DNA of 64,000 bases. Source: Pirellula sp. Its GTDB lineage: Bacteria; Planctomycetota; Planctomycetia; Pirellulales; PNKZ01. Of the stretch, positions 1 through 64,000 are shown piece by piece. The notes under the pieces were generated by a model that saw only the letters and a program-made list of their open reading frames with translations, did not search any database and was not told the DNA's origin. The position numbers and the translations under genes are program-made. The stretch is taken from assembly GCA_013822735.1 (NCBI GenBank), contig PNKZ01000001.1:310001-374000 (forward strand), in the 5' to 3' direction. Position 1 is the stretch's first letter. Every line of letters starts with the position of its first letter.

Positions 1-3000
1 GCCGCCGGCGACTTGTATCACCGGCGTATTTGTGAAGGCGATCGACGGCACGTCGAGGCTGTTATTGCCGGCGGTGTTAATAAGTCCGCCGGAAGTGAGC
101 GTCAGTCGAGTCCCGACCCCGCCGCCGACGCTTAAGCCGGTGCCGTTGATCTTGACGGCGTTAACCGTACGAGATTCCGTTAGGCTGCTGCTCGCGGTCA
201 GGTTCAGCGTGTCGGAAGCGGCGGCCGTGTTTAGGTCGTTGCCGATGTTGTAGTCGCCGGGAATTAGTGCGACGACGCCGTTGGTCGGGTCGTACTTGGC
301 GAAGTCGGTGCCGCCAAGATAGATTCGCGGAATGATGCCGTTGATGACGATTGAGGCGCTGCTAGGAGCGGTCGTGAATCGCACGAAGTTGTCGGTTCCG
401 AGGTTGGAGATCCCTCCAAGGTTTAGCGAGGAACCGGAGTTGGCAAAGTTCACCGACGCGAAGGTTAGGTCGACGTCGCCACCAGACATGGTGATGTAAG
501 TCTGTACGCTGTTCAGCGTGAGACCGCCAGTGACTTCCGTCGTGCCGCCGCCGGCACCGATGATGTTTAGGGTGCCCCCTTGACCGGTTAATGCGCCTGC
601 ATCTGCGAGGCGATTTACGCTCCCGCCGCCGTTGTCGAGGGTGAGTGTGCCGATTGGATTGAGAGTCACCGTGCCTGCCCACGCACCGCTACCGCTTAGT
701 TCGATGGTGTTGCGGTTCACGGTCAAGGCACCTGTTGCGGAGTTCGCATTGGTGAGGCTCAGAGTGCTTAAGCCCGAATACGCGAGGCCGCCGGCTCCGC
801 TCCCGCCGTTGGCGACGACTCCGCTAATAGTTACCGGAGCCGATCCTCGCACCGTGAGCGTCCGTCCGGTGTTGCTTTCGCTGAGGTTAACCGTTCCGGA
901 AATGGTCAGTAATGCGCCACCGGTGAGTTCATTGCGGAGAAACCGGTTGCCGCCGCTGTTTACCAGCGCCGTGGTTGCGCCGAATTCAATGCTGTTGGTG
1001 CCGATGATTGTCGCCTGGTCGCCGGCAAGCGTAACTTGCGTGGTGATCTTATCCGCACCGGTAAGCGCGAGCCCGGCTTGGAGCGATCCGCCGTCGAAGA
1101 TAAATTGCGAGCTTGCGCCGAACTGAGCTTGACCGGAATTCTTATTAAGAATCAGCGTGCCCTGGCCGAGCAATGTGGACCCGGTGTACGTGTTGGCCAA
1201 GCCGGACATGGTGAACGTGGCGCCGTCGGCAATTCGAATGTCCCACGCGATCTTGCCGCCGGCCGCGGCGTTTTCCCCGATGGAGCCGTTCCACACCGTG
1301 GAACCGAAGCCGCGGATGCTGATGGTTTGCGTCGCCGCAGTCGTGCCATTCTCCAGATTGACGAAGTCCCCATTGATCGTCAGCAGGGCTCCGCTTTCCA
1401 TGCTGTTGCTCAGGGTCCATTGGTTATTTCCGGCGGTCTTCGAGACATTCGCATTGATGGTGATCGCGTTGGAACCGGCAAAGACGCCGGTCGAATTATT
1501 TCCGATGACCTGCGTGCTGGTAACGAGAGGGCCGCCAAAGGCGAAGATACCGCCGTTGTTTAGGGCGATGGCATTGGCCGACCCGATGCCGTTGGCGGTC
1601 AAGCCGAGGAGGCCGCCGTTGGCGTTAATATTGCCGGTGAACGTATTGGCCGAGGCGGGGTTCAAAACCCAGACGCCGCCGTCATTCTTCGCGATATGGA
1701 GCACGTTGGCGAACGTCGCGTTGGTGCTGTTGGTGAGCACCAGGTTCATCTGATTGAAGTCGGTATTGGCGCCGCGCAAATCCAGGGTTAACGCGCGGAT
1801 CACGGAATCGCCGCGAGTGGTGTGGACGAATGTGCCGGTGTTCCATACCAAGGCGCCCGATCCGGAAGCATCGATACGAAATACTCGATTCGCTGAGAAA
1901 TTGGCGCTCGCCTGGAACGTGAGGTCGCGATTCGAAATCTCGCCGCCGCCGACGTATAGCAAGCCGTTGAGGTCGGAGTTTCCGGGATTGTAGATAACCG
2001 CCCCGCTCGCACCGAGAGAACTGCTCGGGCCGGTACCGATTGACGTGACGACGAGATTGCCTGCATCGACGCGGGTACTTCCGGTGTAGGTGTTCGCATT
2101 TCCGAGAATGAGCACGCCGCCGCCGCTCTTAATGAGAGCGTTGCCTCCGGTTCCTGCGCCGCTGATGACTCCGGAGAGAATGCCGGCGGTGACCATGGCG
2201 CCGGTGTTTCCGTTGTTGTTAACGGTGATGGTGCGCACTGCGGCGCCGATGTCCATGTCGTTCGTGATTTCCGTTTCGCCGAGAGCCGTGGAAGATCCAA
2301 GGACAAGTGCAGTAGGATTGAAGTTTGTGCTTCCCCAAGTCACTGCGCCGCCGCCGAGTGTGACGACGAGGCGGTCCGGAGTTGCGGCGGAAAAGCCGGA
2401 AGTGCCGCCGGGAAGTTGCACGGTACCCGTGCCTGCGACCGGCGCGGCGAGAGTGCGCGTAAACGAACCGGAAGTTTCCAGCACGCCGCCGTTGATGACC
2501 AACGGACTGTTTGCCGAGAGCCCTTGGACGGTAGCCGTAGCCGCGGCGACTCGGAGCGCACCGCCGGAGATCGTCGTCGTTCCGGTGTAATCATTGGACG
2601 TGAGCGGGTTGAGGATCCAAAGTCCGGCGTCCGCTTTGGTGAAGGAGAGTGCTCCGCCGACGCCGTTGTCCGTCAGACGAATTCGCATTTCGTTGTCGCC
2701 GAGGGAATCTCCTCGCAGCGTAAACGCCCGTGTGCCGGTTCCGCTAAACACGATGTCGGCCGTGTTGCTAAAAATGACGGAGGCGTTGTTCGCGGTGCGC
2801 TGCAAAACGCCGCTACCGTAACTGCCGGACGAGTAGATGGTCGCCGCCCCGGCCAAGGTGAACAATCGGTCGGTGCTTACGGAAGGCGTCTGGGTGCTTT
2901 GGAAAATGTTCACGTTGAACGGCGCGGTGCCGCTGGAAACGTTTGCTCCGGTGTAGATGAGCGTGCCGCCGTTGAACACCAAGCTCGCCGCGTTCGCGGC

Positions 3001-6000
3001 GTCGCTCGTGTCGTCTCCTTTGCCGAGGGCGCTGTCCTCTCCGATGTTCGCTAGGGAAGTCACCAGCAAGCTTCCACCGTTGAGGTTCAGCGGACCGCTA
3101 AAAGTGTTGGCTCCGGTGAATGCGAGCGTGCCCGCGCCGGCTTTCGTCACGGCCAACTTTGCCGTCGCGCCATCCTGAAGCGTGCCGGTGAATGTGTTTT
3201 GGCTGCCGCCATTATTGCCGAGGACGATCGTTGCGGTGCCGGAGGCTGCGCTGTTCGTTACGGTGCCTGCGCCGCTGAACGAATTGATCGCCGCAGGGCT
3301 CAGAAGACTGACGCCGTTCAAGTCAAGCGTCGCACCCTGACGAATCACAAGGTTGACGTTGTTAGCGCCGAGAGTTCCCGCGCCCGACAGACGAAGGGTT
3401 CCTTCGTTGATCGTAGTGACGCCGGTAAAAGTGTTCGCGGCGCTGAGGATGAGCGTGCCTTCGCCGCTCTTGGTCAGGCCTGCGGTGCTCGTGGTGATCG
3501 GTCGGGCAATTTCCAACGTGTTCGCACTGCCGTCGACTCGAACTGCTAGGTCGTTACCGGCAGAGGAAACAGCCACGTTGCCCGAGGCGCCGTCGATTTT
3601 GCCGCTTCCACCGGTCTGGAGGATGCCGCTGCCGCTCGCAACACCGATCGTAAGGTTTCCGGTCAGAGTTAACGTCTGACCGCCCGCGATCCTGAGAGAA
3701 TTGACGGCGACCGCACCGCTTGTGAAGCTTCCCGTGATTTCGTTATGAAGGGCTCCGGTCAGGGAGGTCGCCGAGGTCATAAAGCCCGTGTCCCCTCCGC
3801 CACCGCCAAGCCCGTCGGTATAGACAGGAGCGCGTAGAGTCGTGCCCGCACCGGAATAGGCGAAGTCGGCGCCGTTGAAGTACGTGCCCGAGTTAAGGAA
3901 GCCCGCGGTGCCGGTGATGTTGACCGTTCCGCCGGATACCACGTTGATCGTGGCCCCGGTCGTCCTGGCGGCGAGCGAACCGAATGTTAAAGTCGCCGAT
4001 CCGCCGACGCCCGAGGGCGTCGCGGCGATCGTTCCCTGACCCGCCGTGGCCGTAAGTGCTCCGACAAGTTCCTCGCTCGCGGCGGCCGACGCTCCGACAT
4101 AGTTGAAGATGCCGCCGGCAGCCTGCGAGAAATTGTCTACGTTAAATAGGATCGCGGCGGCATTCGGCAGTACGTCGCGCGAACTCCCGGAAAACGTATC
4201 TTGGATCTTCAGCGTGCCGCCGGAGACGGTCGTCGTGCCGGTGAAGAGATTCGCACCGGAGAGCTGCCACGTGCCGACGCCGATCTTCTGGAGATTGAGC
4301 AGTGTACCGCCCTGGGGGATCGCCGACTGAATCTCGTTGAGGGCGGTATTCGTGCCGCCGAGAACGAGCGTCTTAGAGGATCCCGCAACGGCGGTCATGA
4401 CGCCGTCGATCGTCAGTGCCCCTGTGCCGCTGGCGTTGATATACGCGTTCACGGTGGTGGAGTTCAGATTAATCGGCTTGCTCAATGTATCGGTGCCGCC
4501 CGTATAGGTCAGCGTGCCCGACGTGGTCGTGGCGTTGCCGATATTGATCTGGGAGGTTGCGCCGAAGCCGCCGACATTACTGAAAGATAGCGTTCCGGCG
4601 CTGATGTTCGTTGCGCCTTGATAAGTCCCGGCGGTGCCGCCATAGAAGAAAGTACCCGTGCCGGATTTGGTGAGCACGTTGGCGACTGCCGAGGTCACGA
4701 CGCTTCCAGTGATTACGGTTTCGGCGTTGCCGGCGATGGCGAAGGTGCTTGCCGTGGCATTGTTGGCATTCCACACGTTGCCGTTCAGCGTAACCGTGCC
4801 GCTGGAGTTGTTCGTAACCGTGATGCCGCGGTAGTCAGCGGCGGCCGGGGCGGTGTTAAAGGAGATGTTGTAGCCGTTGCGGCCGTTGAAGGTGAAGTTG
4901 CCCGCATTTGCCCCCGCATCACGAATGAGAGTTCCCATCGTCACGGTCTGATTCTGAAGCGACGTACCGATGCCGAGCCCGCCCGTCAGATCGTGATCGA
5001 AAAAGAAAGTGCCTGTCGTGTTATTTCGAATGCGCGCGTTGCGCCCCGCGAAGCCGGATGCCGCATCCGTCCGGATTTCGAGAGTGCCGTTGTTTAAATC
5101 GATCTGACCGGTTCCGACGTTTAGTCCCAACGCTCCGTTTGCCTGAACGCGCGCCGTGCCGCTATCGACGCGGAGCGCATCGGTGAACGAATTGCCGGCG
5201 TTTTGGAGCCAGAGAGTCGTGCTGACAAGTTGGCCCAGCTTGATGAAGCGATCGCCCGCGTTTTCGGAACCGGTCACGACGCCGCTGATGATCCAGTTGC
5301 CGTTCCCCTGAAAAGACGCACTGTTCGTAGTTCCCACGGCGAGATCGACGCCGCCGGTAATCGTCGTAGTACCGTGCGTGGCCCACACGCGACTGTCGGA
5401 AATCGTCGCACCGAGCGTCAGCCCTCCGGCAAGCGTGTTGTAACCGATGCTGACGAGGCCGCCGGTATTGTTCACCACGCCGGGACCGCGGCCGGAAACC
5501 GACACCTGACGCGCGATGGTGATGCCCGTGCCCGATGCGGAAGCGGCTCCCCCCTGAAGCACCAAGGCACCGCCGGAGAATCCGGGATTCCCCGTCTGCG
5601 CAACGCCGGTAATGGAGATTGCGGTGGTACCTAATCCCAGTTGGCCGGCGTTGGTAATGACGAGTTGTCCCGACTTGACGGCAATGTCGCCGGTAAAGGA
5701 ATTCGAATTGTTCGTGAGCGTGAGCGAGCCGTCGCCGGTTTTCGTGAACCCGGAAGTTCCGGCTAAGAGCGACGCAATCGTGGCGCCTGTCCCGATTCCG
5801 TTGACCGAGATCACCGGGGATGCGACGCCAACGTCCGGCGCAAGCGTAAGCGTGCCTCCGGCGAGAGAATATCCGCTGGAATTAAAGATCAAACGGCCTG
5901 CAGATATTGGCGCTCCGAGCGTGACGGTGCCTGACGTACCCGTAAACACGGCGGTATCCGTCCCGTTGATCCAAGCCGCGTCGACAGCGACGCCGTCCCA

Positions 6001-6303
6001 CCAGTTCGGCGTCGAAAGATCCCACGTGAAAGGCCCCACTAAGTTGCCAAGTCCCGCGCCGGTGTCGGCGTTGTTGCCCGCCGCGGTTTGGTCCGCATCC
6101 CAATAAAAAGTATCTGCCGATGCCGGTGTGCCGGAAATGATGATCGCCGCAATGACAATCCACGTAGCGACGACGCGAAGCGATGAGACACTTGGTCGAT
6201 AGCGCCGTCGCCACGAAGAGCTACGACACTCGCGCGCCGCTGCTACTAAGCTTTGATAAATTTCTTTCCGCCGATGGCCATAAAGCAATTTCGCAGAATG
6301 CAT
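1..6303 (-). CDS. Giant autotransporter-associated beta-strand repeat protein (3' end outside window)
   Basis: Exported beta-helical surface protein; the reading frame is open from 6303 to base 1, so about 2,100 codons are visible and the C terminus (autotransporter barrel, PEP-CTERM or dockerin type) is not. The chosen ATG at 6301-6303 gives about 48 basic residues, then a hydrophobic segment (VVATWIVIAAIIISGTPASA) ending in an Ala-x-Ala cleavage site, then the mature start ADTFYWDAD. The rest is Gly/Thr/Asn/Ser-rich with at least ten copies of the beta-strand repeat (TIGR02601-like), of form KSGxGTLxLxxANTFTGxT followed by GGTLRL; examples lie near 5700-5760, 4230-4300, 3421-3480, 2085-2140 and 1630-1700. 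Such proteins are common and very large in planctomycetes; adhesion or envelope roles are usual guesses. No clear ribosome binding site precedes the ATG, so the start is less certain than the frame. Confidence 0.85.
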   Translation of the reverse strand, partial: MHSAKLLYGHRRKEIYQSLVAAARECRSSSWRRRYRPSVSSLRVVATWIVIAAIIISGTPASADTFYWDADQTAAGNNADTGAGLGNLVGPFTWDLSTPNWWDGVAVDAAWINGTDTAVFTGTSGTVTLGAPISAGRLIFNSSGYSLAGGTLTLAPDVGVASPVISVNGIGTGATIASLLAGTSGFTKTGDGSLTLTNNSNSFTGDIAVKSGQLVITNAGQLGLGTTAISITGVAQTGNPGFSGGALVLQGGAASASGTGITIARQVSVSGRGPGVVNNTGGLVSIGYNTLAGGLTLGATISDSRVWATHGTTTITGGVDLAVGTTNSASFQGNGNWIISGVVTGSENAGDRFIKLGQLVSTTLWLQNAGNSFTDALRVDSGTARVQANGALGLNVGTGQIDLNNGTLEIRTDAASGFAGRNARIRNNTTGTFFFDHDLTGGLGIGTSLQNQTVTMGTLIRDAGANAGNFTFNGRNGYNISFNTAPAAADYRGITVTNNSSGTVTLNGNVWNANNATASTFAIAGNAETVITGSVVTSAVANVLTKSGTGTFFYGGTAGTYQGATNISAGTLSFSNVGGFGATSQINIGNATTTSGTLTYTGGTDTLSKPINLNSTTVNAYINASGTGALTIDGVMTAVAGSSKTLVLGGTNTALNEIQSAIPQGGTLLNLQKIGVGTWQLSGANLFTGTTTVSGGTLKIQDTFSGSSRDVLPNAAAILFNVDNFSQAAGGIFNYVGASAAASEELVGALTATAGQGTIAATPSGVGGSATLTFGSLAARTTGATINVVSGGTVNITGTAGFLNSGTYFNGADFAYSGAGTTLRAPVYTDGLGGGGGDTGFMTSATSLTGALHNEITGSFTSGAVAVNSLRIAGGQTLTLTGNLTIGVASGSGILQTGGSGKIDGASGNVAVSSAGNDLAVRVDGSANTLEIARPITTSTAGLTKSGEGTLILSAANTFTGVTTINEGTLRLSGAGTLGANNVNLVIRQGATLDLNGVSLLSPAAINSFSGAGTVTNSAASGTATIVLGNNGGSQNTFTGTLQDGATAKLAVTKAGAGTLAFTGANTFSGPLNLNGGSLLVTSLANIGEDSALGKGDDTSDAANAASLVFNGGTLIYTGANVSSGTAPFNVNIFQSTQTPSVSTDRLFTLAGAATIYSSGSYGSGVLQRTANNASVIFSNTADIVFSGTGTRAFTLRGDSLGDNEMRIRLTDNGVGGALSFTKADAGLWILNPLTSNDYTGTTTISGGALRVAAATATVQGLSANSPLVINGGVLETSGSFTRTLAAPVAGTGTVQLPGGTSGFSAATPDRLVVTLGGGAVTWGSTNFNPTALVLGSSTALGETEITNDMDIGAAVRTITVNNNGNTGAMVTAGILSGVISGAGTGGNALIKSGGGVLILGNANTYTGSTRVDAGNLVVTSIGTGPSSSLGASGAVIYNPGNSDLNGLLYVGGGEISNRDLTFQASANFSANRVFRIDASGSGALVWNTGTFVHTTRGDSVIRALTLDLRGANTDFNQMNLVLTNSTNATFANVLHIAKNDGGVWVLNPASANTFTGNINANGGLLGLTANGIGSANAIALNNGGIFAFGGPLVTSTQVIGNNSTGVFAGSNAITINANVSKTAGNNQWTLSNSMESGALLTINGDFVNLENGTTAATQTISIRGFGSTVWNGSIGENAAAGGKIAWDIRIADGATFTMSGLANTYTGSTLLGQGTLILNKNSGQAQFGASSQFIFDGGSLQAGLALTGADKITTQVTLAGDQATIIGTNSIEFGATTALVNSGGNRFLRNELTGGALLTISGTVNLSESNTGRTLTVRGSAPVTISGVVANGGSGAGGLAYSGLSTLSLTNANSATGALTVNRNTIELSGSGAWAGTVTLNPIGTLTLDNGGGSVNRLADAGALTGQGGTLNIIGAGGGTTEVTGGLTLNSVQTYITMSGGDVDLTFASVNFANSGSSLNLGGISNLGTDNFVRFTTAPSSASIVINGIIPRIYLGGTDFAKYDPTNGVVALIPGDYNIGNDLNTAAASDTLNLTASSSLTESRTVNAVKINGTGLSVGGGVGTRLTLTSGGLINTAGNNSLDVPSIAFTNTPVIQVAGG

Positions 6304-7243
6304 TCGCAAGGATCGAAACGCCGTCGATAGGGAACCGCCCGGCAAAAGACGTCTTGTGCGTGCATGGACGGGACGCACGTGATTATTCTCTCGCCGTAAT
6401 GTCTGTTGGTTCGAGTCACTAATCGCATAGGGTGGCAATTGGGGCGATGCTTTCATGGAAGACTTTCCGGGCAACAGGGCGTCATGCGACTAATCGACGG
6501 ACAAAAGGTCGGGCACTAGCTGGAACGGCACAGCGCGATTGCGATCGAGCGAAGCGTCTTCTCCCGTCGCTGAGATTGGACGAATTTATGCAACGTTGCG
6601 TCGACGCGATCCCGCCAAAGCGTCACTTGCTCGCGGCAAAATGGCGGTCGCAGCCCGACTATAGATTCGCGAGAAGTCGTATCAACGGATTTATGTGCGC
6701 ATTAAAAAAGTAAAAAACGGCGCTGATATTTGTGCGCTATCTGCTTCGAGAGTTGGCCTCAATCTGCTGCGACAAATCGCCGTCGGCCATTCGGAAGTCA
6801 GATAGCAGTAACGAGACGCACAACGCGCCGACTGTCTCGGCAGTGCTGCAGCATCGTGTCGCATTCGCACATTGCGCGGAACTTTTAGCACCTATCGCGA
6901 GGGGTTCGTTCTGCTTTGAAACAGATTCGCGGTGGAGTTCTTGCACTGTCGGCCGCGATTCGCTTTGTGCTTGGAAGACAAACGTCAGCGACATTCAGTC
7001 GCCTACGGCGGCAAGATGGCGTCAACTTGTCGCATCGAGCGTTCGGTGTAGGCGCGAATTGCGGTAGTCTGGCGGCACTGACCGTCGGTAGCACGGATAT
7101 TTTCGCTATTAGCTGGGGCTGAACGCGACCGGCACGAGGCTTGCTTGTACGGTTCGACAAGCGAGAGGCGCAAATTCTTCTCGCAATCTTTTCTTGTCAC
7201 GGCATCACACGCTTCGTACCCGCCCAACCACGAACAGTAATTC
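6304..7243. other. Long intergenic stretch, no supported gene
   Basis: About 940 bases between the divergent beta-repeat gene and the first HhH protein. Open frames here are all under 115 codons, overlap each other on both strands and show no recognisable domain or start signal. It contains A-rich tracts around 6705-6718. The stretch probably holds promoters for both flanking genes and possibly degraded accessory DNA; nothing more can be supported. Confidence 0.5.
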
Positions 7244-8329
7244 ATGATTCGACACACTCGAAACGCGTCCTCGTCGGAGTGGGTTGCAGTCGGGATCGAA
7301 TGGACTTGCCTGACTGAGCAATTGCGAGGGATGGACGACTCGTTGCGAAGCCGAGTGCTTTCCGACTTTGTGCGCCCCGGTGATCATTTCCTTCCGCTTG
7401 GCGTCTTGTCGCTATCCGTCGATTCCTTGTCGCAAATGACGATTGATGATTTGCGACGACTCCCCGGTGTGGGGCTCGTTAAAATCCGAAACTTGTTGGG
7501 ATTGTCGCGGCGCGTTATCGAATCAAAAGCCAAGTGCGAGTTTGCGAGACCATCAACACATGAGACAGGAACGGAAACACTCGCAAGCTCACTATCGGCC
7601 GCACATGAAATCTCGGAACTCGAATGGTCGCAGTGGCGGGAGGAGCTTCGCGAGTTGCCGACCGTGCGGGAACCGATAGGCCGGTATGTTTCGCGGCTCG
7701 ACGAACTTCCTTCGGGAAGTTGGTTTATGCCGCTAGCGGAGTTTTGCAAGCTCTCTCTTCGAGAGCTGCGCGAGCTTCCCGGCTATGGACCACGGCGCGT
7801 TGGCGCAATCATTGTTACGATTCGGACCCTATTGGATTTACGGTCCGCGGTCGCTCATCTTCCTGCGGTGGTTGCGACTTGGGAGAGTCGAGAGATTGCT
7901 CGGGCCGATGCATGGTTTGTCGCCGCATTGAATGCGCCTTCCCAGGCTACTTACGGCGACTTGCAAAGCGAGGTGTTGGAGCCGCTAACGCGCCAGATAC
8001 GTCATGATCTGGGAGCAGCTCACGTCGACCTCGCTCTCATTGGCAAACTGTCGCCGTCGCGTGTTCGTCAAATTCGTCACGATTTAGCGAAGGCAATTCT
8101 CGTGCGCTGGCCGCGCGGCGAACAACTGGCGCAGGCTTTCTTAGGCGGTGTAAATTCGACGTGGACCAATGACGACATGGAGGCGGCCGCACAAGAACTA
8201 GGGAGGTTCTTCATGAACCTGAGGCGCGCGCCGCGATTCGTTGATATTGCTTCGCATCCGGCGCGTTTTCAGCCGGCAAGACCGTATTGGGGAACCGGCA
8301 CTGCGGATTCGTACGACTCAATGATCTGA
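7244..8329 (+). CDS. Double helix-hairpin-helix protein with sigma-4-like C-terminal segment (tandem copy 1)
   Basis: 361-residue soluble protein with no signal peptide. Two segments resemble the HhH of the RNA polymerase alpha C-terminal domain: residues 66-92 (IDDLRRLPGVGLVKIRNLL) and 171-200 (LRELRELPGYGPRRVGAII). Residues about 262-290 (LSPSRVRQIRHDLAKAIL, then the motif RWPRGE) look like a sigma-70 region 4 helix-turn-helix. It is a paralog of the next gene: the order of the three modules, the HF/DF-x-RPxD motif before the first HhH, the xSWFxP/xLWFVP motif before the second and the RWPRGE motif are shared. The 63-base spacing suggests co-transcription. A DNA- or RNA polymerase-binding role is inferred from the folds; the true function is unknown. 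ATG at 7244 is the first start; a later Met30 would keep all modules. Confidence 0.8.
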   Translation: MIRHTRNASSSEWVAVGIEWTCLTEQLRGMDDSLRSRVLSDFVRPGDHFLPLGVLSLSVDSLSQMTIDDLRRLPGVGLVKIRNLLGLSRRVIESKAKCEFARPSTHETGTETLASSLSAAHEISELEWSQWREELRELPTVREPIGRYVSRLDELPSGSWFMPLAEFCKLSLRELRELPGYGPRRVGAIIVTIRTLLDLRSAVAHLPAVVATWESREIARADAWFVAALNAPSQATYGDLQSEVLEPLTRQIRHDLGAAHVDLALIGKLSPSRVRQIRHDLAKAILVRWPRGEQLAQAFLGGVNSTWTNDDMEAAAQELGRFFMNLRRAPRFVDIASHPARFQPARPYWGTGTADSYDSMI

Positions 8330-8392
8330 CATTTGCTTGTCTCGGCAATATTCAACGTTTAGGCAGTCCTCTCAGCTCAACGTGAACTGACC

Positions 8393-9610
8393 ATGGCCAC
8401 AACTATTCCATCTTCGGCCCACGCCCATTACGACTCCTTTAAACGAGCCCGCGTCGCGATTAGTACGTTGCCCCCCGAGATTCGCAATCGTCCACTTTCT
8501 CATTTCCTTCGTCCAAGCGATCGTTGTGTACCGAAGAGTCTCTTGTCGCTCTCTCTCGATGAGATCGCCGGTTTTGCACTTGAGGACATCTTGCGTCTGC
8601 CGAACGTTGGTCCCAAGAAAATTGGGAACCTCGCGATGATCCTCACGAGGACGATCGCAGAACCTTGCACGACCGTGACCGAAGTCGCTAGGGAAGCCGT
8701 CGAGGCGGCGCGACCACTTTGGAGCATGGCGTCGTCAGTCGCTTCGCCGCTCCCTGCCGTGTCGCGGGTTTCCGAAGTCTACGCGCAAGTCGATGAACTA
8801 CTTTGGGAACATTGGTGCTTCCGAATCCGCCGTTGGGGCCTTGCCGAGGAGACGCTCGGGCATTGCGTCGCACGCTTGCGTGATTTGCCGCGTAGCCTAT
8901 GGTTCGTCCCCGTTCACAATTTTCTGTACCTCTCTTACGACGAATTGCTTCGAATACGCGGCTTCGGTGTTAAGCGAGTCGCCGTAATCGTCGAATTGTT
9001 CCGATCGCTTGACGCAGTGATCAGTGCCCAGGAAAACGCTTTAGCCGAATCGGCCGGAATCGCTCACTCTATGAAGGCTACGCCGGTAGTTGCACCTCCG
9101 TTCATCGCGACCGTTGATGCAGCGGTTGAAGATGTGGTCGTAGGTAGGTATGCCTGGTGCACGAGCTGGTTCGCTAACACAGTTGTGCGCGGGCTATGGC
9201 AACAGCTACAGATCGACGGGGATGAAACCACGCGCGCGTTGGTCGCTGAACGACTTGGCTGGCACCCCGGCGCGCTAGCTTCACACACACAATTGCGCGT
9301 GCAAGGACTATCACGCGCGCATCGCTTCGGAATCCTCTTTAACGTCTCAACTATGGTCCAAGCACGCTGGCCGCGCGGCGAATCGCTGTTGAACCGACTT
9401 TTACAGCAGTTGACTTATCGAAACCAAGTCGGCATACCTGCCGGAGACGACTTCGTGGCGCTCGCGATCGGGCTTTTCTTTCCGGCCCTGAAAGATTCGC
9501 TAGCGGAATGGCGCCGCCGCAGCAACGACGGACTCCGGCAAGAAGGCTTGCCGCTCACAAATCGATTAACCGGGTTTTCGTTCGCCACTCCCGTTTCGAC
9601 CGGCAATTGA
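8393..9610 (+). CDS. Double helix-hairpin-helix protein with sigma-4-like C-terminal segment (tandem copy 2)
   Basis: 405-residue paralog of the preceding protein, diverged but colinear. HhH-like segments at residues 61-86 (LEDILRLPNVGPKKIGNLA) and 181-205 (YDELLRIRGFGVKRVAVIV); the second is close to the alpha-CTD pattern of the type LLKIRNFGKKS. A C-terminal helical segment around residues 285-335 (VAERLGWHPGALASHTQL ... ending in ARWPRGESLLNRLL) parallels the sigma-4-like part of copy 1. No enzymatic motif and no membrane segment were seen. The tandem pair probably arose by duplication and may work as a heteromer; that is inference. Stop TGA at 9608-9610; the next real feature is a pseudogene, so the pair seems to stand alone. 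Confidence 0.8.
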   Translation: MATTIPSSAHAHYDSFKRARVAISTLPPEIRNRPLSHFLRPSDRCVPKSLLSLSLDEIAGFALEDILRLPNVGPKKIGNLAMILTRTIAEPCTTVTEVAREAVEAARPLWSMASSVASPLPAVSRVSEVYAQVDELLWEHWCFRIRRWGLAEETLGHCVARLRDLPRSLWFVPVHNFLYLSYDELLRIRGFGVKRVAVIVELFRSLDAVISAQENALAESAGIAHSMKATPVVAPPFIATVDAAVEDVVVGRYAWCTSWFANTVVRGLWQQLQIDGDETTRALVAERLGWHPGALASHTQLRVQGLSRAHRFGILFNVSTMVQARWPRGESLLNRLLQQLTYRNQVGIPAGDDFVALAIGLFFPALKDSLAEWRRRSNDGLRQEGLPLTNRLTGFSFATPVSTGN

Positions 9611-9945
9611 CGAGAATAGGTATGCGATTTCCGCGACAGTTGTGATTGCTCCCCACGTCGTTGGCACGCAACCCATAGCCTAGTCAATTCGTGTTTGATT
9701 AGTTCGCAAATGCATTGCTGGTCAAAGACGAACCGCCAAGCAAAGGATGTCGAATCGGGGCCAGCTCAAGTTGTTGAAATCGCGGTGCGGCACATACGGT
9801 GGTCATTAGTCGTCATACTTCATCCGTACCTTTGCGGGCTTCGAGTCTCGCGCATCTGCATGCGTTGTCTCTATTGGACCTAGACTCCGACTAGGTATTT
9901 GCGACAAGCTTCTTTGCGATGGCTGTCGCAGTGAATAGCCGGAAC
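9611..9945. other. Intergenic stretch, no supported gene
   Basis: 335 bases after the second HhH paralog and before the hflC remnant. Only a 62-codon frame without recognisable features lies here. No hairpin with a T-run was found, so no terminator can be assigned to the tandem pair. Confidence 0.45.
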
Positions 9946-10194
9946 TCACACCGTGATTTCGATCTTCTTGCCGTCCTTCGTGGGGACGTCGACCAGTTGT
10001 TCCTGAGGCTTCGAACCGTGCCATACTTGCAGGGTTTTCGGCAACCGCCGCACTTCCTGGATGAGCGGTAACTTGAAATACAGGCCCGGCTCCGTGCGGC
10101 TTTCGACCGGCTCGCCGAATTGCAAGATCACGGCCATTTCTCGTTCATCGACCGTGTAAAGGACCGAACTTCCCACTGGAAAGGCGAGTAAGCA
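9946..10194 (-). pseudogene. hflC: Fragment of hflC (protease modulator, SPFH family)
   Basis: About 80 codons matching the N-terminal part of HflC, a membrane-anchored SPFH/prohibitin protein that with HflK modulates FtsH. Visible pieces are the end of the N-terminal membrane segment (LLAFPVGSSVLYTVDERE), the conserved stretch MAVILQFGEPVESRTEPGLY and the region ending KKIEITV, directly followed by TGA at 9946-9948. The normal protein continues for some 200 residues, so the C-terminal part is gone; the membrane segment also lacks its beginning and merges into integrase sequence on the opposite strand near 10190. This is a remnant left by rearrangement, not a functional gene; a GTG at 10174-10176 could formally start it. 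Confidence 0.75.
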
Positions 10195-10201
10195 CTTCCA
10201 A

Positions 10202-11285
10202 ATGCAGTTCGTCGATCCGGTGACCCGGAGAAGACCCGTTCTACCGGCGTCCTGAAGACGGGGCTGAAGAAGGATCGCGTGGAAGCGGAGCGTGTCGCCG
10301 CTAAGTGGGAGGCGGGGGGCGTTATAGCGACCCGAGCGCCATATCGTGGGAGCAGTTTCGCGATAGGTACGAGCGTGAGGTGCTGTCAGGTCTTGCGAAA
10401 GCGACGCTCGAAAAAGTCGACGGTGTGTTCGCCCTCATCGAGAAGATCCTCGCGCCGATACGCCACCGCGATCTGACTGCGGAACGATTAAGCTTCTTTA
10501 CGGCTTTACGGCGGAACTTCGTAAAGAAAGGACGGAGGGTCGGAAGTCGATTCCCGGTAGCGCTGAAAGTACGATTGCCGGAAATCTATCGCATCTTCGA
10601 TCCGCGCTGGTCAAGACTCCCACGGTAGTCGGCGAAGCCGCAGCGCCCGCTTGGCAAAACTATCTTCGCGGGTTGTGGTACTCCGGCCTGCGGTTGGCAG
10701 AATCCTTGGAGTTGTACTGGGATCGTGATGACCGCCTTTGTGTCGTGGATATCGAAGACGCTCATCCGATGCTACGAATTCCGTCTGAACTCGAAAAGGG
10801 CAACAAGGACCGCTTGCTGCCGATAGCCCGGAGTTCGCCGAGTTCTTGCGTCAGACGCCTAAGCAAGCGCGTCACGGGCACGTTTTCAAGCTGGTAACGA
10901 AGTACCGTCAGCGTCGGCCGACCGAATGGACCGTCTCCGAGATCGTTGCGAAGATCGGCAAGACGGCCCACGTGAAAGTGAACATGGACACGCGTACGGG
11001 GAAGGTGAAGTTCGCGAGCGCCCACGACTTTCGTCGGCCATTCGGTGAGCGTTGGGCGGCGAAGGTGATGCCTCGGATGTGATGATGCTCATGCGGCACA
11101 AAAGCATCGAGACCACGATGAAATATTACGTGGGCCGCAACGCAAAGACCGCCGCCCAAGTTCTCTGGGAAGCTCACGAGCGGTCACGGACCGCCGGTGA
11201 CACTTCAGTAACAGTGCACCTAAAGAAGCATGCGACTCTGGCGATCACAACACCGCAAGCCCTTGTGAAGAAGGGCTTTAGAAAG

Positions 11286-11288
<3 letters not shown>
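10202..11288 (+). pseudogene. Decayed tyrosine recombinase (phage-type integrase)
   Basis: Similarity to a planctomycete-type site-specific integrase runs through all three plus frames in the right order: MQFVDPVT at 10202, then TRSTGVLKT and EAERVAAKWEAGG, then DPSAISWEQFRDRYEREV (N-terminal SAM-like domain), then RGLWYSGLRLAESLEL (first catalytic Arg), then FASAHDFRRPFGERWA (the HxxR box), then MRHKSIETTMKYYVGRNA (catalytic Tyr). At least five frame changes and an in-frame TAG near 10626 break it, so it cannot make a full-length enzyme. The last frame ends in TGA at 11286-11288, overlapping the 3' end of the opposite-strand tRNA-Lys. This is what remains of an element integrated at the tRNA. 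The boundaries at the N-terminal side are approximate. Confidence 0.85.
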
Positions 11289-11358
<70 letters not shown>

Positions 11359-11521
11359 AATGACTCGCCAACGTTCTCACGGAGCAGCAGCTTCTGGAAA
11401 AGGGCGAACTGATGAGTCTAGTAAATTCTTGCCGATTGACAAGCGGCCATGAGCCGGCGGCATGCAATTCGCAATACTCCCGAATATCGCAGGATCGAAA
11501 TTTTCCACCCTGAGGTGATCT

Positions 11522-11638
11522 ATGTCGAAGAACATTGTTCCCGATCGTTCGGGAAAAGCCGGTTGGATCGTACTTTGGCTACTGGGCGTGCCGATCCCCA
11601 TTTTGCTAATTCTCTTCTTGATTCGCGGCTGCACCTAG
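11522..11638 (+). CDS. Small single-pass membrane protein (38 residues)
   Basis: A 38-codon frame, ATG at 11522-11524 and TAG at 11636-11638. The protein has a short charged N terminus (MSKNIVPDRSGKAG), one hydrophobic helix (WIVLWLLGVPIPILLILFLI) and a C-terminal RGCT. Support for a real gene: the purine-rich AGGTG about 8 bases before the ATG, the clear membrane helix bounded by positive residues and a strong terminator 68 bases downstream. It resembles short conserved hypothetical membrane proteins that I recall from several bacterial phyla, with no assigned function. It stands alone between tRNA-Lys and the DUF1328 gene. Confidence 0.7.
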   Translation: MSKNIVPDRSGKAGWIVLWLLGVPIPILLILFLIRGCT

Positions 11639-11705
11639 TCGACCGGCCTGAGTTGCCGTCCGGCGAGCGCGCGTATCATCATGAACGGTGCGGGAAAATA
11701 GAGAT

Positions 11706-11745
11706 GCCGCGCGAGTTCGTTTAGCTCGCGCGGCGTCTTCTTTTT
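11706..11745 (+). terminator. Rho-independent terminator after the 38-residue protein
   Basis: Perfect 10-bp stem GCCGCGCGAG (11706-11715) with CTCGCGCGGC (11725-11734), 9-base loop, then a T-rich tail reaching 11745. It fits transcription from the small gene upstream. Confidence 0.85.
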
Positions 11746-11846
11746 AGTGAGCGGTTAGACGTTCGAAGTAGTCATCCCGACCGCTGCATACGGGAACATG
11801 CGTCGCCGAGACAGGCGAGTGTTTCATCGGCTGTTCAACTCGCGCG

Positions 11847-12011
11847 TCACACGAGCGATCGTCGGCCGCGAATAAAGCCGACGACCAAGAGTACGAGAAA
11901 TACCAACAGCAAAACTTTGGCGATGTAAGCCGCGGTGCCGGCAACCACGCCGAGGCCAAGCAGGCTTGCGAGCAGCGCCACAATCAAGAAGGTAAGAGCC
12001 CAGTGCAACAT
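11847..12011 (-). CDS. DUF1328 family small membrane protein
   Basis: 54-residue protein with two hydrophobic helices: residues about 3-24 (MLHWALTFLIVALLASLLGL start) and 29-47, with the GVVAGTAAYIAK hinge typical of DUF1328 (YtjA-like) proteins, and a basic end (RGRRS). The family is a widespread inner-membrane protein of unknown function, often induced by stress. ATG at 12009-12011 is preceded by GGGAGAT, a good ribosome binding site. Frame and length match the family (about 54 residues). Confidence 0.88.
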   Translation of the reverse strand: MLHWALTFLIVALLASLLGLGVVAGTAAYIAKVLLLVFLVLLVVGFIRGRRSLV

Positions 12012-12094
12012 GATGAAATCTCCCGATGCGAAATCAAAGGTGCGTAAACTGTCGGCGTGGCGGTCTAAGCGCGGATCACTCCCGGATCACTCCC

Positions 12095-12115
12095 GCAGTC
12101 ACCGAGCGTGACTGC
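12095..12115. repeat. Inverted repeat upstream of the DUF1328 gene
   Basis: Perfect 8-bp arms GCAGTCAC (12095-12102) and GTGACTGC (12108-12115) around a 5-base loop, preceded by a tandem 11-base repeat of GGATCACTCCC at about 12072-12093. There is no T-run, so it is not a terminator; it may be an operator for the divergent DUF1328 and Hpt genes. The remaining DNA to 12334 shows no supported gene. Confidence 0.4.
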
Positions 12116-12334
12116 CGGCCGCGATTGCCGACTAACGTGAAGCAAAGCCTGCGCCGATTGAAAATAGACCGGACGCCAATGTCGGTTTTAGGAATGAAAA
12201 TCGCTGTTATGGAATTTGAAGATGCGGCGACCTGGACGATCATCGACCAGTCCGGTCGTTCCCTGAAAAACAGCGATTGTGCAACACAATTTCCTTTCGC
12301 TAAAACACTATTCGGTTTGTAAGCTGGTGCGAAC

Positions 12335-12718
12335 ATGACCTTCATCGTTTCACGTCTGCGAGCCGACGCGGCTATGCCTGTCTCCGTTTCTTTCGATCAT
12401 GAGGGCACTCTTCGCCGACTCGGCGGTGATACGGGGCTCTACAAGGATTTGGTCGGATTCTTCTTAGAAGACTCGGCCGATTTGTACCAGCAGTTGCAAA
12501 AGGCGACGCTCGGCGAAGACGTGGCGGAGACCGAGCGCGCGTCGCACTCCCTGCGAGGCATTTGCGCTAATTTTGGCGCCGGAGAAGCTATCAACTTGTG
12601 CTGGACAATCGAACGACGCGCCGGCGTCGGCGATTGGCATGAAGTGCGAACGGCGCAATCGCAACTTGATGGTGCGCTCAGTCGCTTGCGTACGGCTTTG
12701 CAAAAGTCCGTCGTTTAG
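12335..12718 (+). CDS. Histidine phosphotransfer (Hpt) domain protein
   Basis: 127-residue soluble protein built almost entirely of an Hpt four-helix bundle, the intermediate of multistep phosphorelays. The phosphoacceptor is His71 in ERASHSLRGICANFGA, matching the HxLKG pattern with Arg for Lys. No kinase or receiver domain is fused. Met14 (12374) is an alternative start giving a more typical length. It is convergent with the sigma-54 response regulator; no hybrid kinase is encoded nearby, so its partners are unknown. It could relay phosphate to the neighbouring receiver, but that is only suggested by proximity. Confidence 0.88.
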   Translation: MTFIVSRLRADAAMPVSVSFDHEGTLRRLGGDTGLYKDLVGFFLEDSADLYQQLQKATLGEDVAETERASHSLRGICANFGAGEAINLCWTIERRAGVGDWHEVRTAQSQLDGALSRLRTALQKSVV

Positions 12719-12918
12719 ACGGCTCTGCAGAATAGGAAAGTCGGGCGTCCACCATCGGCGCGGTCGCCTGATTAACGGGCCTGAGTACGCACCGATCGAA
12801 TCGACGCACCCATCGCGCGGCGGTCGTCAAAAATGAACCGCCCGCGCCTCGGTAGAGTGCGCACTTTTTCTGGGCGATTTACCTGTGCGTACACCGCATA
12901 AAAGGCCTGCCGCGGCTT

Positions 12919-14373
12919 CTAGGCCGTGGCGGGCTCCTCATCGAGCGTTACCGTCGTACCCAGCGAAATATGCAGGGCGCGGATCTTATTGCGGAGAGTG
13001 CCGCGCGTAATGCCGAGAATCTTCGCGGCTTGCGATTGATTGCCGTCGGTGTGTTTGAGTACGCGTGTGATGACAAATCGTTCCATCATCTCCAGCGTTT
13101 CCAAGTATAAGTCCTGCGAATTGCCGCTGCGGAGGCGCATTTCGAGGAACGTTTCCAGATCGCTTTGCGGAGCGACTTCCGGATCGAACGTGACCTTCTC
13201 GCCCGGATCGAATCGCACGGAATCCGGCAGGAATTCCGGCAGAATCACGGCTCCCGTCGTCTGCAGCAGCGACTGCCGAATGACCGCTTCCAACTCGCGG
13301 ATATTGCCGGGCCAGGAGTAATGCACGAGCAAGTCGAGCGCTTCGGGCGAGATGCTGTGGACGTCTTTCCCGAGTTCGCGGCTAAACTTCTGCACGCAAT
13401 GTTGGAGGAGCAGCAAGATGTCGTCGCCGCGGTCGCGGAGCGGCGGCAGCTTGATCGAAAAGCCGTTGAGGCGGTAGTACAAGTCTTCGCGATACTTGCC
13501 GTCGGTCGCCATCTGCTTCAGGTCGCGATTCGTCGCGGCGATGATGCGCACGTCCGTTTGAATAGTCTCCGTTCCGCCGACGCGCTCGAAGCGTTGCTCC
13601 TGCAATAAACGGAGCACCTTGCTTTGCACAAGCGGCGACATATCGCCGACCTCGTCTAAGAAGATCGTGCCGCCGTGGCATTGTTCGAACTTGCCGATGC
13701 GTCGGCTGTCGGCGCCCGTGAAAGAACCGCGCTCGTGACCGAACAATTCGCTTTCGAGCAAGTTGTCGGGAATCGCCGCGCAGTTTACGGCCAAGAACTG
13801 CTTGTTGGCGCGATTGCTGTGATGGTAAATGGCGCGGGCGATGAGTTCCTTGCCGGTGCCGCTTTCACTTTGAATAAGCACCGTCACGTTTTGCGGAGCC
13901 ACGCGACCAATCGCCTTGAATACTTCTTGCATCGGCGGACAGCGTCCGACGATTTGATCGGCCTCGAGTTTCGGATGCGCCTCGCGCGGCAACTCAACCG
14001 GCGTGCTCATCAGCCGACGAATTTCCAGCGCCCGATCAACCAGGTCGCGTAGCTTTTGCAAATCGAGCGGCTTCAAGAGGTAGTCGTAGGCGCCGAGCTT
14101 CATCGCCTCGATCGCCGTGTCGCTCGTACCGCCGGCGGTGATGAAGATCACCGGCAGCTTAGGATCCCAGCCGTGGAACTTGCGCACGGCTTCCAGTCCC
14201 GAGATCTCCGGCAGCATGATGTCGAGTAGTACGACGTCGGCGCCGGCCTTGAGAATGTCCATTCCTTCGGGCACGTCGCGCGCCGTCTTCACGGTGATCG
14301 GCGTGTTGGCAAAGGCCTGAGTAATCAGGTGCAGCGTGGCGCGGTCGTCGTCAATGGCAAGGAGCGTCGGCAT
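12919..14373 (-). CDS. Sigma-54-dependent response regulator (NtrC family)
   Basis: 484 residues in the classic three-domain order. Receiver at 1-120 with acidic pair DD8-9, phosphoacceptor Asp51 (LLDIMLPE), Thr79 and Lys101. Sigma-54 AAA+ domain at about 145-385 with Walker A SESGTGKE, the sigma-54 contact loop GSFTGA (usual GAFTGA), Walker B GGTIFLDEVGDM and arginine-finger region. Fis-type helix-turn-helix at 430-475 (NQSQAAKILGITRGTLRNKI). It activates sigma-54 promoters when phosphorylated; target genes cannot be told. The first Gly of Walker A is Ser and the loop has Ser for Ala; both occur as variants but merit a check. The ATG at 14371-14373 fits the family length. No cognate kinase gene is adjacent. 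Confidence 0.95.
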   Translation of the reverse strand: MPTLLAIDDDRATLHLITQAFANTPITVKTARDVPEGMDILKAGADVVLLDIMLPEISGLEAVRKFHGWDPKLPVIFITAGGTSDTAIEAMKLGAYDYLLKPLDLQKLRDLVDRALEIRRLMSTPVELPREAHPKLEADQIVGRCPPMQEVFKAIGRVAPQNVTVLIQSESGTGKELIARAIYHHSNRANKQFLAVNCAAIPDNLLESELFGHERGSFTGADSRRIGKFEQCHGGTIFLDEVGDMSPLVQSKVLRLLQEQRFERVGGTETIQTDVRIIAATNRDLKQMATDGKYREDLYYRLNGFSIKLPPLRDRGDDILLLLQHCVQKFSRELGKDVHSISPEALDLLVHYSWPGNIRELEAVIRQSLLQTTGAVILPEFLPDSVRFDPGEKVTFDPEVAPQSDLETFLEMRLRSGNSQDLYLETLEMMERFVITRVLKHTDGNQSQAAKILGITRGTLRNKIRALHISLGTTVTLDEEPATA

Positions 14374-14386
14374 GGTTGTCCCCTGA

Positions 14387-14407
14387 GAATTCCTATGTTG
14401 GGAATTC
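14387..14407. repeat. Inverted repeat in the leader of the response regulator
   Basis: Perfect 7-bp arms GAATTCC (14387-14393) and GGAATTC (14401-14407) separated by seven bases, 14 bases upstream of the response regulator start. Spacing and position suit an operator or a leader hairpin; no regulator can be named. Confidence 0.4.
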
Positions 14408-14879
14408 CGAACCGGTGTATTTGCACCAACTCGGAAGATTCTAGCCTCGGTCGTCTACGGAGGCTACTAAAGTCGTGTGAAGGGTCTTAAGTTCTTGCAA
14501 ACGCACGGGTTTCAGCATATCGGGCCTAAGGGAGCCGTCGCAATTCATCCGGTTCGTTCTCATCCGAGTTGATTGATCACCGACCATTCATTTAGAGGAT
14601 TGGTCGATGTTCGCGCGTCGTGAGTAATACGCTGTCGTGAACTCCGGCGCTCGCTACCCTCGATGTTAATAGGCGAAGGCGAACTAACACCAACCGGCGC
14701 GGTTTCGAACTGTCCGCGACAGGATATTGCGAATGGCGTGCCGAAAGTCACGGCGGACTATCGCCACTCACCCTCTCTCTCGCGCTTGAGAGTGCGTCGA
14801 CGTCGGACTATGCTTGGCCACCACTCGCACTCGAAATAGTCGCGTTCCACGCCCCACCCATTCTGCAGGTCCTCATTCG
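14408..14879. other. Divergent intergenic region, nothing identified
   Basis: About 470 bases between the response regulator and the DUF1080 gene, transcribed away from each other. A promoter for each must lie here, but I see no strong sigma-70 or sigma-54 match. Short frames in it show no domain. Confidence 0.4.
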
Positions 14880-15467
14880 ATGTTTATTCGCGTTCTTGCA
14901 TTTGCGCTCACCGGTCTGATGTTGTTTGCTTCTTCGACCCGCGCCGAAGAAGGGTGGGTAACGTTGTTCAACGGCAAGGATTTGACCGGCTGGAAGGCCA
15001 ATGAGTTGCCGGAGAATTGGGAAGTCAAGGATGGCGCTATTCACGGCCACGGCAACCGCAGTCACCTCTTCTACATGGAAAAGGAATTTGCGAATTTCCA
15101 CTACAAGGCCGACCTGAAGCTGACGAAGGGGAGCAACTCCGGCATGTACTTTCGCACCCAGCATGCCGATAGCGGTTGGCCGAAGGGGTATGAAGCCCAA
15201 GTGAATAATAGCCACAAAGACCCGAAGCGGACCGGTTCGCTTTACAACTTCGTCAATGTCGGCGAGCAACTCATTCCGGACGACACGTGGTGGACCCAGG
15301 AAGTGATCGCCGAAGGGAACCACATCACCATCAAGGTAAACGGCAAGACCGTCGTCGACTTCACCGACCCGGACAAGACCTACATGAAGGGCTACTTTGC
15401 CTTCCAGCAGCACGATCCGGGGAGCAAGGTCGAGATCAAGAACGTCATGGTGAAAGAACTACCGTAG
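14880..15467 (+). CDS. DUF1080 (3-keto-disaccharide hydrolase) family exported protein
   Basis: 195 residues starting at ATG 14880 (MFIRVLAFALTGLMLFASST, a signal peptide cleaved near STRAEEG). The mature part is one jelly-roll DUF1080 domain with hallmark motifs LFNGKDLTGWK, NWEVKDGAIHG, SGMYFRTQ, YEAQVNN, and the closing KGYFAFQQHDPGSKVEIKNV. The family includes 3-keto-glycoside hydrolases and is greatly expanded in planctomycetes. An upstream in-frame start at 14814 would add 22 residues before the signal peptide and is unlikely. It precedes a plus-strand run of exported proteins and is probably secreted to the periplasm or surface. Confidence 0.9.
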   Translation: MFIRVLAFALTGLMLFASSTRAEEGWVTLFNGKDLTGWKANELPENWEVKDGAIHGHGNRSHLFYMEKEFANFHYKADLKLTKGSNSGMYFRTQHADSGWPKGYEAQVNNSHKDPKRTGSLYNFVNVGEQLIPDDTWWTQEVIAEGNHITIKVNGKTVVDFTDPDKTYMKGYFAFQQHDPGSKVEIKNVMVKELP

Positions 15468-15478
15468 TGCGACGCAGA

Positions 15479-15500
15479 CCCGTTGTTTACGGGCTTTTGT
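15479..15500 (+). terminator. Weak hairpin with T tract after the DUF1080 gene
   Basis: A 5-bp stem CCCGT / ACGGG (15479-15483, 15489-15493) with a five-base loop followed by CTTTTGTT. The short stem makes it a weak or partial terminator. Confidence 0.35.
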
Positions 15501-15588
15501 TGCATTCGGCCGCTGCGCTGATTAGTCTGATTTGTTGGCAAGGTTTCGCCGCTTGTTGCGTTCGCCGTTCGTAGGAGCTGGTGTGGTT

Positions 15589-16284
15589 ATGAAAACGCGT
15601 TCGACTATTTCCGCCGCGCTACTCGTGATGGGCGCTATGCTGTCGTCGCCGGTGACGCGCTCCGCCGACGCGGTCGACGACAAGGTTCTGGCCTCGGTCT
15701 ATCACGAAGGACTGAAGTCGTTCTACGCCGGCGACAATCGTTCGGCGCATGAAACGCTTTCGCAAGCGATTGACGCCGGCAGCAAGGACCCTCGCTGCTA
15801 TTACATTCGCGGGTTTGCCAATGCGCGGCTGGGTCGCATGCCCGAGGCTCAGCAGGATTTCACGAAGGGAGCCGAACTCGAAGCACAAGACTTCGATGTG
15901 TTCTACAACGTGAGCCAAGCGTTGGAGCGTATTCAAGGTCCTGAACGGCGCTCCCTGGAAACCTATCGCACGGCCGGACGTAAGAACGCGTTGGCTGCGG
16001 TCGAAAAGATTCGGCTCGAACAGTTCCAGCGTTTTGATCCGACGGCGGTAGCCGCGCCTGCGGCGAATCCTCCGGCTGCGGAAGTACCTGCCGCGGCTCC
16101 GGCCGCCAATGATGCCTCGAACCCATTCGGCACGCAGCCCGCCGCGCCCGCCATGCCCGCCACGCCTGCGACTCCTCCGGCCGACCCCAGCAACCCGTTT
16201 GGCACTTCTACTCCGCCGGCGGCGGCTCCTCCTGCCGCGCCCCCTGCGGCGGCACCACCGTCGGCAAACCCGTTCGGTTCCTAA
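15589..16284 (+). CDS. Exported TPR-like protein with C-terminal NPFG repeats
   Basis: 231 residues from ATG 15589; an upstream in-frame start at 15532 would only add 19 residues before the signal peptide (MKTRSTISAALLVMGAMLSS...). Residues about 30-140 form TPR-like helices (YHEGLKSFYAGDNRSAHE; CYYIRGFANARLGRMPEA). The last 85 residues are Ala/Pro-rich and contain three spaced NPFG motifs: SNPFGTQ, SNPFGTS and the terminal ANPFGS. No enzymatic motif was found. The TPR part suggests protein binding and the NPFG elements look like repeated linear docking sites; the role is unknown. It sits between the DUF1080 and PPC genes in the same direction. Confidence 0.75.
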   Translation: MKTRSTISAALLVMGAMLSSPVTRSADAVDDKVLASVYHEGLKSFYAGDNRSAHETLSQAIDAGSKDPRCYYIRGFANARLGRMPEAQQDFTKGAELEAQDFDVFYNVSQALERIQGPERRSLETYRTAGRKNALAAVEKIRLEQFQRFDPTAVAAPAANPPAAEVPAAAPAANDASNPFGTQPAAPAMPATPATPPADPSNPFGTSTPPAAAPPAAPPAAAPPSANPFGS

Positions 16285-16581
16285 CCTTCGGGTTGTTTTC
16301 CACGGAGAGCCTCCCGGCCGACTGTCGCGCGACGGAGAAAGAAATTGACCCGCTTCCCGTGCATGGGTATGGTCATTCAATAAGGACGAACTTATTTGAA
16401 TGCACTTGGTCTCTCGACCGGTTAGACTGTTGTCGTCCGCCCGCCTCCGAAGTTTGCACCTGCCTGATAACGCTCGCCGTCGGATCGTGCCGCTGAGCCG
16501 GTATCCGTCCTCGGCATCCCGCCTGCCTCCAGCCTGCACAGCCTCTCGCCAGTCCTGCCTCTCGCTAAGGATCCGAGCGCC

Positions 16582-19011
16582 ATGATGCGTCTCGCTATCG
16601 CGCTATTCGTGCTCGCGACCACTGTCCTCGCCGGCAATGGCGTCGCCGTCGCGCAAGTTCCAACGCTCACGCACACCTCGCCATACGCCGTGGTTCCGGG
16701 CAAGACGACGGACGTAACGTTTAACGGCGACGGTATGCTCGACGCCCTCTCTATGTGGACAAACATCCCCGGCGCCGAAGCGCGGCTCGTGCCGCAGCCT
16801 GCCGGGAAGGGAGACTCCGCTCCGAACCCGAAGAAGGCGAAGTTCAACGTCACCGTTCCCGCGACCGCAGTGCCGGGTATTTATGGCGTCCGCGTCACGA
16901 CCAAGGCCGGGGCGACCAACCTGCGGTTGATCACCGTCGACGACCTGCCGACGATCGGCGAAGAGACGACGAACAAGACGGTCGCTCAAGCCCAGTCGTT
17001 GAAGCTGCCGATTGCCGTCGACGGCGTTGCCGAACCGGAGACGTACGACTTCTTCAAGTTTGGCGCCGAGGCGGGGCAACGCGTTTCGATCGAAGTCGTT
17101 GCCCGCCGCATGGGTTCGACGCTCGACCCGGTTGTGCGCCTGCTCGATGCCGCCGGCCACGAATTGGCCTATGCCGACGACGACGAATCGACGGGTCCCG
17201 ACGGCCGCTTGAGCTATCGCATTCAGAAGTCCGGCGAGTATTTCATCGAACTGCGCGACATCCGCTATGCCGGCGGCTCCTCGTATCGCTACCACTTGCG
17301 CATCGGCGATTTCCCGCTGCTCGCCACGCCGTACCCCATCGGCGTACAGACCGGTACGACCTCGCTCGTCGAGGCCGTAGGCTACGATGTCGGCGCGCTC
17401 GCGCCGTTGCGAACGGCCGTGCCTGCTGATTTCTCCGGAAAGCAACTGCCGCTCGCCGCGCGATACGACCGCGGTCACGGTTCCGGCTTCACGCTACTAG
17501 CCGTCGCTCCGTCGGCCGAACAAACGGAAAGCGAACCGAACGGCGCGAGGGAAAATGCTTCTCCGCTGACGCTGAGCGGAGCGATCAACGGTCGCTTCGA
17601 GAAACCGAAAGATCGCGACTGCTTCCAATTGGAAGGGAAGAAGGGAACTCGATTCCGCTTTGTCGGCCGCACTCGCGGTTTCGGCTCGCCGACCGATCTC
17701 TTTTTGCGGATGTACGACAAAGACGGCAAGACCGTCGCGGAAGCAGAGGACGCCGGCTTGGAAGAAGGGGTGCTTGATTACGCGTTTGCCGCCGACAGCG
17801 CCTACTACTTGGCCGTGGAAGACTTGCTCGGCCGGGGCGGCCCGCAGTTCACCTACCGCATTGAAATCGAACCGTATCAGCCGAGCTTCGCCTTGGCGAT
17901 CGACGTCGCGAAGTTCGACGTCCCGCACGGCGGCGTGGCGAAGGGAAAGGTCACCGCGACGCGCGTCGGCTTTACCGGGCCGATCACGCTGCGAGCCGAC
18001 TTTCTCAGCGAGGCCCAAGGAATTACCGCTACGGGAACCATTCCTGAAGGGAAGAACGACGGCGTGCTGACGATCACCGTGCCGAAGAGCGTGCCGCAAG
18101 GCGCGGTCGTCGACGTGCGCATCGTCGGCGAAGGTTCGGTCGACAAAGAAGGAAAGCAAAAGCTCACGGCCGTCGCCGCGGCAACCGTACCGCTTAGAAC
18201 CTTGCTCGGCGGCTTGGCAAATCCGCCGCTCGATTTGGTCGAACGTTTGCCGATCTCCGTCGCGCCGCCGGTCGCCGATTTCTTGAAGTTAACCACCTCG
18301 ACGAAGACGGTCGTCCTGCCGCAACTTGTCGGCAAGGCGACGTTGGCGGTCAAGGTTGAGAAGCTCAATAAGTTCGACGCGCCGGTGAAGCTGGCCGTGG
18401 AGGGTCTGCCGAACGGAGTTTCGGCAAAGGTCGGCGAGATCGAAAAAGGAAAGAACGAAACGACCATTGAGTTTTCCGCCTCGCGCACGGCGGCGGCCCT
18501 CGATCAAACATTCCGGCTAACGGCGTCGGCCGTGCTCGTCGACCAGCCGAAGTCGTACGTGGTGGAAGACCTGACGTTGCGAATCGCGCCGGCGGTCGAA
18601 GCGCAAGTCACGGCCCCGGCCGCGCTGGTGCCCGGCACGAAGCAGACCGTGAAAATTGAAATCACGCGCCATGCCAAGGCCGCGCCGATCACGCTGAGCT
18701 GGACGTCGCTCCCGAAGGGAGTCGCGGGCGGAAAAGATTGGACGATCGCCGCCGATCAGAAGTCGGGCACCGCGGAACTCACCGTCGATGCGAAGGCGCC
18801 GCTTGGTCCGGGGGTCGGGCGATTGACTGCGACCACGGACGTCGAAGGACGTAAGGCGTCGATCGATCTCGGCATGGTGGAGTTGGTAGTCGCGCCGCAA
18901 ACCGCACCGACCGCCGCGAAGCCGGCCGATAAGAAGCCTGCGGCAAAAGAGGCCGCACCGAAGCAGACCGCAGACAAAAAAGAAGCAGACAAGCAAACGG
19001 CCGGAAAGTAG
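16582..19011 (+). CDS. Exported pre-peptidase C-terminal (PPC) domain protein
   Basis: 809 residues, signal peptide at 1-25 (MMRLAIALFVLATTVLAGNG...). Residues 25-110 form an Ig/IPT-like domain (YGVRVTTKAG). Two PPC domains follow, near 150-245 (YDFFKFGAEAGQRVSIEV; LDPVVRLLDAAGHELAYADD) and 340-430 (DCFQLEGKKGTRFRFVGR; TDLFLRMYDKDGKTVAEA). The rest is a string of Ig-like beta modules, then a Lys/Ala/Pro tail of about 30 residues (KPADKKPAAKEAAPK...). No protease domain is present. In planctomycetes such proteins precede DUF1549/DUF1553 genes, as here (60-base gap), suggesting a joint surface or periplasmic complex. The 297 bases upstream hold no gene. Confidence 0.9.
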   Translation: MMRLAIALFVLATTVLAGNGVAVAQVPTLTHTSPYAVVPGKTTDVTFNGDGMLDALSMWTNIPGAEARLVPQPAGKGDSAPNPKKAKFNVTVPATAVPGIYGVRVTTKAGATNLRLITVDDLPTIGEETTNKTVAQAQSLKLPIAVDGVAEPETYDFFKFGAEAGQRVSIEVVARRMGSTLDPVVRLLDAAGHELAYADDDESTGPDGRLSYRIQKSGEYFIELRDIRYAGGSSYRYHLRIGDFPLLATPYPIGVQTGTTSLVEAVGYDVGALAPLRTAVPADFSGKQLPLAARYDRGHGSGFTLLAVAPSAEQTESEPNGARENASPLTLSGAINGRFEKPKDRDCFQLEGKKGTRFRFVGRTRGFGSPTDLFLRMYDKDGKTVAEAEDAGLEEGVLDYAFAADSAYYLAVEDLLGRGGPQFTYRIEIEPYQPSFALAIDVAKFDVPHGGVAKGKVTATRVGFTGPITLRADFLSEAQGITATGTIPEGKNDGVLTITVPKSVPQGAVVDVRIVGEGSVDKEGKQKLTAVAAATVPLRTLLGGLANPPLDLVERLPISVAPPVADFLKLTTSTKTVVLPQLVGKATLAVKVEKLNKFDAPVKLAVEGLPNGVSAKVGEIEKGKNETTIEFSASRTAAALDQTFRLTASAVLVDQPKSYVVEDLTLRIAPAVEAQVTAPAALVPGTKQTVKIEITRHAKAAPITLSWTSLPKGVAGGKDWTIAADQKSGTAELTVDAKAPLGPGVGRLTATTDVEGRKASIDLGMVELVVAPQTAPTAAKPADKKPAAKEAAPKQTADKKEADKQTAGK

Positions 19012-19070
19012 CCACGCAGTCGACTCGCGACGACGTCGCCTACAACACTTGGTTCGAGGAGAGTTGCACG

Positions 19071-21635
19071 ATGCACGGAATCATCAAAGCCGTCGGAACA
19101 ATCGCCGCCGCCCTTGCGCTCTGGAGCGGCGTTGTGACTGTGGCACAAGCGGAAAGCGCCGCTGCGACGAAGGCCATGGGCATGAAACCCGCCGGCGCCG
19201 ACATGGCCGGCATGGGAATGGATTCCGTTTCGATGCGTGCGACGGAAACTACGGCGATCGCGCCGATCGTCGTCGGCAAACCGGTGCGGATTGAAGTCCG
19301 ACCGGAAACCATTCGCTTTGCCACGCCGATGCAATACATGAACGTCGTCGTGAGCGGCTTCTATGCCGACGGCAAAGTGCAAGACCTGACGCGCGTCGCA
19401 CAGCTCACGACCGGCGACGCCCGCGTAGCTCGGGTACAGGAAGGGATCGTACTGCCGGTCGCCGACGGTAAGACGCAGCTCACCGTAACGGTCGGCGGCT
19501 TCACGGCCGCGGTGCCGGTCGAGTGTGTCGATCAAACGAAGCCGGAACAAGTCTCGTTCATGAACTCCGTTCAAGCCGCACTCACGAAGCAAGGTTGCAA
19601 CCAAGGTGCCTGCCACGGCTCGCCGAGCGGCAAGGGAGGCTTCCGCCTTTCGCTCCGCGCCTATGATCCGGTGCTCGATATCGAGACGCTCGTCCGCGAA
19701 TCGTACTCGCGCCGCATCGACCCGATCGATCCGGCCGGCAGTTTGTTACTCCGTAAGCCGCTCATGGAAGTGGCGCACGGCGGCGGTCGCCGGATCAAGA
19801 AAGACGACTACAGCTTCGGCATGCTCCGCGACTGGATCGCCCAGGGAGCCCAAGTCGACAAGGAAGACGCCGCCAAGTGCGTGAAGATCGAAGTCTATCC
19901 GAAGAATCGCGAGTACCTGCGGCCGGCGCACGTGCAGCAATTGCTCGTGCTCGGGCACTACAGCGACGGCTCGCTTCGCGACATCACGAAGCTCGCCGAT
20001 TACCTCAGCAGCGACGAAGCGATCGCCACGGTCGACTCCGACGGGTTTGTCGTCAGCCGTGAACGGGGCGAGACCACGGTACTGGTCCGCTATCTCGACA
20101 AGATGGAAACCACGGCGCTCACGTTCCTCGCCGACGTGCCGGGCTTCCAGTGGCCCACGCCGAAGGAGAGTAACTACGTCGATAAGATCGTCTTCGAAAA
20201 GTTGCATCGGTTGCAGATCACACCGTCGGATATTTGCGGCGATGAAGAGTTCGTGCGCCGTGTACACCTCGACGTGATCGGTCGGCTGCCGACCGTTGCG
20301 GAAACCGAAGCGTTTCTCGCCGACAAGGCTTCCGAAAAGAGGACCTTGCTCATCGATCGGTTGATGGCGAGCGACGAATTTCCCTCGTTCTGGGCCATGA
20401 AGTGGGCCGACCTGTTGCGCGTGCGCAAGACCAAGGTCTCCGAACCGGGCGTGCACAAGTTCCACCATTGGATCGAGCAGGCCGTGCGCGACAACATGCC
20501 GTACGACGAGTTTGCTCGTCGACTGGTGACCGCTTCCGGCAGCACGCTGGCCAACCCGGCTGCGAACTTCTATCGCACTTCGGCCGATGTGAACGATTGC
20601 ACCGAGACGGCCTCGCAGCTCTTTCTGGGCGTGCGGATTCAATGCGCGAAGTGCCATAACCATCCGTTTGAACGTTGGACGCAAGATAACTACTACGGCA
20701 TTGCCGCGTTTTTCCAACGCGTTCAACGGAAGAAGACCGGCGATGCGGACGATCTCGTCGTCTGGACGGCTCGCACGGGCGAAACGACGCAACCGCGCAC
20801 CGGCAAGACGATGAAGCCCTGGGCGCCGCTCAAAGGTGAGCTCGATCTGCCGGGTGAGGAGGATCGACGCCTCGCGTTCGCCGATTGGTTGACCAATCCC
20901 GATAACCCGTTCTTCGCCAAGGTGGAGGTGAACCGCATTTGGGGACACCTCACCGGGCGCGGCATCATCGAACCGGTGGACGACTTTCGCGAATCGAACC
21001 CCGCGGCACATCCGGCCTTGCTCGAAGCACTGGCCAAAGACTTCGTCGCCCACGGCTACGACCGCAAGCACGTGATGCGCACGATTCTGAACAGTCGGGT
21101 CTATCAGCTAAGTTCGCGACGTAACGACTTCAATAAGGACGACGTAAAGTACTTCTCGCACAGCCGCACGCGGATGCTGTCGGCCGAGCAATTGCTCGAC
21201 GCTATTTGCCAGGTGACCGGCGTGCCGGAGAAGTACGCCGGCTTGCCGGCCGGAACTCGCGCCGTGGAGTTACCGAGCCCGGACGTCGACAACTATTTCC
21301 TCAAGGTGTTCGGCCAGCCGGCCCGCGAAACGGCCTGCGCCTGCGAACGCGCCGGCGAATCGAATCTGTCGCAAGCGCTGCAGATGATCAACGGCCCGTT
21401 GGTGCACGGCAAGATTAAGGACGCGAACAATCGTGCTCGCCTGCTCACGGTCGCCGGCAAGCCGCAAGCGGATGTGATTCAGGATTTGTACCTTGCGGCT
21501 TTTTGCCGGAAGCCGAGCCCGCCGGAATTGAAGGCCGCCTTGGATCATATTGCCAAGAGCAGCGATGCCCAGCGAGGCTTGGAAGATGTTTGCTGGGCGA
21601 TTTTGAACACGAATGAGTTTTTGTTTCAGCACTAA
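19071..21635 (+). CDS. DUF1549/DUF1553 (PSCyt2-PSD1) protein with Ig-like domains and heme motifs
   Basis: 854 residues after a strong ribosome site (GAGGAGAG). Signal peptide 1-26, then a Met-rich stretch at about 32-58 (MGMKPAGADMAGMGMDSVSM). Bacterial Ig-like (Big_2-type) domain near 75-150, then CNQGACHG (about 176-183), a CxxxCH heme-type site in a PSCyt-like segment, a second Ig-like domain near 280-360, DUF1549 at about 370-575 with CAKCHNHPF (about 524), and DUF1553 to the C terminus (RLAFADWLTNPDNPFF; VNRIWGHLTGRGI). Known as a planctomycete family of cytochrome-containing exported proteins with unresolved function, suspected in polysaccharide or electron-transfer processes. It is co-directional with the PPC gene before and the cytochrome/WD40 gene after (44-base gap), a usual trio. 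Confidence 0.93.
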   Translation: MHGIIKAVGTIAAALALWSGVVTVAQAESAAATKAMGMKPAGADMAGMGMDSVSMRATETTAIAPIVVGKPVRIEVRPETIRFATPMQYMNVVVSGFYADGKVQDLTRVAQLTTGDARVARVQEGIVLPVADGKTQLTVTVGGFTAAVPVECVDQTKPEQVSFMNSVQAALTKQGCNQGACHGSPSGKGGFRLSLRAYDPVLDIETLVRESYSRRIDPIDPAGSLLLRKPLMEVAHGGGRRIKKDDYSFGMLRDWIAQGAQVDKEDAAKCVKIEVYPKNREYLRPAHVQQLLVLGHYSDGSLRDITKLADYLSSDEAIATVDSDGFVVSRERGETTVLVRYLDKMETTALTFLADVPGFQWPTPKESNYVDKIVFEKLHRLQITPSDICGDEEFVRRVHLDVIGRLPTVAETEAFLADKASEKRTLLIDRLMASDEFPSFWAMKWADLLRVRKTKVSEPGVHKFHHWIEQAVRDNMPYDEFARRLVTASGSTLANPAANFYRTSADVNDCTETASQLFLGVRIQCAKCHNHPFERWTQDNYYGIAAFFQRVQRKKTGDADDLVVWTARTGETTQPRTGKTMKPWAPLKGELDLPGEEDRRLAFADWLTNPDNPFFAKVEVNRIWGHLTGRGIIEPVDDFRESNPAAHPALLEALAKDFVAHGYDRKHVMRTILNSRVYQLSSRRNDFNKDDVKYFSHSRTRMLSAEQLLDAICQVTGVPEKYAGLPAGTRAVELPSPDVDNYFLKVFGQPARETACACERAGESNLSQALQMINGPLVHGKIKDANNRARLLTVAGKPQADVIQDLYLAAFCRKPSPPELKAALDHIAKSSDAQRGLEDVCWAILNTNEFLFQH

Positions 21636-21678
21636 CCAAGCGCCTCACGACGCTATTCGCACGACGACGAGAATCAAG

Positions 21679-23175
21679 ATGCAGTCATTCCTTCGTTACT
21701 CCGTTGCGTTCGCAATCTGTTTGAGTTTCGCCGGCGCCTGCTTGGCGGCCGAGCCGAAATCGGGCACGGCTCCTAAGGTGGAAGCGGCCGCGAAAACGCA
21801 AGCGTCGGGGGCTGCGAAGGCGGAGGCGAAGCCTGCGCCCGCTCCTGCACCCGCCAAACCGGTCGCCGCCGCGACGAAGCCGGCGGCGTTGAAGCCCGTC
21901 AGCTTTAAGGCGGACATCGCGCCTCTGTTAGTGAAGAACTGCTTGGCGTGCCACGGCGCTTCGGACGCCAAAGGAGACTATCAACTGCATACATTTACGG
22001 CCCTCACGAAGGCCGGCTCCAGCGGTAGCGCACCTGTTACGGCGGGCAAGCCGGACGATAGCGAATTGCTCCGACTGCTCACTTCGGAAGAACCGGAAGA
22101 GCGGATGCCGAAAGACGGTGACCCGCTGGCGAAGGAACAGATCGCACTCGTGAAGCGTTGGATCGCGGAAGGAGCCAAGTACGACGCCGCGGACGCCAAG
22201 GCGGACCTGATCGCCATCATCCCGCGCAAGCCGCACCCGAATCCGCCGGAAGCGTACCGCACGTCGGTGCCGGTGACGGCGCTGGCGTACGCCCCCGACG
22301 GCAAAGAACTCGCGGTCGGCGGCTACTATGAAGTGACGATTTGGAATTCCGCCGACGGGAAACTGGCGCGACGGATTAAAGACGTCGAGCAGCGCGTCTT
22401 CGGCTTGGCTTACAGCGCCGACGGCAAACTTTTGGCCGTGGCGGCCGGCACGCCGGGCGTTTCCGGCGAAGCGGCGCTCTACGATCCCGCGAAGGGAACG
22501 GTCGTCCGTCGGCTCGGCACGATGTCGGACGTGGCGCTCGGTTGTGCCTTCTCTCCCGACGGTAAGCAGCTTGCCGTGTGCGGGGCCGACCGTTCGATTC
22601 GTTTGTACGACGTGGCGACCGGTAAGGAATCGCTCCTCATCGAAGACCACGCCGATTGGGTCATGACGATCGCCTGGAACGCCGACGGCACGCGGCTTGT
22701 GAGCGGCTCGCGCGATAAGACGTCAAAGCTGTTCGACGCCAAGACCGGCGACTCGCTCACGACGTACCCCGGCCATAGCGAAACGGTGCTCGCCGCGGCG
22801 TTTGCACCCGACGGTAAGAGCATCTTGACCGGCGGGGCCGACAAGAAGATCCACGTGTGGAATCCGGCCGACGGAAAACAAATCGCCACAATCACCGGCT
22901 TCGGCGGCGAAGTGTATCGCATCGCCATCGTCGACGGCGAAATCTGGAGTTGCTCGGCCGACAAGACGGCGAAGCGTCACAAACTCGCCGATCGCGCGCT
23001 GGTGCAAAGCTTGGCCGGACATACGGACTACGTCTTCAGCTTGTCCGTACATCCGGGCACGAAGCGACTCGCCACGGGGGGCTTCGACGGCGAGGTGAAG
23101 ATTTGGGATACGGCGACCAATAAGCCGATTTTGAGCTTCCGCGCGGCGCCCGGTTTGACCGTCGCCGCCAAATAG
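21679..23175 (+). CDS. Planctomycete cytochrome c (PSCyt1) domain protein with WD40 propeller
   Basis: 498 residues from ATG 21679 (MQSFLRYSVAFAICLSFAGA, signal peptide); an in-frame start at 21613 overlaps the previous gene and is unlikely. An Ala/Lys/Pro linker spans residues 25-70. The PSCyt1 domain at about 75-175 has the heme site CLACHG (residues 88-93) and the distal ERMPKDGDPL motif. From about 190 to 495 come WD40 repeats forming one propeller (AYAPDGKELAVGGYYEVTIW; DKTSKLFDAKTGDSL; FAPDGKSILTGGADKKIHVW; GGFDGEVKIWDT). It likely acts in the periplasm with the DUF1549/DUF1553 protein. A perfect terminator follows 35 bases after the stop, ending the operon. Confidence 0.92.
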   Translation: MQSFLRYSVAFAICLSFAGACLAAEPKSGTAPKVEAAAKTQASGAAKAEAKPAPAPAPAKPVAAATKPAALKPVSFKADIAPLLVKNCLACHGASDAKGDYQLHTFTALTKAGSSGSAPVTAGKPDDSELLRLLTSEEPEERMPKDGDPLAKEQIALVKRWIAEGAKYDAADAKADLIAIIPRKPHPNPPEAYRTSVPVTALAYAPDGKELAVGGYYEVTIWNSADGKLARRIKDVEQRVFGLAYSADGKLLAVAAGTPGVSGEAALYDPAKGTVVRRLGTMSDVALGCAFSPDGKQLAVCGADRSIRLYDVATGKESLLIEDHADWVMTIAWNADGTRLVSGSRDKTSKLFDAKTGDSLTTYPGHSETVLAAAFAPDGKSILTGGADKKIHVWNPADGKQIATITGFGGEVYRIAIVDGEIWSCSADKTAKRHKLADRALVQSLAGHTDYVFSLSVHPGTKRLATGGFDGEVKIWDTATNKPILSFRAAPGLTVAAK

Positions 23176-23209
23176 CGGTTCTTTCGCAACTCTCGCGAAG
23201 CTACCCTCG

Positions 23210-23236
23210 CGGCCATGCGAACGCATGGCCGTTTTT
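23210..23236 (+). terminator. Rho-independent terminator ending the PPC-DUF1549-WD40 operon
   Basis: Perfect 10-bp stem CGGCCATGCG (23210-23219) / CGCATGGCCG (23222-23231) with a 2-base apparent loop (four after fraying), followed by TTTTT (23232-23236). Confidence 0.92.
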
Positions 23237-23374
23237 CTTGCCCGTGACCCCTCGTCGCCGAGTTTCCGCGGGCCGTCGCGGTCCTCGGACTTTACGTAAG
23301 CCTCGTCTCGACAAGGGTTTGCCGCACTCACGGCGCCGGCATGAAACCTGTGCGCAATCCTCATCTGGTTTGTA

Positions 23375-23426
23375 TTGACAACACTGTTGCATCTTGAATA
23401 ATCACGCACATGCAACATGGTTGCAA
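23375..23426 (+). promoter_or_regulatory. Sigma-70 promoter with TTGCAA-type boxes upstream of the pseudopilin gene
   Basis: A consensus -35 TTGACA (23375-23380), 16-base spacer and AATAAT -10 (23397-23402) lie 53 bases before the pseudopilin start. Three copies of a GTTGCA-type box overlap or follow it: GTTGCAT (23386-23392), its inverse ATGCAAC (23410-23416) and GTTGCAA (from about 23420). The inverted pair brackets the -10, as expected of a repressor site. The regulator is unknown. Confidence 0.65.
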
Positions 23427-23454
23427 TTAACTTCAAGTTGTGAGGAGCTTTGCC

Positions 23455-24249
23455 ATGTCGAACTGGTCTTATTTTCGCCGTCCCGCATCCGCGCGTCGCG
23501 GTCTCACGCTCATGGAACTCGTGGTGGTGATGGTGATCCTCGCCGCCTTGGCAGGCATCCTCTTGCCGATGTTGCCCGGCATGGTCACTCGGGCGCATTC
23601 CTCGACCTCGGCCACCAACGTCGGGGAAGTCGCCAAGGCCATTCAAACGCATCAGGCGGTCTATCTTGCGTATCCGAATAACCTCGATTCGCTTGTGACT
23701 GCGGCCGGTGCGCTTGTCACCTACTTGCCGGGCTCCGCCTCGAGCGACCTTACGACGGCGACGCTCACCGACGAAACGCTGGAAGCGCTGGTCGGAGCGG
23801 GCATAACGACCACCGCGCAGATGATTGCGACTCCCGCCGCGCCGGTCGGCGACTTCAATCCGACGTTTTTCCCCTACGGCACCGACAAGACGGTGATTCC
23901 CGTAAGCACGACGCTCGCCACCGGCGCTTCCGTCGCGGCCGTCACCGGAGCGTGCGCCAATCGTATGTTCGGCACCCCCATCGGTGCGACCTATGCGGTG
24001 TTCGGGGTAGGTAGTCGCACCTCGATGCAAGGCAAGTCGATGCAGGAAGCCCCCGTGCATTTCGCCGACGTGTCGAGCGAGGCGCCTCACCTGGCCTACT
24101 CGCGCTACGGCGTAGTCTTCCAACTTACCGACGCTACGGCCGATCCGCTGGAGAAGGCCCGGATGGTCGGCATCTGCGCCTTCCACGGCGACGGCTTGGT
24201 GAGCCTGAACGACCATCTCTCGGAATACTGGGCCACGAACAAGAACTAA
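23455..24249 (+). CDS. Type IV pilin-like / type II secretion pseudopilin
   Basis: 264 residues. The start at ATG 23455 is set by GTGAGGAG about ten bases before it; an in-frame start at 23440 would lie within that signal. A short basic leader (RRPASARRG) is followed by the prepilin peptidase site G/LTLMEL with Glu at +5 and the hydrophobic helix VVVMVILAALAGILLPMLPG, so the protein is processed and N-methylated like GspG-type pseudopilins. Leu rather than Phe at +1 is less common. The mature domain is Ala/Thr-rich with one pair of cysteines (GACANR and GICAFHGDG). It stands alone with its own promoter and terminator; no secretion ATPase or prepilin peptidase is adjacent. It may be one of the many planctomycete pseudopilin-like proteins of unknown use. 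Confidence 0.87.
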   Translation: MSNWSYFRRPASARRGLTLMELVVVMVILAALAGILLPMLPGMVTRAHSSTSATNVGEVAKAIQTHQAVYLAYPNNLDSLVTAAGALVTYLPGSASSDLTTATLTDETLEALVGAGITTTAQMIATPAAPVGDFNPTFFPYGTDKTVIPVSTTLATGASVAAVTGACANRMFGTPIGATYAVFGVGSRTSMQGKSMQEAPVHFADVSSEAPHLAYSRYGVVFQLTDATADPLEKARMVGICAFHGDGLVSLNDHLSEYWATNKN

Positions 24250-24284
24250 CCGGCGGTCGCAGTTCGCCGGAAGCTTCTACAACA

Positions 24285-24329
24285 CGATCCCGACGGCAAG
24301 GGTGACGCCGTCGGGATCGTTTGTTTTTT
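24285..24329 (+). terminator. Rho-independent terminator after the pseudopilin gene
   Basis: Perfect 13-bp stem CGATCCCGACGGC (24285-24297) / GCCGTCGGGATCG (24307-24319), 9-base loop, then TTTGTTTTTT. It also lies between two convergent genes. Confidence 0.93.
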
Positions 24330-24348
24330 GGGGCATCGCTCAGGAGCA

Positions 24349-25086
24349 TTAGCGCGGCTTCGTACGTTTGCCGGCGGGCGTGCCGCCGACGGCGCCCCCG
24401 GAGCGGCCCGAATGCGGTTCGTTTTCGGCGGCCGGGTCTCGGGCTTCGCGGGCATCGAACTCGCTGCTTCCCATCGCGTCGTCGAGTTCGGCGACATCCG
24501 GGTCGCCGCGGCCGGAAGTGCCGCCGGCGAGGCCGCCGAGCGCCGTTCCCCCGCCGGCCGTTCCCGCGGCGTGCGAATCGTTCCGTCCGGCGTCGTCGAA
24601 GCGCTGCGGCTCCCAATCGGTCCGGCGTTGCGTTCGCCGATCTTCGTTCATTTCCCCTTCCGGCGCGAGCGTGTCGGCAGGCGAGTGCGGGCGGCCTTCG
24701 TTCAGATTCGCTGCGGCGCCGAAAGCCTGGGCCTCGGCACATCGCACGCAGTAGCGAGCATACGGCATAGCGTCTAACCGCTCTTCCGGAATGGTCTCAC
24801 CGCAATACTCGCACGCGCCAAAGAGATCGGCGTCGATTCGTTCCAGCGCCGCGCGGACTTCGTTGATCAGGTGCTCGCCGTTTTCCAACAACACGGCGTT
24901 GATGCCGTGCAGGTACTCTTCCGTCCCCATGTCGGCCAAATGCATCGGGGCGTTCGTGAGTCCCCCCAGGGATTGACCGCCGCTGGGAGCTTGTGCTTCG
25001 TCGGTAATCGAGGAGACTTCCAGTCGCATCCGCTCTGCGAGGGCCTGTAGACGTGTGCCGTACGCTTCTCGTTGTGCACTTTGCAT
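24349..25086 (-). CDS. DksA/TraR-type C4 zinc-finger protein with long C-terminal tail
   Basis: 245 residues from ATG 25084-25086 (MQSAQREAYGTRLQAL), preceded by GAGG; an upstream in-frame start at 25206 would add 40 unrelated residues. Residues 1-85 form a coiled-coil-like N-terminal part, then the TraR/DksA zinc finger CEYCGETIPEERLDAMPYAR with a second pair CVRC (C-x2-C-x17-C-x2-C). Family members bind RNA polymerase through the secondary channel and tune transcription, often with ppGpp. The 100 residues after the finger are unusual: a low-complexity Gly/Ala/Asp/Arg-rich tail ending in a basic GKRTKPR, absent from DksA of model bacteria. The gene is convergent with the pseudopilin. Confidence 0.88.
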   Translation of the reverse strand: MQSAQREAYGTRLQALAERMRLEVSSITDEAQAPSGGQSLGGLTNAPMHLADMGTEEYLHGINAVLLENGEHLINEVRAALERIDADLFGACEYCGETIPEERLDAMPYARYCVRCAEAQAFGAAANLNEGRPHSPADTLAPEGEMNEDRRTQRRTDWEPQRFDDAGRNDSHAAGTAGGGTALGGLAGGTSGRGDPDVAELDDAMGSSEFDAREARDPAAENEPHSGRSGGAVGGTPAGKRTKPR

Positions 25087-25299
25087 GGCAACCTCGATCG
25101 AAAGAGCAACCGGCTGCGGAAAATTCCGGCAGTGCCGAAGAGCCGCGGAATTCGGCGGCTGCTCAAAACGTTGCAAACTCCGCGCCATGCACGGGCGATA
25201 TTTCACCGACGGGCGGCAACCGATGCAGATTCGGCGGAACTCCGAGCACGAGCGAGAGTTGAATCAAAAAACGCCGCAACGACGCGATGTCGGGTCGAC

Positions 25300-26934
25300 C
25301 TACTTGGTCGTTTCGCGGCGCGCTTCGACGCTCAGCGCGCGGTACAGACACTCTGCGTCGGGCGGCAATCCCAGGAACGTGGCTCGATAAGTTTCCACCG
25401 CCTTCGCGAGCATTGCCTTCTTTTGGGCGGGGTCCTTAGCGGCAGCCGCCTCGGCTTCGTACGTGCGGCCCAGGTTGTAGCGGGCGCCCGCCGTCCAGCC
25501 GCCGTTGGCGTCGTCCTTAAATACGAGCCCGAAAAACGTCGCCGCCGTGTCATAGTTGCCGAGATCATACGACGCTAAGCCGAGCCAATACGTCGCGTGT
25601 TGTTTCATGCGATGCAGTTGTTCCCAATTGAGCGTATCGAGTTGCAAGCTGCCGAGATCGCTTTCCGCCGGTCGCGCCATTTGGTACCAGCGCACGATCA
25701 TCGGCCGTCGCAAGGCGGGGTCGGTCTCATCCATGTTCTCGTAGTACTTACCGGAAACATGTCGCACGCGTGCGCGCCACAGCGGCGGCGTGCCGACGCG
25801 CCCCGTCGCGAGATCGCGCGGTCGGCGGCTAAAGGCGAGCAGTTGCTTGCTCAACGCTTCGTAGTTCGCTTTTTCGCGGCTGGCCGTAAATCGCGCGTCG
25901 CGCAGCGGCCAATCTTGCACGCGGGCCACGTGCGGCAGTTTTTCCACCTTCGCGGCGACGGCCTTCCGGTTCACGGAGAGCGCCAGCTTGTCTTCACCCG
26001 CGAGCGCCGCTTCCAGCTTGGCAAATCTCTCGGCCACATACGGCGACGACGTTTCGACGAGCGCAACCACCTTCTGAATATCGGCGGACTTCACCGGATA
26101 CGGATGCTTAGCGTCGATGTCGAGGGCCCGCAGCAGCTTGTCGTCGGCCGCGGCCTGCGCGAGCGTGGCGACTCCCTGACCGTCGGGGCCCGGGATCGGC
26201 GTCCCCCAACGGGTGTCGAAGAGATAGAGCCCGGCCGGCTTGCCGCCGGTCGCCGCTCCTTCGAGCGCCAACGCCGCACACCACCAACGTTTCCCGTCGG
26301 TCGCCGCCAAGTCCTTATCGCTCACGTCGGGGTAAGCGAGCAGTACGACGTCGAGTCCCTGTTGTCGCGCGAGGAGTTGAAACAGCCAGGCCCGGTCGAG
26401 GGCGGTGCCGCGTCCGAAGACGAGCACGTGCCACGGGAGCAGGGGCAACCGTTGTTCGGCCGGAGCGTCGTCGGGGATTAGCTGGATGTTGCGAATCGTC
26501 CAGTCGAAAAGTCGCTCGGCCCGCTGGAGCGGGTCGGTGGCGTCGCCGACTGCGAACCGTGCGGCATCGCGTAGCCAGACGATTTCACGCAGAACCTTGC
26601 CGTCGTCTTCCGTGAGCAACGGCTTCTGCGTTTCATCGCCGGAGGTGAACGCCAGCCCTTCATTGAGGCGGCGCACGGTTTGTCGCACGGCATCTTCCGT
26701 CGACGCTTCGCGGAAATCACTCCCCCCCTCGACGAAATGGTCGAGGTTGTTGAGCATATCGGAACCGCTCGCCAGCAACTGCTTACCGAGCTCCTCGCGC
26801 TGATTCTTTTGCGCGACTTCATTGGGAGCGTCGATCGATGTAGCGCCGCCGCGGTCGTTGCAGCCCGTGGGGAGCAGAGAAATTGCGGCACCCACCAAGG
26901 CAACGGCAAGCTGCAATCCGATTCGACCCCTCAC
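25300..26934 (-). CDS. Putative lipoprotein with transglutaminase-like core and TPR end
   Basis: 544 residues from GTG 26932-26934. This start gives a textbook export signal (MRGRIGLQLAVALVGAAISL, then LPTGC with Cys25; the -3 position is Pro, so the lipobox is imperfect) and has GGGAGAGG upstream. A GTG at 27004-27006, overlapping the end of kdsA by 8 bases, would add 24 residues encoded by a repeat element. Residues about 120-260 look like a transglutaminase-like fold (RAERLFDWTIRNIQL; GTALDRAWLFQLLARQQGLD; GLYLFDTRWGTPIPGPDG), but the place of the catalytic Cys is Thr/Ala. Residues 435-500 carry TPR-like repeats (YWLGLASYDLGNYDTAATFF; ARYNLGRTYEAEA). Probably an outer-membrane or periplasmic binding protein; function unknown. 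Confidence 0.78.
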   Translation of the reverse strand: MRGRIGLQLAVALVGAAISLLPTGCNDRGGATSIDAPNEVAQKNQREELGKQLLASGSDMLNNLDHFVEGGSDFREASTEDAVRQTVRRLNEGLAFTSGDETQKPLLTEDDGKVLREIVWLRDAARFAVGDATDPLQRAERLFDWTIRNIQLIPDDAPAEQRLPLLPWHVLVFGRGTALDRAWLFQLLARQQGLDVVLLAYPDVSDKDLAATDGKRWWCAALALEGAATGGKPAGLYLFDTRWGTPIPGPDGQGVATLAQAAADDKLLRALDIDAKHPYPVKSADIQKVVALVETSSPYVAERFAKLEAALAGEDKLALSVNRKAVAAKVEKLPHVARVQDWPLRDARFTASREKANYEALSKQLLAFSRRPRDLATGRVGTPPLWRARVRHVSGKYYENMDETDPALRRPMIVRWYQMARPAESDLGSLQLDTLNWEQLHRMKQHATYWLGLASYDLGNYDTAATFFGLVFKDDANGGWTAGARYNLGRTYEAEAAAAKDPAQKKAMLAKAVETYRATFLGLPPDAECLYRALSVEARRETTK

Positions 26935-26968
26935 CCCCGAACCCTCTCCCGCAAGGGGCGAGGGGAGG
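26926..26968. repeat. G/C-strand-asymmetric dispersed repeat (SPLAGEG type)
   Basis: On the minus strand this segment reads through as SPLAGEGSGVRG. The DNA is an imperfect inverted repeat of CCCTC and GAGGG blocks (CCCTCTCCC near 26943, GGGGCGAGGGG near 26955). This translation is a familiar signature of short dispersed repeats in many bacterial genomes (established knowledge from memory, no search done). Here it overlaps the 5' end of the lipoprotein gene. Confidence 0.6.
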
Positions 26969-26998
26969 AAAGGTCGTGTGTGGTTGTGACGTCGTTGT

Positions 26999-27832
26999 TC
27001 AGACACCGAATTGCTCCACGCAGCGTCGCAAGGATAATAGCCGAACGAGCATTGCTTCGAAGTCGGCCAAAGGAATCATATTCGGGCCGTCGCTCGGCGA
27101 GCGATCCGGCTCCGGATGCGTTTCGAAGAACAAGCCGTCGCATCCGATCGCTACCGCGGCCCTGGCGAGCGGTTCGACCATCGCCCGATTGCCGCCCGTC
27201 GTACTGCCCAAACCGCCGGGCTGTTGCACGCTATGCGTGGCGTCAAACACCACCGGTACGCCGAGCGCCCGCATGAGTGGCAGCGATTGCATGTCGTTGA
27301 CCAGCCGGCCATAGCCGAAGAACGTGCCCCGTTCGCACAACAGAATATTACGGCAGCCGGAAGATTCGAGTTTGGCGACCACGTGCCGCATGTCGCCGGG
27401 CGCCATGAATTGCCCTTTTTTCACATGCACGGCCTTCCCGGTTGCAGCGGCCGCGACCAGCAGGTCGGTTTGGCGGGCGAGAAACGCCGGGATCTGGAGT
27501 ACTTCGCACACTTCGGCGGCAGGCGCGGCTTGATGCGATTCGTGGATGTCGGTCGTCACCGGAAGGCCGGTGGCGCGGCGAATCTTATCCAGCATTGCCA
27601 GGCCGGCGTCTAAGCCAAGGCCGCGAAAGGAGTCGCCGCTCGTCCGGTTGGCTTTATCGAACGATGCCTTGAAGACCAACGACACGCCTTGCCGCGCAGC
27701 GACAGCGGCCAAATGCCGCGCGATTTGTAGCGCCAGCTCTTCCGTTTCCAACACGCACGGGCCTGCCACGAGCAGCAGCGGGCGACCGGGGCCGACCTCA
27801 TAAGGACCAACTTGTGCGGGAAGATTCGGCAA
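26999..27832 (-). CDS. kdsA: 3-deoxy-D-manno-octulosonate 8-phosphate synthase (KdsA)
   Basis: 277 residues, the normal length. It condenses phosphoenolpyruvate with arabinose 5-phosphate to Kdo-8-phosphate, the first committed step to Kdo for lipopolysaccharide, in the cytoplasm. Motifs: [106 protein letters not shown]. Cys26 in AGPC with the later His and Glu identifies the metal-dependent class (metal-independent enzymes have Asn there). The frame is opened only by TTG at 27830-27832, just after an in-frame TAG, so a TTG start is likely. It is a likely operon with the downstream lipoprotein gene. Confidence 0.96.
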
Positions 27833-28310
27833 GTTTGCAACCTACAAGGGAAAGGGGTGCGAGCGCGTCGGACGGCGGCAGCGCGACTGCAAGGCGAATA
27901 TACCGAGATGGTCGCCGCTTGATAACCGCCGCTCATGGAGACCTAACATCACGGACCTCGAAGTCGAAAACTTCGCAACGCATCGCGAGTCGTTGCCGGC
28001 ATCGATGAGTTTCGTTTCTTCTTGATCGTTCCCATATCGAGACGTAGCGCTGTGCCGGCAACAGGCGAGTGGTCTCAAAACGAGAGGTATGTACGATCTC
28101 GGTCCCTCTCTCGGGCAAAATCGATCAATTACGCCGATCGGCAGCCTCTCCGGCGCGGTTCGTCCAATATGAGACTGGCGACGTAACCAATGAGCTACGC
28201 GCGGCTTGTGGCGCGACTTTGCGCCGCTCGGCACTCACGGTACGGCGTCTGCTTTATAGGGGGGCATGGTGCCGCGAGATAATCGTTCTCACAAACCATG
28301 ACTGGCCCGT
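27833..28310. other. Intergenic stretch, no supported gene
   Basis: About 480 bases between kdsA and a structured terminator region. Frames on both strands are short and mutually overlapping with no domain. It should contain the kdsA promoter on the minus strand, which I cannot point to. Confidence 0.4.
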
Positions 28311-28397
28311 GGGGCCTCCGACGAATTTATGGTTGAGCCGCTAACTTGCCCCTAGCGGTTTGATCTGCCACTGCGGAAAAGGGCCGTCGGAGGCCCC
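28311..28397. repeat. Long-range inverted repeat overlapping a terminator
   Basis: Perfect 13-bp arms GGGGCCTCCGACG (28311-28323) and CGTCGGAGGCCCC (28385-28397) enclose 61 bases that contain another hairpin (CCGCTA near 28338, TAGCGG near 28353). The right arm includes most of the bidirectional terminator hairpin, so two exclusive structures are possible on the plus strand. Confidence 0.6.
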
Positions 28398-28405
28398 GTT
28401 TTTTT
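28377..28405. terminator. Bidirectional rho-independent terminator
   Basis: AAAA-GGGCC-GTCGGA-GGCCC-CG-TTTTTTT read on the plus strand; the minus strand reads the same stem followed by CTTTT. It lies 31 bases after the stop of the minus-strand methyltransferase and should terminate it. Confidence 0.75.
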
Positions 28406-28436
28406 CTCTATCGCCTGTGAGCCGTTCTCCTGCTTG

Positions 28437-29204
28437 CTACTTGATGCGAACGGCAGTGATCCGCAGGCGGCGATAATCGGCGAACCAGCCGCCGTCGCGA
28501 AATAGTTCGGAACGCAGTTCCGCTTCGAGGCGCGAGAAGAATTCTTCCGCGCGATTCGTGTCGACTGCCGCGACGGCGTCCGTCGCGAACATACGTGCCC
28601 AAGAGCGCAGGCCGTCGTTGCCTTCCAGCGGCGTGGGCCGATCGAAAAGCCACGCCTCGCGCGTTTCCAGGCCTGCCGCTTCGAGCAGGCTTGCGTACTC
28701 CGCCACGCTCGGAAAGTACCAATCGGGAATTGCGGCCGTGGGAAAGAACTCGCCTTGCAACCGACGGAGGGCCGCGACGACGCGCGCGACGTTGCCGCAC
28801 CCGCCAAATTCGGCGACGAAACGGCCGCCGGGTCGGAGGGCGCTGTGAATGGTACGCACAGCCGCTTCGGGTGGCCGAACCCAATGAAGAGCGGCGTTGG
28901 AGAACACGGCGTCGAACGGTTCGTCCGCGCGATAATCGCGCGCGTCGGCCACGAAAAACTGCGCGCCGGGATGATTGCGGCGGGCTTCCTCGATCATCGT
29001 CGCCGAAGCATCGATGCCGACCGCTTCGGCGCCGGCCGCGGCGAGTTGGGCCGTCAGATGGCCGGTGCCGCAGCCGACATCGAGGATTCGCTCGCCGCGC
29101 TGCGGTGCCAGCAGTTCGACGAGCGACGCCGCGCTCCGCCAAACAAACGCGTGGCGATCGTCATAAAGCCGGGCATCCCAGCGATTCGAGCCGTCCGTCG
29201 TCAT
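28437..29204 (-). CDS. Class I SAM-dependent methyltransferase (trans-aconitate methyltransferase-like)
   Basis: 255 residues, cytoplasmic. A complete Rossmann-type methyltransferase: motif I ILDVGCGTGHLTAQLA (residues 40-55), acidic loop GIDASATMIEEAR, motif II-III VADARDYRADEPFDAVFSN, AALHWV and the post-motif LRPGGRFVAEFGG. The AALHWV signature and total length match trans-aconitate 2-methyltransferase and related malonyl-ACP or small-acid methyltransferases, but the acceptor cannot be fixed from sequence. ATG at 29202-29204. It is followed by the bidirectional terminator; the upstream gene, a membrane protein, runs in the same direction with a 62-base gap. Confidence 0.88.
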   Translation of the reverse strand: MTTDGSNRWDARLYDDRHAFVWRSAASLVELLAPQRGERILDVGCGTGHLTAQLAAAGAEAVGIDASATMIEEARRNHPGAQFFVADARDYRADEPFDAVFSNAALHWVRPPEAAVRTIHSALRPGGRFVAEFGGCGNVARVVAALRRLQGEFFPTAAIPDWYFPSVAEYASLLEAAGLETREAWLFDRPTPLEGNDGLRSWARMFATDAVAAVDTNRAEEFFSRLEAELRSELFRDGGWFADYRRLRITAVRIK

Positions 29205-29266
29205 CTCTCAAAACCCCAGCTTGCATCGTCCTGGTATTCACGGAACTCGCGGACCGACGAGTCGAA

Positions 29267-30994
29267 TCAATCGCGAATCGGTTGCTTCCACCGCGGATCG
29301 TCCGTGTCGTTCTTCTGCACGATGACCGCCGATTGCAGGAAGTGCAAGGCGTCGGGCGCCTCAAGTTGGTCCGTCTCTCCGGAAATGATCCAGAAGTCCG
29401 GCGTGGGAAATTCCTCCGCTCGCCAAACGCGCGTGCGACCGTAGGTGCTTTCCCAACTCGGATCGACGAGCGCCACGATTCCGCGGCGATCGAGTTCCAA
29501 GACCAGGGCTGGTGCTTCGTCCCATTTCCAGATCGGGAAACGAACGACGACGGGACGGCCTTCCGGCGGATGTCGGGACAAGATAGCCGATACTTCCGGC
29601 CCGACGCGAAGCTCGAAGTGCTGGTCGATCCCGACCGGAGGCCAAGGGTAGTCGCGTCGCCAAGCTTCGGGCGCGAGCCACAAGCTGCCGCAGAGCACGA
29701 TGGCGCCGGCGGTGAGAAACGTCTCCCAAGGACTTTGCCGCGAAGAGTCGCCGACCCTAGGCAGGCATCCATAGAGCGCCAAGTACAAGACGACCAGTGC
29801 CAGAGAACCGGCATAGTACGTATTGAAGTAGTACAGACGCCCCGGCTGAAATCGAGCCCAGCAGAGCGTCAGAACTGAAGCCGAGAGTACGAGTAGCAAC
29901 AGCCGCCGCCAGAAGCATTGGACTTGGCGTTGATCGGGAGCTAGGTCGGCGCTGACCACCGCGGCCGATTCTTTGCGAAGGCGATAAACAACGCCGAGTA
30001 GGGCGGCGCCGAGCAATGCGAATCCGACCCGAGTGCGATGCCACAGCAGTTCGGCGCGTTCGGCGTCGAGATATTCGTTATCGCCGACGCGCTGGTCGTA
30101 AAGAAAAAAAGTTCCGAGGTACGCGGTCGCCGTTTGCCAGCTGCGCGGCGTGGAGGAGGTCGGCCGCGTATTCAGATAACGAACGAAATTGTTGTCGGGC
30201 CGACTCAGAAACTCGACGGCCATCGGTGCAAGGAACAAAGCCAACACGGCTCCGGCCCATGAAAAATGCCGCAGCTCCGTTGATCTCGCCGGCCCTACCG
30301 GTTTGACGTCGTTGAATTTGTGACGCGCGCTCCAATAGCTGCCCGCGGCGACGAGAAACAACGGCACCACGAGGAGCGTTTGTCCTACGTGGGAATGCAC
30401 GAGCATTCCGCCGAGGAAAATCACGAGCGGAACGACCTTGCTTGAGCCCGCGGCAAAATCGGCGAGAGACACGACGAATAGAAACAGCGGGCCGCCGAGA
30501 ATATGCGGCGGCCAAACGTGAGCGACCGTACCCAGGTTGGCGAATCGAATGGTCGAGAAATGTAAAATCCAGATCAGGAGCGCGGCGGAAAGGAACCATC
30601 GCCGGCGGCTGCGCCGCGCGAGTTTATCAATTCCGTAGGCGTAGCAAGCGCATTGAAAAAGGATGTTCGTCAGGATGTGCGCCGCGTGAGGGCTCGCAAC
30701 TATTTCGGTTGCGTCGTAGAAGGTCGCTTCGCCAAGTGCATAGAGGTAAAAAAACGCCGGGCCGGGATGATGAAACCCCCAGCGCGAGTAGTTTCCTTCA
30801 AACTCCTCGAACCGCTTGGCGCGGCGAATCTGCAAACTGTTGGCGGCGGCGTCTTGCGTCTCGTAGACGACTTCGCGAAAGAGAAGGGTCTCGAGCGAAG
30901 CAATCGCTCCGGTCGACATCGCGATCCAGATGATGACGGCGCGCCAAGGAATCAGTCCTTGGGCGTATCCGGCAGCAGCGGAGAGATGGCGCAT
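29267..30994 (-). CDS. Polytopic membrane protein, GT-C glycosyltransferase-like
   Basis: 575 residues from ATG 30992-30994 (MRHLSAAAGYAQG); a TTG at 31013-31015 would add seven residues. About ten hydrophobic helices, a periplasmic loop after the first (YETQDAAANSLQIRRAKRFE, then YSRWGFHHPGPAFFYLYALG) and a soluble C-terminal part from about residue 460 (LRVGPEVSAILSRHPPEGRP). The first loop with Glu/Asp residues and the HHPGP motif resemble membrane glycosyltransferases of the GT-C superfamily, which use lipid-linked sugars, but no family could be named. It is divergent from the CDP-sugar epimerase pair, so a glycan role is plausible. Confidence 0.7.
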   Translation of the reverse strand: MRHLSAAAGYAQGLIPWRAVIIWIAMSTGAIASLETLLFREVVYETQDAAANSLQIRRAKRFEEFEGNYSRWGFHHPGPAFFYLYALGEATFYDATEIVASPHAAHILTNILFQCACYAYGIDKLARRSRRRWFLSAALLIWILHFSTIRFANLGTVAHVWPPHILGGPLFLFVVSLADFAAGSSKVVPLVIFLGGMLVHSHVGQTLLVVPLFLVAAGSYWSARHKFNDVKPVGPARSTELRHFSWAGAVLALFLAPMAVEFLSRPDNNFVRYLNTRPTSSTPRSWQTATAYLGTFFLYDQRVGDNEYLDAERAELLWHRTRVGFALLGAALLGVVYRLRKESAAVVSADLAPDQRQVQCFWRRLLLLVLSASVLTLCWARFQPGRLYYFNTYYAGSLALVVLYLALYGCLPRVGDSSRQSPWETFLTAGAIVLCGSLWLAPEAWRRDYPWPPVGIDQHFELRVGPEVSAILSRHPPEGRPVVVRFPIWKWDEAPALVLELDRRGIVALVDPSWESTYGRTRVWRAEEFPTPDFWIISGETDQLEAPDALHFLQSAVIVQKNDTDDPRWKQPIRD

Positions 30995-31388
30995 GTCGTA
31001 TCCGTCGGGATCCAAGGAAATCGAAATGTCGCAAGTGTTTCGCGGAAACGGTAAACACCCCGTGAGTTCACGCCGACACCGGGCCGACGGACGATTCTCT
31101 CGATAGTTGCTTACCTGTCCAAGCGTCGAAGCAAAATGATTAAGTCGAATGCGAATGATGGATCAATGAAAACCTAACAACTTCGACGGCTTAAGAATTC
31201 AAAACGCGCTAAGAGGCCGGGGGCAATCGGAAAGTGCGCTAATCGGGACGAGAGTAAGCGAATCCTGCCGAAATTTTGCAAACCGGCGCGACGTGAATTA
31301 GTCGCAAATTCGTAGCTTTAGTTCATGTTTTCGGGCCGAAGCCGTACGAGGACTCCCCGGCGGAAAACGTTCAAGTACACTGTTTTAG
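30995..31388. other. Divergent promoter region, nothing specific identified
   Basis: About 390 bases, somewhat A+T richer than the surrounding genes around 31130-31220, between the membrane protein and the epimerase pair. It must hold promoters for both directions; no convincing consensus or repeat was recognised. Confidence 0.4.
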
Positions 31389-32465
31389 ATGCCGTATCAA
31401 AACATCCTCGTAACCGGCGGTGCCGGGTTCATTGGTTCGAATGTCGCCATCGCGCTCAAGTCGCGTCGACCGGACGGACGCGTTACCGTTCTCGATAGCC
31501 TTCGCCGGCGCGGGTCGGAGTTGAACCTGCCCCGGCTGCGTGAGGCCGGCGTAATTTTTCAGCACGGGGACATTCGCAATCCGGAAGATCTCGCGCCGCC
31601 GCGGGAGCCGTATGATCTCGTCGTCGAATGTTCAGCCGAACCGAGCGCTCTGGCAGGCTACGACGGCGACGTGCGATTCGTCGTCAACACGAACTTGGCC
31701 GGCACGATCAACTGCTTGGAACTGGCGCGCCAGTGTAAGGCCGACCTGCTGTTTCTTTCGACGAGCCGGGTCTATCCGGTGGCTCGGCTGAATGAACTGC
31801 CGACCGTCGAGCAGCCGACCCGCTTCGCACTGGTCGACGGCTCCGGCGTACCTGGAGCGAGCGCGGCGGGGGTCGCGGAAGAGTTTCCGCTCGACGGATA
31901 TCGCACACTGTACGGCGCCACGAAGCTCGCCTCGGAACTGGTGATCGCCGAATACCGACATATGTTCGGGCTTCGCGCCGTCGTCAATCGTTGCGGAGTC
32001 GTGGCCGGGCCGTGGCAAATGGGGAAGGTCGACCAAGGGGTGTTTACGCTTTGGGTCTTGGCCCACCACTTTCGCCGCGCTTTGAAATACATCGGCTTCG
32101 GCGGCACGGGAAAGCAAGTTCGCGATTTGTTGCACGTGGCCGACTTGATCGATTTGCTGGAGCTGCAACTCGCCCGGATGGCCGAGCTTGACGGTCGGGT
32201 GTTCAACGTCGGCGGCGGTTTGGAAACGAGTTTGTCGCTTCAGGAAACGACGAGCCTTTGTCGGGAACTCGTCGGCAACGATTTAGAAATTGGCGCGGAT
32301 GAAACGACGCGCGAGGGAGATGTGCGCGTGTATGTGACCGACAATCGTCGCGTTACCGAAGCCGTGGGGTGGCGACCCCGTCGATCGCCGCGCGAGATCA
32401 TTTCCGACATTCATTCTTGGATCACAAAAAACGAAGCCGCCGTACGGCAAGCGTTAGGTACTTAA
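31389..32465 (+). CDS. NAD-dependent epimerase/dehydratase, CDP-paratose 2-epimerase-like (copy 1)
   Basis: 358-residue extended SDR. NAD-binding GGAGFIGSN at residues 10-18, active-site STSRVYP (124-130) and YGATK with Tyr175 and Lys179; further matches NRCGVVAGPWQMGKVDQGVF, GTGKQVRDLLHVADL and FNVGGG are those of CDP-paratose/CDP-tyvelose epimerases, which invert C2 of CDP-3,6-dideoxy sugars. Relatives also act on other nucleotide sugars, so the exact substrate is open. ATG 31389. Twelve bases separate it from a second, related SDR; the two were probably made by duplication and act in one pathway, perhaps with RfbF/RfbG 18 kb downstream. Confidence 0.85.
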   Translation: MPYQNILVTGGAGFIGSNVAIALKSRRPDGRVTVLDSLRRRGSELNLPRLREAGVIFQHGDIRNPEDLAPPREPYDLVVECSAEPSALAGYDGDVRFVVNTNLAGTINCLELARQCKADLLFLSTSRVYPVARLNELPTVEQPTRFALVDGSGVPGASAAGVAEEFPLDGYRTLYGATKLASELVIAEYRHMFGLRAVVNRCGVVAGPWQMGKVDQGVFTLWVLAHHFRRALKYIGFGGTGKQVRDLLHVADLIDLLELQLARMAELDGRVFNVGGGLETSLSLQETTSLCRELVGNDLEIGADETTREGDVRVYVTDNRRVTEAVGWRPRRSPREIISDIHSWITKNEAAVRQALGT

Positions 32466-32477
32466 GGGGAACTTTAG

Positions 32478-33530
32478 ATGGCGACGTTGTTGGTTACCGG
32501 TTCGTCGGGTCTCATCGGCTCGGAAGTCGTTTCGCATTTTGCTCCGCTCGGTTGGAGAGTGCTCGGAGTCGATAATAACACGCGGGCCGATTTTTTCGGG
32601 CCGCAAGGAGATACGCGCTGGAATCAGCGTCGACTGAAGGAGCAGTTTCCCAACTTCGAGCATGTCGAACTCGACATTCGCAATCGCGACGGGGTGTTGA
32701 AACTGTTGGCGGACGTTAAGCCGGAACTCATCGTGCATGCCGCTGCGCAGCCGAGCCACGACCTGGCGGCGAGTCGGCCGTTCGACGACTTCGACGTCAA
32801 TGCGGTCGGCACGCTCAATATGTTGGAAGCGACGCGCCGCTCGGCCGGCGACGCGGTGTTCGTGCATATGAGCACGAACAAGGTCTACGGCGATCGGCCC
32901 AATACGATCCGCCTAAAAGAATTGGCGACCCGGTGGGACTACGATGATCCCGCGTATACGGACGGGATCAAGGAAGACTTCTCCATCGATCAGAGCAAGC
33001 ACAGCCTGTTTGGCGCCAGCAAGGTGGCCGGCGACGTAATGGTGCAAGAATACGGCCGATACTTCGACCTGAAGACCTGCTGCCTCCGCGGCGGTTGTCT
33101 CACCGGGCCGAACCATAGCGGCGTCGAACTGCACGGCTTTCTGAGCTATCTTGTGCGCTGCAATTTGGAAGAGCGGACTTACAAGGTATTCGGCTACCTC
33201 GGCAAGCAAGTTCGCGACAATATCCATTCGCACGACGTGGCGCGATTCGTCGAAGCGTTTTATCGCAACCCGCGATGCGGCGAAGTGTACAACATCGGCG
33301 GCGGCCGTCAGAACTCGTGCAGCATTCTCGAAGCGTTCGATCGCATTGCGGCGATCAGCGGCAAGAAGATGCACTACGAGTACGTCGACAAGAATCGGGA
33401 AGGTGATCACATCTGCTACATCAGCGATCTCAGCAAGATGCGCTCGCAGTTTCCCGAGTGGGACCTCACCAAGTCGCTCGACGATATTTTCGGCGAGATC
33501 TATCAGTCTTGGTGCACGCGGCAAGGCTAA
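32478..33530 (+). CDS. NAD-dependent epimerase/dehydratase, CDP-paratose 2-epimerase-like (copy 2)
   Basis: 350-residue extended SDR with a good ribosome site (AAGGGGA) before ATG 32478. NAD-binding [21 protein letters not shown] (131-142) and a long insert, then SLFGASK where the usual catalytic Tyr is Phe178 ahead of Lys182. The downstream motifs [24 protein letters not shown] and [16 protein letters not shown] are typical of the CDP-paratose/tyvelose epimerase group. From memory, the Phe is shared by close relatives, so it is probably not a mutation; chemistry may then differ from a canonical SDR. Paired with the previous gene. Confidence 0.85.
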
Positions 33531-33546
33531 CCCGGAATCGCGTCGG

Positions 33547-36090
33547 CTACCGTTCACGATATACGGCGCCTTGCCGATAAAGGGCCGCGCGCGCCTGAAT
33601 GGCCGCGCGCATCTCGGCGGCGGCGCCGGATTGAGCCGCAAGGGCGTCCGCGCGATCGGCCGCGATCGCCGCTTCCGCGAAGCGACCGTTGAGCGCTAGG
33701 GCCGCACCGAGCGCGTCGAGCGCCGACGGGTCGGCTTCGTTGGTCATACGAACGCAAGCTTGGGCTAGGTTTAGGGCCTCGATCGCCGACGGCGCTCCGG
33801 AGTTCGTAGTCGTGGCGAGCAGCCAAGCCAAGTCGCGCGTCGCTGCAAGATCGTTCGGTTCCAAGCGTATCACTTCTCGATACGCCGCGGCCGCCTCGTC
33901 ATGCCGTTTCAGCATCGAGCAGGCCAAGGCCAAGTTGGCATACTTGCGAGCGTCCCCCGGCGCGAGCCGCACCGCTTCGCGAAAGTGGCCGATTGCCTTG
34001 TCGTGCGCGCCGACGGACATCAACGCAATGCCGCAATTGGATTGCGTGGTCGCGTTCGTCGGGTTCTGAGCGAGCGCCTTCTGAAGCAGTTCAACGGCGC
34101 GTTGCGGATCGCCCGCCATCAACGCCGAAAGGCCTGCGTCCGCAATCCAATCGGGCTTAACATTCGGATCGGTCAACGCCTGGTTCCAAAATCGAGCGGC
34201 GCCGGCATGGTCGCCAATTTCGTCGTAGGCCGCCGCCGACTCCGCGGAAGCGTTGGATGACGTGCGTGCGAGCTCCGCGGCTTGTGCGAGCAGCGCGGCT
34301 TGCCGGGCACCATTGTCTTGTCGGGCTTGCAGCGCGGCGAGATAAACAAGCGTTCGACAACGAAGCGCACAAACCATGTCGCTGCCATGCCGAGCGATGA
34401 GTTCGGCCAACCGCGTGTCTCCGGCTTTCAGCAACGCCTCCGCCTCATCGAAACGGCCGAGTTTGTATGCCGCTTGCCCTTGGCCGATCGTCGCATGGAG
34501 TCGTTGATCGGAAATGTTTGGCGCGAGTTCTGCCGCTTTTCCGTAGCTTTCGAAGGCCGTTTCCCAATCTTCCGTTTCAAAGGCGACGTCGCCTAAGCAG
34601 GTCCAAGCCTCGTAAAACGTCGGCTCGATTGCGACGGCCTCTTCAACGAGCTGACGGGCTTCAAGTTGCCGGCCTTGCATGCGACGCGTACCGCCCAAGT
34701 TGCTTAAGGCGAGAAAGGCGCGCGGGTTTTGTCGCAGCGCGTCGATCCAAACGCGTTCCTCGACCTGATAGACGTAGGCTCGCTCATGTGCGTAGACGCC
34801 GGCCGCGCAAGCGAAACAGGTCGCCGCCGCAACGGCCGTGCGACGTGCGAACTCAGAATGGGACGCGCAGCGCGAGAGCAACCAAACCGGCAATACGAGA
34901 ATTGCCGGCAGCGATTGATAGACGTAGTGATCGCCGACGTAGGAGTAGCGCCAGTAGAAGACGTCGGCAATGCCCAAAGATGGTGCGAGCGACACCAGGT
35001 ACGTCGTCCAAGCGGCAAAGGGGAGCATTCCCCAGCGGCTGCGAAGGCGCCACGCGAGTCCCCAAACGGCAGCCGCCGCGATGTTCGGTAACCAGGCTTC
35101 GAGGGTGTTGCCGTCGATTTTCCAACGCGGATACACGAAATTCATTTCCGACAGCGCGAACGTCTGGCGGACGTAGAACCACGCGGCCCAACCGAGCGAA
35201 GCGATACGCGAAGCGAGGTCTTGGCCTCGTACGTCGAGCCCGGCAATCAGCTTTTGTTGATAGGCGACGCCGATCAGTCCAAACACCATCGACGCGAGAA
35301 AGAATGGGGCCGTGCGTATTAGAATCGTCCGGTAAGAGGCTTTCGCCGCGAGCAGCTCGTACCCCGCCAGTAGCACGGGGAGCATGATCAGCACCGGCTT
35401 TCCCGCCAACGAAAGCACGAACCAGATGACTGTGCGCACGTAAGGCGCGCGTCCTGGACTGCCCCGTTCACGCGCCGTGAGATATTCCCAGGCCGCGGCG
35501 AATCCGAACAGGGTTCCCAATAGCGTCTTGCGCTGGGAGACCCATGCGACGGATTCGAGCTGAATCGGATGAACCGCGAACAGCAAGCACACGAGCCATG
35601 GCCATGGCGCATCGAGCCGCCGGAGCAGGAGATAGAGCATGCCCGTCGTGAGCAGATGCAATAGGAAATTGGTGAGGTGATAGAGTCGCGGTTGATCGCC
35701 GACGGCTTGATACTCCAACCAAAAGGTGGTGTAAGTCAGCGGAAAGTAATCGGGAGGATCGTTCGTGAACCACGCACGATAGATGCCGTCGGGTAGCTTC
35801 ATCAACTCGTTGTCGGTGATGTAGATCCCCTTGTCGTCCCAGATCAGTTCGCCATCGACGGCCGGAAAGTAAATCCACGCCACCGCCGCGATCAATACTG
35901 CCCAACGCCAGGCCCAGGCCGTTTCCGTGAGACGCTGCCGGACCGACGCCCGCACCGAAGGTATTGCTTTGGGCGTCGTGACGGCGGCTCGAGGCGAGGT
36001 GGCGGCGGATGGGGCTCGTAGTTTCACAACTGCGAATCTAGCAACCACGCTCCCTAGCGATGTTAGGGGGACATGAGAATTCGTTGACAA
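33547..36090 (-). CDS. TMTC-like membrane protein with C-terminal TPR array
   Basis: Up to 847 residues. The N-terminal half has about ten membrane helices and the first-loop motif GELIWDDKGIYITDNELMKL with the Asp-Asp of GT-C glycosyltransferases, plus AVHPIQLESVAWVSQRKTLL. The C-terminal half, from about residue 440, is a TPR array (AWTCLGDVAFETEDWETAFE; NCGIALMSVGAHDKAIGHF; ALACSMLKRHDEAAAAYREV). This architecture is that of TMTC-type O-glycosyltransferases, whose bacterial members are largely unstudied; sugar and acceptor unknown. The frame opens with TTG at 36088-36090; GTGs at 36046-36048 or 36025-36027 are equally possible starts. Two similar proteins lie at 59.5-63 kb. It is convergent with the epimerase pair (16-base gap). 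Confidence 0.85.
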   Translation of the reverse strand: MSTNSHVPLTSLGSVVARFAVVKLRAPSAATSPRAAVTTPKAIPSVRASVRQRLTETAWAWRWAVLIAAVAWIYFPAVDGELIWDDKGIYITDNELMKLPDGIYRAWFTNDPPDYFPLTYTTFWLEYQAVGDQPRLYHLTNFLLHLLTTGMLYLLLRRLDAPWPWLVCLLFAVHPIQLESVAWVSQRKTLLGTLFGFAAAWEYLTARERGSPGRAPYVRTVIWFVLSLAGKPVLIMLPVLLAGYELLAAKASYRTILIRTAPFFLASMVFGLIGVAYQQKLIAGLDVRGQDLASRIASLGWAAWFYVRQTFALSEMNFVYPRWKIDGNTLEAWLPNIAAAAVWGLAWRLRSRWGMLPFAAWTTYLVSLAPSLGIADVFYWRYSYVGDHYVYQSLPAILVLPVWLLSRCASHSEFARRTAVAAATCFACAAGVYAHERAYVYQVEERVWIDALRQNPRAFLALSNLGGTRRMQGRQLEARQLVEEAVAIEPTFYEAWTCLGDVAFETEDWETAFESYGKAAELAPNISDQRLHATIGQGQAAYKLGRFDEAEALLKAGDTRLAELIARHGSDMVCALRCRTLVYLAALQARQDNGARQAALLAQAAELARTSSNASAESAAAYDEIGDHAGAARFWNQALTDPNVKPDWIADAGLSALMAGDPQRAVELLQKALAQNPTNATTQSNCGIALMSVGAHDKAIGHFREAVRLAPGDARKYANLALACSMLKRHDEAAAAYREVIRLEPNDLAATRDLAWLLATTTNSGAPSAIEALNLAQACVRMTNEADPSALDALGAALALNGRFAEAAIAADRADALAAQSGAAAEMRAAIQARAALYRQGAVYRER

Positions 36091-36199
36091 AATCGTGCGG
36101 GATTGCGGCCCTGCGGGGTTCGACCCTGGATTGCTCGCCCGCTACACTGGCGCGCCGTCCCCATCGATTCGTCATTCGCAATGAGCAAGGTTTTCCACA

Positions 36200-36799
36200 A
36201 TGAACGCCGCCGCCAGTTCGACCCCTGTGAAAATCCTCGCATTCGCCGGAAGCTTGCGGAAAGGTTCGTTCAACAAGCAACTCCTTCGCATTGCCGCCGA
36301 TGGTGCGATCTCCTCCGGGGCCGAAGTGACGGTTGTTGATCTGGCCGAGTATCCGTTGCCGCTCTTCGACCAAGATTTCGAAGCGGCGTCCGGCATGCCC
36401 GAGGCCGGGCGGAAGCTTAAGCAGTTGTTTATCGATCACGATGCCCTTTTGATTGCCTCGCCGGAGTACAACAGCTCCATCACGGCGGTGCTCAAGAACG
36501 CGATCGATTGGGTCTCGCGCACCACGGAACCGGGAGAGCCGGGCCTCAAGGCGCTGGCCGGAAAAACAGCCGCAATCATCGCCGCGTCGCCGGGTGCACT
36601 CGGCGGGTTGCGCGGATTGGTGCATCTTCGGTCGATCTTGGGTAATATCCAAATCCTCGTGCTGCCCGATCAGATTGCGATTCCGACAGCCCACGAAGCG
36701 TTTGCCGCAGACGGTTCGTTGAAAGACGCCAAGAAGCAAGAGGCCGTAAAGGCGATCGGCAGGAAACTCGCGGAAACCGTTGCAAGACTTCGTAGCTAG
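36200..36799 (+). CDS. NADPH-dependent FMN reductase family protein
   Basis: 199-residue flavodoxin-like protein, cytoplasmic. Phosphate-binding loop AGSLRKGSFNKQL (residues 14-26), the PEYNSSITAVLKNAIDW motif (about 92-108) and the SPGALGGLRG loop are those of ArsH/ChrR/YieF-type NAD(P)H:FMN or quinone reductases. They protect against quinone or chromate stress or supply reduced flavin. Length is normal. ATG 36200; divergent from the TMTC-like gene. The 154 bases after it contain no terminator, so the following cytochrome gene may be separate or read through. Confidence 0.92.
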   Translation: MNAAASSTPVKILAFAGSLRKGSFNKQLLRIAADGAISSGAEVTVVDLAEYPLPLFDQDFEAASGMPEAGRKLKQLFIDHDALLIASPEYNSSITAVLKNAIDWVSRTTEPGEPGLKALAGKTAAIIAASPGALGGLRGLVHLRSILGNIQILVLPDQIAIPTAHEAFAADGSLKDAKKQEAVKAIGRKLAETVARLRS

Positions 36800-36953
36800 C
36801 TCGAGCAATGGCGCGGACACGTCGGCCTGAAGGGTCGTGCTCGCCTTCCGAATTCTGCGAAAAACCCGCATCGGCCGCGATTTCGAAACCCGCTAGAATC
36901 GTCGCGGGTACAATCTGCGTGGACCTCCGTCTTTCGCATATCGGGAAACGTTT

Positions 36954-38510
36954 ATGACGTTGTCGGGCTTGTTCGTCGCGGTGGCCGTTTGTGCCGCCGC
37001 TCCCCCACAAACTGCGGCCGCCGACGCACCGACGTATTCCAAGCACGTCGCCCCGATTCTCTTGAAGAATTGTGCCGGCTGCCATCGTGCGGGGGAGGTC
37101 GGTCCGTTCTCATTGCTGAGCTATGAAGACGCCGCGAAACGCGCCGAGTTCATTGCCGAGATTACTACATCGCGGCGCATGCCTCCTTGGAAAGCGGAGC
37201 CGAACTTCGGCTCGTTTCACGATGTGCGTCGGCTCAGCGACGCCGACATCGAAACCTTGCGACGCTGGGCCGATGCCGGCGCACCGCAAGGCGACCCCGC
37301 CGACTTGCCCCCGCCGCCGAAGTTTGTCGACGGTTGGCAACTGGGCGAGCCTGACCTCGTATTGGAGATGCCCGAAGAGTTCGACGTGCCTGCCGATGGG
37401 TCCGACATTTATCAATGCTTCGTACTGCCGATTCCGACGACCGAGCATCGGACCGTGGCCGCCGCGGAGTTTCGTCCGGGCAATCGCCGCGTAGTGCATC
37501 ACGCGATCATGTTTCTTGATGCCAACGGCGCAGCTCGCGCGAAAGATGCCGCCGAGCCGGGACAAGGCTATAAGAGTTTCGGCGGGCCGGGCGTGATTCC
37601 GACCGGCGGACTCGGCAGCTGGGCGCCGGGTTCAATTCCGCGCAAGCTACCCAAGGGTATCGGCAAGTACCTGCGGCACGGAAGCGATCTCGTCCTGCAG
37701 ATTCACTACCATCCCGACGGCAAGCCGGAGCGCGATCGTTCAAAGGTCGGCATCTATTTCACGAAAGAGCCGGCTACGACGATCGTCGGCGGCTTGGCGA
37801 TGATGAACACTCGGCTTTCGATTCCGGCCGGCGAGAAGCATCACAAGGTCACGATGAAGAGTGAGCCGATGGCCGCCGACGTTTACCTGCTCGGTCTCGG
37901 GCCGCATATGCACTTACTCGGTCGAAAGTTCGAAGCCACGGCAAAAACGCCGGCCGGCGATGTGATTCCGCTCATCCGCATCAACGATTGGGACTTCAAC
38001 TGGCAACTCGGCTATGGTTACTCAGCGCCCGTGAAGCTGCCGCAGGGGTCGGTGATTCATGTAGAGGCGGAGTACGACAACTCCGAGGACAACCCGCATA
38101 ATCCCAACTCACCGCCGAAGGTCGTGACGTGGGGTGAAGAGACGACGGACGAGATGTGTCTGTTGAGCGTATTGCTTATCACCGATACGAAGGCCGACTT
38201 GGTAAAGATCGTCAACATGAAGGCCGCGCGTTGGGGCGGGGCGTTGGCAGGCGGCGTGGAGGCGAAAGACTTGATGGACCCCACGGATGCCGCGGTTTCG
38301 CAAGGGATCACGCGCGACGAGATCGTGGAAGAGCTGCTTAACCGCGGCTTCCCGATTCCCAAGCAATTCGAGGGACAACTCAAAGTGTTCGACACCGACG
38401 AAAACGGCCGCTTGAGCCGCGCCGAGTTCGATGCCATCCCAGGGCCCATCCGTGACCTGATTCGCGCTGCGATTCAGGAACGCGTTAAAGCGGCGACGGG
38501 GAAGTCTTAG
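36954..38510 (+). CDS. Cytochrome c / copper type II monooxygenase-like fusion with EF-hand
   Basis: 518 residues with an N-terminal signal (MTLSGLFVAVAVCAAAPPQT). A c-type heme domain at about 27-115 has CAGCH (40-44) and RRMPPWKAEP with a likely Met ligand. From about 125 to 410 comes a two-domain peptidylglycine/dopamine monooxygenase-like module: paired His VVHHAIMF (about 182), LQIHYHPDG (about 251), GPHMHLLGR with the HxH of the second copper (about 317-319) and a candidate Met ligand in DEMCLL (about 401). The C terminus has one EF-hand loop, DTDENGRLSRAE. Family members occur in planctomycetes and other environmental bacteria; the substrate is unknown. It would act outside the cytoplasm. 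Its 3' end overlaps the convergent next gene by 26 bases. Confidence 0.85.
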   Translation: MTLSGLFVAVAVCAAAPPQTAAADAPTYSKHVAPILLKNCAGCHRAGEVGPFSLLSYEDAAKRAEFIAEITTSRRMPPWKAEPNFGSFHDVRRLSDADIETLRRWADAGAPQGDPADLPPPPKFVDGWQLGEPDLVLEMPEEFDVPADGSDIYQCFVLPIPTTEHRTVAAAEFRPGNRRVVHHAIMFLDANGAARAKDAAEPGQGYKSFGGPGVIPTGGLGSWAPGSIPRKLPKGIGKYLRHGSDLVLQIHYHPDGKPERDRSKVGIYFTKEPATTIVGGLAMMNTRLSIPAGEKHHKVTMKSEPMAADVYLLGLGPHMHLLGRKFEATAKTPAGDVIPLIRINDWDFNWQLGYGYSAPVKLPQGSVIHVEAEYDNSEDNPHNPNSPPKVVTWGEETTDEMCLLSVLLITDTKADLVKIVNMKAARWGGALAGGVEAKDLMDPTDAAVSQGITRDEIVEELLNRGFPIPKQFEGQLKVFDTDENGRLSRAEFDAIPGPIRDLIRAAIQERVKAATGKS

Positions 38511-40641
38511 CATCGGCCGTGCCGGGTTTCACTTTCTCAGAACGTCGTTGTCGCCAGACTAAGAACGTGAGCGCGACGCAGCCGACTCCCAGCGTTAGGG
38601 CTCCGCGAATCAACCCGGTTTTCCAATCAGGTTGATAGCGCACTTCGACTCGCTTGGCGCCCGGCGGCACCTCGGCGACGACGCGCATCCAGTCGTCGTC
38701 GGAAACCGCGACTTCCCGTGTGTCGGCATAAGCGCGGTGTTCGTCGTGCTTAAGAAAACCGAAGACCAGTCGCCCGCCGGGATGATTTTCAGGAAGTTCG
38801 ACGTCGAAGCCTTCGCAGTGTTGGTCGAGCGGATAGCCGACGTCCGGAGCATGACTGAAAAAACAGAGCGGCAACGTCTCCTGAAACTCAACGACGGCGA
38901 CGAATTCTTCCGCACTAGGAACGGAATGTATGGTCTTAATCGTTTCGCGCGGATACGCGCGAACGTCGAACAGAACTTGGTTCTCATAGGGATTTGTGCC
39001 GTTGTCGTAGCTGCCCGTAACGGTGCGATGCAGCAGGCACCACCGAACGCCGTACGCCCGCAATGCGGCGGGAACGTTTTGCGAGATCAAATGATGGAGC
39101 TCGGCATAACGGCGTCGCGCGGTCGTCACCGGATCGTAGCCATGCATCGCTCCGATACCGTAGACCGCCGAAAGACTGTGCGGAAGAGCCGTCGGGTAGC
39201 TCGGGTCGTCGCTGCGCATTTTAAAACTGCCGATGATGCGCGAACGGCGCACCTCATCGCCGCCGACAAGCTTCACGATCTCCGGAGGAAGACTCGGATA
39301 AGGCTTGAAGCCGTAAGTATAGAGTGCCCCGAACGAAAGACTCACGTGGTAGAGCAGGAGGAGGCAGGCAACGGCCGGGAGCCAGAGGCAACGTCCGAGT
39401 CGAAACTCGAATTGCCGCAGTCGATTCTCCAAAAGCATCGCACCGCTCATCACACAATAGAACACGAAGGACGGGTAAATTCGGATGGGGCTGTTCCGCA
39501 AGCCGGCCGGCAAGAATGCGACGAGCTTCCAAATCCCCGCTGCCGGCCCCAAAGACGCCCAGAAAAATAGGATCGCCGACAACGTCCAGACATGTTGGGT
39601 CGCAGTGAGCCATGAATCGCGTCGGACGATTTTGCGAACCAAGTCGAAGAGCGCGGCTCCCCACAACACGGCAAAAAGCGAACCGAAGTAGTAAGCGTGC
39701 GCGGCGAACTCGGTGTTCTTGTTACCGAAATGATTCGGCATGTAATCGCGCGACAACGGGTAGGGAAGAAAAACCGAAAGGACGTGGTTGAGCATTCCCT
39801 CGCCGGCAGGCTCCATCGGGAGCATGCTCGCGGCAAGGAGGTTTTGAACGTGAAAGACCGGCAGGCAAAAACTCGCGCCCAGCAGCAGCGCGCATGCCGG
39901 CCACATCAACCTTTGCCACGGCACGGCCCCGACGGCGCTCAGAAGCAAGCAATGAACGACGAAGCCTCCCATGACGAACACGAACAATTGGGGGAAGCCG
40001 CAGTGATACAACAGCGCCGACAGAACGGCGACCGATAGAGACCATCGCCAGGAGACGGAACCGAGCCGAAGGCGATCGGCGCACAACGCCAGCAAGGGTT
40101 GGAGGGCCACCGGCACGACGAAGGCGCCCCAGCAACGGCCGTTGATCAGATTGGGTCCGGCCACCACGACCGTGAGACCGGCCACCGCGGCCAACCAGCA
40201 TCGAAACCCAAGCTGACGACCGAGGGCAAAAACCGCGACGTAGCCGATCAGCAAATGCATGATCGCAAAGACGTCGCAAAGCGCAAATTCATTCCCCAGC
40301 AGATGGCGTGCAATCGCGTAAGCAAGGTAGCGCGGCGGATATGTCGCACCCCCTTGCGAGAGCATCGGTTCGCCGAGTTGGTTAAAAGGGTTGTATTCCG
40401 GTAGACGACCCTCCCACACGGAACGACATACCAGCAAATGATGCGGCAGTTCCGTTACGAGTGCATCGTCCTGACAGAAGTAGTAAGGAGCCGTCGACTC
40501 CAGATAAATCAAGCCGAGCGTCAGAACGAACAGTCCCCCGCAGAACCAAAGAAACCATGGCTCGCGCGTGCCCTCGCCCGGACGATTGCACTCTTTGTCC
40601 CTCTTGTTCGTCGAACGGGCGCTTCGGTCCGGCATGGGCAT
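38485..40641 (-). CDS. YfhO-like polytopic membrane protein
   Basis: 718 residues from ATG 40639-40641 (MPMPDRSARSTNKRD); the frame is open further upstream to 40899, but those residues show no hydrophobic or conserved features. About twelve membrane helices, a first loop ESTAPYYFCQDDALVTELPH with Asp-Asp, then NPFNQLGEPMLSQGG, and NSPIRIYPSFVFYC. From about residue 440 a soluble beta-rich region follows (LPLCFFSHAPDVGY; VVAEVPPGAKRVEVRYQPDW) and a last membrane helix near the C terminus. This layout matches YfhO (PF09586)-type proteins, implicated in glycosylating teichoic acid or other surface glycans in Firmicutes. Specific function here unknown. Confidence 0.8.
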   Translation of the reverse strand: MPMPDRSARSTNKRDKECNRPGEGTREPWFLWFCGGLFVLTLGLIYLESTAPYYFCQDDALVTELPHHLLVCRSVWEGRLPEYNPFNQLGEPMLSQGGATYPPRYLAYAIARHLLGNEFALCDVFAIMHLLIGYVAVFALGRQLGFRCWLAAVAGLTVVVAGPNLINGRCWGAFVVPVALQPLLALCADRLRLGSVSWRWSLSVAVLSALLYHCGFPQLFVFVMGGFVVHCLLLSAVGAVPWQRLMWPACALLLGASFCLPVFHVQNLLAASMLPMEPAGEGMLNHVLSVFLPYPLSRDYMPNHFGNKNTEFAAHAYYFGSLFAVLWGAALFDLVRKIVRRDSWLTATQHVWTLSAILFFWASLGPAAGIWKLVAFLPAGLRNSPIRIYPSFVFYCVMSGAMLLENRLRQFEFRLGRCLWLPAVACLLLLYHVSLSFGALYTYGFKPYPSLPPEIVKLVGGDEVRRSRIIGSFKMRSDDPSYPTALPHSLSAVYGIGAMHGYDPVTTARRRYAELHHLISQNVPAALRAYGVRWCLLHRTVTGSYDNGTNPYENQVLFDVRAYPRETIKTIHSVPSAEEFVAVVEFQETLPLCFFSHAPDVGYPLDQHCEGFDVELPENHPGGRLVFGFLKHDEHRAYADTREVAVSDDDWMRVVAEVPPGAKRVEVRYQPDWKTGLIRGALTLGVGCVALTFLVWRQRRSEKVKPGTADAKTSPSPL

Positions 40642-41149
40642 TGTCCGGATGATTGAGAATTGCTCAACTCCGCCACGTAATTCGGGTTGGGGCGGGAGTA
40701 TATCATTCGCGGACTTCGTGAGGCAAACGGCCAGGGGAAACGGCGTGACCCCGCGAGCAACCGGCCCCGCCGCTTGGCTCGGCATTTGCGATGTGTTGCC
40801 AAGCGCGTCCGTTTCGGGGCGCGTCAAGGCTTCAAAGCGTCGGGACGGCATGGAGGGCCGAACGGTCGCTCCGGTCGAACGCCCGACCTGATCTTTCAAA
40901 AATGAAGCGACGAATTGCCGCAGATTCAGGCGTGCGGCGCGGGGGCTAACTCAACGCTAGCGCAAGCCTGACGAAGATTCAACCTCGAATCACTAAGCTT
41001 TCGTGGTCAATCTTGCGGCGTCGTCACAGGGAAGTCGGCGATCTGGTTCACACGCGATTGGGTTCGCGACGCAGAGGCGTCGAACTAGTCGTGGTCGCGA
41101 ATGACGGTGCTTAAACAATCGCACGGCATTTTGCGACTTCCAACTTCCC
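40642..41149. other. Divergent intergenic region, no supported gene
   Basis: About 500 bases between the YfhO-like gene and the start of the glycan cluster. It contains only antisense and short frames without domains. Promoters for both flanks should lie here; none is convincing by eye. Confidence 0.4.
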
Positions 41150-42748
41150 ATGATCGTGGCGACCAAAGTGTATCCGACGAGCGAGGTGCAACCGACCTCA
41201 GGCTCGACGCGCTTGTACTACTGGTTCTTCGCGCTGACGATCGCGGCCTTGGCCCTCCATGTGCTGATCGCTCGCCATTGCACGAATCCCGACCCGTTTA
41301 CCTATGCGCAAATCGGCAAACAGCTCCTTGCCGGGAAGACATTGTACGTGGACGCGCTGACGGATAAACCGCTCCTCGCGCCGCTGCTCTTCATGCCGCC
41401 GCAATTGCTGGTACCCAATCGATATTGGCCCATGGCCGTCTACCTTGGGCTCGTCGTCGCCCTGCAGTGTGTGATTTTGCTGCGCGCCGTACGACCGTCG
41501 TTTTGGTCGGGTCTGACGGCCGTCATCTTTCTGTCGTTCGTTCCTTTTGCGTTTTGGGACTGGCACTATCTCTCCACCGAGCATCTGTCGAATGTGTTCA
41601 TCCTGAGCGTGTTGGTCTGCTGCCGGCGCGTTTCCGAGGAGGGGCGGTGCGATCGTCGTTTGTCGGTTCTGTTGGGTGTGTTGCTCGGCTTGGCCTATCT
41701 CACGCGGCCGACCACCGCGGTGACCGCCCTCGTGCCGCTCTGCGTTCTTTGCTCAATACCGGGAGGTTGGATCGCCCGCTTCTCCGCGTTGATCGGCGTG
41801 TTTGTCGGAGGGGCGACTACGGTGGCGGCGTCGGTTGCCGCCGTGGCCCTTTGGACGGGTCGGGCCGAGAACTATCTGAACGTGCTGTTCGTTTATCCCC
41901 GCGTCTATGTCTCGGCCTCGTCGGAGACGGCGACGTTTCTTTATTACCTGGAAGCCGGCGAAATCTGTCAGTTACTGCCGCTTGCGACCGGTCTCGCATT
42001 TCTCGCGGCCTTCACGCGACATCGTGTGCTCATTTGGTCCGCCTTGATCGCCGCGGTGCTCAACGTCGTCGCGTCGCCCCGTCCTTATCAACACTATATC
42101 GTCAATACGTTTCCGGCCCTGGCGCTCGCCATGGTCTGTTGCTTCGACGGACCGCTTCAACTGACGGTGGATAGGACCTCACGGCAAAATTCCCGCGGGG
42201 CCGGTTTGGCGATGTTGTTCCTGGCGCTTTTTCTCCCCGCCGTCGCTGCGCGCGTGTATGTCGTAACTCGTACGGCGATTACCGTGCCCAACGTTCAAGT
42301 GCTGGAAGGCATCTCGAACGTCATCGATGAACGTTACCCCTCCGCCAAGACGATGTGGGTGGTTGCTCCCATGGGGCATGAGTACCTGCTGTTCGCGTCG
42401 CGATTGAAGCCCGCCCATCCGGTGCGGTCGGCGTGGGAGCTCGACCTGCCGCGCCCGGAGATTCTTTATAAAGAGGCGTCGGTCATTCAGGAGGAATACT
42501 TGGCGTCGCCTCCCGACTTGATCGTCCTGCAAAGTTTGTACGAGGTGTACCTCGACCCGCTGGAAGTGCCGGTCGAAAAATCACTGACCTGTGAGATCCT
42601 GCGCGCGTTGCTGAAAACCGGCCAGTACCGGTTGGAAAAGCGGCCGCTCCCCTCGACCGACGAACTTGCGATCGACCCGATGATTCGACCTTTTGAACCA
42701 CGCGAATATCGCGTGTTCGTTCGCAAACCTGACTCAGTAAAACTTTAG
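41150..42748 (+). CDS. GT-C family glycosyltransferase-like membrane protein
   Basis: 532 residues, about eleven membrane helices and a short soluble C terminus. The first extracytoplasmic loop NPDPFTYAQIGKQLLAGKTL and then VDALTDKPLLAPLLFMPP match the pattern of GT39/ArnT-like transferases (Asp followed by the KPPL-like motif), which transfer sugar from a polyprenyl-phosphate donor. It is the first gene of a plus-strand cluster and, with the next GT2 protein that could make polyprenyl-phosphate-sugar, forms a plausible donor/transferase pair. No exact family assignment. ATG 41150 leaves a 20-residue cytoplasmic N terminus. Confidence 0.78.
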   Translation: MIVATKVYPTSEVQPTSGSTRLYYWFFALTIAALALHVLIARHCTNPDPFTYAQIGKQLLAGKTLYVDALTDKPLLAPLLFMPPQLLVPNRYWPMAVYLGLVVALQCVILLRAVRPSFWSGLTAVIFLSFVPFAFWDWHYLSTEHLSNVFILSVLVCCRRVSEEGRCDRRLSVLLGVLLGLAYLTRPTTAVTALVPLCVLCSIPGGWIARFSALIGVFVGGATTVAASVAAVALWTGRAENYLNVLFVYPRVYVSASSETATFLYYLEAGEICQLLPLATGLAFLAAFTRHRVLIWSALIAAVLNVVASPRPYQHYIVNTFPALALAMVCCFDGPLQLTVDRTSRQNSRGAGLAMLFLALFLPAVAARVYVVTRTAITVPNVQVLEGISNVIDERYPSAKTMWVVAPMGHEYLLFASRLKPAHPVRSAWELDLPRPEILYKEASVIQEEYLASPPDLIVLQSLYEVYLDPLEVPVEKSLTCEILRALLKTGQYRLEKRPLPSTDELAIDPMIRPFEPREYRVFVRKPDSVKL

Positions 42749-42827
42749 CCGTTCGCCATCACCAACCTCGGTCGTAAGCCTCGCGTACGCCCGACGCGGC
42801 GGAACCTAACTGTGTGAAACGAAACTT

Positions 42828-43883
42828 ATGTCCCATTCCCTGATAACTCCGAACGATTCGCCGACATCGCAGAGGACGAAGCCTTATGTGACCGTCGTCG
42901 TTCCTTGCTTCAATGAGGAAGGGAACGTCGAAGAGCTTTGGCACGCGATTCGGAATACGTTCGGCCGGGTCCCGCAGTATCGATTTGACGTATTGTTCAT
43001 CGACAACGCGTCGACCGACGGCACGCGCAGCGTGATTCGCAAGCTTGCGGCGCGCGATCGTCGCGTGCGGGCGATCTTCAACGCGCGCAATTTCGGGCAC
43101 ATTCGTTCGCCGTTTTATGCCGTCCTGCAGACGGATGCCGACGCGGTCATCGGGATGGTCGCCGATTTTCAAGATCCGCCGGAGATGATCCCGCAGTTGT
43201 TGGAGCATTGGGAGCAAGGCGCCAAGATCGTCGTCGGCGCAAAGACCGCCGCGGAAGAATCGTGGTTGTTTTACAACCTGCGGAAGTATTACTACCGCAC
43301 GCTGAAGAAACTTTCCGACCTAGATCTCTACGAAAACGCGACGGGCTTCGGTCTTTACGATCGATCCGTCGTCCAATATTTGAAGCAGTCGGGCGACTCG
43401 TATCCGTACTTTCGCGGACTGCTGGCGGAAATCGGCCACAAGCCGGTGTTCCTTCCCTACAAACAGCCGTTGCGACGGCGCGGCATTACCAAGAACAACT
43501 TTTATACCTTGTACGATCTGGCCATGTTGGGGCTGACGAGCCACTCCAAGGTGCCGCTCCGGTTGGCGACGATGCTCGGCTTTTTCACCGGTTGCTGCAG
43601 CTTGGTCGTCGCCGCAATTTACTTCGTTCTCAAGTTGGTCGTCTGGTACGACTACCCGGCCGGAACTGCGCCGATGGTGATCGGCCTGTTTTTCTTCTCC
43701 TCCGTGCAGCTGTTCTTTCTCGGCCTCCTCGGCGAGTACATCTTGGCGATTCACACGCAAGTGTTGAATCGTCCGTTGGTGGTGGAACAGGAACGTCTCA
43801 ATTTCGATTACTCGGTTTCGACCGATTCGGAGCCTCTGCCTGAGTCTTGCGAGACATTTGCCGAAGGTGCTTCCGCTTTCTAA
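42828..43883 (+). CDS. GT2 family glycosyltransferase, DPM1/ArnC/GtrB-like
   Basis: 351 residues. N-terminal GT-A domain: VVVPCFNEEGNVEELW (residues 24-39), FIDNASTDGTRSVI, ARNFGHIRSPF, and VADFQDPPEMIPQLLEHW, where the Asp-x-x-Asp pair binds metal and nucleotide sugar. Two membrane helices at about 245-310 anchor it (GFFTGCCSLVVAAIYFVL; GLFFFSSVQLFFLGLLGEYI). This is the plan of polyprenyl-phosphate glycosyltransferases such as GtrB and ArnC. It probably charges a lipid carrier for the GT-C protein upstream. Its stop overlaps the start of the next gene by one base (TAATG). Confidence 0.93.
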   Translation: MSHSLITPNDSPTSQRTKPYVTVVVPCFNEEGNVEELWHAIRNTFGRVPQYRFDVLFIDNASTDGTRSVIRKLAARDRRVRAIFNARNFGHIRSPFYAVLQTDADAVIGMVADFQDPPEMIPQLLEHWEQGAKIVVGAKTAAEESWLFYNLRKYYYRTLKKLSDLDLYENATGFGLYDRSVVQYLKQSGDSYPYFRGLLAEIGHKPVFLPYKQPLRRRGITKNNFYTLYDLAMLGLTSHSKVPLRLATMLGFFTGCCSLVVAAIYFVLKLVVWYDYPAGTAPMVIGLFFFSSVQLFFLGLLGEYILAIHTQVLNRPLVVEQERLNFDYSVSTDSEPLPESCETFAEGASAF

Positions 43884-45136
43884 TGGAAAGAGCATTGCCT
43901 GCCATGCCCACTCCCGATCTCCACCCGCGGCGCCGCTGTCCCGTCTGCGATGTCGCTGCCGCGCGGCACGTTCATACGCAACGCTTTAGCGGCGTCGGCG
44001 CTTCGTCGTTGCTCACGGGTTACAAGGTTGTCGTTTGCGACGGGTGCGGGCTGGGATATGCGGACGAGATACCGGATCAAGCGGAGTTCGACCGCTACTA
44101 CGAAGAACGGTCCAAGTACGAATACGGTCATGCCGGAGGCCGCGAGTCGGCGATCGATCTTGGGCGGTTTCGCGAGTGTGCCGATCGCTTCGAACAATGG
44201 CAACCGGATCGCAGCCTTAAGATCGTCGATATCGGGTGCGCCACCGGCGGCCTCTTGGCCGAATTGTCTCGACGCGGTTACGCCGAGTTGCTCGGAATCG
44301 ATCCGTCCCCGCAGTGCGTGAGCGCTGTAGATCGACTTTACGGCCTGCGTGCAGTCGTGGGCTCGTTGGGACGGCTGCCGGTCGTCGAACCGAAGGCGGA
44401 CGTCGTCATTTTTTCTTGCGTTCTCGAACACGTTCGCGACCTGCGGACGATGTTGGAATCAGTCCGCCCGCTTCTGAAGGACGACGGAGCCCTCTTCCTG
44501 GAAGTCCCGAACGCCTGGGGGTTCTCAGCGTGCCGGAATGCTCCTTATCAACAGTTTAGCAACGAACATATCAACTTCTTTTCGCCTGTTTCGCTGAGCA
44601 ATTTGCTGCGCACGTTAGGCGCGAAGCCGGAGCAAGTGGCGGAAGCGTGGTACGAATGGAAGCAGGGAGTATTGGAGCCGATTGTGAGCGGGCTATTTCG
44701 GCTATCGCCGCACGAACGCTCGTTGCCGCTGGAGCCGGACCGCCGGACGCGAGAACAACTGGAACTGTACTTGGATGCGTGTCGACGAGCCGATCTGCAA
44801 GTACGGCAACGCATTGATGCCTTGGCAGACTCCGCCGAACCGGTCTACGTCTGGGGCGTCGGCACGAGCACACAACGCCTTTTGAGCGATAGTCGACTTC
44901 GCAAGGCGAACATCATAGCGTTCGTCGACTCCAATATTCACTACCGCGGCAGCAAGCTCGAAGGCCGCCCGGTTCTGTCGCCCGAGCAAGTCTCGGAAAC
45001 TTCCGTACCGATCCTGATTGCGTCGTATACCTGTTACGAAGAAATCGTCGCGGACATTCGCGAACGACTCAAGCTGCCCAATCGAATGATCTCTCTGTTT
45101 GAAGTATCCGAGCCTTGTGGTGCAACTCTCAACTGA
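43883..45136 (+). CDS. NDP-sugar C-methyltransferase-like protein
   Basis: 417 residues from ATG 43883, sharing one base with the previous stop. Three parts: an N-terminal zinc-binding region with CPVC (about 20) and CDGCGLGYAD (about 55), a class I SAM methyltransferase domain at about 100-260 (VDIGCATGGLLAELSRRGY; SCVLEHVRDLRTMLESVRPL; EVPNAWG) and a C-terminal Rossmann-like domain at about 315-405 (PVYVWGVGTSTQRLL; VDSNIHYRGSKLEGRPVL). This order is that of C-methyltransferases acting on NDP-4-keto-6-deoxy sugars (TylC3-like; Pfam Methyltransf_13/_14 domains). With RfbF/RfbG downstream, a CDP-4-keto-6-deoxyhexose is a sensible substrate, but this is inference. Confidence 0.87.
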   Translation: MERALPAMPTPDLHPRRRCPVCDVAAARHVHTQRFSGVGASSLLTGYKVVVCDGCGLGYADEIPDQAEFDRYYEERSKYEYGHAGGRESAIDLGRFRECADRFEQWQPDRSLKIVDIGCATGGLLAELSRRGYAELLGIDPSPQCVSAVDRLYGLRAVVGSLGRLPVVEPKADVVIFSCVLEHVRDLRTMLESVRPLLKDDGALFLEVPNAWGFSACRNAPYQQFSNEHINFFSPVSLSNLLRTLGAKPEQVAEAWYEWKQGVLEPIVSGLFRLSPHERSLPLEPDRRTREQLELYLDACRRADLQVRQRIDALADSAEPVYVWGVGTSTQRLLSDSRLRKANIIAFVDSNIHYRGSKLEGRPVLSPEQVSETSVPILIASYTCYEEIVADIRERLKLPNRMISLFEVSEPCGATLN

Positions 45137-45198
45137 CGCGAACGAAATCATCGCATTGCAGCTTTTTGACTCCCCCGAATTTTCGTACTGATTAACTT

Positions 45199-46020
45199 AT
45201 GGCCGCAACCACGCTCGATGCCGCGAACGATTCGCCGGCCTATCAACGTCATGGATTTGTATTGGCGCGGGGGCTGATCGCCTCAGCTGCCGTCGAACAG
45301 GCTCGCGGCGAATTGCTACGCGCCGCTTCCATCATTGATCCGGAAATCGCCCGTGAGAGCATCCTCGATATCGACGCCGCTTGGCAATTCTTGGTGAAGA
45401 AAGACCGTTCGCTCGGCGGCTTGCTGTACAACGCCGCGAAACTGCTGCCTGCCGTTCAGGCCCTGGCGTCGTCGCAAGCGCTGATCGAAGGCGTCCGTTC
45501 CATCGCAGGCTTTCGTTCTCCCGCGATCGTCGATGTGAACATGCGAATCGACGCACCGAATGAAGGGAAGTATCTGTTCTCTTGGCATCAAGACTATTGG
45601 TTTTCGATTTGCTCCCCGCGCTCGCTCGTGGCTTGGATACCTTTGACGGATCTCGACGACGAAACAGGCGGAGTCGAGGTGCTCTCGCTAGAGCAGTCTC
45701 AGGGGCGAATTTATAGAGTGCGCGCGGCGGAAAACTATCATTCTTACTCGGATTCGATTGTTCTCGACGAACCGTTGAACGCGTCCGAGGCAGTCCGGCC
45801 GGTGCTCTCGGCGGGCGATGTTCTGTTCTTCCGATTCGACGTCCTGCATCGCAGTCGGGCCAATCTTTCTCAAGATCGGAATCGATGGACGGTTCAAGTT
45901 CGGTTCGCCGATCTGGAAGACCCTGAATTTCGCCGCGAATCTTTTCGCCCGGGCGTCGTCACCAAGGACAAGATCACTTATCTGGAAAGGTTGGAACGTG
46001 AAGCAACGCACGCCGTTTGA
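45199..46020 (+). CDS. Phytanoyl-CoA dioxygenase (PhyH) family oxygenase
   Basis: 273-residue soluble Fe(II)/2-oxoglutarate oxygenase of the double-stranded beta-helix fold. The facial triad is visible: His130 and Asp132 in SWHQDYWFS, and His217 in FDVLHRSRANLS; Arg228 following (DRNRWTVQVRF) can bind 2-oxoglutarate. The N-terminal FVLARGLI and C-terminal parts match PhyH proteins. In glycan clusters such enzymes hydroxylate or oxidise sugars or lipid moieties; the substrate here is unknown. It starts at ATG 45199 and overlaps the next gene by 23 bases. Confidence 0.9.
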   Translation: MAATTLDAANDSPAYQRHGFVLARGLIASAAVEQARGELLRAASIIDPEIARESILDIDAAWQFLVKKDRSLGGLLYNAAKLLPAVQALASSQALIEGVRSIAGFRSPAIVDVNMRIDAPNEGKYLFSWHQDYWFSICSPRSLVAWIPLTDLDDETGGVEVLSLEQSQGRIYRVRAAENYHSYSDSIVLDEPLNASEAVRPVLSAGDVLFFRFDVLHRSRANLSQDRNRWTVQVRFADLEDPEFRRESFRPGVVTKDKITYLERLEREATHAV

Positions 46021-46789
46021 CGCCCCCGACAATCAGGTTTACGGCGCTCATTCTCCGAAAGACAAGCTCTATTGGGACGGTCTGGAACGAATCTTTGAGG
46101 AGACGCCTCACAGCTTGTTTCACGTGCTGACCCACTGGCCGGTTTACACGAAGCGCATTTCGCTCGTGCGCTTCTTGGCGCATTTTAAGCTGTTCGAACT
46201 GATCCAGAACATGCCGGGCAACATCGTGGAGTTCGGCGTCTCGCGCGGCGTCAGTTTTTTCACGTGGCACAAGCTGTTGGAGATTTTCTCGCCGGCCGAC
46301 ACGAGCCGAAAGGTCGTCGGCTTCGATTCCTTCGAGGGACTGAGCGACTTCTCGGAAAAAGACGGCGCCATGTCTGCAATCAACGACAAAGGCGTCGGAG
46401 GCTGGTCCGCCGAAAGCGTGCAACACGAACTGTTCGCTCTTAACGAGCTCCACAATGCCGACAACATCCTTGCGCGCGAGCGCTGCATTCTCGTAAAAGG
46501 GCGCGTGCAAGAGACTTTGGACGGATTTCTCGAGCGTACGCCGGGAATGAGAATTGCGCTACTGCATCTCGATATGGACTTGTACGAGCCGACGAAGTTC
46601 GTGCTCGAAAAGCTCTGGGACTTAGTGCTCCCCGGCGGCGTCGTGGTGTTCGATGAGTATGCGTTGCCGCCGTGGGGAGGCGAGGTAGCAGCCTGGGAAG
46701 AGTTCGCGTTGAAGCGCGGGCTGAGCCACATTCGCATCCAAAAGTTTCCCTGGTCCCTCACGCCGAACGGCTATCTGATCAAACCGTAA
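45998..46789 (+). CDS. TylF/MycF-type methyltransferase
   Basis: 263 residues from GTG 45998-46000, chosen because GGAAAGG lies 8 bases upstream and the frame before it runs through the PhyH gene. Conserved sites: NIVEFGVSRGVSFFTWHKL (SAM binding), KVVGFDSFEGLSDF, LLHLDMDLYEPTKFVLEKLW and GGVVVFDEYALPPWGGE, where the two Asp residues bind metal as in macrocin O-methyltransferase TylF. Relatives methylate sugar hydroxyls in antibiotics and surface glycans. Translationally coupled to the upstream oxygenase. Probably decorates the sugar or glycan made by the cluster. Confidence 0.88.
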   Translation: MKQRTPFDAPDNQVYGAHSPKDKLYWDGLERIFEETPHSLFHVLTHWPVYTKRISLVRFLAHFKLFELIQNMPGNIVEFGVSRGVSFFTWHKLLEIFSPADTSRKVVGFDSFEGLSDFSEKDGAMSAINDKGVGGWSAESVQHELFALNELHNADNILARERCILVKGRVQETLDGFLERTPGMRIALLHLDMDLYEPTKFVLEKLWDLVLPGGVVVFDEYALPPWGGEVAAWEEFALKRGLSHIRIQKFPWSLTPNGYLIKP

Positions 46790-46826
46790 CAGCAACGATA
46801 CTTTTTCGAAAAGCCGAGTTCCCGAA

Positions 46827-48641
46827 GTGAAGCTCTCCGACTACGTATTCTCGCGACTTGCCGAACTCGGCGTGCGCCATGTGTTCATGGTGTCCGGCGG
46901 CGGCGCGATGCACTTGAACGATTCCCTCGGCAAGGAGCCCGGCCTCGGTTACGTCTGCAATCACCATGAGCAGGCTTGCGCCATGGCCGCCGAAGGGTAC
47001 GCGCGAGTCAGCGGCGGCTTAGGAGTGATCAACGTCACCACCGGCCCTGGTGCGATCAACGCTCTCAACGGCGTGTTTGGCGCGTGGACCGACTCCGTCC
47101 CCATGTTGGTCGTATCCGGACAGGTAAAACGCGAGACGTGCCTAGCTTCCTACAGCCTGCCCGGCTTGCGACAACTGGGAGATCAGGAAGTCGACATCGT
47201 GCGCATGGTCGGCGGCATCACGAAGTACGCCGTACTCGTCATGGAGCCGGATTCGATTCGCTACCACTTGGAGAAGGCCGTACACCTGGCCACGTCAGGG
47301 CGCCCCGGACCGGTTTGGCTCGATATTCCGGTCGACGTGCAAGGGGCCTCGATCGATCCCGATCGGCTCGCTCCTTACGATCCGCAGGAAAACCCGCTCC
47401 CGTACGATCGCGCATCAATTCGCGAACAGACGCGCGAGATCGTTCGTCGACTTGCCGAAGCCGAACGGCCCGTCGTGTTGGCGGGAACCGGCGTTCGCGC
47501 CGCGGGTGCCTTAGACGTCTTCCAACGCGTCATACGCAAATTGGGAATTCCCGTCGCTACCGCCTGGACGCACGATATCCTGCCGAGTGACCATCCGCAA
47601 TTGTGCGGACGCCAAGGCTCCATCGGCGAGCGGGCCGGCAATTTCACGGTACAAAATGCCGACGTATTGCTCACGCTCGGCAGTCGTCTATGCATCCGAC
47701 AGATCAGCTACAACTGGAAATCATTCGCGCGCAGCGCGTTCAAGATTCAGGTCGATGCCGACGCCGCCGAACTTCAGAAGCCGACCATCCGTCCCGACTT
47801 GGCCGTGCATGACGATTGCCGACTGTTTCTGGAGGAATTGGAGCGGCAGCTGGAAGATTCCGCGTACGAGCGGGAACGCCATGCACCCTGGCTTGCTTGG
47901 TGCCGCGGCCTGCGGGAGAAGTATCCCGTCGTGCAGGAAAAGCACCGTCGCAGCGTCGAAGGGGTCAACTCCTATCACTTCATCGAAGAGTTGTTCGCAC
48001 GTTTGAACGACGACGACGTCGTGGTCTGCGGCGACGCGACCGCTTGCATCGTCCCGTTTCAAGTCGCTTCCCTGCGTCGCGGCCAGCGGCTGTTCTCCAA
48101 CTCCGGCAGCGCCTCGATGGGTTACGACCTGCCGGCCGCGATCGGCGCCGCCGTCGCGCGCGGAGGCAAGCGAGTCATTTGCCTCGCCGGCGACGGCAGC
48201 GTGCAAATGAACATTCAAGAGCTGCAGACGATCGTGCATCATCAGTTGCCCATCAAGATTTTTACGCTCAACAACGGCGGCTATCTCTCGATTCGTCAAA
48301 CGCAGCAAAACTTCTTCGGCCGCTTAGCCGGCGCCGGCCCGTCGAGCGGCGTCAGCTTCCCGGATATGACGCGCATCGCCGCGGCGTACGGCATTCCGGC
48401 GAGCCGAATCGAAGGCCTGCCTTGCGGTGAGCAAATCGAGCGAGCTCTCGCGGAAAGCGGGCCCGTTCTTTGCGACGTCATGCTTGATCTCGCGCAAGGC
48501 TTCGAACCTCGGCTCAGCAGCAAGCAATTGCCCGACGGCCGCATCGTCACCGCCCCCATCGAAGACATGTTTCCGTTTCTCGACCCTCAGGAATTGCGCG
48601 AGAATATGCGCGTTCCGCTTTGGGAAGGAGCCGCCAAATGA
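46827..48641 (+). CDS. Thiamine-diphosphate enzyme, acetolactate synthase-like (YerE-type candidate)
   Basis: 604 residues from GTG 46827. Three-domain ThDP fold: N-terminal PYR domain with the catalytic Glu48 in NHHEQACAMAAEGYAR, central FAD/NAD-like domain (VLAGTGVRAAGALDVF), and C-terminal PP domain with GDGSVQMNIQELQTI (about 455) to LNNGGYLS (about 482), the metal/ThDP site. Overall closest in plan to acetolactate synthase large subunits, but it sits among CDP-sugar genes with no small subunit or branched-chain amino acid genes. YerE of yersiniose biosynthesis is such an enzyme: it adds a two-carbon unit from pyruvate to a CDP-4-keto sugar. The same role is inferred here, not shown. Confidence 0.87.
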   Translation: MKLSDYVFSRLAELGVRHVFMVSGGGAMHLNDSLGKEPGLGYVCNHHEQACAMAAEGYARVSGGLGVINVTTGPGAINALNGVFGAWTDSVPMLVVSGQVKRETCLASYSLPGLRQLGDQEVDIVRMVGGITKYAVLVMEPDSIRYHLEKAVHLATSGRPGPVWLDIPVDVQGASIDPDRLAPYDPQENPLPYDRASIREQTREIVRRLAEAERPVVLAGTGVRAAGALDVFQRVIRKLGIPVATAWTHDILPSDHPQLCGRQGSIGERAGNFTVQNADVLLTLGSRLCIRQISYNWKSFARSAFKIQVDADAAELQKPTIRPDLAVHDDCRLFLEELERQLEDSAYERERHAPWLAWCRGLREKYPVVQEKHRRSVEGVNSYHFIEELFARLNDDDVVVCGDATACIVPFQVASLRRGQRLFSNSGSASMGYDLPAAIGAAVARGGKRVICLAGDGSVQMNIQELQTIVHHQLPIKIFTLNNGGYLSIRQTQQNFFGRLAGAGPSSGVSFPDMTRIAAAYGIPASRIEGLPCGEQIERALAESGPVLCDVMLDLAQGFEPRLSSKQLPDGRIVTAPIEDMFPFLDPQELRENMRVPLWEGAAK

Positions 48642-49357
48642 TCCGGAATTCCGCGCCGACGGCGCGCCAAGATGTTCGGATTGCCGCCTCGCAAGTTCTG
48701 TTCGACCTTGACGGAACGTTGGTCGATTCGCATCCGGGCATCGCGTGGTCGGCGTCCGTCGCGCTGTCCGAGGTGCTTCCGGAAGTCATCGTTTCGGTAT
48801 CGCCTCATCTATTGGGGCCCCCGATACGTGAAATCTTCCAGCGTTTGCTTGAAGCCGAGTCGCGCGAATGCACGCCTGAGTTGCTCGACGAGCTTGAGCA
48901 AGCGTTTCGGCGAAGTTACGACACCGAAGGGTGGCGGCGGTCCCGTACCTATCCTGAAGTCGGCGAAACATTGCGACAATTACACTGGTCGGGCTTCGAA
49001 CTCTTCGTCGTAACGAACAAGCCGCGAGCCGCGACTCGCAGGATTCTAGGCCGCCTGGAATTGCTGCCGCTGTTCGTCGAGGTCGTATCGCCTGATTCGC
49101 GCACCCCGCGCTATGAAAACAAGGCCGCAATGATTCACGAGTTGGTCGTACGCCACGATCTAGACCGTGAGTCGACCTGTTACGTAGGCGATACGCGCGA
49201 CGACCAGATTGCCGCCGCCGCCGCAAACGTTGCGTTCATCCCAATCGGCTACGGTTACGGAACTCCGGACTCCGCGTCGGGAATATCGCCGCTCAGTCGC
49301 CTTTCGTCGCTTGGTAATGTTCTTCGCTTATCCCCGTCCGCATCGCCGTCGCTCTAA
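48638..49357 (+). CDS. HAD-superfamily phosphatase (Gph-like)
   Basis: 239 residues; ATG 48638 overlaps the previous stop as ATGA, implying translational coupling. HAD motifs in order: LFDLDGTLVDSH (nucleophile Asp23, acid Asp25), VVTNKP (motif II Thr), Lys in RYENKAAMIH (motif III) and YVGDTRDDQIAA (motif IV acidic pair). The cap is the small helical type between Asp23 and VTN. Such enzymes act as phosphoglycolate- or sugar-phosphate phosphatases. It lies directly before a NeuB-family synthase, so a phosphatase for a nonulosonate phosphate or its precursor is plausible. Confidence 0.9.
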   Translation: MIRNSAPTARQDVRIAASQVLFDLDGTLVDSHPGIAWSASVALSEVLPEVIVSVSPHLLGPPIREIFQRLLEAESRECTPELLDELEQAFRRSYDTEGWRRSRTYPEVGETLRQLHWSGFELFVVTNKPRAATRRILGRLELLPLFVEVVSPDSRTPRYENKAAMIHELVVRHDLDRESTCYVGDTRDDQIAAAAANVAFIPIGYGYGTPDSASGISPLSRLSSLGNVLRLSPSASPSL

Positions 49358-49384
49358 TCGTCCGCGCCCCTCCTTTACCACCGC

Positions 49385-50476
49385 ATGAATACCGACATCT
49401 TTGAAGATCTGTTCGTTTTGGAGCTTGCCAATAATCATTGGGGGCGCGTAGAGCGCGGCTTGAGAATCATTAAGGATTTTTCTCGCGTCGTGCGATTCAA
49501 CAACGTGCGCGCCGCGATCAAGCTGCAGTTTCGCGACATCGAACGCTTTATCCATCGCGATTTTCGCGAACGTTCGGACATTCGCTACATCAAGAAGACG
49601 ATCGACACGCGCCTGCCGAAAGAAGAACTTGAGCAATTGGTGCGAGCCGTCAAGCAAAGCGGGTGCATTCCTTGTGCGACTCCGTTCGACGAGAAGAGCG
49701 TCGACTTGTGCGTCGAGTTCGGCTTGCCGCTTATTAAGCTCGCCAGCTCCGACCTCAACGATTGGGCGCTCATCGAACGGATCGCGAAAACGCGCAAACC
49801 GGTCATCGCCAGCACCGGCGGATCGTCGTTGAAGGACCTCGACGATTTGGTCACGTTCTTCGAGAACCGCAACATTCCGCTGGCGATCAACCATTGCGTC
49901 TCGTTGTATCCGACGGAAGACGGCGAGTTGGAATTGAACCAAATCGACTTCCTGAAGAACCGGTACCCGCGACACGTGATTGGTTTCTCGACGCACGAAT
50001 ATCACGATTGGTCTAGTTCCATCATGATGGCGTACGCCAAAGGGGCGCGCACTTTTGAACGACACATCGACATTGCCGAAGACGGCATCGCCGTTTCCCC
50101 GTACTGCTCGCTCCCCGAGCAAATCGACACTTGGTTCAAGTCGTATCATCTGGCCCGCGAGATGTGCGGCGGCAGCGGCTCTTCGAAGCGGCTTCCGGGC
50201 GAACGCGAAATCACCTATCTCGATTCGCTCGTTCGCGGCGTTTACGCCAAACGAGATTTGCCGGCCGGTTACGTCTTGCAGCACGAGCGCATCGACGAAG
50301 ACGTCTATCTGGCGATCCCGTTGCAAAAGGGGCAAGTCTCGTGTCGCGAGCTGATGAGCGGCGAAGTGCTGTTACGCGAGATCAAGACGGATGAAGCCGT
50401 GATGATCGACGCCATCGATAGTCCCTACGCCTACAGCGATCGACTCAAACAAATCGTTTACTCGCGCGGCATCTAG
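49385..50476 (+). CDS. N-acetylneuraminate synthase (NeuB) family protein
   Basis: 363 residues: a TIM barrel of NeuB type at 1-270 and a SAF (antifreeze-like) domain from about 295. Matching sites: ELANNHWGRVERGL (usual NHNG motif altered), AAIKLQFRD, CIPCATPFDEKSVD, PLIKLASSDLNDW, VIASTGGSSL, INHCVSLYPTEDGEL, VIGFSTHEYHDWS and FERHIDIAEDG; the SAF part begins near RGVYAKRDLPAG. The family condenses phosphoenolpyruvate with a hexosamine or its phosphate to make nine-carbon acid sugars. No CMP-sugar synthetase (NeuA) is present here, so the product may be used differently or activated elsewhere. Confidence 0.9.
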   Translation: MNTDIFEDLFVLELANNHWGRVERGLRIIKDFSRVVRFNNVRAAIKLQFRDIERFIHRDFRERSDIRYIKKTIDTRLPKEELEQLVRAVKQSGCIPCATPFDEKSVDLCVEFGLPLIKLASSDLNDWALIERIAKTRKPVIASTGGSSLKDLDDLVTFFENRNIPLAINHCVSLYPTEDGELELNQIDFLKNRYPRHVIGFSTHEYHDWSSSIMMAYAKGARTFERHIDIAEDGIAVSPYCSLPEQIDTWFKSYHLAREMCGGSGSSKRLPGEREITYLDSLVRGVYAKRDLPAGYVLQHERIDEDVYLAIPLQKGQVSCRELMSGEVLLREIKTDEAVMIDAIDSPYAYSDRLKQIVYSRGI

Positions 50477-50518
50477 ACGTTGTAGTTCTCATCGAAGCCG
50501 TGCGGAAGGAATTCTATT

Positions 50519-51298
50519 GTGAAGGTCGTTATTCTCTGCGGCGGTTTGGGCACCCGGATGCGGGAAGAAACCGAGTATCGCCCGAAGCCCATGGTCGACG
50601 TCGGCGGACGTCCGGTCTTGTGGCACATCATGAAGACGTACGCGCAGTTCGGCTTCCATGACTTCGTGCTTTGCCTCGGCTACAAGGGTCAGATGATCAA
50701 GGAGTACTTTCTCAACTACGAAGCGCTCAACAACGACTTTACGATTCAACTCGGCGCGTCGGATCAAATTCAGTACCACGGCGGTCACGCAGAACAAGAC
50801 TTTACCGTCACCCTGGTCGACACCGGTCAGGAGACCATGACCGGCGGCCGGATCAAACGGATCGAACGCTTCATCGACGATGATACTTTCATGGTCACCT
50901 ACGGCGACGGGCTCGCCGACATCAACCTGGATAAGCTGCTCGCCTTCCACCACGCCCACGGCAAACTTGCAACGCTGACGACCGTGCAGCCCTATTCGCG
51001 CTTCGGCATTCTCGATCTCGACGAGCGCGGGCGCGTCGCCTCTTTCGCCGAGAAACCGCAATTAGAAGGGTGGATTGCCGCCGGTTATTTCGTCTTCAAC
51101 CGCGGCATCTTCGAACACCTTCGAGGGGGCGACGACTGCATTCTCGAACGGGCCCCGCTCGAACGCTTGGCGATGGAAGGGGAGTTGATGGCTTATCGCC
51201 ACTCCGATTTCTTTTTCGCCATGGACACGTATCGCGACTACAAGGCGCTGAACGAAATGTGGGATCAGGGCACGGCGCCTTGGAAGGTGTGGGAATGA
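50519..51298 (+). CDS. rfbF: Glucose-1-phosphate cytidylyltransferase
   Basis: 259 residues, the family length, from GTG 50519 with GGAAGGA upstream. It makes CDP-glucose from CTP and glucose 1-phosphate in the cytoplasm. Signature: ILCGGLGTRMREETEYRPKP, MVDVGGRPVLWHIMKTYA, CLGYKGQMIKEYFLNY, MVTYGDGLADINL, and the substrate loop FGILDLDERGRV with GWIAAGYFVFN. The product feeds the next gene, whose ATG overlaps this stop (ATGA). The pair is the usual entrance to CDP-linked deoxy sugars. Confidence 0.97.
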   Translation: MKVVILCGGLGTRMREETEYRPKPMVDVGGRPVLWHIMKTYAQFGFHDFVLCLGYKGQMIKEYFLNYEALNNDFTIQLGASDQIQYHGGHAEQDFTVTLVDTGQETMTGGRIKRIERFIDDDTFMVTYGDGLADINLDKLLAFHHAHGKLATLTTVQPYSRFGILDLDERGRVASFAEKPQLEGWIAAGYFVFNRGIFEHLRGGDDCILERAPLERLAMEGELMAYRHSDFFFAMDTYRDYKALNEMWDQGTAPWKVWE

Positions 51299-52410
51299 AG
51301 TTACCCGATCCCGGCTTTTGGAGAGGGAAACGAGTTTTCGTGACGGGCCATACCGGCTTCAAGGGGAGCTGGTTAGTAGCTTGGCTGCATGAGCTCGGCG
51401 CCCGGGCGTTTGGCTACTCCCTGCCGCCGATTACTGACCCCGCACTCTTTGAGTCGGCGCGGCTGGCGGAGCATTGCGAAGTCGATACGCGCGGCGACGT
51501 GCGCGACGCGGGCCGGCTGGAAGAGTCGCTCGAAAACGCCGCAGCAGATGTCGTGTTTCACTTGGCGGCGCAGGCTCTGGTGCGTACGTCGTATGCGCAG
51601 CCGCGCGAGACGTTCGAAACAAACGTCGGCGGCACGCTGAACGTTTTGGAAGCGGTACGAAGGCGCGGCCGTCCGTGCGCCGTCGTCATCGTCACTAGTG
51701 ACAAGGTGTATGCCGATCAGGAGCAGGGCCGCGCGTATCGCGAAAGCGATGCGCTCGGCGGCCGCGACCCTTACAGCGCTAGCAAAGCGGCGGCGGAAAT
51801 CGTCGCGGCTTCGTATCGCGGTTCCTATTTTCCACCGCAGCGTCTCGACGACCACGGCATTTCGTTGGCGACGGTTCGCGCCGGCAACGTGATCGGCGGC
51901 GGCGATTGGTCGGTCGATCGCATCCTGGCGGACGCCGTACGTAGCTTCGTTGCCGGGACGGAGCTGCCGCTGCGTAATCCGGCTTCTATTCGTCCCTGGC
52001 AGCATGTGCTCGATCCGCTGGCCGGCTATCTGATTTTGGCGCGAGAAATGATCGAGAATCCGTCGCCGAAGTGGTGCGGCGCATGGAACTTCGGTCCGTC
52101 GCAGGAAACCGAAATGTCCGTCGGAGCGCTTGCCGCTAAGTTTGCCGAAGCCTGGGGCGGGGGTTCGACCATCGACGCTTCCAATCGTGATGCGCCGGTG
52201 GAAACCAAGACGCTGCGCGTGAACATCGACAAAGCGCTATCGGAGCTTCCCTGGCGCCCGGTCTGGAACGTCGAGGAGGCGGTACGGCGAACGGCACGGT
52301 GGTATCGCCGCTTCTATGACTCGCCGCAGGAGTCGGCCTTGCAGCATTGTTTGACCGATCTCCGCGACTATTCGCGCCTTGCGGAAGAATCGACCATTCC
52401 ACAAACTTGA
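51295..52410 (+). CDS. rfbG: CDP-glucose 4,6-dehydratase
   Basis: 371 residues from ATG 51295, coupled to rfbF through ATGA. An extended SDR: GHTGFKGSWLVAWLHELGA (NAD binding, residues 18-36), VFHLAAQALVRTSYAQPRET, VIVTSDKVYADQ and DPYSASKAAAE with the Tyr-x3-Lys pair, NVIGGGDWSVDRI and RPWQHVLDPLAGYL, all hallmarks of CDP-glucose 4,6-dehydratase. It converts CDP-glucose to CDP-4-keto-6-deoxyglucose, the branch point for 3,6-dideoxy, branched and other CDP sugars. The 3-dehydrase (RfbH/AscC type) needed for dideoxy sugars is not in this window. Confidence 0.97.
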   Translation: MKLPDPGFWRGKRVFVTGHTGFKGSWLVAWLHELGARAFGYSLPPITDPALFESARLAEHCEVDTRGDVRDAGRLEESLENAAADVVFHLAAQALVRTSYAQPRETFETNVGGTLNVLEAVRRRGRPCAVVIVTSDKVYADQEQGRAYRESDALGGRDPYSASKAAAEIVAASYRGSYFPPQRLDDHGISLATVRAGNVIGGGDWSVDRILADAVRSFVAGTELPLRNPASIRPWQHVLDPLAGYLILAREMIENPSPKWCGAWNFGPSQETEMSVGALAAKFAEAWGGGSTIDASNRDAPVETKTLRVNIDKALSELPWRPVWNVEEAVRRTARWYRRFYDSPQESALQHCLTDLRDYSRLAEESTIPQT

Positions 52411-52466
52411 CTATTCGACGCGCGCGCCACCTAGCCTTTCGGTCGTCGAAGTTAGATTCGGTTCTT

Positions 52467-53519
52467 ATGATGCACGTTCATCCGTTGGCCGACGATCTCG
52501 ATGCCGTCTGCTCGCGCATCGGCGAAGCATGGCAACTCCTCAGCGGCGAGCGGGTATTTATCACCGGCGGCACCGGCTTCGTCGGTACCTGGCTGCTGGA
52601 GACTCTGGCTTGGGCCAATCGACGATTCGCGTTGAACGCACAGGCCGTGGTTTTAAGTCGCCGACCGGAGGAATTCTTTCGCAAAGCGCCGCATCTGGCG
52701 AACGATCTGATGTTCTCTTGGCAACAGGGCGATGTGCGCGACTTTGCAGTTCCTGAAGGAAAATTCAATGCCGTAATTCACGCCGCGTTTGATTCCGCGG
52801 CGCCGGTCGGCGCGCTCGACGCCGGGCAAATGGTCGACACGATTGTCGGCGGTATGCGACACGTGCTGGCAGCGGCGCGTCGGATGCAGACCGAGCGATT
52901 CTTGTTCGTAAGCTCGGGAGCCGTTTACGGTCGCCAACCGCCGGAACTCGAGCGCCTAAGCGAGACCGACGGCGGCGCGCCGGACATCGCGTCACCGAGC
53001 CCCGGCGCCGTTTACGGCGAATCGAAGCGGCTCGCTGAGTTATTGACGATGGACGCGGCGAACACGTTCTTGCCGCACGCGGCGATCGCCCGTTGCTTCG
53101 CGTTCGTCGGTCCGTACCTGCCGCTCGATCGGCACTTCGCCGTAGGGAATTTTCTCGGCAATCTATTGCGAGGCGAGCCGCTGCGGGTCAACGGCGACGG
53201 CACCCCGTGGCGTTCGTATCTTTACGCGGCCGACTTGGCCGAATGGCTTTGGACGATGTTGCTTCGTGCTCCGTCGAAGTGCGTCCTGAACGTCGGTTCC
53301 GAAGAAGCGGTGCAGATTCGGAATTTGGCCGAAGCCATCGCGTCGCTCAACCAACCTGCGCTGCCGGTAACCATTGCGAAACAGGCCGATCCGGACCGGC
53401 TCGCGGAGCGTTACGTGCCCGATTGCACCGAGGCGCGTATGCGGCTGGGCCTGGAGAATCGGACGCCGCTGCTTGTCGCTCTCCGCAAAACCGCGGCGTG
53501 GCATGCTCAGAACGCCTGA
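52467..53519 (+). CDS. NAD-dependent epimerase/dehydratase (candidate CDP-sugar 4-ketoreductase)
   Basis: 350 residues from ATG 52467 (or 52470). Extended SDR with ITGGTGFVGTWLLETLAWA (about residues 31-50), IHAAFDSAAP, FLFVSSGAVYGRQP, and YGESKRLAELL with catalytic Tyr and Lys, then ARCFAFVGPYLPLDRHFAVG and PWRSYLYAADLAEWLW. It follows rfbG by 56 bases and ends the cluster. RfbJ- or YerF-type reductases that finish CDP-sugars belong to the same superfamily, so reduction of the 4-keto group is the best guess; 3,5-epimerase or other activity cannot be excluded. Confidence 0.82.
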   Translation: MMHVHPLADDLDAVCSRIGEAWQLLSGERVFITGGTGFVGTWLLETLAWANRRFALNAQAVVLSRRPEEFFRKAPHLANDLMFSWQQGDVRDFAVPEGKFNAVIHAAFDSAAPVGALDAGQMVDTIVGGMRHVLAAARRMQTERFLFVSSGAVYGRQPPELERLSETDGGAPDIASPSPGAVYGESKRLAELLTMDAANTFLPHAAIARCFAFVGPYLPLDRHFAVGNFLGNLLRGEPLRVNGDGTPWRSYLYAADLAEWLWTMLLRAPSKCVLNVGSEEAVQIRNLAEAIASLNQPALPVTIAKQADPDRLAERYVPDCTEARMRLGLENRTPLLVALRKTAAWHAQNA

Positions 53520-53718
53520 GCCGAGCTTTCTCTCGCGCGAGCCCGCGACGAGGACCGGTCCGACGTTTCTCGCAACCGCGCCGTTGTGCTACGCTGATCG
53601 ATAGCGGGAGGCAAATCGGCGTTTCGTCGCCGGCCCCGAATTTGCACGCCGCACGTTCACCGGGCGGTCCGCTGCACTCTCATTCCGATCGCCGCGCGCA
53701 GCAACTAGGAGTATCGTC

Positions 53719-54144
53719 ATGCGATTCATTCAAAGCCTGATCTCATTCGTCGGACGCGCCTTGCTGGCCGCGATCTTCCTGGCCAGCGCCATTGCCGGAC
53801 ATATCCCCAAGTTCGACAAATACACGGAAATGGTCGCGGCGGCGGGCGTGCCTGAGGCGCGGAATGCTCATATCGCGGCGGTGGCCTGCATGATCATCGG
53901 CGGCGTCAGCGTGCTGCTCGGGTTCTGGGCTCGCTTCGGCGCGCTACTTTTGACCATCTTCCTAGTCGGGGCGAGCTATTACTTTCACGCCTTCTGGAAA
54001 CTACCTGCCGGCGACGAGCAAGAGGCGCAGATGATCCACTTCCTGAAGAACGTGGCGATGATGGGCGCCATGCTGATGATCATCGCCAACGGCCCCGGCG
54101 CCGGAGCGATCGACAAACGCAAAGTGACGCTCGAATTGAAGTGA
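53719..54144 (+). CDS. DoxX family membrane protein
   Basis: 141 residues with four membrane helices: about 8-26 (FVGRALLAAIFLASAIAGH), 48-66, 70-88 (FGALLLTIFLVGASYYFHAF) and 104-122 (NVAMMGAMLMIIANGPG). The first-helix pattern GRxLLAxIFLxSAI followed by FDKYTEMVAAAGVP is the DoxX signature. Family members are linked to thiol/sulfur redox or respiration, but function is generally unassigned. A good ribosome site (AGGAG) precedes ATG 53719. It is separate from the sugar cluster (199-base gap). Confidence 0.9.
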   Translation: MRFIQSLISFVGRALLAAIFLASAIAGHIPKFDKYTEMVAAAGVPEARNAHIAAVACMIIGGVSVLLGFWARFGALLLTIFLVGASYYFHAFWKLPAGDEQEAQMIHFLKNVAMMGAMLMIIANGPGAGAIDKRKVTLELK

Positions 54145-54264
54145 AAATCGCGCGGCAGTACGGCATTCCTTTGAGATAGCGCTCTGAATTTGGCATCGCC
54201 GGCTCCCCTCGGCTAAGATAGATGGGTCGATCTCGCCCCGCCTTCCCGCCCGAGGTTGCCCGCC

Positions 54265-55698
54265 ATGCCCCTCGATCGTAATACCTCCGTTGCCGCGCCG
54301 CGCGCCATTTCGCGCCGGGCGTGGTTGCAAGAGGCCGGCGGCGGTTTTGGGGCACTCGCTTTGGCGAGCTTGCTGCACGACGAAGGTCACGCGAGCACCG
54401 GCGGCGCGGCCGGGCCGCAAGGTCCGCACTTCGCCCCTCGCGCCAAACGCGTGATCTATCTTTTCATGCATGGTGGGCCGAGCCACGTCGACCTGCTCGA
54501 CCCGAAGCCGGAACTCGCGAGGCTTGCCGGGCAACCGTTGCCGGAAGAATTCGGCGCGGTGATGACCCGTCGCAAGGTCGCCGCGAATCCGCTGCTCGGG
54601 CCGCTCGCAAAGTTTCGCCCGCACGGCCAGTCGGGCCTGGAAGTAAGCGACTTCCTACCGCACATCGCCGGCTGCGCCGACGACCTCTGCGTGATTCGCA
54701 GCTGCCATGCGGATAGCGTCAATCATCCGCAGTCGGTGTATCAGATGAACACCGGCAGCATCCTGATGGGTAAGCCGAGCCTAGGGAGCTGGATCAGCTA
54801 CGGCCTGGGAAGCGAGAATCGCGACATGCCGGCCTTCATCGTCATGCCCGACCCGGGCGGCGGTTTGAAAGGCGGTCCGCCTGCGTGGGGCGCAGGTTTC
54901 TTGCCGGCCGCCCATCAGGGAACTCCCGTGCGCGCCGGAGCAAATCCAATTCTGCATCTACAACCGCCGCCGTCGACGACCGATGCGCGACGCGGGCGCA
55001 TGTTGGAGTTTCTTGCCCGTCGCAACCAAGAACATCTCTCGGCCCGCGGACACGACGACGAACTCGCGGCTCGTATCCGGTCGTATGAACTGGCGTACCG
55101 CATGCAAGCCACGGCGCCGGAACTGGTCGATCTTTCGCGCGAAACGGCGGAATGCGAAACGCTCTACGGTCTCGACGACCCGAAGACGCGCGAGTTCGGT
55201 ACCCGTTGCTTGCTGGCCCGTCGGATGCTCGAGCGCGGCGTGCGTTTCGTGCAGCTCTACTCGGGCGACACGAACGGCTGGGACGCGCACGAAGATGTGG
55301 TGAAGAACCACACGCACTACTGCCGCGCTACCGATCGCCCCGTCGCGGCGCTGCTCCAAGATTTGAAGCGCCGCGGCCTGTGGGACGACACGCTCGTGAT
55401 CTGGGGAGGAGAGTTCGGGCGGATGCCGATGAGCGAAAAGGGAAAAGGTCGCGATCATAATCCGTGGGGCTTTTCGGTCTTTCTCGCAGGCGGAGCAGTG
55501 AAGGGGGGCCTCGCCTACGGCTCGACCGACGCCGTCGGACTTCGGGCCCAAGACAACCCTGTGCATGTGCACGATCTGCACGCGACGATCCTTCACATCC
55601 TCGGTTTCGATCACGAGTTGTTGACCTACCCTCACAATTCGCGTGAAGAACGCCTGACGGACGTAGCGGGCCGCGTGGTGCACGACATCCTTGCTTGA
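54265..55698 (+). CDS. DUF1501 family protein with Tat signal
   Basis: 477 residues from ATG 54265, preceded by GAGG; an in-frame TTG at 54256 is less likely. The N terminus carries a twin-arginine signal: Arg17-Arg18 in ISRRAWLQEAGGGFGALALA. The rest is one DUF1501 domain of the alkaline phosphatase/sulfatase-like superfamily (IYLFMHGGPSHVDLLDPK; SCHADSVNHPQSVYQMNTGS; LYSGDTNGWDAHEDV; LVIWGGEFGRMPMSEKGKGR; VHDLHATILHILGFDHELLT). In planctomycetes this gene normally pairs with a DUF1549/DUF1553 gene, as here, where it comes first. It folds with a cofactor in the cytoplasm before export. Enzymatic activity unknown. Confidence 0.94.
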   Translation: MPLDRNTSVAAPRAISRRAWLQEAGGGFGALALASLLHDEGHASTGGAAGPQGPHFAPRAKRVIYLFMHGGPSHVDLLDPKPELARLAGQPLPEEFGAVMTRRKVAANPLLGPLAKFRPHGQSGLEVSDFLPHIAGCADDLCVIRSCHADSVNHPQSVYQMNTGSILMGKPSLGSWISYGLGSENRDMPAFIVMPDPGGGLKGGPPAWGAGFLPAAHQGTPVRAGANPILHLQPPPSTTDARRGRMLEFLARRNQEHLSARGHDDELAARIRSYELAYRMQATAPELVDLSRETAECETLYGLDDPKTREFGTRCLLARRMLERGVRFVQLYSGDTNGWDAHEDVVKNHTHYCRATDRPVAALLQDLKRRGLWDDTLVIWGGEFGRMPMSEKGKGRDHNPWGFSVFLAGGAVKGGLAYGSTDAVGLRAQDNPVHVHDLHATILHILGFDHELLTYPHNSREERLTDVAGRVVHDILA

Positions 55699-55714
55699 AG
55701 CTTTTGGAAGCAGA

Positions 55715-55833
55715 GTTCGCGCTAAGACGCAAAGACGCCAAGAAGAGAAAAGAAAGGAGATGGAATGAGACCTCGTGTTTGTTGCCGCCGTTCCTCTTCT
55801 TTTGCCTTTGCGTCTTTGCGTCTTGGCGCGAAC
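55715..55833. repeat. Inverted-repeat element spanning the start of the DUF1549 gene
   Basis: 28-base arms 55715-55742 and 55806-55833 match in 26 of 28 positions when one is reverse-complemented; the core is AAGACGCAAAGACGC. The 63-base spacer has further complementary A/G and C/T tracts. The ribosome site (AAAGGAGA) and ATG (55765) of the next gene lie inside the spacer. The core sequence is, from memory, a frequent dispersed repeat in planctomycetes and other genomes. Confidence 0.8.
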
Positions 55834-57672
55834 CTTTTCCTCCTGCTCGCCACGGCAATCGTCATCGCCGACGAAGCTGCCAAGACCGAGCCGGAGCTGA
55901 ACGACTCCGATCGCGAACATTGGGCCTACCAAACTCCGAAGCGTGCCGCACTTCCGGAAGTGCGCGACGCCGCGTGGTGCCGTACGCCCGTCGATCGCTT
56001 TATTCTCGCCGCGCTCGAAGGGGCGAAGTTGCAGCCTGCCGAGTCTGCCGCACCCGCCGTGCTGTTGCGCCGCGTAACGTTCGATCTCACCGGCCTGCCG
56101 CCGACGCCGGAGGAGATTGCGGCGTTTGAAAGGTCGGGCGATTACGAAGCTGTGGTTGATCGATTGCTCGCCTCGCGTGCGTACGCCGAACGTTGGGCGC
56201 AGCACTGGCTCGACGTGGCACGCTACGCCGATAGCGACGGCTACGAGCACGACATCGCCCGGCCCGAGGCGTGGCGCTATCGCGATTGGGTCATTGATGC
56301 GCTCGACCGGGACCTGTCGATTGACGACTTTCTGCGGCTACAACTCGCCGGCGATGAGCTTCGGCCCGACGAACCGCAGGCCGCGGTAGCGACCGGATTT
56401 CTGCTTTGCGGGCCTGACATGCCGGACCTCAATCGGCAAGACGAACGCCGCAGCATGGTGCTCAATGAAATGACCGGCACCGTCGGTAGTGCGCTGCTCG
56501 GCTTACAGGTCGGTTGTGCGCAATGCCACGATCACAAGTTCGAGCCGATTAGTCAGGCCGACTTTTATCGACTGCGCGCCTGTTTCGAGACGGCTGACTT
56601 TCTCTCGCAGGCCCGAAAGGAAGACGACTCCGAGAAAGATGTAACGTCGGAAAAGTGGCGCGTGTTTCGCGCGAGCAAGAAAGTCGGGGAGCCGAGCCGG
56701 CTGTGGGTACGAGGCGATTTTACGAGGCCCGGCCCGACGCTCGACGCCGGCTATCCGCGCGTGGCGAACTTGATGAACGTTTCGTCGACATCCTCCTCGT
56801 CGGCTGCAGCGGCGAATGGTGATAGCACTCGTCGGACTCGTTTGGCGGAGTGGCTGACGACGCCCGAGCACCCGCTCACGCCTCGGGTCTTCGTCAATCG
56901 GGTCTGGCAAGAACATTTCGGCTTCGGCTTGGTCCGCACCTCCAATGACTTCGGCTACCTCGGCGACGCACCGACGCATCCGGAACTGTTCGATTGGCTG
57001 GCGCGCGAATTCGTCGACACCGGCTGGAGTTTGAAGAAACTTCATCGTCTGATCGTGACATCTGCCGTTTATCGGCAGTCGAGCACCGTCGCGGCCGATT
57101 CAAAAGCAGATCCCGAGAATCGCCTACTTGCGCACTACCCGCGCCGGCGGCTCGATGGTGAAGCGATCCGCGACGCGATGCTCGCCGCGTCCGACGGCCT
57201 AAGCGATCGCCGCGGCGGGCCGGGCGTTATGCCGCCGCTTCCGAAAGAGTTGCTCGGCACGATTCGCAAGGACCATTGGAAGACGAGCAAGGACGAAGAA
57301 GACCATCGTCGGCGGAGCATCTACTTGTTCGTGCGCCGCAACCTGCGATTGCCGCTCTTGGAAGCGTTCGACCGGCCAGACACGATGGCGAGCTGCACGC
57401 GCCGCAACCGTTCGACGATTGCTCCGCAAGCGCTGGTGCTCTTGAATTCCGAGTTCGCCCAAGAGTGCGCCGCGGCTTTGGCGAAGTTTGTCGGCTCGCA
57501 AACTTCGCAACCGGAGCAACAGATCAAGCTCGCTTACGTGCGCACGCTCGGTCGCGCGCCGACCGATAGGGAACTCGTCGAAGCGAATGCCCTGGTCGAT
57601 GCCGACCCGGCCGGACTGGAAGACTTGTGCCTGGCGCTCTTCAATCTAAACGAGTTCGTGTATGTCGATTGA
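55765..57672 (+). CDS. DUF1549/DUF1553 (PSCyt2-PSD1) exported protein
   Basis: 635 residues. Residues 1-36 act as signal peptide (SFAFASLRLGANLFLLLATA), partly encoded by the right arm of an inverted repeat. DUF1549 spans about 60-265 (WCRTPVDRFILAALEGAKL; RRVTFDLTGLPPTPEEIAAF; ERWAQHWLDVARYADSDGY; GCAQCHDHKFEPISQADFY with a CxxCH motif) and DUF1553 about 350-620 (RLAEWLTTPEHPLTPRVFVN; GFGLVRTSNDFGYLGDAPTH; RLIVTSAVYRQSS; EAFDRPDTMASCTRRNRST). There is no separate PSCyt1 domain at the N terminus, unlike many relatives, and a Ser-rich hinge (VSSTSSSSAAAA) lies between the halves. It pairs with the DUF1501 protein upstream (66-base gap). Confidence 0.93.
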   Translation: MRPRVCCRRSSSFAFASLRLGANLFLLLATAIVIADEAAKTEPELNDSDREHWAYQTPKRAALPEVRDAAWCRTPVDRFILAALEGAKLQPAESAAPAVLLRRVTFDLTGLPPTPEEIAAFERSGDYEAVVDRLLASRAYAERWAQHWLDVARYADSDGYEHDIARPEAWRYRDWVIDALDRDLSIDDFLRLQLAGDELRPDEPQAAVATGFLLCGPDMPDLNRQDERRSMVLNEMTGTVGSALLGLQVGCAQCHDHKFEPISQADFYRLRACFETADFLSQARKEDDSEKDVTSEKWRVFRASKKVGEPSRLWVRGDFTRPGPTLDAGYPRVANLMNVSSTSSSSAAAANGDSTRRTRLAEWLTTPEHPLTPRVFVNRVWQEHFGFGLVRTSNDFGYLGDAPTHPELFDWLAREFVDTGWSLKKLHRLIVTSAVYRQSSTVAADSKADPENRLLAHYPRRRLDGEAIRDAMLAASDGLSDRRGGPGVMPPLPKELLGTIRKDHWKTSKDEEDHRRRSIYLFVRRNLRLPLLEAFDRPDTMASCTRRNRSTIAPQALVLLNSEFAQECAAALAKFVGSQTSQPEQQIKLAYVRTLGRAPTDRELVEANALVDADPAGLEDLCLALFNLNEFVYVD

Positions 57673-57822
57673 TCGCAGCGCGTAAGTCGCAGTTCCTCAC
57701 TTGGCACTCGCGCCGCGCTAACACGATCTTAACCACGCGCTGCGCAATTCCTCGCGCCGGTTGACGACCTTTCGGGCACTTCCTAATCTCGAAGCATCGC
57801 TCTTCTTGAAGCTCGTTGCCTG

Positions 57823-59463
57823 ATGGAAAGTCGCGTTTCTCGCATGCGCCAACAACAGGCCGTAATTATCGGCGCCGGTCCCGCCGGCCTCACCGCCGCG
57901 TACGAACTGTTGACGCGTACGGACATTCAACCGCTCGTCTTCGAGCAAGACGACCTCGTCGGCGGCATCTCTCGAACGGTCAATCACAACGGCAACCGCA
58001 TCGATATCGGCGGCCATCGCTTCTTTTCCAAGTCGCAGCGCGTCATGGATTGGTGGCTCAAGATGTTGCCGTTGGAATCGACGGCCGGCGCGGACGTTAG
58101 TATCCGTTATCAGGGGAAGTCGGATCGCATCGCCGGCGGCGACGGGGTCGACCCGACGACGACTGACGAGGTGATGTTGGTTCGGCCGCGGAAAAGCCGA
58201 ATCTACTACAACCGCCGCTTCTTCGATTACCCCATCTCGCTGAGCGCGAATACGATCGGCAATCTTGGTCTGATACGAACCGGGAAGATCGGCGCGAGTT
58301 ACGTACGCGCCGGGTTGTTCCCGATTCGCCCGGAAGAGAATCTTGAACAGTTTTTCATCAATCGCTTCGGTCGCGAACTCTACCGCACGTTCTTCGAATC
58401 GTACACGGAGAAGGTGTGGGGCGTACCTTGTCGGGAGATCAGCGCCGAATGGGGCGCTCAGCGCATCAAGGGGCTATCGGTCACTAAGGCGCTTTCAAAC
58501 GCCCTGACGAAGCCGTTTCGCGGCCGCCGCGGCGTTCGCCAGGAAGGGGTTGAGACCTCGCTGATCGAACAGTTCCTCTATCCGAAGTTCGGGCCTGGGC
58601 AGATGTGGGAAACCTCGGCGAGAAAGATCGAGGAAATGGGAGGGGTCGTCCGGCTGAACAGCAGCATCGAGCAGATACACGTCGAGGATAACCGCGTCGT
58701 CGCCGCAACCGTGCGCAATAAGAGTTCGGGCGAAGTCGAGGAGGTCGCCGGCGACTACTTCTTTTCCACGATGCCGATTAAGAAGCTCGTGCACGCGCTT
58801 CAAACCGACGTGCCGAGCGCGGTTCGCAACATCGGCGACGGACTAGTTTATCGCGACTTTATCACCGTCGGGTTGCTGCTGCCGCAACTGAAGATCCGCG
58901 ATTCCGCGAATCCCGACTCGCGCTGTCCGACGGACAATTGGATCTACATTCAAGAGCCCGACGTACGGGTCGGACGCTTGCAGATCTTCAACAACTGGAG
59001 CCCTTGGATGGTGGCCGACCCGAATACGGTTTGGCTCGGCCTGGAGTACTTCTGCAACGCCGGCGACTCCGTCTGGTCGCTCTCCGACGAAAAGATGATT
59101 CAACTCGGAATCGAGGAACTGACGCGCATCGGCATCATTGACGGCTCGCAGGTGCTCGATGCTACCGTTCTCCGCATTCCGAAAACCTATCCGGCGTACT
59201 TCGGTACCTACGACCGATTCGATGAACTGCGGTCGTGGGTCGACGAGTTTGAAAATTTGTATCTGCTCGGTCGCAACGGCATGCATCGCTACAACAACCA
59301 AGACCACTCGATGCTCACGGCGATGACCGCAGTCGACAACATCGTGGCGGGCCGAACAAATAAGGACAACATTTGGGACGTCAACGTGGAGCAGGAGTAC
59401 CACGAGACACAAGAGGAGAAGGAACGCTTGGTGGGAGCGGGAGCGAGGGGGTCGAAGTCATGA
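57823..59463 (+). CDS. FAD-dependent amine oxidase/UDP-galactopyranose mutase-like protein
   Basis: 546 residues. FAD-binding dinucleotide fold at the N terminus: [18 protein letters not shown] (residues 13-30), then [15 protein letters not shown] and [12 protein letters not shown]. Later signatures [40 protein letters not shown] and the C-terminal FAD site. This is the plan of the protoporphyrinogen oxidase-like/UGM-like family often found in glycan loci as putative flavoproteins acting on UDP- or lipid-linked sugars. Substrate unknown. The start at 57823 could be replaced by Met8. The stop overlaps the ATG of the next gene (ATGA), so the flavoprotein and the TMTC-like protein are co-translated. 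Confidence 0.9.
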
Positions 59464-61232
59464 AGTCCGCCGCGGTTTCCCGACCGGCGAAACCGAGCGC
59501 TTCGTCGAAATGGAGTCGGCGCCCGGCCGCCGTGGGCCTCGTCCTGCTCGTGCTGTCGGCGTTTGCCAACAGTTTCTACGGCGTTCCCGTCTGGGACGAT
59601 ATCGAGGAAATCACGCGCAACGAGCATCTGCACGAGTGGTGGCCCCCCTGGCAAGCGATGACGGGGGGCAAGATTCTCCCACCCCGGCCGTTGCCGTATT
59701 GGACATTCGCCGTCGACTACAACCTCTGGGGACCTTCCGGCCCTGGTTGGCACTTGATGAACGTCGGCGTGCATTTGCTATCCGCGCTGTTTCTCTTCGG
59801 GATCGTGCGGCGCGCGCTGCTCACTCCGCGCTTGGAGCCTCGTTACGGAAATGCGGCGGTCGGCTTGGCGTTCTTCACGGCGGCGCTCTGGGCCGTGCAT
59901 CCGCTGCAGACGCAGGCCGTCACGTATATCTATCAGCGTATGGAATCGATGGCGGGGATGTTCTGCTTGGCGTCGCTCTATTGTTTTCAGCGTGCTGCGG
60001 CAGAACCCGGGGAACGACGATGGGGCATCTTGTCCGCCGTCGCCGCGGCGGCCGGAATGCTTTGCAAAGAGTCGGCCGTTGCCGTGATGCCGGTCATCTT
60101 CCTTTACGACCGCTGCCTCTTAAATGATTCGTTCGGGCAGACGATCTCCGGACGATGGGCATACTATGTCGGCTTGGCGCTCGGTTGCGTCCCGATGTTC
60201 GTATTCTTTGCGGTAAACAGCGCGCGCTATAGCGAACTCCGTTATCCCGACACCGAAGGCCCCTGGAGCTATCCGCTCAGCCAACCCGGCGTCATCTTGC
60301 GCTATCTCCGGCTCTGCTTTTGGCCGACGGGGCAATGTCTCGACTACAAATGGAAGCCGGCTGCGAGCTTCGTCGAGATCGCAGTTCCTGCGGCACTGTT
60401 GATAATCCCCTTGGTTGTTGCGCTGCGTGCGTATTCCCGGCGACCGGCGCTGTCGTGGTTCATTATCGCGTTCTATCTGTTGTTGGGGCCGACCTCCAGT
60501 TTCCTGGCGGTGAGCGATCTCGCGATGGAGCACCGAATGTACCTGCCGTCGGCGGTTGTCGTCGGGGCCGTGGTTTTGGGCGTCTACGAGTTATTGCTCC
60601 GCGCAGACGACGTGAAAATGAGTCGACGCGCCATGGTTGCTGGCGTCGGATTGTGCATAGTCGCCGGCTTGGCCGTCGGCACGCACTTGCGGAATCGTGT
60701 GTACTACTCCCGCATTGCCATGTGGAGCGACGTCGTTGCCAAGGCTCCTCACAACGCCCGGGCGTTCGGTAACCTCGCCAGCGCGTATCATCGGGCCGAA
60801 GACTACACCGCGGCCATGCACGCCGGCAAGCGCGCCTTGGAGCTGAACGATAATTCGCGGCTCGTGCATCTCATCTACGGGTCCGTCACATTGCGACACG
60901 GCGATCGCGACACGGCCGTTTGGCATCTTGCCAAGGCATTGGAAATGGACCCAAACGATTCCATGGCCTGCGTCAATCTCGGCGTGGCGCTTCGCCCCAG
61001 CGATCCGGAACGGGCGCGGAGTTTGTTTCAACACGCGCTAGACGTCGACGGTGCATGCGTCGAGGCGCTCTACAACCTGGCCAACGACAAGGCTCGTCGA
61101 GGAGACTTTCTCGGCGCCAAGCTGCAGTTTGAGCAGGCGATCGCACTAGCGCCGGACGACACGCGACTACAAGCCGGACTCGCCACGGTACTCGACGATC
61201 TGCGTCAGGGGGGGCATTCGGCTCCCCAATAG
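59460..61232 (+). CDS. TMTC-like membrane protein with TPR end (copy A)
   Basis: 590 residues from ATG 59460, coupled by ATGA to the flavoprotein gene. About ten membrane helices over residues 25-420 with the first-loop Asp pair in [20 protein letters not shown] and later [34 protein letters not shown], and [20 protein letters not shown], all typical of TMTC/GT-C-type O-glycosyltransferases. The C-terminal 150 residues carry about four TPRs ([60 protein letters not shown]). It would glycosylate targets outside the cytoplasm from a lipid-linked donor. Closely related to the next gene. Confidence 0.9.
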
Positions 61233-61269
61233 GGAGCGACATTCGTAGCAGAGTTCTAAGGTTGCGAAT

Positions 61270-63052
61270 ATGAACAGGATTAAAAGTTTAGTAACGCCTT
61301 CCCGACCCGAACCGGTTTATTTCCGTCCGCTGCTTATCTCCGGCATTTCGATCCTGACATTGATCGCATATGCGGGAAGCTTCGCCGGCGTTTGTGTCTT
61401 CGACGACATCACGGAACTCGAAGAAAACCGCAATCTGCGCTCGCTCGTGCCCCCTTGGAAGGCAATGTTTAAAGGAGTGCGACTACCGACGCGGCCGATT
61501 CCCTATCTCACGTTCGCCGTCGACTATGCTTTTTGGGGACCGCCCGGACCGGTGGCCAATGCAGGCTGGCACCTAACGAATTTGGCGATTCATATCGCAT
61601 CGTCGTGGCTGCTCTTCGGTATCGCCCGTCGAGTACTTCGCGAGCCTTTGTTGGCGGGGCGGTTTGCGAAGCACGCAGATGTGCTGGCATTTTGGATCAC
61701 GGCAGTTTGGGCGGTCCATCCTTTGCAGACGCAATCCGTTACGTATCTTTACCAGCGAATGGAATCGTTAGCGGGGATGTTCAGCTTGGCGTCGTTCTAC
61801 GCTTTTCTTTGCGCCGTTCCATCGATGGGTCGTCGACGAATCGTGAACTACGCCGTATCGGCGCTTTGTTCGGCGGCGGCGATGTGTTGCAAGGAATCGG
61901 CGATCGCCGTGCCCGCCGTTATTTCTCTTTATGATCGGTTGTTCCGCAACGACGATCTGCGCAACGTCCTCCGCGCGCGCTTCGGATTCTATGTCGCGCT
62001 GGCGCTTAATTATGTGCCTTTGGCGTGCCTGTTGCTTCTGCAAAGTCAGGAGTACAAGGAGTTTCGCGATCCCAAAAGTCCTTGGCTCTATGCAACCGAC
62101 CAGCCGGCGGTCGTTGTGGAGTACCTGAAACTTGCTTTTTGGCCCGCGAACCAATGCTTAGACGTCGCGTGCCCACAGGCGCAGAGCGTCGGCTGGGAAA
62201 TTGCATTATTTGCCGTGCCGCCGTTGCTGTTTTTTTTCGCTTTATCGCCGCCGGCCGGCAATTGCTTGGTTAATCGCGGTGTTTTTCCTCCTCCTGGCAC
62301 CCACGTCGAGTTTCCTGCCGGTCATCCAACCGCTGGCGGAACATCGCATGTATTTGCCGCTAGCCGTCGTGGCGTCGGCATGCGTCGTCGGAATTTACCT
62401 TACCGCGACGTACGATTCGCCGGCTTCGTCGTCCGCCCGCCTACGGATTGCAAACGTTTTGGGCGCCGGGGTGCTTGTCGCGCTCGTCGTCACCACCTCG
62501 CAACGAAACGAAGTCTATCGATCGCGCGTCGCCATGTGGACGGACGTCACGACGAAAAGCCCCGACAACTATCGTGCTTGGGGCAATTTGGCGAACGCCT
62601 ATGATTTGCAACACGATTATCCGCGCATGTTGGAGTCGGCGCTACAAGGGCTGCAAGTCAACGAGCGTTCGGACATCGCCAACTTTCAAGCCGGCACTGC
62701 GCTGATGAAGCTTAACGACCCCGCCAAGGCCTCGGCATTTCTGCAGCGCGCCATCGAGTTCGAAAACCCTTATGTACGTAAGGATCCGATATTCCGGACG
62801 AACCTCGGGGCCACTTTGCGAAACGTTGATCCCGATCGTGCGATCCGTCTTTATCGCGAGGCGCTAGAGATCGATCCATATTGCGTCGAGGCGCTGGTAA
62901 ATTTAGGCAACGATCGGGCTCGTCACGGCGACTTTGCCGGCGCAATCCAGGATTACCAGGCGGCTTTGGCCGTCGATCCGCAGGACCAACGCGTGGTCGC
63001 CCTGTTGCAGATGGCACGAGACGATCTGCAAGCGGCGGGCGCGGGATCTTAG
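61270..63052 (+). pseudogene. TMTC-like membrane protein with TPR end (copy B), broken by +1 base in a T8 run
   Basis: The frame from ATG 61270 matches copy A through [37 protein letters not shown] and CCKESAIAVPAVISLYDRLF up to about 62230, then continues into unrelated sequence and stops at 62604. The matching continuation (YRRRPAIAWLIAVFFLLLAP; EHRMYLPLAVVASA; then TPRs to 63052) is in the next frame. Removing one T from the eight at 62230-62237 joins both parts into 593 codons, almost the same length as copy A (590). Either a real frameshift, a phase-variable tract or a sequencing error. If intact it would be another GT-C-type O-glycosyltransferase candidate with TPRs. The C-terminal part, if translated alone, would run within 62201-63052. 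Confidence 0.85.
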
Positions 63053-63063
63053 GCCGGAGACGT

Positions 63064-64000
63064 CTACTCGGCCGAGACAAACACGTCGAGCTGTTGACCG
63101 ACGTAAAGGCGCTCGTTCGTGGGGTCGACGGAGTAGATCACTTGTAGAACCCGCGTGTCGACCCGCTCCGTATTGTCGCCGGTGAGCGATTTTTTCGGCA
63201 CCACGTACGGCTCGACGCGCACGAACGTCAGATCGTATTGCACCTCGGGGCGCCCCTTGAGCATGGCTCGGGCTTTGGCGCCGGGGCGGAATCGAGGGAT
63301 GTCGTACTCGTCGATACTGGCGCGCACATGGAGCTTGTCGACGTTCCCTAAGACGATGAACGACGTGCCGGGGGTGCTGCCCACATATTCGCCGGGACGA
63401 ACGTTGAGCTGCAAGACTTCGCCGTCGACGAGCGCGCGGACCGTGAGGCGGTCGATGTTCGTTTGCACCTGATCAATCTGCGCTTGAGCTTGCACGATTG
63501 CTTGTTCGGAAACTTGGATATCGTAGATCCATGAGCCTGCTTCTAAGAGTTCCAGCTGAGCGCGTGCGTTCTCCGTTACGGCTTTGGCGACGAGGTAGGC
63601 CTGTTCTTTGGAGACGACCTCTTCTTGGCTGATGGCGTTCGTTTTGCGAAGTTGCACCGCTCGTTCGTAGAGCGCGATCTTGTCCTTCAGCATGGCCTCG
63701 GCTTCGGTGACTTTCGACTTGGCGACCGGTCGGTCTTCATCGCGTGGCAGCTTCTTCAATCGCGTGAGCGACGCTTGGGCCTGAGCGAGTTCGGCTTGCT
63801 TGAGCTTGAGCATCGCCATCTGGTCCCGATCGTCGAGGCGAAACAGCGGCTGCCCGGCCTTCACCTTTTGATTCACCTTCACATACACCTCGACGACGAC
63901 CCCCGGCAATTGCGAGCCGACGGCGATATTCTCCGTTTGCGGCTCGACGATGCCGGTGCCGGCCACGGTGTGCGCGAACGGCGTTTTCGGCGGGTTTGCC
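63064..64000 (-). CDS. HlyD-family efflux periplasmic adaptor (5' end outside window)
   Basis: 312 codons visible, frame open to the right edge. Membrane-fusion-protein layout: a first half-motif VAGTGIVEPQTENIAVGSQL, the lipoyl-like half GVVVEVYVKVNQKVKAGQPL and FRLDDRDQ, a long coiled coil (about residues 55-175 of the visible part; KQAELAQAQASLTRLKKL, ENARAQLELLEAG), then the second lipoyl half RALVDGEVLQLNVRPGEYVG and the beta-barrel with VLGNVDKLHVRASIDEYDIP. It links an inner-membrane ABC or other exporter to an outer-membrane channel; DevB-like adaptors of MacB-type transporters are similar. The stop at 63064-63066 is 11 bases from the convergent TMTC-like gene. Confidence 0.9.
   Translation of the reverse strand, partial: ANPPKTPFAHTVAGTGIVEPQTENIAVGSQLPGVVVEVYVKVNQKVKAGQPLFRLDDRDQMAMLKLKQAELAQAQASLTRLKKLPRDEDRPVAKSKVTEAEAMLKDKIALYERAVQLRKTNAISQEEVVSKEQAYLVAKAVTENARAQLELLEAGSWIYDIQVSEQAIVQAQAQIDQVQTNIDRLTVRALVDGEVLQLNVRPGEYVGSTPGTSFIVLGNVDKLHVRASIDEYDIPRFRPGAKARAMLKGRPEVQYDLTFVRVEPYVVPKKSLTGDNTERVDTRVLQVIYSVDPTNERLYVGQQLDVFVSAE

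Follow-up and report, generated by a model that had tools for sequence, protein, structure and literature searches.

What are the two adjacent open reading frames of a Pirellula sp. that join short helix-hairpin-helix (HhH) units to a helix-turn-helix (HTH) resembling region 4 of sigma factors, and would such proteins work with RNA polymerase or apart from it? The pair lies within the stretch of 64,000 nucleotides analysed here (hereafter the window), copy 1 as an ORF of 361 aa at 7244-8329 (+) and copy 2 as an ORF of 405 aa at 8393-9610 (+), on the same strand and separated by 63 bases. The reading that we consider somewhat better than an even bet is that the family comprises stand-alone DNA-binding regulators, specific to the order Pirellulales, and that the window pair acts on the gene for a giant protein that is transcribed away from it. 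Here we infer the DNA binding, the capping of a polymerase-contact site and the regulation of the giant gene, its sign included, from alignments, structural models and gene neighbourhoods.

Tandem helix-hairpin-helix modules

The two copies are 36% identical across their HhH region, which makes them paralogs, and an alignment of 35 family members places three modules in identical order in both. Alignments of 35 and 60 members, together with AF2 models of copy 1 (pLDDT 86.2) and of the canonical copy of the same genome (pLDDT 86.8), where canonical denotes the widespread, slowly evolving form of the family, indicate a plan of a long N-terminal helix, HhH module 1, a variable linker, HhH module 2, a helical spacer, the HTH domain, a short last helix and a disordered tail. 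Copy 1 follows this plan with a degenerate sigma4-like HTH and a cap helix, and copy 2 is laid out in the same way. The original prediction, made from the letters of the window, had both proteins end in an RWPRGE motif after three shared modules. The shared order stands; the motif, whose R-W pair is invariant in both alignments, is not terminal, as some 70-80 residues lie beyond it, a conserved helix among them.

In copy 1, module 1 covers residues ~37-95 (7352-7528, +; hairpin LPGVGLVKI), with modelled helices at 59-63, 67-71 and 78-100, and matches HHH_5 at E 4e-5, under the Pfam cut-off (score 24.4 vs 27); module 2 covers residues ~122-205 (7607-7858, +; hairpin LPGYGPRRV) and is assigned by family-level homology to module 1. 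The corresponding modules of copy 2 are residues ~30-90 (8480-8662, +; hairpin LPNVGPKKI), placed by the family alignment, and ~132-214 (8786-9034, +; hairpin IRGFGVKRV), placed by the alignment and by an HHH_5 match that is again under the cut-off (best stretch 183-223, E 8.8e-5). With Pfam, NCBIfam and PHROGs, neither window protein reaches the cut-off of any family, HHH_5 being the best and just under; the earlier remark that no described family has such a plan is thereby borne out in these three libraries. The hxGxGxxK hairpin expected between two helices is present in the canonical form as TPG[IV]GQKK (conservation 0.86), flanked in its model by helices 67-71 and 78-92. Modules 1 and 2 are homologous to one another over 49 columns (hhalign score 37.7, prob 94), so that an internal duplication likely gave rise to them.

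The original prediction had also taken both units to be like the C-terminal domain of the RNA polymerase alpha subunit (alpha-CTD), and here the comparisons lead elsewhere. With hhalign, module 1 scores 33.5 against the HhH of LigA and 28.6 against planctomycete RpoA-CTD over ~33 aligned columns (maximum of the RpoA-CTD shuffles, 14.8), and module 2 matches neither convincingly, one of its own shuffle controls being erratic. Searched against PDB sequences, the profile of module 1 retrieves ComEA, RuvA, ERCC1, RpoA, PolX, NusA and DisA at E 0.007 to 2, with ComEA and RuvA best and PolX, NusA and DisA lower. Only three of the 35 members match the alpha-CTD family PF03118 in Pfam, all below its cut-off (best E 0.051), and the member at C3:432129 of the window genome scores 13.7 bits vs a cut-off of 23.8. 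Inspection of the alignment revealed in the HhH modules no counterpart of the residues by which alpha-CTD contacts UP elements, which we take to be R265, N268 and C269. The family does share with alpha-CTD the hairpin, a preceding GDL.. helix and matching spacing over those ~33 columns; it differs in scoring below its LigA HhH match, in the contact residues and in having no alpha N-terminal domain. Descent of the modules from alpha-CTD is thus not supported, and at the level of sequence they are best described as generic HhH, sharing the GxGxxK hairpin with HHH_5 (PF14520), LigA, ComEA, RuvA and ERCC1 and differing from these proteins in being tandem copies followed by a sigma4-like domain, as well as in window-copy Pfam scores that stay below the cut-off.

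A planctomycete protein with true alpha-CTDs does exist besides RpoA. Most of 40 planctomycete genomes encode a protein of ~430-480 aa that combines TPR-like repeats with two alpha-CTDs exceeding the Pfam cut-off (L132/L133 in our numbering; G000:C29:40072-40515 in the window genome), possibly a second class of promoter-binding protein. It has in common with the present family two modules of alpha-CTD/HhH type in tandem, and differs in its N-terminal TPR-like part, the lack of a sigma4 domain and its wide occurrence in the phylum. We considered it as a source of the family and set it aside, the full-profile match being weak (prob 3.7).

The sigma-region-4-like domain and the C-terminal helix

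The claim that two HhH modules are joined to a domain like sigma region 4 is supported, the latter part clearly so only in the canonical relatives. When the canonical model is searched with VIA-align, the matches listed are region 4 of sigma factors (Z 8.6-6.6), the fiftieth being a chain of an RNA polymerase holoenzyme; Foldseek returns isolated sigma4 chains at prob 0.93-1.00, among them 1ku3 at an rmsd of 1.1 A over 49 columns. When PDB sequences are searched with the domain profile (hmmsearch), six sigma-factor chains come first, each individually weak (E 0.045-0.13) and all agreeing over most of the domain, including an R.P motif after the recognition helix. With hhalign the domain scores 39.2 (prob 94.5) against planctomycete sigma4 and 24.1 against GerE, with 40 shuffles at or below 19.0. 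The C-terminal module of the canonical relative is, on its predicted model, sigma-region-4-like, whether by derivation from sigma region 4 or by convergence on it. A Foldseek search of viral models gave weak sigma-like matches only.

The window copies are harder to place. Their sigma4-derived regions lie at residues ~237-302 of copy 1 (7952-8149, +; with SRVRQI and RWPRGE), assigned by alignment to the canonical domain and ~24 residues shorter than the canonical form, and at residues ~262-345 of copy 2 (9176-9427, +; LSRAHRFGIL and RWPRGE), assigned by a profile match to that domain (prob 99.7). Taken alone, the clades of the two copies score 18 and 21 against sigma4 (the family, 39) and 90 and 132 when compared with the canonical domain; sigma4 is not among the matches listed by VIA-align for the copy-1 model, which, like those from Foldseek, are unrelated helical proteins covering mainly residues 214-339. 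Judged by its sequence, the module in the window copies has diverged beyond direct recognition, so that the sigma-4-like segment originally proposed for them is clear in their canonical relatives, by profile and by fold, and weak in the copies themselves.

The family has the fold and helix order of sigma-70 region 4 (PF04545; domain 4 of SigA, RpoD and RpoS), a HTH with TR.R..Q and the R.P motif after it; it differs in lacking sigma regions 1-3, in carrying HhH modules and in having a helix of its own in the place of the flap tip. Among the 25 Pfam families listed for the 35 members, none is sigma region 2, and the remainder of each protein consists of the HhH modules and the spacer. The recognition helix is a nearly invariant TRAR[VI]YQ. 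In what we take to be the sigma70 numbering, R584 and Q589 are kept and the equivalents of E585 and R588 are replaced by A and Y; a -35-like specificity therefore cannot be assumed. Among canonical members, the mean modal frequency is 0.86 in hairpin 1, 0.89 in hairpin 2 and 0.84 in the recognition helix, against 0.25-0.72 in the other segments. Constraint is thus strongest at the three candidate DNA-contact surfaces of the protein, which points to probable DNA binding, as had originally been suggested; the two HhH modules would grip the DNA backbone and the sigma4-like HTH would read its sequence.

The second half of that suggestion, binding to RNA polymerase, appears less likely through the sigma4 face. 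Among the top VIA-align matches of the canonical model are chimeras of sigma4 with the beta flap tip (8cyf, 8d5v, 7kug, 7kuf and 6ido), which align over 87/89, 91/94, 94/96, 83/85 and 85/86 residues and reach model residue 347-351; plain sigma4 chains align to residues 236-324 and stop at their own C-terminus. The extra segment of the chimeras hence falls on helix 334-346 of the canonical protein, which has a conserved ..ELFFP end and with which the cap helix of copy 1 aligns (..ELGRFF.., residues ~309-322, 8168-8209, +; a helix at 309-322 in the AF2 model). In this single model, made for one canonical protein, the conserved helix at the C-terminus seems to sit at the site of the beta flap tip, covering the groove in which sigma4 would hold the flap tip of the polymerase; with the groove covered, the domain would work outside any sigma factor. 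Such a cap might let the domain stand alone, or might keep it closed to polymerase. Known regulation through sigma4 takes another form: in sigma appropriation by T4 AsiA/MotA (PMC6755090) and in the WhiB-sigma4 activators (PMC10245118), partner proteins are reported to bind the sigma4 of the holoenzyme. The likeness to these systems is regulation by way of sigma4; the difference is a sigma4-like domain built into the protein together with its own cap.

Distribution of the family and origin of the pair

Of 58 genomes of the order (the window genome and its relatives), 43 carry a member, nearly always in single copy. In a phylum-wide draw of 294 genomes, five of them from the same order, four matched, all in that order, and none of the 289 other planctomycete genomes did. 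A scan of 84,980 species, which detects close relatives only, returned 79 loci, nearly all labelled Planctomycetota, Pirellulales, Blastopirellula, Botrimarina, Aeoliella or Thermogutta, labels that lead us to name the order Pirellulales; a scan of viral contigs returned no relative. One member (L078, JABMRB010000707.1) sits in a record labelled Candidatus Nealsonbacteria, which is probably a planctomycete bin carrying a wrong label or contamination. Across the 79 loci the canonical gene has no consistent partner apart from loose synteny; 18 of them have an exonuclease-like gene downstream in the same orientation.

The window genome (G000) holds five members, namely the pair, a copy-1-like gene on contig C13 (54% identity), a copy-2-like gene on contig C3 (56% identity) and a more distant gene at C3:270106. 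In the tree, the pair, its two relatives and a pair from a second species (G003) form one clade on long branches (support 100/100), and by sequence the window pair is part of a fast-evolving clade. Copy 1 groups with the first gene of the G003 pair (100/97), so that the split between copy 1 and copy 2 most likely predates the divergence of the two species. Most genomes have one slowly evolving copy; a duplication in the genus of the window genome would have produced the fast-evolving, divergent pair. Adjacency, which the original prediction had proposed to survey, proves not to be general: most genomes have one unpaired copy, and the further copy-1-like and copy-2-like genes of the window genome are solitary on other contigs.

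The giant neighbour and the readings of the pair

The original prediction had placed the pair beside an integrase remnant, probably the 107-aa ORF at 10305-10628 (+), which has no Pfam match up to E 10. The telling neighbour is on the other side, where the N-terminal part of a 7,325-aa ORF (G000:C1:294497-316474) fills positions 1-6474 (-) of the window, divergent from copy 1; the gene was missed from the window alone because it runs off the edge, and the plus-strand ORFs listed over 1-6474 are its shadows. Its PATR repeats exceed the cut-off, part of the ORF matches TIGR02601 (beta-strand repeats), and its C-terminus is PEP-CTERM-like (GLAGLGFAGYRRRK), preceded in its neighbours by a VPEPGSLL motif. 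About 17 long PATR-bearing ORFs are found in this genome, the largest of 12,608 aa on C11.

At each of its three known loci the copy-1 branch has a giant gene as its divergent neighbour. On C13 this neighbour is a giant ORF no shorter than 4,560 aa, with a further giant downstream; in G003 the pair diverges from a giant of 4,774 aa or more that is collinear with the window giant. Pair and giant have been kept together in this second species, their proteins being roughly 30-60% identical. Since descent and duplication link the three loci, they represent one conserved association rather than three independent events. Around ~90 canonical-gene loci no giant was detected with a rough profile built from the repeats of these giants, and the copy-2 relative at G000:C3:431166 is remote from any giant gene. 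Copy-2-like genes elsewhere have a sulfatase gene directly downstream (G003:C315:67731-69227, +; G000:C3:429682-430998, -), a neighbour not found in the window.

Between copy 1 and the giant gene, at 6656-6722 (-), we find what looks like the promoter of the giant gene: read toward it, T6ACT6 (6704-6717), 18 nt, TTGATA (6680-6685), 16 nt and TATAGT (6658-6663). The divergent regions of the window, C13 and G003 share, in this direction, a T-rich tract, 17-18 nt, TTGA or TTGT, and TATAGT or an AT-rich equivalent, at nearly equal distances from the start of copy 1 (positions 522, 526 and 505). Window and C13 have an exact 17-mer in common (E 1.4e-4), and the G003 element aligns at a score of 77 vs a maximum of 62 in 100 shuffles; no exact k-mer of 9 or longer is common to all three regions, the element having been found by aligning the T tracts. 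In the window genome the exact T6ACT6 14-mer occurs only at the window and C13 sites. The only site with a single mismatch precedes a third giant gene, in reversed orientation, and one site with two mismatches precedes a fourth; these near matches (G000:C13:116180-116193 and G000:C11:19261-19274), one of them reversed, have no obvious -35/-10. Taken as a whole, the T-tract pattern shows no enrichment in this genome (12 matches vs 19 in the control). As three or four of the 17 giants have the element or something near it, we rejected it as a regulon signal for all giants; most of the ~17 have neither the element nor a neighbouring family member, and the element may be a plain promoter read by ordinary holoenzyme. 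On the favoured reading the pair, whose copy-1 branch stands back to back with the giant gene, would most likely control the transcription of that gene, by activation or repression, from the shared intergenic region. That the giant gene is the target is, taken by itself, a tentative proposal to which we assign less than even chances.

Other accounts of the proteins deserve weight. They could be factors associated with RNA polymerase, the sigma4-like domain binding the beta flap tip and the HhH modules acting at promoters in the manner of alpha-CTDs; the sigma4 fold of the canonical model would fit, as would the score of module 1 against RpoA-CTD, far above its shuffles. We hold this to be unlikely, given that the model puts a conserved helix of the protein itself in the flap-tip site, that alpha-CTD is not the best HhH match and that its DNA-contact residues have no counterpart. 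A similarly small chance goes to a structure-specific or nucleoid protein of repair, recombination or chromosome organisation, which would bind through its hairpins without sequence specificity. ComEA and RuvA as top PDB sequence matches of module 1, the one copy that most genomes in the order have and the exonuclease-like neighbour would suit it, but the nearly invariant recognition helix suggests base reading, no catalytic domain was found and the neighbours are inconsistent across loci.

The window pair could also consist of decaying, functionless duplicates that lie beside the giant gene by accident, as their long branches and the ~24 residues lost from the HTH region of copy 1 might suggest. 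Intact frames of 361 and 405 codons, the retention of invariant family residues, the joint conservation of pair and giant in a second species and the conserved intergenic element all speak against decay, which we regard as very improbable. We thus return to stand-alone regulators acting on the giant gene. A more ambitious version, which we think rather doubtful, would have a sigma region 4 freed from polymerase through its own imitation of the flap-tip helix and joined to tandem HhH modules, forming an order-wide regulator of which a duplicated, fast-evolving branch is dedicated to the gene of a giant surface protein.

HhH and sigma4 folds are known; neither the libraries nor the open-access literature searched showed their combination, the apparent built-in helix resembling the flap tip or the distribution across the order, the literature yielding nothing relevant on this domain plan, on giant PEP-CTERM planctomycete proteins or on Pirellulales signature proteins. 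If the favoured reading is true, a family of transcription factors has made the promoter-reading domain of sigma self-contained by supplying the polymerase contact itself, which would bear on how sigma4 domains escape from the holoenzyme. The giant repeat proteins with which planctomycete genomes are filled would likewise gain a candidate regulator, and the order Pirellulales a marker gene. On the 3' side of the pair, sequence inspection shows an Hpt-like protein at 12335-12718 (+) and a sigma54-type response regulator at 12919-14373 (-), convergent with one another.
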